Positions 1 to 32,753 of a stretch of DNA of 32,753 nucleotides are shown here, piece after piece (the stretch's first letter is position 1; the number at the start of each line of letters is the position of its first letter). The DNA comes from Epulopiscium sp. Nele67-Bin005 (lineage in GTDB: Bacteria; Bacillota; Clostridia; Lachnospirales; Cellulosilyticaceae), in contig LNZR01000072.1 of the NCBI GenBank assembly GCA_002007365.1, positions 1 to 32,753 on the forward strand. Reading direction: 5' to 3'. The position numbers and the translations under genes were made by a program. Below the pieces are notes generated by a model. It was given only the letters and a program-made list of their open reading frames with translations, did not search any database and had not been told where the DNA came from.

Positions 1-17
1 ACTAAAATATTTTTTTG

Positions 18-51
18 CCCTTGTTATTATGATAATAAGGGTTTATTTTTT
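18..51 (+). terminator. Rho-independent terminator of an upstream gene
   Basis: A 10-bp stem (18-27 with 32-41, one G-U pair, loop TATG) is followed by a T-rich tract at 42-51. It probably ends a gene lying before the window. Its T-run touches the -35 box of the next promoter. Confidence 0.7.
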
Positions 52-78
52 GCATTATTCCAGAAAAAGTTGTATAAT
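50..78 (+). promoter_or_regulatory. Sigma-A-type promoter of the M20 amidohydrolase
   Basis: TTGCAT at 50-55 and a perfect TATAAT at 73-78 are separated by 17 bp. They lie about 35 bp upstream of the chosen start codon and directly after the preceding terminator. Confidence 0.65.
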
Positions 79-112
79 TATAGTAGAAAGATTTTTTGGA
101 GGAGTGATAATA

Positions 113-1288
113 ATGGTTGATATAAACTTAATTGGTGATAAATATTTAGATGAAGTTGTAACTTTGAGGGAGCTGATACATATGTACCCCGAAGATGGAT
201 TTTTAGAATTTAAAACTTCTCAAATGGTGGCAGATGTACTTGAGGGATTAGGTTTGGAAGTAACTAAAAATGTTGCAAAAACAGGGGTTGTAGGTTTGCT
301 TAAAGGAAAATATGAGGGGAAAACTATTTTGCTTAGGGCAGATATGGACGCTTTAAAACTTGAGGAACTTGCTGATGTTCCTTATAAATCAAAGGTTAAA
401 GGTATGATGCACGCCTGCGCTCATGATGGTCATACAGCAGGATTATTAGGTGCGGCTATGATTTTGAGTGAATTAAAAGATGAATTACATGGAAATGTGA
501 AGTTGATTTTTCAACCAGCCGAGGAAGAAAAGGGCGGGGCATTGCCAATGATACAAGAAGGCGTACTTGATAACCCAAAGGTAGATATTGCAGTGGGTGC
601 GCATCTGTGGGGAAGTGAAAAAGCTGGTGAAATTCATGTAAAAGAGGGTGCTATGATGGCTTCTCCAACTATTTTTACGATTAAAGTTATTGGAAAAGGT
701 GGTCATTGTGCGATGCCTCATCAAACTATAGACCCTACTATAATTACAGCCCAGATTATAAATAATTTGCAATCTGTTGTGAGTAGAATGTCAAATCCAC
801 TTGAGCCAGTAGTTTTAAGTATTGGTCAAATTCATGCTGGACATTGTTTCAATGTTATCCCTAATGAAGTTTTTGTGGAGGGAAGCGTGAGAATTTTTGA
901 TGAAAATACAGCTAAGAGGGTTGAAGAGCAGATGGAGAGCATTATTAAAGGAATTACTGAAGCTTATGGAGCTGAGTATGAATTTAATTTTAGAGTAATT
1001 TATCCACCTGTAATTAATAATGGTGAAATTGTAAATTTGGTTAAAAGTTCAACTACAAAAATTTTAGGAGAAGAAAAGGTATTCAATTTACAAGAACCAA
1101 GTATGGGAGGCGAAGATTTTTCATACTTTGGGCATCATGTTCCTAGTGCGTTTTTCTTTTTGGGAATAGGAGAAAGTAAAGAAAATCCTACAATACATCA
1201 CAATCCATATTTCAACTGGGATAGCAAAATTACACTAAAGTTATCAAAATGTATGGCTCAAATTGCATATGATTATTTACAAAATTAA
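113..1288 (+). CDS. M20 family metallo-amidohydrolase (N-acyl amino acid / hippurate hydrolase type)
   Basis: A 391-residue cytosolic zinc hydrolase of the M20D subfamily, which removes acyl groups from N-acylated amino acids or similar amides. Visible motifs are LRADMDA (about residues 75-80), the metal-binding ACAHDGH (101-107; C102, H104), the catalytic glutamate pair in QPAEE (134-138), AHLWG near 163, GGEDFSYF near the C-terminus and a final metal-binding HHNPYF. Length matches the family. The ATG at 113 is chosen because GGAGG lies at 98-102; an in-frame start at 29 would lie upstream of the promoter. The gene appears monocistronic, with a promoter directly before it and a terminator after it. 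The family is clear; the natural substrate cannot be told from sequence. Confidence 0.92.
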   Translation: MVDINLIGDKYLDEVVTLRELIHMYPEDGFLEFKTSQMVADVLEGLGLEVTKNVAKTGVVGLLKGKYEGKTILLRADMDALKLEELADVPYKSKVKGMMHACAHDGHTAGLLGAAMILSELKDELHGNVKLIFQPAEEEKGGALPMIQEGVLDNPKVDIAVGAHLWGSEKAGEIHVKEGAMMASPTIFTIKVIGKGGHCAMPHQTIDPTIITAQIINNLQSVVSRMSNPLEPVVLSIGQIHAGHCFNVIPNEVFVEGSVRIFDENTAKRVEEQMESIIKGITEAYGAEYEFNFRVIYPPVINNGEIVNLVKSSTTKILGEEKVFNLQEPSMGGEDFSYFGHHVPSAFFFLGIGESKENPTIHHNPYFNWDSKITLKLSKCMAQIAYDYLQN

Positions 1289-1291
1289 AAA

Positions 1292-1328
1292 AAATCCCTA
1301 GTTACTATAATAAGTAATGTAGGGATTT
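1292..1328. terminator. Bidirectional terminator between convergent genes
   Basis: AAATCCCTA (1292-1300) pairs with TAGGGATTT (1320-1328). An inner TTACT/AGTAA stem (1302-1306 with 1313-1317) caps it. A-rich DNA on the left and T-rich DNA on the right let it serve both the amidohydrolase and the convergent DUF378 gene. Confidence 0.75.
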
Positions 1329-1333
1329 TGGTG

Positions 1334-1558
1334 TTATTGGTTATTAATAGTTGAATCAGAACCCATTCTTCCAAATAATGTAAATGAGTATAGTCCACCA
1401 ATACCGATAATTGCATATAAAACACGGCTAATCCATGATGCTTGACCACCAAAAATAGCTGCAATGATATCAAATTGGAAAAAACCAATTAGACCCCAGT
1501 TTACTGCACCAATAACAATTAATGCTAATGCAAAATAATCAAAACTTTTTGTACTCAT
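1334..1558 (-). CDS. DUF378 family small membrane protein
   Basis: A 74-residue protein on the minus strand with two hydrophobic segments: an N-terminal one containing ALIVIGAVNWGLIGFF and a C-terminal one containing LYAIIGIGGLYSF. The NWGLIG signature and spacing match DUF378, a family of short bacterial inner-membrane proteins of unknown function. The ATG at 1556-1558 is preferred because it follows an AGGTGG ribosome-binding site (1566-1571), giving the usual family start MSTKSFD. A 16-codon upstream extension has no such site. It is the only minus-strand gene in the bacterial part. It converges on the amidohydrolase and diverges from the YhcC-type gene. Confidence 0.85.
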   Translation of the reverse strand: MSTKSFDYFALALIVIGAVNWGLIGFFQFDIIAAIFGGQASWISRVLYAIIGIGGLYSFTLFGRMGSDSTINNQ

Positions 1559-1671
1559 AGACTTGCCACCTTTCTTAAAATAAAAGATAATAGTATTATT
1601 CCCCAACTTAAAAAAACTATCCCTAATTTTCGTGAAAAATTAACAAATTTATTATACAAAGGAGAATTGTT

Positions 1672-2619
1672 ATGCCATATAAAAGATATGCAACACATTT
1701 AAAAAATAAATATGGAGATAAAGTTTATAAAGTTCCAATTAATTTGGACGTAACTTGCCCAAATCGTGATGGAAATTGCTCTAGTGGGGGGTGTACTTTT
1801 TGTGGAGATATTGGTGTAGGATATGAGATGTTAGATGTAGCTCAAAATATTAAATCACAAATTGATAAAAATATAGAATTTATGAAAAAGAGATATAAGG
1901 CTAAGTATTTCATTCCGTATTTACAAAATTATTCTAATACTTATATGCCGATAGAAAAATTTTGTAATATTTTGGAGCAATTGGAACACCCTGATTTTGT
2001 GGGGATTAGTGTTTCTACTAGACCCGATTGTATCCACCCAGCTTATTTGGAGGCTTTGGAAGACTATAGACAAAAAACAAACTATGATATATGTATAGAG
2101 CTTGGTTTGCAAACTGTGAATTATCATTCTTTAGAAAAAATTAATAGAGGGCATGGATTAGCTGAATTTATTGATGCCGTTCTACAAATTAAACAATATA
2201 ACTTTGAAATTGGAGTACATTTAATTTTAAATTTGCCGTGGGATAATGAAGTTGATGTAATTGAAAATGCCAAAATGATGAGTGCTTTAAAAGTAAATTA
2301 TGTAAAACTCCATGCTTTATATATTTTAAAAGATACACCAATGGGTAAACAATTTGCCGATGGAAATTTGGACTTGATTACAGAAGAAGAATATAAAGAG
2401 AGAGTGATTTTATTTTTGAGATATTTGAATGAAGATATAATAATCCAAAGAATTATTGGACGTGTGCCAGAAGAATTTTCACTTTTTGCAAATTGGGGAA
2501 GTAGCTGGTGGAAAATTCATGATGATATTATCGCTAAAATGCAACAAGAAAACTGGGTACAGGGTGATAGCTGTAATTATTTGACTGGAAAAGCTGTTCG
2601 ACAGAAAAATTTTATTTAA
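1672..2619 (+). CDS. TIGR01212 (YhcC-type) radical SAM protein
   Basis: A 315-residue radical S-adenosylmethionine protein of the TIGR01212/YhcC family, whose reaction is not established. The [4Fe-4S] cluster cysteines are C29, C41 and C44 in the family signature TCPNRDG...GGCTFCG; C36 is an extra cysteine inside that loop. Later family features include NYSNTY near residue 85, VSTRPDC, the ELGLQT segment and the Trp-containing C-terminal WGSSWWKIH. Length is normal. The ATG is preceded by AAAGGAG with good spacing. It diverges from the DUF378 gene and is followed by its own terminator, so it is probably transcribed alone. Family assignment is firm; the function is unknown. Confidence 0.9.
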   Translation: MPYKRYATHLKNKYGDKVYKVPINLDVTCPNRDGNCSSGGCTFCGDIGVGYEMLDVAQNIKSQIDKNIEFMKKRYKAKYFIPYLQNYSNTYMPIEKFCNILEQLEHPDFVGISVSTRPDCIHPAYLEALEDYRQKTNYDICIELGLQTVNYHSLEKINRGHGLAEFIDAVLQIKQYNFEIGVHLILNLPWDNEVDVIENAKMMSALKVNYVKLHALYILKDTPMGKQFADGNLDLITEEEYKERVILFLRYLNEDIIIQRIIGRVPEEFSLFANWGSSWWKIHDDIIAKMQQENWVQGDSCNYLTGKAVRQKNFI

Positions 2620-2625
2620 TTTTAT

Positions 2626-2660
2626 AAACTGTAGACTAAAAGTTTGCGGTTTATTTTTTT
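2626..2660 (+). terminator. Rho-independent terminator after the YhcC-type gene
   Basis: A 12-bp stem (2626-2637 with 2641-2652, three or four G-U pairs, 3-nt loop) is followed by a T7 run at 2654-2660. It begins seven bases after the stop codon. Confidence 0.75.
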
Positions 2661-2768
2661 GTGTAATTGGCAAAATGTCCAAAAGAATGTTGGTAAATAA
2701 CTGATAGATAAGCATAAAGTAGTATATTTTTTTATATCATTATAAATAAAGGAAGGAGGACAAAGTTT

Positions 2769-3176
2769 ATGTTTGAAAAAATAATGAGAGAATACACATA
2801 TAATTACCATCGTAAAAGATATTTAAAAACTGTACGTAGAAATAGTACAGCACCTGTAAATAGGGACTATATAAAATATCGTAACAAAAAATTTGGACAG
2901 TCAAAGCCAGCAACACCAAAGTTTGTAGCTATTTCAGCAAGGGGGGGGAAGCATGAACATCATAATAAGCCACATTATTATACGCCACATAATGAATTAA
3001 CTAAAATTGCACTAGTGATAGGAATTATACTGCTGTTATTATTTATATTTACCACATTTTTTGGATATTTTGGAGGAGGAAGTGATGAACCTGAGGTAGA
3101 AAGTGCGTTGAATTATGGAGTTGAGTCTATAGTTGATGTGCAGTTAAGCGAAGGTATTTGGGAAAATAATATCTAA
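2769..3176 (+). CDS. Small basic single-pass membrane protein, unrecognised
   Basis: I do not recognise this 135-residue protein. Residues 1-58 are strongly basic (many Arg, Lys and Tyr). Residues 62-74 are His-rich (KHEHHNKPHYYTPH). Residues about 79-103 form one hydrophobic helix ending in FFGYFGGG. Residues 104-135 are acidic. By the positive-inside rule the basic part faces the cytoplasm and the acidic tail faces outward. GGAGG lies just before the ATG. A run of eight G's (2941-2948) encodes part of Arg-Gly-Gly at residues 58-60. Loss or gain of one G would stop translation before the membrane helix. Terminators or promoters on both sides suggest a single-gene unit. The layout vaguely recalls membrane-anchored proteins of conjugative elements, but no other element gene is present. 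Confidence 0.65.
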   Translation: MFEKIMREYTYNYHRKRYLKTVRRNSTAPVNRDYIKYRNKKFGQSKPATPKFVAISARGGKHEHHNKPHYYTPHNELTKIALVIGIILLLLFIFTTFFGYFGGGSDEPEVESALNYGVESIVDVQLSEGIWENNI

Positions 3177-3181
3177 TAAAG

Positions 3182-3211
3182 TTGTTTAGTTTGTATGAGG
3201 TGTGATATAAT
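3182..3211 (+). promoter_or_regulatory. Promoter of the uridine-kinase-like to Rnf gene cluster
   Basis: TTGTTT (3182-3187) and an extended -10 element, TGATATAAT (3203-3211), are separated by 18 bp. They lie 33 bp upstream of the first gene of the cluster. No other obvious promoter or terminator is seen before 12,652. Confidence 0.6.
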
Positions 3212-3244
3212 TAAAAAAATTTGTTTCTAAGAAAAGAGATATTT

Positions 3245-3844
3245 ATGAAAAGTTATGAATTAGCACAATTATTACAGGAAGTAGAGGAAGCTCAAAATGC
3301 TAGAAAGCCTCTAGTTATAGCGATAGATGGCCCTTGTGCATCAGGAAAAACAACGCTAGCTTTAAAATTAAAAAAACTTTATAATTTTGTGGTCATTCAT
3401 ATGGACCACTTTTTTTTAAGACCTGAACAAAGAACGTTGGAGAGAGAGTTAGAAGTGGGAGGCAATATTGATTATGAGCGCTTTAATAAGGAAGTAACTG
3501 CTTCAATTGAAGGGGGACACCCTATTATTTATAGACCATATAATTGTAAAACAGGGAATTTTGGAGATGAGATTAAAGTTGACAATTATAATTATTTAAT
3601 TATTGAGGGGTCATATAGTTTACATTCTGCAATAAAAGGCAATTATGATAAGAGGGTGTTTTTAACGGTCTCCCAAGAGTTGCAGAGGGAGCGTTTAAAA
3701 AAACGTTTTTCGAGTGGGCAACTTAATGAACTTGCGATGTTGGAGCAGTTTAAAACTAAATGGATACCGTTGGAAAATGCTTATTTTGAACATTTTAATA
3801 TTATGGAAAAATGTGATTTTATATTAAATACAAATTTGGAGTGA
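3245..3844 (+). CDS. Uridine kinase-like P-loop NTPase
   Basis: A 199-residue cytosolic protein of the uridine kinase/phosphoribulokinase-like P-loop fold. The Walker A motif GPCASGKT is at residues 29-36, followed by the family's HMDHFFLRP (about 52-60), the equivalent of the D-x-F/Y substrate loop. A later conserved block, YLIIEGSYSLH, corresponds to Walker B. It probably phosphorylates a nucleoside or small alcohol, but the substrate is not certain: true Udk proteins are slightly longer and carry other conserved loops. The ATG at 3245 follows an AAGAG-type site; a TTG start eight codons upstream is less likely. It is the first gene of a long same-strand cluster and ends five bases before the rsuA start. 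Confidence 0.8.
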   Translation: MKSYELAQLLQEVEEAQNARKPLVIAIDGPCASGKTTLALKLKKLYNFVVIHMDHFFLRPEQRTLERELEVGGNIDYERFNKEVTASIEGGHPIIYRPYNCKTGNFGDEIKVDNYNYLIIEGSYSLHSAIKGNYDKRVFLTVSQELQRERLKKRFSSGQLNELAMLEQFKTKWIPLENAYFEHFNIMEKCDFILNTNLE

Positions 3845-3849
3845 GATAT

Positions 3850-4578
3850 ATGAAAAAAGATACTTTAGAAAAAATGCGCCTTGATAAATTTTTATGCCAT
3901 GTAGGTATTGGAACTCGTACTGAAGTGCAAAAATTGATTAAGAAAAAAAGAGTGACTGTTGATGACGTAACTATTACGAATGCTGGATTGATAATTCGTC
4001 CTGAGGAGCAAGAAATTTGTTTGGATAACGAAGTTTTAACTTTTAAACAATATTATTATTTTGTATTAAATAAACCTCAGGGCGTAATTACAGCTACTGA
4101 AGATAGCAGGCATGAAACAGTACTGGATTTGTTAGATTTTGAAGACCAAAATAAAAAGGTTTCACCAGTGGGAAGACTTGATAAAGATACGGAAGGACTT
4201 TTAATATTGACAAATGACGGAAAAACTAGCCATCAATTATTGTCACCAAAAAAACACGTTCCTAAAGTTTATTATGCAAAAATTGAAGGAGAATTAATTA
4301 ATAATGCCTGTGAAAAGTTTGTTGAAGGAATAATTTTGGAAGACAATACACAATGTTTGCCTGCGAAATTAGAAATTTTGGGTTCAAGTGAGGTTAAAGT
4401 AACGCTTCAAGAAGGTAAATTTCATCAAGTGAAACGAATGATTAAGCAAGTTGGTGCAGAGGTAGTATATTTAAAGCGCATCAAAATGGGAAATTTGGAC
4501 TTGCCTTCAGATTTGGAGTTGGGTGAATATAGGGAGTTAACAGAACAAGAATTATTGCTTTTAAAAGGAGAAAACTAA
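3850..4578 (+). CDS. rsuA: 16S rRNA pseudouridine synthase, RsuA family
   Basis: A 242-residue RNA-modifying enzyme of the RsuA/RluB/E/F family that converts a specific uridine in rRNA to pseudouridine; RsuA acts on the 16S 516 region. Residues about 9-55 form an S4 RNA-binding domain (MRLDKFLCHVGIGTR). The catalytic domain follows, with LNKPQGVI (73-80) and the catalytic Asp111 in GRLDKDTEG. A conserved KFHQVKRM motif lies near the C-terminus. GGAG at 3838-3841 sits eight bases before the ATG at 3850; an internal ATG at residue 9 would also leave a complete S4 domain. Its stop codon abuts the start of the next gene. RsuA versus RluB/E/F specificity is judged only from length and the S4 domain. 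Confidence 0.88.
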   Translation: MKKDTLEKMRLDKFLCHVGIGTRTEVQKLIKKKRVTVDDVTITNAGLIIRPEEQEICLDNEVLTFKQYYYFVLNKPQGVITATEDSRHETVLDLLDFEDQNKKVSPVGRLDKDTEGLLILTNDGKTSHQLLSPKKHVPKVYYAKIEGELINNACEKFVEGIILEDNTQCLPAKLEILGSSEVKVTLQEGKFHQVKRMIKQVGAEVVYLKRIKMGNLDLPSDLELGEYRELTEQELLLLKGEN

Positions 4579-5334
4579 ATGATTGAAGTCAAATATGAAG
4601 AACATTTGGATAGCTTTTTTGTAAAAGGGATAATAGATTTGGGGTATATGGGGGTGTATGAAAACGAAGAATTTCAAACGTGCCAGCTAAATTTTGAACC
4701 ACAAATTGCTATAGATAATGATTTGAGTGATTTTAAAAATCAAATGGGTAGTTTGGAGAATGTTAAAGTAAATTTTAAGGAGAATAACTTTGAGCTTAAA
4801 GTAAATTCTAACGTATTAGATGGGCCTACAGTTGCAACTATTTTGGAGCAGTGGTTTAACCAACAACAAGCTATGTTTTGTAAGCATCGCAAGCAAATGA
4901 ACGACAATTTTTTGTGGCATATTTTTAATGCAATGTTTAATATTGTTCCTAAATATTGGGAGTATGAGTGTTTAGTTGTGGGGGTAAATTGGGAAGACTA
5001 TAATAAGGAGGAAGTTTTGTTTTATCCATTTGGTGAGGTTTGCGATGAATGGGAAGGGTATAATGAACAATTTAATCAGGTTGCAAATAATGGAACAGTT
5101 GAAAAACCTGATGTTGAGGGCTGGATAAGAAAAAATATGCCACATTTTAATTTAGATGTACTGCTAGATAATGTTAAACCTGTGATTATACATTTAGATT
5201 TTGCTAATGGTGGGTATTTAGCATTTGAATGCGAGGATAAATTAAGATATGATGATTATGATATAGTAAGTATAGGTGGGTATGCAGAAATAAATGCTGA
5301 TTTATCTTTTTTTGATTGGCATAATTTCCATTAA
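4579..5334 (+). CDS. Hypothetical soluble protein, unrecognised
   Basis: A 251-residue protein that I cannot place in a family. It is predicted to be soluble: no signal peptide or membrane segment is visible. It is acidic and rich in aromatics, with seven Trp in short contexts such as QWFN, KYWEYE, VNWEDY, DEWEGY and FDWHNF. The N-terminal third looks like beta-strand-rich repeats. The middle contains a helical stretch (residues about 88-125) with Met and Gln. The C-terminal third has alternating hydrophobic and acidic residues. The ATG directly follows the rsuA stop and has AAAAGGAG upstream, so translation is probably coupled. It lies between an rRNA modification gene and a HAD hydrolase in the long cluster. 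No function is proposed. Confidence 0.75.
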   Translation: MIEVKYEEHLDSFFVKGIIDLGYMGVYENEEFQTCQLNFEPQIAIDNDLSDFKNQMGSLENVKVNFKENNFELKVNSNVLDGPTVATILEQWFNQQQAMFCKHRKQMNDNFLWHIFNAMFNIVPKYWEYECLVVGVNWEDYNKEEVLFYPFGEVCDEWEGYNEQFNQVANNGTVEKPDVEGWIRKNMPHFNLDVLLDNVKPVIIHLDFANGGYLAFECEDKLRYDDYDIVSIGGYAEINADLSFFDWHNFH

Positions 5335-5348
5335 TAAGGAGATGTATA

Positions 5349-6011
5349 ATGATAGAAAAATACGATGCTGTAATTTTTGATATGGATGGAACTTTAATTA
5401 ATTCTATGTGGGTATGGCATGAAGTTGATGAAATATTTTTTGAAAAATATAAATTAAGTCGACCTCCTGAAATGAATGAAGAATTAGAAGGAAAAAGTTT
5501 TACAGAGAGTGCAATTTATTTTATTGAAAAATTTAATTTAAACCATACTCCAGAAGAAATTAAAGCTGAATGGAGAGCTATAGCCAAAGATTTTTTTGAA
5601 CATAAAATAACGTTAAAACCTCATGCTGTGGAATTTTTAGAGTTTTTAAAATCGCATCAAATTAAACTTGGAATTGCTACAAGTAATAGTCGTGAGCTTG
5701 CTGAAGTAGCTCTAAAAAGTTTAGATATAATGAAATATTTTGATAGTGTAAAAACTTCGTGTGAAGTTGAAAAAGGAAAGCCACACCCGTATATTTATGA
5801 GGCTGTAGCACGTGAGTTAGGGGTTTGTCCAAGCAAATGTTTGGCGTTTGAAGATGTTCCAAATGGAATTAGAGCTGGGCAAAGTGCGGGCATGGAAGTT
5901 TGGGGAATTTATGATGATTATCAAGATGACCAGATGAGAAAAGTAGCCAAAGAGCTTGCAACTAGATGGATTGAGGATTATTCAGAAGCGATAAAATTTT
6001 TGAAGGAGTAG
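5349..6011 (+). CDS. HAD-superfamily hydrolase (beta-phosphoglucomutase-like)
   Basis: A 220-residue cytosolic phosphatase or phosphomutase of HAD subfamily IA. Motif I is FDMDGT with nucleophile Asp11 and acid/base Asp13. A helical cap domain follows (about residues 18-85). Motif II is ATSNS, motif III is the Lys in GKPHPYIY and motif IV is FEDVPNGIRAG. The overall pattern resembles beta-phosphoglucomutase and the sugar-phosphate phosphatases, but the cap does not fix the substrate. AAGGAG precedes the ATG. The stop is followed two bases later by the start of ygiQ. Confidence 0.88.
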   Translation: MIEKYDAVIFDMDGTLINSMWVWHEVDEIFFEKYKLSRPPEMNEELEGKSFTESAIYFIEKFNLNHTPEEIKAEWRAIAKDFFEHKITLKPHAVEFLEFLKSHQIKLGIATSNSRELAEVALKSLDIMKYFDSVKTSCEVEKGKPHPYIYEAVARELGVCPSKCLAFEDVPNGIRAGQSAGMEVWGIYDDYQDDQMRKVAKELATRWIEDYSEAIKFLKE

Positions 6012-6013
6012 AT

Positions 6014-7891
6014 ATGTTTTTACCAATAGATAAAAAAGACTTAGAATTACGAGGGATAGAACAAGTAGATTTTGTATTAGTGAGTGGAGATGCATATATT
6101 GATCATTCGTCATTTGGTACAGCAATTATAGGAAGAATTTTGGAAAGGTTTGGTTATAGTGTAGCAATTTTAGCCCAACCCAGCTGGCAAGATTGTAAAG
6201 AATTTACTAAATTTGGAAAACCTAGACTAGGGTTTTTGATAACATCAGGTAGTATTGATAGTATGGTAAATCATTATACTGTAGCCAAAAAACATCGTCG
6301 TTCTGATGCTTATACTGAAGGTGGCAAATCGGGTAAACGCCCTGACCGTGCAGTGATTGTATATTCCCAACGTGCAAGGCAGGCTTATAAAGATGTGCCT
6401 ATAATTTTGGGTGGGATAGAAGCTAGTTTGAGGCGTTTTGGGCATTATGATTATTGGGATAATAAAGTTAGAAAGTCGATTTTATTAGATGCAAAAGCTG
6501 ATTTATTATTGTATGGAATGAGTGAAAAAGCGATTATAGAAGTAGCTGAAGCCCTTGAAAGTGGTATGGAAGTTGAACATATTACTTATATAAATGGGAC
6601 AGTTTTTAGGGCGAAAAATGTTTGTAACATTAAAGATGGGGTATATCCAGATGAAAATATGGACAACTATAAAACTATATACGATGGAATAGAGTTACCG
6701 AGCTTTGAGCAGATTGTACAAAATAAGAAAGATTATGCACGAAGTTTTGTAATCCAAAGTCAAAATACAGACCCATTTACTGCTAAACCGCTTATTGAAA
6801 GTTATGGAGAATTAGGATTTGTGGTGCAAAACCCACCAATGATGCCGCTTACAACTCAAGAACTTGATAATGTGCATGACTTACCATTTATGAATTTGGC
6901 GCACCCTATTTATAAGGAAGAAATCCCTGCGATTAAGGAAGTTCAATTTAGTATTTCGAGTAATAGAGGGTGTTTTGGAAGTTGTAGTTTTTGTGCGTTA
7001 ACATTTCATCAGGGAAGAATTGTTCAGGGGAGAAGCCAAAATTCCATGATAAAAGAGGCCGAGCAGATGATACAACACCCTAACTTTAAAGGGTATATTC
7101 ATGATGTTGGAGGGCCTACAGCTAATTTCAGTCATGAACCGTGTGATAAATCATTAACTCATGGGACTTGTAAAAATAAAAAATGCCTCTACCCTAAACC
7201 ATGTAATAATTTGAAGGTAAATCATGAACCATACATGAATACTTTGAGAAAGATAAGAAAATTAGATGGTGTTAAAAAAGTGTTTATACGTTCAGGAATT
7301 CGATATGATTATTTGCTTCAAGATAAAAATTCAAGAAAAATAGTTAAGGAAATTTGTGAGCATCATGTAAGTGGGCAACTTAGGGTAGCGCCTGAACATA
7401 TTTCTAATAATACATTAAAATATATGGGAAAACCTACCAAAGATGTGTATGAAAAATTTGTGCATCTTTTTTATGAAGAAACAAAAAAAATTGGCAAGGA
7501 GCAATATGTTGTTCCGTATTTGATGAGTTCCCACCCAGGGTGTACGCTTGATGATGCGATTGAACTTGCTGTATATTTAAAAGCTACAAATTATGTACCA
7601 GACCAAGTACAAGATTTTTACCCAACGCCTTCTACTTTGGCCACTTGTATGTATTATACAGAGCTTGACCCGCATACTTTGGAGAGGGTTTATGTTGCAA
7701 AAACCCCTGAAGATAAGGCAATGCAACGTGCATTATTACAATTTAACAGAAGGGAGAACTTTGAACTTGTATATAAAGCTTTAAAAAAAGCTAGACGAGA
7801 AGATTTATTAAAATCGAATACACTTATTAATACAGGCAAACCAAAGCCAGTTAATAATTATAAGTCGAATAAACGTAAGAAAGTTAGATAG
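6014..7891 (+). CDS. ygiQ: YgiQ family radical SAM protein
   Basis: A 625-residue radical SAM protein of the YgiQ family, whose reaction is unknown. The N-terminal region contains the family blocks DYWDNKVRKS and GGIEASLRRFGHYD. The radical SAM cysteines are C320, C324 and C327 in RGCFGSCSFCAL. A later Cys-rich loop (CDKSLTHGTCKNKKCLYPKPC) is also conserved in YgiQ and may bind metal. The C-terminal part holds QVQDFYPTPSTLAT, part of the DUF3362 segment. Length is typical. The start lies two bases after the HAD gene stop, with AAGGAG upstream. The gene directly precedes rnfC; I do not see why the two would be functionally connected. Confidence 0.93.
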   Translation: MFLPIDKKDLELRGIEQVDFVLVSGDAYIDHSSFGTAIIGRILERFGYSVAILAQPSWQDCKEFTKFGKPRLGFLITSGSIDSMVNHYTVAKKHRRSDAYTEGGKSGKRPDRAVIVYSQRARQAYKDVPIILGGIEASLRRFGHYDYWDNKVRKSILLDAKADLLLYGMSEKAIIEVAEALESGMEVEHITYINGTVFRAKNVCNIKDGVYPDENMDNYKTIYDGIELPSFEQIVQNKKDYARSFVIQSQNTDPFTAKPLIESYGELGFVVQNPPMMPLTTQELDNVHDLPFMNLAHPIYKEEIPAIKEVQFSISSNRGCFGSCSFCALTFHQGRIVQGRSQNSMIKEAEQMIQHPNFKGYIHDVGGPTANFSHEPCDKSLTHGTCKNKKCLYPKPCNNLKVNHEPYMNTLRKIRKLDGVKKVFIRSGIRYDYLLQDKNSRKIVKEICEHHVSGQLRVAPEHISNNTLKYMGKPTKDVYEKFVHLFYEETKKIGKEQYVVPYLMSSHPGCTLDDAIELAVYLKATNYVPDQVQDFYPTPSTLATCMYYTELDPHTLERVYVAKTPEDKAMQRALLQFNRRENFELVYKALKKARREDLLKSNTLINTGKPKPVNNYKSNKRKKVR

Positions 7892-7900
7892 GGGGATTAT

Positions 7901-9205
7901 ATGAAAAAGTTAACTTTTAGAAGTGGAATTCATATACCTAACAATAAAGTTAGAACGTATTCTAAGAAAATAGAAGTTTTTAATAGCGATAAAGATTTTG
8001 TTTTTCCGATGAAATCAACAGTACCATGTGTGGAAATCGGGGAACGTGTTTTGGTAGGGCAACGGATAGCTGAACCTATTGATAATAAAGGTGTTCCTGC
8101 TCATAGTAGTATTTCAGGAATTGTTAAGGCTATTGAGCGAAAAGATGTATTTTTTGGTGAATTAATTGAAAATATTGTAATAAAAAATGATAATAAATTT
8201 GAAACAGTTAATTATAATTCTTCTGGAAATTATAAATCATTATTGGCTCAAGAGATTATTGGAGATATTAAAAACGCTGGAATTGTGGGTCTTGGGGGGG
8301 CTGCATTTCCAACATTTTTAAAGTTATCTCCACCGAATATTAATGCGATTGATGCAATTATTATTAATGGTGCAGAGTGTGAGCCGTATTTAACGTGTGA
8401 TTATAGATTGATGGTTGAAAATACTCATGAAATTATTGAGGGAGCAAGAATTTTATTGCATTTATTTCCTTATGCCAAAGTTTATATTGGGGTTGAAGAT
8501 GATAAAATGGAAGCTATAACTCAACTTGAAAAAATGATTAGTCCTTCAGATGGAGGCAAAATTATTATAAAAAAGCTTATTACTAAATACCCTCAAGGAT
8601 ATGAAAAAAATCTAATATATTCTATTTTAGAGAGGGAGGTGCCTGTTGGTAAATTGCCGTTAGATGTTGGTTGTATTGTACAAAATGTGGGGACAATTGT
8701 TGCAATTTGTAGAGCAATAACAACAGGAGAAGCCTTAATAAGGAGGGTTGTTACAGTAAGTGGGGCTGGTGTTCGTGCGCCAAAAAATTTAGAAGTTAGA
8801 CTAGGGACTTCATTTAGAGAAGTGTTAAAATATTGTGATTGGAATGAAGATGATACTATAAAAATTATTGCTGGAGGGCCTATGATGGGGAGTGCAATAA
8901 TTGATATTGATGCACCTATTACAAAGGGTGTTTCAGGAGTGTTGTGTTTTACTAAAGATGCAGTTTCGTTTTCCTTACAAAGTAATTGTATTCGGTGTAG
9001 CAAATGTGTAAATGCCTGCCCTATGTATCTATTGCCAAATATGTTAAATCAATTATCTATTAGAAATAAATATGCAGATTTTAAAAATTATAATGGTATG
9101 AGCTGTATGGAATGTGGAAGTTGTACGTATATTTGCCCATCAAAGCGACATTTGGTACAAACTATAAGGAAGGCGAAGTTTGTTATTGGTCAAACAAGAG
9201 TGTAG
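7901..9205 (+). CDS. rnfC: Rnf electron transport complex subunit C
   Basis: A 434-residue membrane-associated subunit of the Rnf ferredoxin:NAD+ oxidoreductase. RnfC takes electrons to NAD(H) through FMN and two [4Fe-4S] clusters. The N-terminal part (FRSGIHIPNNK, then a lipoyl-like fold around residues 40-80) matches the family. GLGGAAFPT is the nucleotide-binding glycine-rich motif. Two ferredoxin clusters are visible: C363, C366, C369, C373 (followed by PMYLLP) and C402, C405, C408, C412 (followed by PSKR). Length is normal for Firmicutes. The ATG follows GGGGG-type Shine-Dalgarno DNA nine bases after ygiQ. It opens the rnf block C, D-G, E, A, B; the D-G part is usually two genes. Confidence 0.93.
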   Translation: MKKLTFRSGIHIPNNKVRTYSKKIEVFNSDKDFVFPMKSTVPCVEIGERVLVGQRIAEPIDNKGVPAHSSISGIVKAIERKDVFFGELIENIVIKNDNKFETVNYNSSGNYKSLLAQEIIGDIKNAGIVGLGGAAFPTFLKLSPPNINAIDAIIINGAECEPYLTCDYRLMVENTHEIIEGARILLHLFPYAKVYIGVEDDKMEAITQLEKMISPSDGGKIIIKKLITKYPQGYEKNLIYSILEREVPVGKLPLDVGCIVQNVGTIVAICRAITTGEALIRRVVTVSGAGVRAPKNLEVRLGTSFREVLKYCDWNEDDTIKIIAGGPMMGSAIIDIDAPITKGVSGVLCFTKDAVSFSLQSNCIRCSKCVNACPMYLLPNMLNQLSIRNKYADFKNYNGMSCMECGSCTYICPSKRHLVQTIRKAKFVIGQTRV

Positions 9206-9220
9206 AAAAGGGGGGATATT

Positions 9221-10810
9221 ATGCACACTTTATTAAATGTGTCTTCATCACCACATATGAGGGATAAAAATACAATTCAAACAATTATGTTAGATGTAAT
9301 AATTGCATTGATACCTGTAATATTAACGAGTATATATTACTTTGGAAACGATGCATTAATATTAATTGGTGTGAGTGTGAGTTCGTGTGTGTTTTTTGAA
9401 TATATTTGGCAAAAAATATTTGGACAAAAAGTAACAGTATTAGATTTAAGTGCAGTAATTACAGGGATTTTATTAGCCTTCAATTTACCCTCGCAAGTTC
9501 CTGTATATACAGTAGTTGTAGGTGCTTTTGTAGCTATTATTTTGGTGAAACAATGTTTTGGTGGAATAGGACAAAACTTTTTAAATCCAGCACTTACAGC
9601 AAGAATTTTTTTGTTATTAGTGTATCCTGTACAAATGACGGATTTTAGTGCAGAAATTTTAACAGACATATCAATGGATATAGTAGCAAGTGCAACCATT
9701 GAAAATGATGCAGTTACAGGAGCAACAACCACTGAAATTGATTTGTTATCAGGTGCTACACCTCTTGTTTTATTAGATAATAATGATATTGAAAATTTAC
9801 CTTCTATGATTGATGCTATGACCGGAAATATAACAGGAACACTAGGTGAAACTTCAGCATTGGCAATACTTTTAGGAGGATTGTATTTGTTATATAAACA
9901 AGTTATCACGTGGCATATTCCAGTTTTTTATATAGGAACAATTTTTATAAGTGCAACATTATACGGGGGTTTAACTACAGGGTTGTACCATATAATGTTG
10001 GGTGGAGTAATGCTGGCAGGAGTTTTCATGTTAACTGACTATACAACAACACCAATGACTGTTAAGGGTCAAATTATTTTTGCGATAGGAGCAGGGCTTT
10101 TAACCTTTGTATTTAGAGTGTTTAGTGCATATCCAGCAGGCGTTAGTTATAGTATTTTGTTTATGAATTTGGCTGTACCGTTAATTGATAGATTTGTTTA
10201 TAATAGAGTTTTTGGTGGAGAAAAAAGAGGAATTAAAGAAGCGTTGAAATTAGGTATGATGATGGGGATAATGGCTTTGATTTGTGCTGGCGTTTTATCC
10301 ATTGTGAATTTTGTGACAGCTCCAATTATTCAAGGTAAAATTTCTATAGAAGAAAATAGTACATTATTTGAATTGAATTTTTATGCAGAAGAATTTGTAG
10401 AAGTTGCTTTTGACGATGGTGAAGAAAGGCAAGTATTTATTGGGACATCTAATGGAAAATATGTAGGTGCTGTAGTAAAAATTGTTTCGCAAGGATATGT
10501 AGGCCCAATTGATATGTTGGTAGGAATTGATAATGAGAATTTAGTAACAGGGATATACTTTTTATCTCATACAGAAAGTGCAAGATTTGGAGCTAATATG
10601 GTAAACGATGATTTTAAAAATCAATTTATAAATAGAAAAACTCCTCTTATTGTCACAAAAACCGAAGCTAAGGACAATGAAATTTCAATTGTTGCAGGCT
10701 CTACAATTACTACAAATGCAGTGGTTAGTGCAGTAAATGAAGCAGTGGAATTTATAAAAAATAATAAAAATGTTGAAGATGTGATTAAAAGTTTTGGAGG
10801 TTGGCAATAA
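9221..10810 (+). CDS. RnfD-RnfG fusion, Rnf complex membrane/flavoprotein subunit
   Basis: A 529-residue open frame covering two normally separate Rnf subunits. Residues 1-332 are RnfD: about ten membrane segments and the covalent-FMN motif SGATPL (T180), with a second similar motif TGATTT (166-171) just before it. Residues about 338-529 are RnfG: one membrane anchor containing LGMMMGIMALICAGVLSIV, then an FMN domain with AGSTITT (492-498; T495 is the likely flavin site, where the family usually has SGAT). The two parts join at FGGEKRGIKEALKLG. A six-A run (10221-10226) lies exactly there. Removing one A would end RnfD shortly after at a TGA (10245-10247), so the fusion may be real or a one-base indel. 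The start has GGGGGA upstream. Confidence 0.85.
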   Translation: MHTLLNVSSSPHMRDKNTIQTIMLDVIIALIPVILTSIYYFGNDALILIGVSVSSCVFFEYIWQKIFGQKVTVLDLSAVITGILLAFNLPSQVPVYTVVVGAFVAIILVKQCFGGIGQNFLNPALTARIFLLLVYPVQMTDFSAEILTDISMDIVASATIENDAVTGATTTEIDLLSGATPLVLLDNNDIENLPSMIDAMTGNITGTLGETSALAILLGGLYLLYKQVITWHIPVFYIGTIFISATLYGGLTTGLYHIMLGGVMLAGVFMLTDYTTTPMTVKGQIIFAIGAGLLTFVFRVFSAYPAGVSYSILFMNLAVPLIDRFVYNRVFGGEKRGIKEALKLGMMMGIMALICAGVLSIVNFVTAPIIQGKISIEENSTLFELNFYAEEFVEVAFDDGEERQVFIGTSNGKYVGAVVKIVSQGYVGPIDMLVGIDNENLVTGIYFLSHTESARFGANMVNDDFKNQFINRKTPLIVTKTEAKDNEISIVAGSTITTNAVVSAVNEAVEFIKNNKNVEDVIKSFGGWQ

Positions 10811-11385
10811 TGTTAATGCTTGTTAAAAAAGCAAAAGAAAAATTGAGGTTTGATGACCCGATTTTATTACAAATATTGATGCTATGTCCTTTGATTTCTT
10901 TAACGAATACTGCTATAAATTCGCTAATCATGGGAGGGTTAACTATAATAGTTTTTTTGTGTTCAATGATTATTATATGTAAAATCCAAACAAATATACC
11001 AGCTCAACTTTATTTGTTTATAAGGTTGATGATAATTGCAAGCTTTACTACTATAGTTGCGTTAATTTTTCAGGCTTTTAATTTTGAAATGTATAAGCAA
11101 TTTGAAATTTTTATACCTTCTATTATGGTAAATAGTTTTATTTTAAGTTTATGTATCAAAAAAAGTAATGGGCTTAATGATAGTGTTTTATTAAGTGGAT
11201 TATTTTTGGGGTGTGTATTTATTATAGGTATTTTTAGGGAAATTTTAGGAATGGGTCAATTGTTTGGAAAGCAAATAACGACTATTTATAATTTGACATC
11301 AATTTTATCATTAGCGCCGGGGATATTTTTTTTATTTGCCATAGGCTTGGGTATTATTAATGTTCTAAAAACTAAAATAAACTAA
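10810..11385 (+). CDS. rnfE: Rnf complex subunit E (divergent)
   Basis: A 191-residue integral membrane subunit (about six helices) of the Rnf ion-translocating core, related to NqrD. Family features are LMLCPLISLTN (C26, a ligand of the membrane Fe-S centre shared with RnfA), FNFE...IFIPSIMVN and FREILGMGQLFG. At the second expected ligand position the family's VNC is VNS here (S109); the nearest Cys is C115. Sequence divergence is high for this normally conserved subunit. The ATG at 10810 shares its first base with the last base of the preceding TAA stop. GGAGG at 10796-10800 supports this start over a TTG three codons upstream. Confidence 0.85.
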   Translation: MLMLVKKAKEKLRFDDPILLQILMLCPLISLTNTAINSLIMGGLTIIVFLCSMIIICKIQTNIPAQLYLFIRLMIIASFTTIVALIFQAFNFEMYKQFEIFIPSIMVNSFILSLCIKKSNGLNDSVLLSGLFLGCVFIIGIFREILGMGQLFGKQITTIYNLTSILSLAPGIFFLFAIGLGIINVLKTKIN

Positions 11386-11399
11386 AGGAAGTGAGCTAT

Positions 11400-11969
11400 A
11401 TGCAAGAATTAATATTATTGTTCGTTACTATATCTTTGATTAATAGTATAGTAATAACGGATTATTTAGAGGAGTGTCCCTCTGTTAGGGTGTATAAAAA
11501 AATGGAAGTAACTATAAAAGCGGGGTGTGTTATATCGTTTATTTTAATAGTATCTTCAGTATTATTTTATGCTATGTACAATTTTGTGCTGATGCCTCTA
11601 AATATGGAATTTTTGCGTATAGTGGTACTTACTGTTTTGATTGTATGGGTGGCGCAAATGTTGGAATTAATATTGCCTTCCATACAATTTATAATGAAAA
11701 AATATATGAATTTATTACTTATAAATTGCATTTTGATGGGCTTGATAAGTATGACTATTCAAACGGAAGGGACTCTTATACAACTTGTAATATTAAACAT
11801 AAGTTCATCTATGACTTGTAGTATTATCTCTATGATTATAGTAGCAATTGCTGAACATTTTCAAGAAAGTAATATTATAGCTCCACTTAGAGGGTTGCCG
11901 ATTGTATTTATGATAGCTGGGTTTATATCTCTGACATTGTTAGGGTTTGTAACGGTGGTGCAGTTATGA
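11400..11969 (+). CDS. rnfA: Rnf complex subunit A (divergent)
   Basis: A 189-residue membrane subunit, related to NqrE, that pairs with RnfE to form the transmembrane electron and ion path. Both expected cysteines are present: C26 in LEECPSV (usually GICPFLG) and C110 in LLINCIL (usually TTNC). The C-terminal part (LRGLPIVFMIAGFISLTLLGF) matches the family's KGVPIALITAGLMSLAFMGF pattern. Other positions differ strongly; for example the loop after C26 has lost the conserved FLGVSKK. The ATG at 11400 is preferred because AAGGA precedes it by about nine bases; an in-frame GTG lies three codons earlier. The stop overlaps the rnfB start (ATGA). Confidence 0.85.
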   Translation: MQELILLFVTISLINSIVITDYLEECPSVRVYKKMEVTIKAGCVISFILIVSSVLFYAMYNFVLMPLNMEFLRIVVLTVLIVWVAQMLELILPSIQFIMKKYMNLLLINCILMGLISMTIQTEGTLIQLVILNISSSMTCSIISMIIVAIAEHFQESNIIAPLRGLPIVFMIAGFISLTLLGFVTVVQL

Positions 11970-12643
11970 TTTTGGTGGTAAGTCCAATAGTTATACTGGG
12001 TGGGGTGTGTATAATTTTTGGGGTAACAATGACTTTAGTGCCGAATAAAAGTAAAAATGTGTCTATTTTTGAATGCGAAAAATGCGATTTAGATATTTGC
12101 AAGCAGGTAAGATTATCTAGTAATAAAGTAGAGAAGCAGACGGCCGTTGTTAAATGTAATGGCAATAATCATAACTCTAAATTGAGGTATAATTATAGTG
12201 GGCATATGGGTTGTGCCGATTTAAATTTACTGGAACTTGGAAATAAAGTGTGTAAGTATGGGTGCTTGGGGCTTGGGAGTTGTGTTGAAGTTTGTCCACA
12301 AAATGCTATAAAAATCATTGATGGTTTAGCTGTTATTAATAATAAAAAATGTACAGCTTGTAAAAAATGTATTATAGTCTGTCCTAAATCTTTGATTAAA
12401 ATCGAACCTGCAAATCCTGTCTATCAGGTTAGGTGTAATTCTAAAGAACGAGGGACTAAGGTAAAATCGTTGTGTAATGTTGGTTGTAACGGGTGTGAGA
12501 TTTGTGTTAAGTGGTGTAAATTTGATGCTATTAAAATAATAGACAATTTAGCATATATTGATACAAAAAGTTGCACCAGTTGTGGAAGTTGTGCGTCAAA
12601 ATGTCCAACAAAAGCTATAAATAATTTAATTTTATACAAATAA
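11966..12643 (+). CDS. rnfB: Rnf complex subunit B, multi-cluster ferredoxin (short form)
   Basis: A 225-residue membrane-anchored iron-sulfur protein, the entry point for electrons from ferredoxin. An N-terminal helix (residues about 5-25) is followed by CEKCDLDIC, a C-x2-C-x4-C motif that stands for the usual NCGACGYxGC cluster. The usual fourth Cys and its surrounding segment are missing or replaced by the VVKC block about 18 residues later. The rest is typical: CKYGCLGLGSC...CP, CTACKKCIIVCPK, GCNGCEICVKWC and CTSCGSCASKCPT, forming two-cluster ferredoxin domains. It is shorter than most clostridial RnfB proteins. The ATGA overlap with rnfA indicates coupled translation. It is the last gene of the cluster. 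Confidence 0.88.
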   Translation: MILVVSPIVILGGVCIIFGVTMTLVPNKSKNVSIFECEKCDLDICKQVRLSSNKVEKQTAVVKCNGNNHNSKLRYNYSGHMGCADLNLLELGNKVCKYGCLGLGSCVEVCPQNAIKIIDGLAVINNKKCTACKKCIIVCPKSLIKIEPANPVYQVRCNSKERGTKVKSLCNVGCNGCEICVKWCKFDAIKIIDNLAYIDTKSCTSCGSCASKCPTKAINNLILYK

Positions 12644-12651
12644 ACAGTTAA

Positions 12652-12688
12652 AACACTAGGGAGTTAACAAACCAAGGTGTTTTTTTTG
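12652..12688 (+). terminator. Terminator after the rnf cluster
   Basis: AACAC at 12652-12656 pairs with GTGTT, and GG with CC inside the hairpin. A T8 run follows. It starts eight bases after the rnfB stop and separates the cluster from DUF4321. Confidence 0.65.
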
Positions 12689-12766
12689 TTAAATTGAAAA
12701 ATAAAGTATCATATCTCTACAAATTATGCTAAAATAAAAAAAGTTAAAGAAGGGAAGATAGTAGCG

Positions 12767-13021
12767 ATGGATACAAGAGAAATGGTAATATTATTATTTT
12801 GCATACTCTCGGGATTAACATTTGGTAATTTTTTGGGTTCAGTGTTAGAATCAGTACCAGTATTAGATGCTCTAAATTACCAACAAAACTTTGGATTATT
12901 AGAGCCAGTAGAAATTAATCTAGGGTTTTTGATATTCGCATTCCGATTTGAAATTTCAATTTCACTACTCGGTGTGGTTGGTATGCTACTTGGAGTGGGA
13001 GCGTTTAGGAAGTGGGTATAA
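12767..13021 (+). CDS. DUF4321 family small membrane protein
   Basis: An 84-residue protein with two hydrophobic helices (residues about 7-26 and 60-80). Between them is a short region with LNYQQNFGLLEPVEINLG, which fits DUF4321, a clostridial family of unknown function. The family is commonly found upstream of radC and mreB, as here; a maf gene often lies between, and none is present here. The ATG at 12767 is preceded by AAGGGAAG. The stop is followed at once by the radC promoter. Confidence 0.8.
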   Translation: MDTREMVILLFCILSGLTFGNFLGSVLESVPVLDALNYQQNFGLLEPVEINLGFLIFAFRFEISISLLGVVGMLLGVGAFRKWV

Positions 13022-13029
13022 AAAAATAC

Positions 13030-13058
13030 TTGATAAAAGTATAAAGTGTGAGTAAAAT
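13030..13058 (+). promoter_or_regulatory. Sigma-A-type promoter of radC
   Basis: TTGATA (13030-13035) and TAAAAT (13053-13058) are separated by exactly 17 bp. They lie 42 bp before the radC ATG, in a gap with no other feature. Confidence 0.6.
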
Positions 13059-13099
13059 GGCAATTCTCTTTATAAGTTAAATTAAAAGGGGTTGTGTTT

Positions 13100-13783
13100 A
13101 TGCATATAGAAGCTTATTCTAACGAAGTAAAACCATATGAAAAATTTAAAAAATATGGAGTTAATGGGTTAACTGATGTTGAGTTAATAGCAATTTTATT
13201 AAGGACGGGTACAAAAAATAAGAATGTTTTTGAAATCTCAAAACAATTACTTACAGATAGAGAGGGTAATTGTGATTTGAGGCAACTTGCAAATTTTACC
13301 CATGCAAAACTTACACTGGTAGAGGGACTTGGCGATGTAAAGGCTATGCAGTTATTAGCTGTTGTAGAATTATCGATGCGACTAAATCAACTAAAGTCCC
13401 CTACTAAAGTTGAAGTTACAAAACCTGATATGATTGCTAAACTTTTGATGACGGAATTGAGGTGGGAAAAACAGGAACATTTTTATGTTATTTTATTAGA
13501 TACAAAATGTCAAATTATTGCTAAAGAGTGTATATCAAAGGGGAGCTTAAATTCGACAATAGTTCACCCAAGAGAAGTTTTTAAAGTAGCTATAGATTGT
13601 ATGGCAAACAGTATAATCGTGGCTCACAACCACCCAAGTGGTGACCCAGAGCCTAGTAAAGAGGATAAGAATATTACAAAGCGATTATTAGAAGTCGGTA
13701 GTATTGTTGGTATTCCTCTTCTTGACCACATTATTATAGGAGATGGAACGTTTAGGAGTTTAAAATCTGAAATGGGATTTTAG
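13100..13783 (+). CDS. radC: RadC family JAMM-domain protein
   Basis: A 227-residue protein with an N-terminal helix-hairpin-helix-like region (GVNGLTDVELIAILLRTGT, then VEGLGDVKA). The C-terminal JAMM/MPN metal-binding domain has the motif HNHPSGDPEPSKED with H176, H178, S186 and D189. RadC was named for DNA repair, but that role has not held up in well-studied species; the JAMM fold suggests a metallohydrolase. GGGG at 13088-13091 supports the ATG at 13100 over a GTG two codons earlier. It has its own promoter and precedes mreB, the usual clostridial order. Confidence 0.92.
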   Translation: MHIEAYSNEVKPYEKFKKYGVNGLTDVELIAILLRTGTKNKNVFEISKQLLTDREGNCDLRQLANFTHAKLTLVEGLGDVKAMQLLAVVELSMRLNQLKSPTKVEVTKPDMIAKLLMTELRWEKQEHFYVILLDTKCQIIAKECISKGSLNSTIVHPREVFKVAIDCMANSIIVAHNHPSGDPEPSKEDKNITKRLLEVGSIVGIPLLDHIIIGDGTFRSLKSEMGF

Positions 13784-13790
13784 TTTGATG

Positions 13791-13819
13791 TTGAAATAAG
13801 AGGAAAAAAATTGTATTAT
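13791..13819 (+). promoter_or_regulatory. Sigma-A-type promoter of the mreB operon
   Basis: TTGAAA (13791-13796) and TATTAT (13814-13819) are separated by 17 bp. They lie about 65 bp upstream of mreB in the radC-mreB gap, leaving a moderate 5' leader. Confidence 0.6.
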
Positions 13820-13885
13820 GATAAATAGAGCATTTTAGAAATCAAATTAACTTAAATATATAAAACTTATTAAGAGGAGGACATT

Positions 13886-14896
13886 ATGTTTGGAAAAGAT
13901 ATGGGTATCGATTTAGGTACAGCAAACACATTAGTATTTGTAAAGGGTAGAGGTATTGTGGTAAATGAACCGTCGGTAGTTGCTATAAAAGAAAGAACTA
14001 ATCAAGTTTTGGCTGTTGGAGATGAGGCAAAGCAGATGATTGGTCGTACTCCTGGAAATATTGTTGCAATTAGACCCTTAAAAGATGGTGTAATTGCTGA
14101 TTTTAGTACAACAGAAGCTATGATAAGATATTTTATTGGAAAAGCTTATAAGCAATCTCTTTTTTCTCCAAAGCCAAGAGTTGTAGTTTGTGTGCCATCA
14201 GGAGTTACAACGGTTGAGCGTCGTGCTGTTGAAGAAGCTACTATTAAAGCAGGAGCAAAACAAGCCTTAATTATGGAAGAGCCTATGGCAGCAGCAATTG
14301 GTTCAAATTTGAGAGTTGAAGAACCAACAGGAAATATGGTTGTAGATATTGGTGGAGGAACTACTGATGTAGCAGTTATTTCGTTAGGTGGGATAGTTGC
14401 TAGTAAATCTCTTCGTATTGCTGGAGATGAGTTTGATGAATATATCGTATCTTATATTAAAAAAGAATATAACCTGATGATTGGGGAGAGAACGGCAGAG
14501 CAAATTAAAGTAACAATTGGTGCGGCTTACCCAACTCATACAGAGATGACAATGGAAATTAGAGGACGAGATTTAGTATCTGGACTTCCAAAAATTTTAA
14601 CAATTACATCAGGTGAAATTACAAATGCAATTAAAGAACCAGTTACTGCTATTGTTGATGCTATCAAATCTACACTAGAAAAAACTCCACCAGAACTTGC
14701 AGCAGATATTATGGGAAGTGGAATTATGCTAACTGGAGGAGGAGCAATGCTTAGTGGGCTTGACACTCTAATTAGTTTAGAAACTGGTATGCCTGTAAAA
14801 ATTGCTGAAGAGCCATTAGATTGTGTGGCTAAAGGAACTGGTATGGCTCTTGAAAATATTGAGAAGTGGGCAGGATTATTTGCAGATGAAAACTAG
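13886..14896 (+). CDS. mreB: Rod shape-determining protein MreB
   Basis: A 336-residue bacterial actin that forms membrane-bound filaments guiding lateral wall synthesis. The actin-fold nucleotide motifs are clear: phosphate 1 DLGTANTLV (residues 9-17), EEPMAAAIG in the connecting region, phosphate 2 [13 protein letters not shown] and the adenosine motif [17 protein letters not shown]. Length is typical. AGAGGAGG precedes the ATG. It heads mreB-mreC-mreD-PBP2-minCDE-rodA with no terminator visible between members, so elongation and division-site genes may be co-transcribed. Confidence 0.97.
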
Positions 14897-14921
14897 GAAG
14901 TAATATAGACAAGGAGAATGC

Positions 14922-15773
14922 GTGTTGAAGTTATCAATAAAAAAAATTAAGAAAAAATTTATAATAATAGGTGCTGCAACACTCATAGGATTAACGGCTA
15001 TAGTAACTGTTGGTAGGCGTTATGAAATTGCTCTAGTTAGTGGTCTTGCAGATATTGTTATTTTTCCATTACAAAAAACAACTAATTTTGTAACCTCAAG
15101 TGTTGGTGAAATTACTCAGTATTTTACTAATGTGGAGGCGTTAATTTCTACACATGATGAACTTAAAAAAGAAAATGAAAGATTACTTTATGAAAATACT
15201 ATTCTTGACCAATTTAGTAAGGAAAATTATCAGTTAAAAGATTTGCTTGATATGAAGCAGAGATTTGAGCAATATCCAACAGAAGGAGCAAATGTAATCG
15301 CTCGTGACCCAGGGAATTGGTATAATGTTTTTACTATTGATAAAGGAAAATTTTTGGGGGTAAGTAAAGAAGATGTTATTTTGGCACAAGGAGGACTTGT
15401 TGGATATGTGCTTGAGGTAACACCTTTTTCGGCAAAAGTTATTTCTATTATAGATAGTAGAAGTTATGTTAGCGCTCAGGTTGTAAGAAGTGGGGATATT
15501 GGAATATTAAGTGGGGATATTGAATTAGTTAATGAAGGAATGGCAAAACTAGAAGTAGATATTCATGCTGATATTATAAAAGGGGATCAAATTATTACTT
15601 CGTATCTTAGTGATATTTATCCCCCTGGAATACCTATAGGAATTGTAGATGAAGTAGTTGCAGGGAGCAATGGTTTGGTGCAGTATGCATATATTAAACC
15701 GTTTGTGGATTTTAATCAACTTAAAAATGTATTGGTTATTTTTAAGGAGAAGCAATCAACAGGGGAGGATTAA
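14922..15773 (+). CDS. mreC: Rod shape-determining protein MreC
   Basis: A 283-residue protein of the elongasome that links MreB to the wall synthases outside the membrane. It has a basic N-terminus, one membrane helix (residues about 13-30), a coiled coil (about 75-108, rich in Glu, Lys and Leu) and a beta-rich C-terminal domain with NVIARDPGNWYNVFTIDKG and SYLSDIYPPGIPIG, both MreC hallmarks. AAGGAG at 14911-14916 supports a GTG at 14922, or the TTG directly after it; an ATG at 14918 is in another frame and stops quickly. It lies 25 bases after mreB. Confidence 0.92.
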   Translation: MLKLSIKKIKKKFIIIGAATLIGLTAIVTVGRRYEIALVSGLADIVIFPLQKTTNFVTSSVGEITQYFTNVEALISTHDELKKENERLLYENTILDQFSKENYQLKDLLDMKQRFEQYPTEGANVIARDPGNWYNVFTIDKGKFLGVSKEDVILAQGGLVGYVLEVTPFSAKVISIIDSRSYVSAQVVRSGDIGILSGDIELVNEGMAKLEVDIHADIIKGDQIITSYLSDIYPPGIPIGIVDEVVAGSNGLVQYAYIKPFVDFNQLKNVLVIFKEKQSTGED

Positions 15774-15778
15774 GCAAA

Positions 15779-16294
15779 ATGAGAATGGGTGTTATTGGTT
15801 TGATGCTAATTATTACACACATATTGCAAGGGTCGATTTTTGGATTTATTAGAATAAGTGATACCTCGCCAAATTTCTTAGTAATGATAGTTGTTTCTTT
15901 TGCGTTATTAAGGGGTAGTAAAGAAGGTGGGTGCATTGGGCTAGCAGGTGGATTTTTGTATGATATAACATTTGGGACACGCCTTGGACCATCAGCAATA
16001 ATTTATGGATTACTAGGATTAATTTGTGGAAGACTTCATGTAAACTTTTATAGAGAAAATTCAATTTTACCATTTGGGTGTACATTGCTAGGTAGTCTAT
16101 TTGTAAACGGGCTTGTAATGCTTGGATTTATGATAGATGGCGAAACTGATGTGATGTTTTTTATTACCGAAATTATTATACCCGAGTTAGTATATACGAT
16201 TGCATTAACGTTGATTGTATATAAGTTAAGTTATTTTATTAATGAAAAATTAGAATATCGTGAAAAACGTACTAGAAATATATTTGTACCATAG
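15779..16294 (+). CDS. mreD: Rod shape-determining protein MreD
   Basis: A 171-residue polytopic membrane protein with about five hydrophobic helices. The family's helix-2/3 region is recognisable as SPNFLVMIVVSFALLRGSKEG followed by GFLYDITFGTRLG. MreD works with MreC and PBP2/RodA in lateral wall growth; its biochemical role is not established. GGGGAGG lies inside the end of mreC and the ATG follows the mreC stop by a few bases. The C-terminal tail is basic and cytoplasmic. Confidence 0.9.
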   Translation: MRMGVIGLMLIITHILQGSIFGFIRISDTSPNFLVMIVVSFALLRGSKEGGCIGLAGGFLYDITFGTRLGPSAIIYGLLGLICGRLHVNFYRENSILPFGCTLLGSLFVNGLVMLGFMIDGETDVMFFITEIIIPELVYTIALTLIVYKLSYFINEKLEYREKRTRNIFVP

Positions 16295-16314
16295 AAAAAT
16301 AAAGGGAGGTAAGT

Positions 16315-19300
16315 GTGAAAAAGTTTTATGAAAAAGTTATTCAACTAAGTACAGAACGTGTGTTCATTATGCTAGTTGGAATATACTGCCTCTTTGCAAT
16401 TTTGCTTTTGAGATTTTATCAATTACAGGTAATACAATATGATGATTATGCAAAAAATGTACGAGTGGGGGTTGAACGGCAAATTGAAATTCCTGCTACA
16501 CGAGGATTAATTTTTGATAGATATGGTAGGCCTCTTGCGATAAATCAGCCAACCCATATTTTAAAAGTTGATCAGCAGGTTTCGCAGTCATCAACTCAAT
16601 TAAATGAAACACTATTAAAAGTTGCACAATTGTTAGAAAGTAATGGCGATACTTATATAGATGATATTCCAATTAGTAAAACAGAACCATTTGAGTATAC
16701 AGGAACTAAGACTGCAATAAATCAGTTTATGTATAGTATTCCATACAATCATGAGGAACATAGGCAACAGTTATTGGCTTTATCAGCAGAAGAGGTTATA
16801 CAATATTTGCGTGGAAGATATTACATTCCAGAAAGTATGACTAATGAGGAAGCTAGAAAAGTTATTGCTATGAGAACGACAATGTATCCATACACATACC
16901 AGCAATATAAATTAACAACAATTGCTACAGGTATTTCAGAAAATACTATTGCAAGTGTTCAAGAAAATTATATGAATTTCCCAGGAGTAAGTGTGGGGAT
17001 TGATTCTGTAAGATACTATCCAGAAGGTGAATATATGGGTAATATTCTTGGGTATACCCGTGTGATGACAGATAGTATTTATAGTCAATTAGAAGGTCAA
17101 GGCTATGATAAGAATGATGTTGTTGGACATGAAGGAATTGAGCGTTCAATGGAGTCGGAACTTCGTGGGCAAAAAGGGCTTGAACGTATTGAGGTTGATA
17201 CGTTTGGGAGAAAAGTTCATACTATAGAAGAAGATGCGGCAATTCAAGGAAATGATATTTTTCTCACTATAGATATTGATTTGCAACGAGAAGTTTATAC
17301 GGCTATTGAAAAAAGATTAAGCGAAGCTTTGGTAGTAAGATTGCGTGGACAAAAGTCAGCAGTATCAGCTAGGGAAGTATTAATTTCTATGATAGAAAGT
17401 AGTCAGTTATTAGTTAGTAAGATGAGAGATGCTGAAGAAGGAACACAGCAATTTTATTTATACAACAGTTTATTATTTGAGTATAATAATTTAGATCCTG
17501 TAATTCAAGAAGAACTGACACTTCAACAACTACTTTTACAATGGGCTGAAGAAAAAGAGTCCATAATTACTGATAAACAAATAATTTTAGCGATGCATGA
17601 ACAAGGGTCTTTGAGTTTATCTCCAGAAGTAGTTAATGCAATTTGGGAAAATCCATATGGAGGCGGAGAGGCAATTTTAATTCAGCAACTTCAAGATGGT
17701 CACCTAAAACCTAACCAGATGGCAATTGATCCGTTTAGTGCATCAGCAGTAATAGTTGATGTTAATACAGGAGAAGTATTGGCATTAGTAGGGTATCCAT
17801 CGGTTGATAGTAATGAGCTTGCAAATAATTTTAATTCATATTATCCTACATTATTTGATGATAGAAGTATGCTTTGGAATAGAGCTATGATGACGATAAA
17901 AGCGCCAGGTTCGATTTTTAAAATGGTTAGTGCAACAGCAGGTTTAATGGAAGGTGTTGTATCTCCAAATGAGGCTATTTATTGTTCGGGGGTATTTACA
18001 AAAGCAGGTGAGCCAGCGCCAAAATGTTGGATTTATAATTCTACAGGTGGTGGGCATGGAGCTGTTACTTTGCAAAGAGCTATAGAAGTTTCATGTAACT
18101 GCTATTTTTATGAGGTTGCATATAGATTGGGGATAAAAAATACAGAAGCTTATGGTGGAATTGATGCCTTAACTAAATATGCAACAATGTTTGGGCTAGA
18201 TGAACCTACAGGAATTGAGCTTCCAGAGGCATCTCCAAATGTATCTATGCCATATAATTTAGTAGTTCAAAATGTAACAAGTGTTTTATCTGGGCTTAGA
18301 AATATGAATGAAGAACGGCTAGTAAGTCGGGCTAAAGATATTGGAGATAGATTTACGAAAAGTCTGTATCCTGTTGCAAATGCAAATGCTACTGACATTG
18401 AAGGCAGAATTGAAAATCTTATTCAGTATGAGTTTAAAAGAAATATTGAAGTTGTTTTGCAGGGTGCATTAGCAAATGATATTGAGAAAATCACTCAAAA
18501 ATCTTTGGAAAATATTCAGGGATATTTGCAATTAAATTTAACTGCTGTAGTGGAAGATGTTGTAGTAAATACAATGGCTGATACTTCTTCACGTTCATTA
18601 AAAGCAAAAGCTACAGAGCAAGTAACAAAGCATATTAAATATATGATTACAGATACGGTTGAAGACATTGTAGAAGATGCTTTAGATGATATTTTGCCAA
18701 ATGATATTTTAGAGGTGTATAGATATGCGTATACGACTTTGTATAATAAGGTTGTAATTGCAGACCAAGATCAAGAATTAATAGATGCTCTTGCGTATAA
18801 GCTTGCTAATATGGAGGCAGATACAGATAAATATTTAACTATGCTAGAGCAAAAAGTTGCTGAAAGTTTGGTAACTGTAATAGGAAGTTATTTATTTGAA
18901 GGAATCGATATGGAGTGGAATGATGGGATAACGATAAGAACTGCAATTGGTCAGGGGCAAAATGCATTCTCACCAGTTCAGATGGCACGTTATACAGCAG
19001 CTCTTGCTAATGGAGAAGTTGTGCATGATTTAAAAATTGTAGGAGCAGTTTATGACTCAAAAGAAACCCAAACTCTTCAATCTACAGAGGTAAAAATAAA
19101 TAGTACATTAGATATTCCAGATGAATATTTAGAGGAAATTTACAAAGGAATGCAACGAGTTGTAACTGGTAGTTCAGGAACTTTGAGAAATCACTTTAGG
19201 GGGATACAGGTTGATACTGCAGGAAAAACAGGAACGGCTCAAGAAGGAAAACATGAACACAGTTGGTATGCAGGGTTTGCACCTGTTGATGATCCACAAA

Positions 19301-19440
19301 TTGTTGTAGTAACTTCTGTTTATAATGAAGATGGGCTTGGGAGTTATGGTAGTCAGATTGCTAGAGATATTTTTGAAATTTACTATAACGTTGGACAAGA
19401 GGTTGAAAAAACTACGCTTCAATATGAGTTTTTAGAGTAG
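16315..19440 (+). CDS. Penicillin-binding protein 2 (class B transpeptidase), long form
   Basis: A 1,041-residue peptidoglycan transpeptidase, the expected partner of RodA. One N-terminal membrane helix (about 17-35) precedes the class B PBP dimerisation domain (ATRGLIFDRYGRPLA near residue 60, then a large periplasmic part). The active-site motifs are S533-I-F-K536, S593-C-N595 and K971-T-G973. Serine-to-SxN spacing is the normal ~60. Two regions are much longer than in E. coli PBP2: residues ~345-468 before the catalytic domain and ~645-865 between SxN and KTG, both helical and acidic. The start is GTG with GGGAGG just upstream. It sits between mreD and minC. Long PBP2 forms occur in Clostridia, so the length is not necessarily aberrant. 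Confidence 0.92.
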   Translation: MKKFYEKVIQLSTERVFIMLVGIYCLFAILLLRFYQLQVIQYDDYAKNVRVGVERQIEIPATRGLIFDRYGRPLAINQPTHILKVDQQVSQSSTQLNETLLKVAQLLESNGDTYIDDIPISKTEPFEYTGTKTAINQFMYSIPYNHEEHRQQLLALSAEEVIQYLRGRYYIPESMTNEEARKVIAMRTTMYPYTYQQYKLTTIATGISENTIASVQENYMNFPGVSVGIDSVRYYPEGEYMGNILGYTRVMTDSIYSQLEGQGYDKNDVVGHEGIERSMESELRGQKGLERIEVDTFGRKVHTIEEDAAIQGNDIFLTIDIDLQREVYTAIEKRLSEALVVRLRGQKSAVSAREVLISMIESSQLLVSKMRDAEEGTQQFYLYNSLLFEYNNLDPVIQEELTLQQLLLQWAEEKESIITDKQIILAMHEQGSLSLSPEVVNAIWENPYGGGEAILIQQLQDGHLKPNQMAIDPFSASAVIVDVNTGEVLALVGYPSVDSNELANNFNSYYPTLFDDRSMLWNRAMMTIKAPGSIFKMVSATAGLMEGVVSPNEAIYCSGVFTKAGEPAPKCWIYNSTGGGHGAVTLQRAIEVSCNCYFYEVAYRLGIKNTEAYGGIDALTKYATMFGLDEPTGIELPEASPNVSMPYNLVVQNVTSVLSGLRNMNEERLVSRAKDIGDRFTKSLYPVANANATDIEGRIENLIQYEFKRNIEVVLQGALANDIEKITQKSLENIQGYLQLNLTAVVEDVVVNTMADTSSRSLKAKATEQVTKHIKYMITDTVEDIVEDALDDILPNDILEVYRYAYTTLYNKVVIADQDQELIDALAYKLANMEADTDKYLTMLEQKVAESLVTVIGSYLFEGIDMEWNDGITIRTAIGQGQNAFSPVQMARYTAALANGEVVHDLKIVGAVYDSKETQTLQSTEVKINSTLDIPDEYLEEIYKGMQRVVTGSSGTLRNHFRGIQVDTAGKTGTAQEGKHEHSWYAGFAPVDDPQIVVVTSVYNEDGLGSYGSQIARDIFEIYYNVGQEVEKTTLQYEFLE

Positions 19441-19452
19441 GGAGGCTATGGA

Positions 19453-20394
19453 TTGAAAAGCGATAATCTTGTTATATTTAGAGGGGCCCTTGATGGGATA
19501 CAAATTATATTAGATAAAGATGCTCCTTTTGACCTTGTGAAATCGGCCTTTATAAATAGATTAGAAAAAGCTGAAAAATTTTTTCGTGGAGCAGATGTAA
19601 ACATTCATTTTAAAGGTCGAATTTTAACTAACAAAGAAAAAGAAGAGTTAATGGAAATATTAGCTGCCCAAAATATTTTAAATGTTATTTTTGTACACAA
19701 GTTTGAAGATGATAAGCCACAAGTAATTGAAGAACCGACACAATCTGAGCTAGAAGTACCAACACAAATACAGCCAAAGTTAGAAAGAGAAGATGAATTA
19801 GTACCAAAAAATACACAAGCCCAGTCAGATATGGACCTCGAGAAAAAAGAAGTTAAGTTGGTTCGGGGGAATGATATTTCTCCTTTGATAAAGAAAGAAA
19901 AAGTAGGTTTTATATCAAAAACCACAAATAGAATTAGGCAATTTGGAAAAGGAACACCTACTATTCGCAAAGATTTAATAAGAAGTAGTAGGACTCCTAT
20001 TGCTGCTGTAGTGGAAAATAATGGTAAGGTTGGTAGCACATATTTTCACTATGGAATGTTGCGTTCTGGGCAAGAATTAAGTTATGGAGGTAGCGTTATT
20101 GTACTTGGAGATGTTAACCCGGGGGCTGTAGTTAAGGCTGACCAAAATATTATAATTTTAGGATATTTAAAGGGAAGAGCCCATGCTGGATTATCCCAAA
20201 AAAATGCTAATGCTTTTATTATTGCTTATGGAATGCGACCCGTGCAAATAGGAATTGGAGTACACATTGCAAATACGCCAGAAGACGAACGACAAGAAGG
20301 AGCAGAGCATAGACCTCAAATTGCATATATTGTAGAAGAACAGATTTATGTGGAAGAAATTGATTTTAAAACGCTCCAAAATATGATAGAATAA
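19453..20394 (+). CDS. minC: Septum site-determining protein MinC, long linker
   Basis: A 313-residue inhibitor of FtsZ assembly. The N-terminal domain (residues 1 to about 93) carries LVIFRGALDGIQIIL. The C-terminal beta-helix (about 198-313) holds LRSGQELSYGGSVIVLGDVNPGA and GYLKGRAHAG, which bind MinD. Between them is a linker of about 100 residues, Glu/Pro/Gln-rich then basic, whereas most MinC proteins total 210-230 residues. The start is TTG at 19453: GGAGG (19441-19445) lies seven bases upstream, and the ATG between them is out of frame and stops at once. It lies 12 bases after PBP2. Confidence 0.92.
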   Translation: MKSDNLVIFRGALDGIQIILDKDAPFDLVKSAFINRLEKAEKFFRGADVNIHFKGRILTNKEKEELMEILAAQNILNVIFVHKFEDDKPQVIEEPTQSELEVPTQIQPKLEREDELVPKNTQAQSDMDLEKKEVKLVRGNDISPLIKKEKVGFISKTTNRIRQFGKGTPTIRKDLIRSSRTPIAAVVENNGKVGSTYFHYGMLRSGQELSYGGSVIVLGDVNPGAVVKADQNIIILGYLKGRAHAGLSQKNANAFIIAYGMRPVQIGIGVHIANTPEDERQEGAEHRPQIAYIVEEQIYVEEIDFKTLQNMIE

Positions 20395-20435
20395 TAAAAA
20401 ACTAGTATTTATTAACAATTTAGGAGGGTTTGAAT

Positions 20436-21233
20436 ATGGGACAAGTTATTGTAATCACATCAGGAAAAGGTGGCGTTGGTAAAACAACTAGTACAGCCAA
20501 CATTGGTACAGCACTTAATATTTTAGGAAAAAAGGTTGTATTATTAGATGCAGATATTGGTCTTAGAAATTTAGATGTTGTTATGGGCCTTGAAAATAGA
20601 ATTGTATATGATTTAGTAGATGTTGTAGAAAATCGCTGTAGAGTAAAACAAGCTTTGATTAAAGATAAAAGATATGGTGAATTATATCTTTTACCTGCAG
20701 CACAAACTAGAGAAAAAGATGCAGTTACACCAGACCAAATGAAAAAACTTTGTGATAGCCTAAAAGATGATTTTGATTATATAATCGTAGATTGTCCTGC
20801 TGGAATTGAACAAGGATTTAAAAATGCGATTGCTGGGGCTGACCAAGCCGTAGTAGTTACAACTCCAGAAGTATCAGCTGTTAGAGATGCTGATAGAATA
20901 ATTGGATTATTAGAAGCTAATGGGGTAAGTAATATCAAATTAATTATTAATAGAGTTAGAATGAATATGGTAAAGCGAGGCGACATGATGGCTATGGACG
21001 ATGTTGTTGAAATTTTATCTATTGATTTAATTGGAGTTGTTCCAGATGATGAAACCATTGTGATTACTACAAACAAAGGTGAACCAGCAGTAAGTACTCC
21101 AAACTCAGTTGCAGGTAAAGCGTTTTCAAATATAGCAAGTCGACTACAAGGAGATGAAGTACCATTTTTAAATTTGGATACTAATGACAATTTAATGATT
21201 AAGGTGAAGAAGATATTTGGCTTTACACAGTAG
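20436..21233 (+). CDS. minD: Septum site-determining ATPase MinD
   Basis: A 265-residue membrane-cycling ATPase that recruits MinC. The deviant Walker A motif GKGGVGKTT is at residues 10-18 (signature K11 and K16), followed by DADIGLRNLD and YIIVDCPAGIEQG. The last 14 residues, NLMIKVKKIFGFTQ, form the amphipathic membrane-targeting helix. AGGAGGG ends seven bases before the ATG at 20436; a TTG two codons earlier is less likely. The gene lies between minC and minE. Length and motifs are fully typical. Confidence 0.97.
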   Translation: MGQVIVITSGKGGVGKTTSTANIGTALNILGKKVVLLDADIGLRNLDVVMGLENRIVYDLVDVVENRCRVKQALIKDKRYGELYLLPAAQTREKDAVTPDQMKKLCDSLKDDFDYIIVDCPAGIEQGFKNAIAGADQAVVVTTPEVSAVRDADRIIGLLEANGVSNIKLIINRVRMNMVKRGDMMAMDDVVEILSIDLIGVVPDDETIVITTNKGEPAVSTPNSVAGKAFSNIASRLQGDEVPFLNLDTNDNLMIKVKKIFGFTQ

Positions 21234-21252
21234 AAAAAGGGGGTAAAGCGAT

Positions 21253-21522
21253 ATGGATTTCAATCAATTATTTGTAAAGAAAAATCAGTCAGGTAATTTG
21301 GCAAAAGATAGATTAAAATTAGTTTTAGTACATGACCGTATAAATTGCTCAAATGAACTTTTGGAGATGATGAAGGCAGATATTTTAACAGTGATGTCAA
21401 AGTATGTAGAGGTAGATCATGATAATCTTATAATCGAGGTAGCTTCTTTTTCGGAGGGTACAGTAGAAAAAAATCCTATTCTTTCAGCAAACATACCAAT
21501 TAGAAACCTCAAAAAAGAGTAA
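21253..21522 (+). CDS. minE: Cell division topological specificity factor MinE
   Basis: An 89-residue protein that stimulates MinD ATPase activity and drives Min patterning. The N-terminal part (NLAKDRLKLVLVHDRINCS) contains the anti-MinCD helix and its basic core. The C-terminal part is the dimerising beta domain (VEVDHDNLIIEV, then NIPIRNLKK). GGGGG precedes the ATG. Having MinE rather than DivIVA-linked MinJ is common in Clostridia and implies an E. coli-like oscillating system. Confidence 0.93.
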   Translation: MDFNQLFVKKNQSGNLAKDRLKLVLVHDRINCSNELLEMMKADILTVMSKYVEVDHDNLIIEVASFSEGTVEKNPILSANIPIRNLKKE

Positions 21523-21539
21523 TGAATAAGGAGTTGCAT

Positions 21540-22664
21540 ATGCTAAAAATAAATAAAAAATTAATAAAACGGATAGATATCTGGACCATTTTACTGATAT
21601 CTACTTTGGTGAGTATTGGAATATTAGCTATTAGTAGTGCAACTTCATATTCAGGGGATACGTCGATTGCGAGTAAGCAGTTTACATTTTTTGTAGTTGG
21701 ACTTGTATTGATGATAATTATTATGTGTATTGATTATCATCTATTGGGTGAGTGGTATCTTGGAATTTATGCAATAACAAATATAGTACTCATATTAGTA
21801 TTTTTTATAGGAGATAATGTAAATGGTGCTACAAGATGGATTGACCTTGGATTTTTTCAAATACAACCATCAGAATTTGCAAAGATTGCTATAATTGTTT
21901 GTACAGCGAAATTAATTTCTGTGAAAAATGACAGAATGAATTCTGTTGTAACAGTAGGATTGATAGGAATGTTCCAATTTATACCCTTCATTTTGATTAA
22001 TAGGCAACCAAATTTATCAACAAGTATTGTCATATTGATTATTTTAGTGGTACAATTGTTTGTAAGCAAATTGGAAATGAAATATATAGTTTCTTGTAGT
22101 ATAATTGGTGTAATTGCAATTGCGTTAATTCTTGGATATATAGTTAGAAATCCTAATCAACAAATAATAGATAACTATCAAAGAAATCGTATAGTAACAT
22201 TGTTTGAAGGTGGGGATTCAAAAAGTGATAACTACCAAACTAGCCGTTCGGTTGATGCCATTGGTTCTGGTGGGTTTTATGGAAAAGGATTATATCAAGG
22301 AGCTATTAGCCGATTAAACTATTTGCCTGAGTCACACAATGATTTTATTGTTTCTACTATTGGAGAAGAGTTTGGTTTTGTAGGCGTATCAATTTTAATT
22401 ACAGTAATCTTACTATTAATAACACGGGGAATATGGATTGCATACACTGCTGCTGATGATTTTGGAAAGCTTATAGTTGCGGGCTATATAGGAATGATTG
22501 CGGCTCAATCATTTATAAATATGGGGGTTGTAACTAGCATTTTACCAAATACAGGATTACCAATGCCGTTTGTTAGTTATGGGGGAAGTTCCTTGTGGGC
22601 AAATATGATGGGGATTGGTTTAGTTTTAAGTGTTGCTTTACGTAGAGATGAAACAATGTTTTAA
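21540..22664 (+). CDS. rodA: RodA, SEDS family peptidoglycan glycosyltransferase
   Basis: A 374-residue membrane protein with about ten helices that polymerises lipid II for lateral wall growth, with PBP2 as partner. SEDS motifs include GATRWIDLGFFQIQPSEFAKIA, SHNDFIVSTIGEEFGF and GLPMPFVSYGGSSLWAN. Assignment to RodA rather than FtsW or SpoVE rests on its place in the mre-PBP2-min operon. The ATG at 21540 is preferred because AAGGAG (21528-21533) lies six bases upstream; an earlier in-frame ATG at 21522 overlaps the minE stop but lacks a site. Confidence 0.92.
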   Translation: MLKINKKLIKRIDIWTILLISTLVSIGILAISSATSYSGDTSIASKQFTFFVVGLVLMIIIMCIDYHLLGEWYLGIYAITNIVLILVFFIGDNVNGATRWIDLGFFQIQPSEFAKIAIIVCTAKLISVKNDRMNSVVTVGLIGMFQFIPFILINRQPNLSTSIVILIILVVQLFVSKLEMKYIVSCSIIGVIAIALILGYIVRNPNQQIIDNYQRNRIVTLFEGGDSKSDNYQTSRSVDAIGSGGFYGKGLYQGAISRLNYLPESHNDFIVSTIGEEFGFVGVSILITVILLLITRGIWIAYTAADDFGKLIVAGYIGMIAAQSFINMGVVTSILPNTGLPMPFVSYGGSSLWANMMGIGLVLSVALRRDETMF

Positions 22665-22773
22665 TGTATATTTTTGAGGAAATACCAAGATTATACTTCT
22701 TTGTACTAAAAGTAAAAGAAAAGGAGAGGTTACTCGACAATTATTTGTCCGTATTTTGAGTAATGGTGAAAAT

Positions 22774-23169
22774 ATGAATGTAGGTTTAATTGCACACGAT
22801 GCTAAAAAGAAATTAATGGAAAACTTTACTATTGCTTATCGTCATATTCTTGCAAAGCATACGCTTTATGCAACAGCTACAACTGGTAGATTGGTTGAAG
22901 AATCGACGAACTTAACAATTTATAAATATTTGGCTGGTCATCTTGGAGGGGCCCAACAGCTAGGGTCACAAATTGCCCATAACCAGTTAGATATGGTAAT
23001 CTTCTTGAGAGATCCAATTACTCAAAAGCCACATGAACCAGATATTGGAGCATTAGAACGCCTTTGTGATATTCACAATATTCCAATTGCAACAAATTTA
23101 GCAACAGCTGAATTATTAGTTAAAGCTTTGGAACGTGGAGATTTAAGCTGGAGAGAAGTTGTAAGATAA
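22774..23169 (+). CDS. mgsA: Methylglyoxal synthase
   Basis: A 131-residue cytosolic lyase that turns dihydroxyacetone phosphate into methylglyoxal and phosphate. Motifs are LIAHDAKKK (residues 5-13), the phosphate-binding ATTGRL, GGAQQLGSQIA, the catalytic-Asp region FLRDPITQKPHEPD and the C-terminal ATNLATAELL. Length is slightly short but normal for Clostridia. The start at 22774 follows GGTGA; the stronger AAGGAGAGG near 22,720 has no usable in-frame start codon close by. Clostridial mgsA commonly follows rodA, as here. A clear terminator follows. Confidence 0.93.
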   Translation: MNVGLIAHDAKKKLMENFTIAYRHILAKHTLYATATTGRLVEESTNLTIYKYLAGHLGGAQQLGSQIAHNQLDMVIFLRDPITQKPHEPDIGALERLCDIHNIPIATNLATAELLVKALERGDLSWREVVR

Positions 23170-23176
23170 AAATTTT

Positions 23177-23204
23177 AAAAAAGACTTAGTATTAAGTCTT
23201 TTTT
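23177..23204 (+). terminator. Rho-independent terminator after mgsA
   Basis: A perfect 10-bp stem (23179-23188 with 23193-23202, loop GTAT) with an A-run before and a T-run after. It marks the end of the mre-min-rodA-mgsA block. Confidence 0.85.
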
Positions 23205-23250
23205 ATTTGGCAATAATTATAAAAATACTAATGAGATTTTGGAGGAAACA

Positions 23251-25101
23251 ATGTCAGCAATAAAATTACCAGATTATTTACTAAAAAAGGTGGATAAGCC
23301 AGCACGTTATATAGGAGGAGAACTTAACACTTTCAACAAGGATTTGAATGAAATAGACATACACTTTGCTTTTGCATTTCCAGACGTTTATGAAGTTGCA
23401 ATGAGCCATCTTGGTATGCAAATTTTGTACCACTTTTTCAATAGAAGAGAAGATGTTTTTTGTGAAAGAGTATTTTCACCTTGGCATGATATGGAAAAAA
23501 TTATGCGTGAGAATAATATTCCACTATTTAGCTTAGAATCACGTACACCTATAAAAAACTTTGATTTTCTGGGCTTTACTCTGCAATATGAGATGAGCTA
23601 CACAAATATTTTAAATATGTTAAACTTAGCAAATGTGCCAATTTTAAGTTGTGATAGAACAGAAGATGATCCAATTGTAGTAGCAGGAGGGCCTTGTTCG
23701 TATAATCCCGAAACTCTAGCTCCATTTATTGATTTTTTCTATATTGGAGAAGGAGAATATTTATATGATGAAATTTTTGAGTTATATAAAATTTTTAAAC
23801 AAGAGGGTAAAACACGTGACCAATTTTTAGAGGCATTATTGAAGTTTGAAGGTATTTATGTTCCTAAATTTTATTCGGAAACTTACAATGAAGATGGAAC
23901 TATTAAAGAAAAAATAAGTTTGCACCCTGATGCAAAATTAGAAATTAGAAAGCTTGCAATTGAAGATATAGATGCAGTTTTTTATCCAGATAAACAAATA
24001 ATTCCTTGGATACAGGCAGTTCATGATCGCATAACTTTGGAGATGTTTAGAGGCTGTTTAAGAGGTTGTCGTTTTTGCCAAGCTGGCATGATTTATAGAC
24101 CAGTACGTGAAAAATCAAAAGATACTTTAATTAAACAGGCCAAAAATCTTTTAGCCTCAACAGGTTATGAAGAAATTTCTCTAATTTCGTTAAGTACAAG
24201 TGACTACAAAAATTTAGGAGAATTTACAGAAGAATTAATTGATATTTGTAATGAACAGATGGTCAATATTTCACTGCCATCTATGAGAGTTGATAAATTT
24301 TCTGTAGATTTAATGCAAAAAGTTCAGGAAGTTAGAAAAAGTAGTTTAACGTTTGCACCAGAAGCAGGAACTCAAAGAATGCGTGATGTTATTAACAAAA
24401 ATATTACAGAAGAAGAAATTTTACATGGGTGTGACCTTGCATTTAGAGGTGGTTGGAACAGAGTAAAATTATATTTTATGTTAGGATTACCTAATGAAAC
24501 CGAAGAAGATGTTGTAGGAATTGCACAACTTTCAGAAACAATTGCTAAACAATTTTATGCAATAGATAAAGATGAAAGACAAGGTTCATTGCAACTTGTA
24601 GTTAGTACTTCTTGTTTTGTGCCAAAACCTTTTACTCCATTTCAGTGGGACGCACAAGATACGACAGCTTCATTTATGGAGAAACATATGCTTCTTAAAA
24701 ATAGTATTCGTCGCAAATCTATAAAATATAATCATCATGATGCAAAAACTAGTATTTTGGAAGCTGTAATTGCAAGAGGTGACAGACGTGTGGCAAACCT
24801 TATTCATGAAGCCTATAAATTAGGAGCAACTTATGATAGTTGGGGAGAACATTTTGATGAAAGCAAGTGGGCTAAAGCTGCTGAAATTAGTGGAGTTGAC
24901 TATGCTTTTTATGCTCAGCGACAAAGAGACTACAAAGAAGTTTTACCTTGGGATTTCATCAATATTGGAGTATCAAAAGGTTTCTTAATTAGAGAAAGTA
25001 AGCTATCTAAAAAAGAACAAACTACACCTCATTGCCGTGAAAAATGTTCAGAATGTGGAGCTAAACAATTATTTAACAAAGGAGTTTGCTATGAGAATTA
25101 G
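23251..25101 (+). CDS. TIGR03960 family radical SAM protein
   Basis: A 616-residue protein with an N-terminal region related to B12-binding domains (IHFAFAFPDVYEVAMSHLG, then the SLESRTP block). A radical SAM domain follows, with C269, C273 and C276 in RGCLRGCRFCQAGM. Near the C-terminus CREKCSECGAKQ contains extra Cys residues that could bind metal. This family (TIGR03960) is almost always beside TIGR03936, as here, and occurs next to RNase G and ribosomal protein genes; its reaction is unknown. GGAGG supports the ATG at 23251. It overlaps the next gene by 11 bases. Confidence 0.92.
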   Translation: MSAIKLPDYLLKKVDKPARYIGGELNTFNKDLNEIDIHFAFAFPDVYEVAMSHLGMQILYHFFNRREDVFCERVFSPWHDMEKIMRENNIPLFSLESRTPIKNFDFLGFTLQYEMSYTNILNMLNLANVPILSCDRTEDDPIVVAGGPCSYNPETLAPFIDFFYIGEGEYLYDEIFELYKIFKQEGKTRDQFLEALLKFEGIYVPKFYSETYNEDGTIKEKISLHPDAKLEIRKLAIEDIDAVFYPDKQIIPWIQAVHDRITLEMFRGCLRGCRFCQAGMIYRPVREKSKDTLIKQAKNLLASTGYEEISLISLSTSDYKNLGEFTEELIDICNEQMVNISLPSMRVDKFSVDLMQKVQEVRKSSLTFAPEAGTQRMRDVINKNITEEEILHGCDLAFRGGWNRVKLYFMLGLPNETEEDVVGIAQLSETIAKQFYAIDKDERQGSLQLVVSTSCFVPKPFTPFQWDAQDTTASFMEKHMLLKNSIRRKSIKYNHHDAKTSILEAVIARGDRRVANLIHEAYKLGATYDSWGEHFDESKWAKAAEISGVDYAFYAQRQRDYKEVLPWDFINIGVSKGFLIRESKLSKKEQTTPHCREKCSECGAKQLFNKGVCYEN

Positions 25102-25774
25102 AGGAAAATTTACAAAACTAGGAGCAATAAAATACGTTGGGCATCTTGATACTGTACGCTTATTTCAGCGTGCAATCAAAATGGCACATATTCCAGTGGC
25201 CTATTCAGAAGGGTTTAATCCACATTCAAAAGTATATTTTGCGATGCCTTTATCTGTGGGCGTTTCGAGTGAAGGGGAGTATATCGAAATTAAAACTACA
25301 AAAGATATAGATTTAGATGAAACTACAAATTCATTAAATAGTGTGCTTCCAGAAGGTATAAAAATGGAAAAATTTGTGGAAGTTGAACAACAGATGCCAA
25401 CTTTAATGAGCCAAGTAGATAGGGCAGACTATGTTTTAACTTTGGAAGCACCAACATCTCCAGAAATTTCAGAGCTTGAGGAAAATTTAAATCAAGATAC
25501 ACTGATAATCCGTAAGCGTAACAAAAAAAATAAATGGTCAGAGGTAGATATTAAACCGTTAATTATTAACTACCATATAGAAAAAAATGAGGAGCAAATT
25601 ATTATCAATACTCAAATTAAAACTGGAAGTAAAGCTAATTTAAGTCCAGAGTTACTTCTACGAGCAATTTGCCCAAATCATTTTGATACTTTGGTTTACG
25701 ATATTCACAGAAAAGAGCTGTATAATGAGCAAGAAGAAGAAGTTACCCCACTAAAGGATTGTGTTAATGTATGA
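25091..25774 (+). CDS. TIGR03936 (DUF2344) family protein
   Basis: A 227-residue soluble protein, the regular partner of the TIGR03960 radical SAM protein; in some species the two are fused. The family start (MRIRGKFTKLGAIKYVGHLD, then AYSEGFNPH and FAMPLSVGVSSEGEY) is clear. The function is unknown, with a tRNA or rRNA modification role often suspected from the neighbours. AAAGGAG ends six bases before the ATG at 25091; an upstream in-frame ATG lies inside the previous gene and lacks a site. ATGA overlap with the next gene indicates translational coupling. Confidence 0.9.
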   Translation: MRIRGKFTKLGAIKYVGHLDTVRLFQRAIKMAHIPVAYSEGFNPHSKVYFAMPLSVGVSSEGEYIEIKTTKDIDLDETTNSLNSVLPEGIKMEKFVEVEQQMPTLMSQVDRADYVLTLEAPTSPEISELEENLNQDTLIIRKRNKKNKWSEVDIKPLIINYHIEKNEEQIIINTQIKTGSKANLSPELLLRAICPNHFDTLVYDIHRKELYNEQEEEVTPLKDCVNV

Positions 25775-27174
25775 TAACTTTAGTCGTTGATAAAGGGGTG
25801 GCATATACTAGAGTTGCCAAGATTATTGAGAATAAAGTTCAAAATTTCTTTGTAGTTAACCATTTTCAGGAAGAACGACAAGACCAAATTTATATAGGTC
25901 AAGTTTCAGATATAGTTAAAGATTTAAAATGTGCATTTGTAGACTTTGGTCAAGATAAAAAAGGAATGCTTAATTTTAAATTAATCCCAGAAGAATTTCG
26001 ACCAAAATTAAATATTGGAACTCGACTTGCTGTTCAAGTTGCAAAAGAACAATCGGGTTCAAAAGGGGATAGATTAACAAGTTATTTAAATTTAACAGGC
26101 CTATATTGTGTATGTTTATTGTTTGAAAAAGGGGTAGCAATTTCCAAAAAAATTTCTGACAAAGAAGAAAGAGAACAGTTAAAAAATTTGGTTATGGAAA
26201 TTTCTCAAAATAAGTATGGTTTTATTGTAAGAACTGATGCTAAAGATGTTGAGCCAAAAATTTTGGAACAAGAAATTTTATATTTAATGCAACAAGCAGA
26301 TAAGTTAATAGAAAGCAAAGATAACTTATCTAAGGGTACAAAAATTGAATTGTGTGAAATAAATTATGGACACTGGTTATTAAATCAAAATTTAAATAAT
26401 ACTTCTATCCGATTACTTTGCAATAATAAGGAAGAAACTGTAAAAATTAAATTATATTTAGAACAATTTTTTCCAAATTTAGAACTGGAAATAGTGCAGT
26501 ATAATTATGCTGACCAGCCATTTAAAATTATTGATATAGAACGAATATTTTCTGAAACTTTAAAATATAGTGTGTGGTTAAAAAATGGGTCTAATTTAAT
26601 AATTGAAAATAATGAAGCATTAACTGTAGTTGATGTAAATACAGCTAAAGCGAATTTTACCAAAAATAAAAATATATCCTACGTAAATAAGCTGGCAGTT
26701 GAAGAAACTATTTATCAAAGTATAAAACGTAATTTGGCAGGTATAATTATTATAGATTTAATCCAAATGAATGATGATCAAAATTTAGAAATTTATCAAT
26801 TTGCAAAAGATTTAATTTTAAAATTAGATAGAGGTCGTACAAAAGTATATCCCATTACAGAAATTGGTTTGATGCAATTAACTCGTTCACGACAGTATAA
26901 ACCTATACATGAAGTTATATTTACATCTACAATCAGAGATGGACAGAGAGGACTATGTTATCAACTTAGTTATATTTGTTATTTGTTAGAACAAAAGTTA
27001 AGACCTGTTATTTCAAATAATGTACATTCAACTTTTAATGTACAAGTGTCTAATGAACTCAAAATGTTTCTAAATAACACTCACTTTATAGAGGAATTTG
27101 AGAAATATTACAACATTAAATTAAATATTTCTAAATCTGATTTAAAGGATTATTTTAAAGTTGAATATCATTAA
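25771..27174 (+). CDS. RNase E/G family ribonuclease lacking the zinc-link motif
   Basis: A 467-residue protein with the RNase G layout: an S1 domain (about residues 35-105; YIGQVSDIVKDLKCAFVDFG), then an RNase-H-like and DNase-I-like catalytic core. The magnesium-binding aspartates appear as D288 in VVDVNTAKAN and D329 in IIIDLIQM, spaced as in E. coli RNase E. After IGLMQLTRSR the family normally has CPxC, which links two subunits through zinc; here that stretch has no CPxC. The surrounding core is also divergent. It may be a monomeric or altered RNase. The ATGA overlap with TIGR03936 is conserved context, but the usual following rplU-rpmA genes are absent. Confidence 0.85.
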   Translation: MITLVVDKGVAYTRVAKIIENKVQNFFVVNHFQEERQDQIYIGQVSDIVKDLKCAFVDFGQDKKGMLNFKLIPEEFRPKLNIGTRLAVQVAKEQSGSKGDRLTSYLNLTGLYCVCLLFEKGVAISKKISDKEEREQLKNLVMEISQNKYGFIVRTDAKDVEPKILEQEILYLMQQADKLIESKDNLSKGTKIELCEINYGHWLLNQNLNNTSIRLLCNNKEETVKIKLYLEQFFPNLELEIVQYNYADQPFKIIDIERIFSETLKYSVWLKNGSNLIIENNEALTVVDVNTAKANFTKNKNISYVNKLAVEETIYQSIKRNLAGIIIIDLIQMNDDQNLEIYQFAKDLILKLDRGRTKVYPITEIGLMQLTRSRQYKPIHEVIFTSTIRDGQRGLCYQLSYICYLLEQKLRPVISNNVHSTFNVQVSNELKMFLNNTHFIEEFEKYYNIKLNISKSDLKDYFKVEYH

Positions 27175-27327
27175 AAAATAGGAATGTAAGTATATTTTGA
27201 GAGTGTATATTTATATACAAAAACTTTTGCTAATGTTATATTTATTCGATTAGTTTTTATAAAATTTACTAATGAAAATCCACATATTGGGGCATACTTG
27301 TACTATTAAAAAATATTGGAGGTATTT

Positions 27328-28119
27328 ATGGTAAATTTTAAATGTAATAACTTAAAAAAAGCAGTCCTTACTAAACTTGAAAAACAACCAACCGATAACA
27401 TCACAGAAGCAGAGCTAAACGAAGTGACAGTTCTTAATTTAGGAGGAAAAGAGATTAGTAGTTTGGAGGGGTTAGAGCATGCCAAAAATTTAACTCATCT
27501 AAATTTAAGTTACAACAATTTAACAGATATTAGCCAAATTTCAAATTTTACAAAGCTTATGAGCTTGGATATTTGGCATAACAAAATTGCTGATATTAGT
27601 GCAGTTGCAAGCCTAAAAAATCTATCCAGCTTGGGGCTTTTAGATAACAAAATTAGTGATATTACACCATTGTCAAAATTAAAAAATCTTAGTGTTTTAG
27701 GGCTAGCTCAAAATAATATCAGCGATTTGACTCCACTAGAAAATTTAAAAAACCTAGAGTTTATATATTTATCTAACAATGGAATTAGCGATATTACACC
27801 CCTAGCAAAACTTAAAAATTTAGTTGAAATTGGATTATTTTTTAATAAAATTACGGACTTAGTTCCACTAGCTGAACTTACAGAATTAAAGGGATTATAT
27901 CTAAATTCTAATCAAATTAAAGATATCACCCCATTAAAAAATTTGACAAAATTGGAATATTTGAACCTATCTGAAAATAAAATTACAGATATAAGTCCAA
28001 TCGCACACTTTAAACATTTAGTTTCCTTAGATTTGTTGGAAAACCCAATTAATTTAACTGATGCACGCACAATTAAAATGGTTGAGGATTTACGCCAAAG
28101 TATTATGCAAGCAAGCTAA
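27328..28119 (+). CDS. Cytosolic leucine-rich-repeat protein (internalin-like repeats)
   Basis: A 263-residue protein made almost entirely of 22-residue leucine-rich repeats of the internalin type (pattern LxxLxLxxNxIxDITPLxxLKN). About nine repeats span residues ~38-245. A helical N-terminal cap precedes them (residues 5-37, with an ITEAELNEV-like segment as in internalin caps). No signal peptide, membrane helix or sorting signal is visible, so it is predicted to be cytosolic, unlike most proteins with this repeat. GGAGG precedes the ATG at 27328. A terminator follows directly, so it is a single-gene unit. LRRs bind proteins, but the partner is unknown. Confidence 0.85.
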   Translation: MVNFKCNNLKKAVLTKLEKQPTDNITEAELNEVTVLNLGGKEISSLEGLEHAKNLTHLNLSYNNLTDISQISNFTKLMSLDIWHNKIADISAVASLKNLSSLGLLDNKISDITPLSKLKNLSVLGLAQNNISDLTPLENLKNLEFIYLSNNGISDITPLAKLKNLVEIGLFFNKITDLVPLAELTELKGLYLNSNQIKDITPLKNLTKLEYLNLSENKITDISPIAHFKHLVSLDLLENPINLTDARTIKMVEDLRQSIMQAS

Positions 28120-28127
28120 AGTTTATG

Positions 28128-28155
28128 CCTATCACCAAAAGTGGTAGGTTTTTTT
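28128..28155 (+). terminator. Rho-independent terminator after the cytosolic LRR gene
   Basis: CCTATCAC (28128-28135) and GTGGTAGG (28141-28148) form an 8-bp stem with one G-U pair and a CAAAA loop. A T7 run follows. It starts nine bases after the stop codon. Confidence 0.85.
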
Positions 28156-28481
28156 ATTACTGAAATATAACTTAAATATTAAATGTTTAAACTATATTTA
28201 CATAAATGTTGTAATATAAGTAATGGGTATGAAACTTTTTATAAATATTTTTCAAAAGAGAAATATCAATAAAAATTTGCTCTCAAAAATTACGAACAAC
28301 AAAATGGAACAAAAATGGGAATTTATTCTAAATAAATGTTAAATTAAACTATTTTATATTTATATTTTTTCTAAATTCTTGCAATTATATCTATCATATG
28401 ATATAGTTTTTTTGTAATTAAATTATAATCTAGTTAATAAATTAATAATATCTATAACTATAAAATTGGAGGAAATTATAT
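28156..28481. other. AT-rich intergenic region upstream of the surface protein gene
   Basis: About 325 bp of very AT-rich DNA with no credible open frame. The first two-thirds hold nothing I can name. The last 100 bp carry a possible promoter with an internal palindrome (listed separately), another TATAAT at 28424-28429 without a good -35, and GGAGG just before the start codon of the surface protein. Confidence 0.6.
28379..28407 (+). promoter_or_regulatory. Possible promoter with a palindromic operator
   Basis: TTGCAA (28379-28384) and TATAGT (28402-28407) are separated by 17 bp. The spacer and -10 overlap a perfect 12-bp palindrome, TATCATATGATA (28392-28403), suitable for a dimeric regulator. 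In such AT-rich DNA both could be chance. Confidence 0.35.
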
Positions 28482-31076
28482 ATGAAATCAAAACGATTGA
28501 GCTTGGTTATTGCAGGAATTATGCTGGGGTGTCAGATTGGTACAGGCTATGCAGTACAAGCGTTTAATACATATTCACCAATCATTATTGCAACGAATGA
28601 TGTAGATAATGAAGCAACAATTTCAATTAGAGATAACAATTTAGAGCAAAAAATTTTGGAGCAAGTAGATAACAATCAAGATGGCAAAATTCAGCTAAGT
28701 GAAATTGACTCACTTAAAAATTTAGTCGCAGATGATGCAGGCATTGAACTCATTGATGGAATTGAAAATGCGATTAATTTACAAAGTCTATCTTTGACAG
28801 ATAATTTAATAGAAAATGTATCGTATTTATCAACATTATCTCAACTTACAAAATTGGACTTATCAAATAATAATATTACAGATATTACGCCTTTATTAAA
28901 ACTGAACAATCTACAACAATTAAATATAGAGCAAAATTTATTGGATTTAAAAAATGAAACTACACTTAATGTTATTGAAACTTTAGAAAATAATAATGTT
29001 CAAGTAACATATTTAAATCAACAAATGATGGTTGATGAAGAGTCACCAATTTTGGAATATGATGGAGAATTAGAGTTTGAAGTTATGCAATATGAGTACT
29101 TTGAAATGCCTAATGTTGTAGCCGTGGACAATTCAGGTGAAGCAGAGATAAATTTATTGATAACTAAAGATGAAGAGGAAGTACAAAGTTTTACAACATC
29201 AATTTTTGGATTATACACATTAACTTATACTGCTGTTGATAAATCAGGAAATGAAAGTGACCCTCTATTAATTTCTTTAAATGTAATAGAAAGTGAAGTC
29301 GATGAAGTTTTAATATTTACAGATGCCGAGTTAGAAAAGAAGATTTTAGCTGAAGTCGATGAAAATAGAGATGGAAAAGTTCAACGTAGTGAGATTGAAA
29401 AGCTAGAACTGCTTTCATTAAACGATATACAAGTTAGCAATTTAGAAAGATTGGAGAACGCTATAAATTTAACAGATTTATACGTTGGAAATAACAATTT
29501 AACTGACATCACTTGGCTAGATACTCTTACGAGTTTAACTTATTTATCAGTTTATAACAATGAAATTACAGATATTTCTCCACTTTCTGCTTTAATTAAT
29601 TTAACCGATTTAGATTTAGGGAATTCAAATGGTGGAAATAAAGTGGAAGATATTAGCCCTATTGCTGACTTAACAAACTTAATGTATTTGAGCATGGATA
29701 CAAATCTAGTTGTTGATATAACTCCATTAAATGAATTATTAGAGCTTAGGGGTATAAATTTAAGAAACAATCAAATAATAGACTTAGAGCCACTTTCAGG
29801 ATTGGAAAATCTATTATTTTTGAACGTTAGTAACAATGAAATTTCTGATGTTTCGGCACTTGATGGGCTAGGTCTTATGGAGCTTGACCTAAGTGGAAAT
29901 AATATTACAGATATTAGTGCATTAGCTTCATTAGAATTTTTGTGGGAACTAAATCTTGAAAATAATTTTCTGAATTTAGAAGACGAAGAAACGATGAATG
30001 TCATTAATTATTTTATAGCAAGTGGAGCAGATGTTTCTTATGAACAACAAAAAGAACAATTTGATGATGAAATTCCAATTTTAAATTATGACGGAGAAAT
30101 TCAAATTGTAGTTGTTCAAGGAGATAAAAACTTTGAAATGCCAGTGGTTACAGTAAGTGATAATATTGATACTAACCCTACCTTAAGCCTTAAAATTACT
30201 AAAAATGGTCAGGAAGTAGATGAGGTAGACGTTAATCAATTAGGAACTACGGTTCTAAGTTATACAGCTGTAGATTTTGCAGGAAATCAAAGTCGCCCTC
30301 TTACTTTAAATGTTAATGTAGTTTTAGGCAATGATACAGAAAGTCTTGCAAAAGCTATTTCATACGCAGAAAGTCAGATGTTAAATATCCAACAAAGTAG
30401 TAATGGACATAATGTTTTTAGAAGCGAAGAGTGGGTTACTTCTGTTGAATATAACCGTTTAGCTGTCACAATTACAGCATCAAAAAGAACACTAGAAGAT
30501 TTTGAAATAACTCAAAATGAGTTAGATAAACAATTAGAAACTTTAAATATTGCTGTAGCTAATTTTAATGATGCAAAACAATATGGATTAAAACGTGATA
30601 TCGAGCCAGAGGCAGTTGAGGACACAGAAATTCCAGTTATAAACTATACAGGTAAGTTAGATTTTGAAATTTATCAGGGACAAAGTTTTACAGTACCAAG
30701 ACTTACAGCCACTGATAACATTGATGAAAATATGACAGTTTCACTGGAAATTAGAAGAAATGGTTTAAAAGTTGATATATTTGATTCAGAGTTATCGGGT
30801 ACTTATAAATTGACATATAGTGCCGAGGATAGTGCAGGTAATCAGGCTGAAGATGTTATAATTTTAGTTAAAGTTAATAAAGTCGATGAAAATACAGTAA
30901 TTCCAGAAGTAGAAGAGATTGAGGAAGAAATAATTCCAGAAGTAGAAGAGGTTGAGGAAGAAATAATTCCAGAAGTAGAAGAGGTTGAGGAAGTGCATGT
31001 GTGTTTGTATGTAAAAGCTCATTTTATTGCATTTATTTGTTTTGGAGCTTTTCCAGTGTTTTACGAAGAAGATTGA
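28482..31076 (+). CDS. Secreted modular LRR / EF-hand / Ig-like surface protein, C-terminus replaced by foreign DNA
   Basis: An 864-residue open frame, of which residues 1-837 look genuine. Residues 1-30 are a Sec signal peptide. Two modules follow, each with a calcium-type EF-hand loop (D63 in DNNQDGKIQLSE; D293 in DENRDGKVQRSE), then LRRs (about 3 in the first, about 8 in the second), then an Ig-like DUF5011-type domain (~188-275 and ~531-615). A helical FIVAR-like stretch (~617-705) and a third Ig-like domain (~717-800) come next. Acidic 11-residue repeats (IPEVEEVEEEI) begin at 807. The third copy breaks off at base 30,993. The final 27 residues derive from eukaryote-like DNA and are not part of the protein. 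The real gene should continue, probably to a wall anchor. Confidence 0.85.
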   Translation: MKSKRLSLVIAGIMLGCQIGTGYAVQAFNTYSPIIIATNDVDNEATISIRDNNLEQKILEQVDNNQDGKIQLSEIDSLKNLVADDAGIELIDGIENAINLQSLSLTDNLIENVSYLSTLSQLTKLDLSNNNITDITPLLKLNNLQQLNIEQNLLDLKNETTLNVIETLENNNVQVTYLNQQMMVDEESPILEYDGELEFEVMQYEYFEMPNVVAVDNSGEAEINLLITKDEEEVQSFTTSIFGLYTLTYTAVDKSGNESDPLLISLNVIESEVDEVLIFTDAELEKKILAEVDENRDGKVQRSEIEKLELLSLNDIQVSNLERLENAINLTDLYVGNNNLTDITWLDTLTSLTYLSVYNNEITDISPLSALINLTDLDLGNSNGGNKVEDISPIADLTNLMYLSMDTNLVVDITPLNELLELRGINLRNNQIIDLEPLSGLENLLFLNVSNNEISDVSALDGLGLMELDLSGNNITDISALASLEFLWELNLENNFLNLEDEETMNVINYFIASGADVSYEQQKEQFDDEIPILNYDGEIQIVVVQGDKNFEMPVVTVSDNIDTNPTLSLKITKNGQEVDEVDVNQLGTTVLSYTAVDFAGNQSRPLTLNVNVVLGNDTESLAKAISYAESQMLNIQQSSNGHNVFRSEEWVTSVEYNRLAVTITASKRTLEDFEITQNELDKQLETLNIAVANFNDAKQYGLKRDIEPEAVEDTEIPVINYTGKLDFEIYQGQSFTVPRLTATDNIDENMTVSLEIRRNGLKVDIFDSELSGTYKLTYSAEDSAGNQAEDVIILVKVNKVDENTVIPEVEEIEEEIIPEVEEVEEEIIPEVEEVEEVHVCLYVKAHFIAFICFGAFPVFYEED
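30900..30993 (+). repeat. 33-bp tandem repeat encoding acidic IPEVEEVEEEI units
   Basis: Two complete 33-bp units (30900-30932 and 30933-30965, differing at one visible position) and a 28-bp partial unit (30966-30993). They encode an acidic spacer at the end of the surface protein. The sequence leaves the repeat at the point where foreign DNA begins. Confidence 0.85.
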
Positions 31077-31104
31077 AAGAAAAATAAATTTGTGTTCAAA
31101 TTAA

Positions 31105-31315
31105 GGACAAAGACTGAACATAAATACAGCTTCTTCAAACATCAGTAAGCTTCACCATTCTCTGGCTGGGGTTCACTATAGTAAAAGCTTGTCCCTCATC
31201 GATCCTGACAACCTGCCTCTCTTACATCAGGCTACAACGGAGGGTCTTCACAGTGTGTCTGCTGCTACTGCGTCACCATACCATCAGCAGTTCAGGGCAG
31301 CTGTCACATGGATTG
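31105..31315 (+). other. Possible eukaryotic exon fragment
   Basis: An open frame of about 70 codons without a stop (in-frame stop just before, at 31102) has a protein-like composition, for example SLSLIDPDNLPLLHQ and SPYHQQFRAAVTW. It ends next to a strong splice-donor consensus, GTGAGT at 31316-31321. I do not recognise the protein. The upstream acceptor is unclear: the AG at 31128-31129 lacks a good pyrimidine tract. Low confidence. Confidence 0.25.
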
Positions 31316-31460
31316 GTGAGTCAAGTACAGTTATATTCACTAACATTTACACAGAACTGTGAAGATTACTCAATTTCCATACAACTTATGGTACCGTCAA
31401 TAAAGTGAGCAACAGACAAACAGTTTAAAGAACTGATTCAGTGAACATTAATACTCTCTT

Positions 31461-31598
31461 TACCTGCTCAGCTACAACAAAGGATGGAAACTGATACATC
31501 TACATGCAGCATGTGAACTCTTGATCACACTTACCTGCTTATCTACAACAAAAGAAGGAGACTTTTGCATTCACATATAGCATATGGATCCTTAAAAA
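31461..31598. repeat. Diverged ~71-bp tandem duplication in the eukaryote-like part
   Basis: Two copies start with TACCTGCT at 31461 and 31532 and stay alignable through CTACAACAAA, a GGA/AGG-rich step, GCAT..CA and CATGTGAACTC versus CATATGGATCC. Such short tandem duplications are common in vertebrate intergenic or intronic DNA. Confidence 0.5.
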
Positions 31599-32230
31599 AT
31601 ACATTTAATTTTCTTATGTCTCCATGTGGAAAATACACTCTTAATAAATAATGAGACTTTTCCATGAGCTCTGACCTGAAAATACTGCGAGAATCGTGTT
31701 ATATTGTGCCATTTAACATTTACAGTTGTTTGAGTGTTTGTTTGCTATTGCCTGAGCTAATTATTTTACACTGTGCTATATATTATGTTTATGCTGTCTA
31801 TTGCAAAGGTTTGATTGGATTTGCTGAATGGATTTTCATCTAACTCAGAGATAATCAGTAAATCAAAACCCTTGAGATTCAGAAAGGTTAATGCTCAATT
31901 CTACAACAAGATTACTGTTGTTTGTGGAACATTTAAAAGAAAACAAATGAAGCCTTAAAAAACATTTCAAAGGATTTATTACACACTCTGAAATTCGTTA
32001 ACCGCAGTCTTTTGTGTTTGTACCAAAAAGAAGAAATGAATGGCTGGACTGAAATATCATCAAAGACAGCCGGCAGGAAGGCAGAAACTAAATATTAGTA
32101 CCAGCAAACAGAACAATGCAGAGTCTCAAGCTCTTGCCTCAATTAAAACAGTAAAGAGTTTGTGATGAACTTTCTTTGGCAAAACATTATTAAATTTAGG
32201 CTAAGTTTTAAAACAGGGTTAGGAAGAAAC

Positions 32231-32691
32231 ACATGACTTAGTAAGGCATTACAGTAATTTTATTACTTTTCCCAGTAGCTAATAAAACAAGGGATTACAA
32301 CTGCCAAAACAGCAACTATATTACAGTTACTGCATCACTAGAGAGGGATGTTTTTGTCCTCAGATATCTTATGACAATGAGACATATGTGCATGTGATGT
32401 ATATTTATTTTTCTACAAGAGGCTTATTTTGATTTGATTTGATTTCACTAACACTGTTGAAGTCCTGATGAGCTGCTGATGGTGTTTCTGTGCTTAAGCA
32501 TGACTTTAAATTAGTATCCATCAAAACAAAACGAAGTCGGTTGGGTTTCAAAAGTAATATAGTAAAGTAACAAGTAACATACCTAATTACTTTTGATACA
32601 AAGTAATAAATATAACAAATTTATTACTTTTAGATTGAGTAATCAGCAATAAGTAACTTATTACTGTTTCAGAATAACTTGCCCAACACTG
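32231..32691. mobile_element. Diverged non-autonomous hAT-type transposon remnant (fish-type)
   Basis: The right end reads CCCAACACTG (32682-32691), the terminal inverted repeat of a hAT family abundant in fish genomes. It is preceded by the family's alternating AGTAACTTATTACT, AGTAATCAG and AAGTAACAAGTAACATACC motifs. The left part (about 32,237-32,340) has TTACAGTAATTTTATTACTTTTCCC, then AGGGATTAC-like and TTACAGTTACTGCATCA elements, the order I remember for this element. The exact left end (CAGTGTTGGG) is not found, so the copy is decayed or incomplete. Recognition is from memory. Confidence 0.6.
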
Positions 32692-32753
32692 GCGGGCACA
32701 CAGCAAAGGCGTTTGTGCACAATTCTATTAACGCCTCCATTTTCTTTGAAGAC

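Follow-up and report, generated by a model that had tools for sequence, protein, structure and literature searches.

At the right-hand end of the stretch of DNA analysed here (the window, which is contig C72 in its full length of 32,753 bp, from a genome of 2.09 Mb in 90 contigs that is 89% complete and has a contamination rating of 0.04%), the gene of a surface protein passes, within an array of short repeats, into DNA of a different character. The question is whether this junction records an event in the life of the bacterium or a fault of the assembly. The features that bear on it are collected in Table 1. Elsewhere in the window, positions 7901-12643 hold an Rnf-type electron transport operon, in which NCBIfam confirms rnfC, rnfD, rnfE and rnfB; at 529 aa the rnfD ORF is long, its rnfD match covers residues 10-332, and a D-G fusion is possible. 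A penicillin-binding protein 2 of unusual length is encoded at 16315-19440 (1,041 aa versus 593 for the profile), with insertions within the domain order.

Table 1. Features of the window around the junction and at its left end.
Feature	Positions	Strand	Basis
5' part of the gene of a secreted surface protein: signal-like N-terminus, LRRs, Ig-like domains, start of an acidic repeat stalk	28482..30993	+	ORF, Pfam
First 2.9 copies of the 33-bp repeat (IIPEVEEVEEE), broken off by the join	30898..30993	+	Tandem Repeats Finder
False join, final bacterial and initial foreign base	30993..30994	.	Loss of register; repeat goes on in C59
Vertebrate-like non-coding DNA, foreign to the bacterial genome	30994..32753	.	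Composition, no long ORF, no relatives, tail class
Spurious C-terminus, VHVCLYVKAHFIAFICFGAFPVFYEED*, of the 864-aa predicted product	30994..31076	+	ORF
127 bp shared exactly with the right end of contig C45, a normal graph break	1..127	.	k = 127

The array (98% matches) is cut with single-base precision. Its third copy agrees with the second at 31 of 33 bases, the last of these being 30,993; at 30,994 the expected 'AA' of the copy gives way to 'TG', the register is lost, and no match to the repeat follows downstream. The first-pass annotation had described such an abrupt end of the repeat match, followed by foreign DNA of vertebrate character, and on both counts our analysis agrees with it. 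The tail is depleted in CpG (observed/expected 0.28, against 0.60 in the gene), has an excess of TG/CA (1.36, against 1.15), and differs in composition from the intergenic DNA of the same genome as well; no stop-free run in it exceeds 94 codons. The ORF that crosses the junction (28482-31076) has 864 codons with its stop at 31,076, and its product ends in ...EEVEE followed by VHVCLYVKAHFIAFICFGAFPVFYEED*. Stops make up 5.8% of the triplets in the 1,760-bp tail, so that an open extension of 26-27 codons is unremarkable; chance alone gives one of this length in about 18-21% of cases. The 26-27 residues after the repeat are a false tail, and the warning that the frame stays open by chance and yields a false protein of 864 residues was well founded.

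Where, then, is the rest of the gene? On C72 its product matches LRR_4 (4e-32), Bact_surface_Ig-like (1e-17) and InlK_D3 (1e-8) in Pfam. When the genome was searched with the junction region, close matches to this repeat were found in C72 and C59 only. The minus strand of C59 (7,078 bp) starts within the 33-bp array, in the same frame as C72, and carries 7.4 further copies, seven of them complete. Next come a C-terminal region, in which an SLH domain scores 23.7 bits (Pfam cut-off 20.8), and a stop codon, beyond which inspection of the sequence reveals an intergenic stretch, ilvC, leuA, leuC, leuD and the start of leuB. The gene on C72 lacks an end and that on C59 a beginning, each contig holding the half of the ORF that is missing from the other. 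Moreover, paralogues on C34, C55 and C56 combine the C72-type domains (LRR and/or Ig) with the C59-type C-terminus in one open frame, which supports the pairing. The array and C-terminus on C59 are the authentic 3' half of the C72 gene. No contig spans the connection in the middle of the array, and the variant bases of the copies give no exact overlap between C72 and C59, so that copy number and length can be stated as lower bounds only: the full array probably has ten or more copies, in a protein of about 1,140 residues or more. With LRR and Ig domains on C72 and an SLH domain on C59, the reunited gene would encode an SLH-anchored LRR/Ig surface protein. It shares its domain order (LRR, Ig-like, acidic stalk, SLH) with the internalin-like LRR/Ig surface proteins with SLH anchors of Clostridia and is an ordinary member of that group, its repeat copies being counted as a lower bound. 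A search of a collection of genome contigs for the surface protein returned distant LRR relatives only. Acidic Pro-Glu-Val stalks are also present in other surface proteins of this genome (C43 and C19), in amidase-like and Ig-like contexts.

The tail of C72 is one of many. Both ends of all 90 contigs (180 ends) went into a scan of 1.67 Mb, for which we seeded a two-state third-order Markov model with the tails of C72 and C59 and retrained it four times. Fifty-seven of the 58 foreign-looking segments touch a contig end, while bases within 3.3 kb of an end make up 34% of those scanned; the sole internal segment, on C5, is a low-complexity bacterial gene. Five terminal segments were rejected as animal tails: the right end of C8 and the left ends of C39 and C79 are rRNA/tRNA, the right end of C79 is a collagen-like gene, and that of C36 an M23 peptidase gene. 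After removals, about 52 tails are left on 43 contigs, with a median length of 1.47 kb and a total of about 82 kb; three calls (both ends of C49 and the right end of C71) are weak, and about 50 is a fair count. All are terminal, and no internal animal-like island flanked by bacterial DNA was found in the 1.67 Mb scanned. Foreign DNA that is restricted to contig ends and hits many unrelated loci is what a chimeric assembly contaminated with host DNA would contain. C59 itself ends, on the side away from the array, in such a tail, which contains (CA)n microsatellites and meets the bacterial sequence within leuB. Several contigs below 10 kb, C67, C40 and C68 among them, are a quarter to a half animal-like and still binned with the bacterium. 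On C87, positions 1323-2620 hold a CRISPR array of at least 19 spacers (32-bp repeat GTCTCCCCTCATGTAGGGGTGTGGATTGAAAT), the outer end of which is replaced by animal-like DNA; the left end of this contig is animal-like only to about 1,328, with the array thereafter. The right end of C88 (9066-10622) is a three-part chimera: the bacterial sequence gives way to about 1.2 kb of animal-like DNA containing CA microsatellites, and the very end of the contig holds a bacterial-looking ORF of 111 aa, which has no match in Pfam and resembles Sau3AI/MutH by eye.

Two of the tails reveal what the foreign DNA is. The tail at the left end of C62 contains an exon for the thioredoxin-like domain of UGGT (PF18400, E 1.4e-17), preceded by a polypyrimidine tract and AG that resemble a splice acceptor, and that at the left end of C18 an exon for the AbLIM anchor region (PF16182, E 1.6e-18). 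UGGT is an enzyme of eukaryotic glycoprotein folding and AbLIM an animal protein; these two tails are animal DNA. In the window's own tail, the ORFs of 85-94 aa have no match in Pfam, one of them compared with the PDB had none there, and Rfam returned nothing for the window. Its composition, its membership in the tail set and its lack of bacterial, plasmid or phage relatives indicate that this tail, too, is animal. Comparison with 196 bacterial relatives gave only short matches at chance level and comparison with plasmids and phages none, so that the downstream sequence, whose presence in related bacteria would have spoken for a genuine bacterial region, was not found there. The retrotransposon marker RVT_1 has no match in the genome, and two candidate fish repeat motifs had none in viral contigs. 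The animal is most likely the host fish, as suggested in the first-pass annotation and by the relatives of the genome; a fish would suit a symbiont of the gut.

Further evidence that such joins are false comes from the structure of the assembly. In nineteen pairs of contig ends, among them the left end of C72 with C45, the overlap is exact and 127 bp long, which identifies a de Bruijn assembly with k = 127. In four pairs of contigs (C56/C34, C53/C58, C44/C47 and C48/C80) an identical bacterial stretch splits at one base, continuing as foreign DNA on one side and as bacterial coding sequence on the other. Thus, C48 and C80 together give an intact guaB (IMP dehydrogenase) followed by guaA, and on C48 alone guaB is truncated into animal DNA. 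Branch points such as those in guaB (C48/C80), an MCP gene (C44/C47) and a LacI gene (C56/C34) lie in ordinary unique coding sequence. The authentic continuation of the interrupted gene is thus present in the same genome, in C59 for the window and in C48/C80 for guaB, as in a chimeric contig; the foreign partner that such a contig needs is seen in the exons of the sister tails and, for the window's own tail, in composition and the lack of bacterial relatives. Essential genes are cut as well. Of infB, profile positions 205-584 are kept at the join, and of smc positions 1-413 of 1,181; the assembly yielded no intact copy of either gene and neither of the missing halves. Such infB fragments alone would not keep a cell alive, and we therefore regard these ends as assembly gaps capped by foreign DNA; since the joins cut infB and smc, they cannot be real insertions. 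The genome also has two genes for gshAB, the bifunctional protein of glutathione synthesis (C49:43781-46084 and C83:2927-4735), and the copy on C83 is broken by a join to animal DNA at profile position 585 of 756. Because the gene continues on C59 and because tails sit at contig ends throughout the genome, we judge the junction in the window false. We are close to certain that it is an artefact, in which the LRR/Ig/SLH gene was joined within its 33-bp array to unrelated animal DNA, most likely that of the host fish. A chimeric contig with host DNA was already the preferred reading of the first-pass annotation, and the continuation on C59 together with some 50 equivalent tails now bears it out.

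How did the joins arise? Host DNA would have been present in the sample, and chimeric molecules could have formed during amplification or library making, by template switching or ligation. In regions of low authentic coverage or of an ambiguous graph, the k = 127 assembler may then have taken the chimeric path, which would have left about 50 contigs with animal tails of 0.5-3 kb. Molecules of this kind, from library making or amplification, most likely gave rise to the joins, rather than graph errors at low k, given the number of joins, their location in ordinary unique genes and the three-part structure of the right end of C88. Amplification in particular is not established as the source, since the search for inverted duplicates found one palindrome of 85 bp and none longer, with the proviso that assembler filtering could hide others; nor is there the excess of inverted joins within 10 kb that, along with short complementarity of 2-21 nt at the junction, marks template switching in MDA. 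This same result speaks for a purely computational misjoin, in which a short common k-mer at low k connects bacterial and host contigs and no chimeric molecule is involved: inverted intramolecular chimeras of the MDA type were not seen. Assemblers of the SPAdes type pass joins made at small k up to k = 127, and the AT-rich, repetitive sequence at the junction would have helped. However, the guaB, MCP and LacI joins lie in unique coding sequence, where one would not expect some 50 chance matches of 21 bases to the locally assembled host contig, and the path at the right end of C88 from bacterial to animal to bacterial-looking sequence also speaks against this variant. We consider this variant of the artefact, which overlaps with the explanation by chimeric molecules, possible but rather doubtful.

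Under either origin the join is false, and readings that take it as real fare far worse. A transfer from animal to bacterium, with host DNA inserted into the surface-protein repeat of the chromosome, could appeal to the deposited contig, which reads through the junction, and to leuB, where foreign DNA stands on both facing contig ends (the gene is split between C59, at 1-1290, and C64, at 1-about 1050; the left ends of both run into animal-like DNA, and a gap of about 27 bp separates the two parts of the gene); this is the one locus that, taken alone, could suggest an insertion. An insertion would have both bacterial flanks in one contig and no uninterrupted allele, whereas we find no internal island, about 52 tails that are all terminal, and an uninterrupted continuation on C59. 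At four other loci the join and the authentic continuation are likewise both present, and the essential infB and smc would be destroyed. We regard a real transfer as extremely improbable. Hardly any more credence is due to the idea that host DNA is physically part of a minority of the gut bacterium's genome copies, having been ligated to them at broken sites of the chromosome before DNA extraction, for which leuB would be the best example. Finally, the open codons past the repeat might suggest that the tail is bacterial, the gene being naturally short and followed by a mobile element or a pseudogenised region, but a run of this length arises readily by chance, the CpG and TG/CA values are unlike those of the genome's genes and intergenic DNA, and the comparisons with 196 relatives, plasmids and phages turned up no mobile element or conserved downstream region, which leaves this reading next to no probability.

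The artefact to which we attribute the junction is of a well-known kind. Vertebrate contamination of bacterial assemblies reportedly yields spurious proteins, as Breitwieser et al. are said to have described in 2019. The practical meaning of the present case is a caution and not a discovery: some 80 kb of animal DNA on genuine contigs gives rise to false protein ends and to apparent transfers from host to bacterium. For the gene in the window, the true surface protein is recovered by trimming at 30,993 and adding C59. In chimeras made by MDA, strand displacement and re-priming produce joins that are mostly inverted, intramolecular and within 10 kb (Lasken and Stockwell, 2007; PMC1855051). The joins described here resemble them in connecting unrelated stretches of template abruptly, and differ in running between species and in the lack of inverted duplicates of note. 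Another parallel is the vertebrate DNA filed under the names of bacteria, with the spurious proteins that result, where the contaminated contigs used as illustration stay below 1 kb in length and have high-coverage alignments to a sheep genome (Steinegger and Salzberg, 2020; PMC7218494). Here as there, animal DNA carries the name of a bacterium and automatic gene calling turns it into a false protein or C-terminus; unlike in those cases, about 52 ends of long, genuine bacterial contigs have the foreign DNA attached to them. Tails fused in this manner escape whole-contig screens as well as checks based on single-copy genes, as the score of 0.04% illustrates. The junction is thus a fresh instance of a familiar artefact, notable only for how widely it has spread in an assembly scored as nearly uncontaminated.
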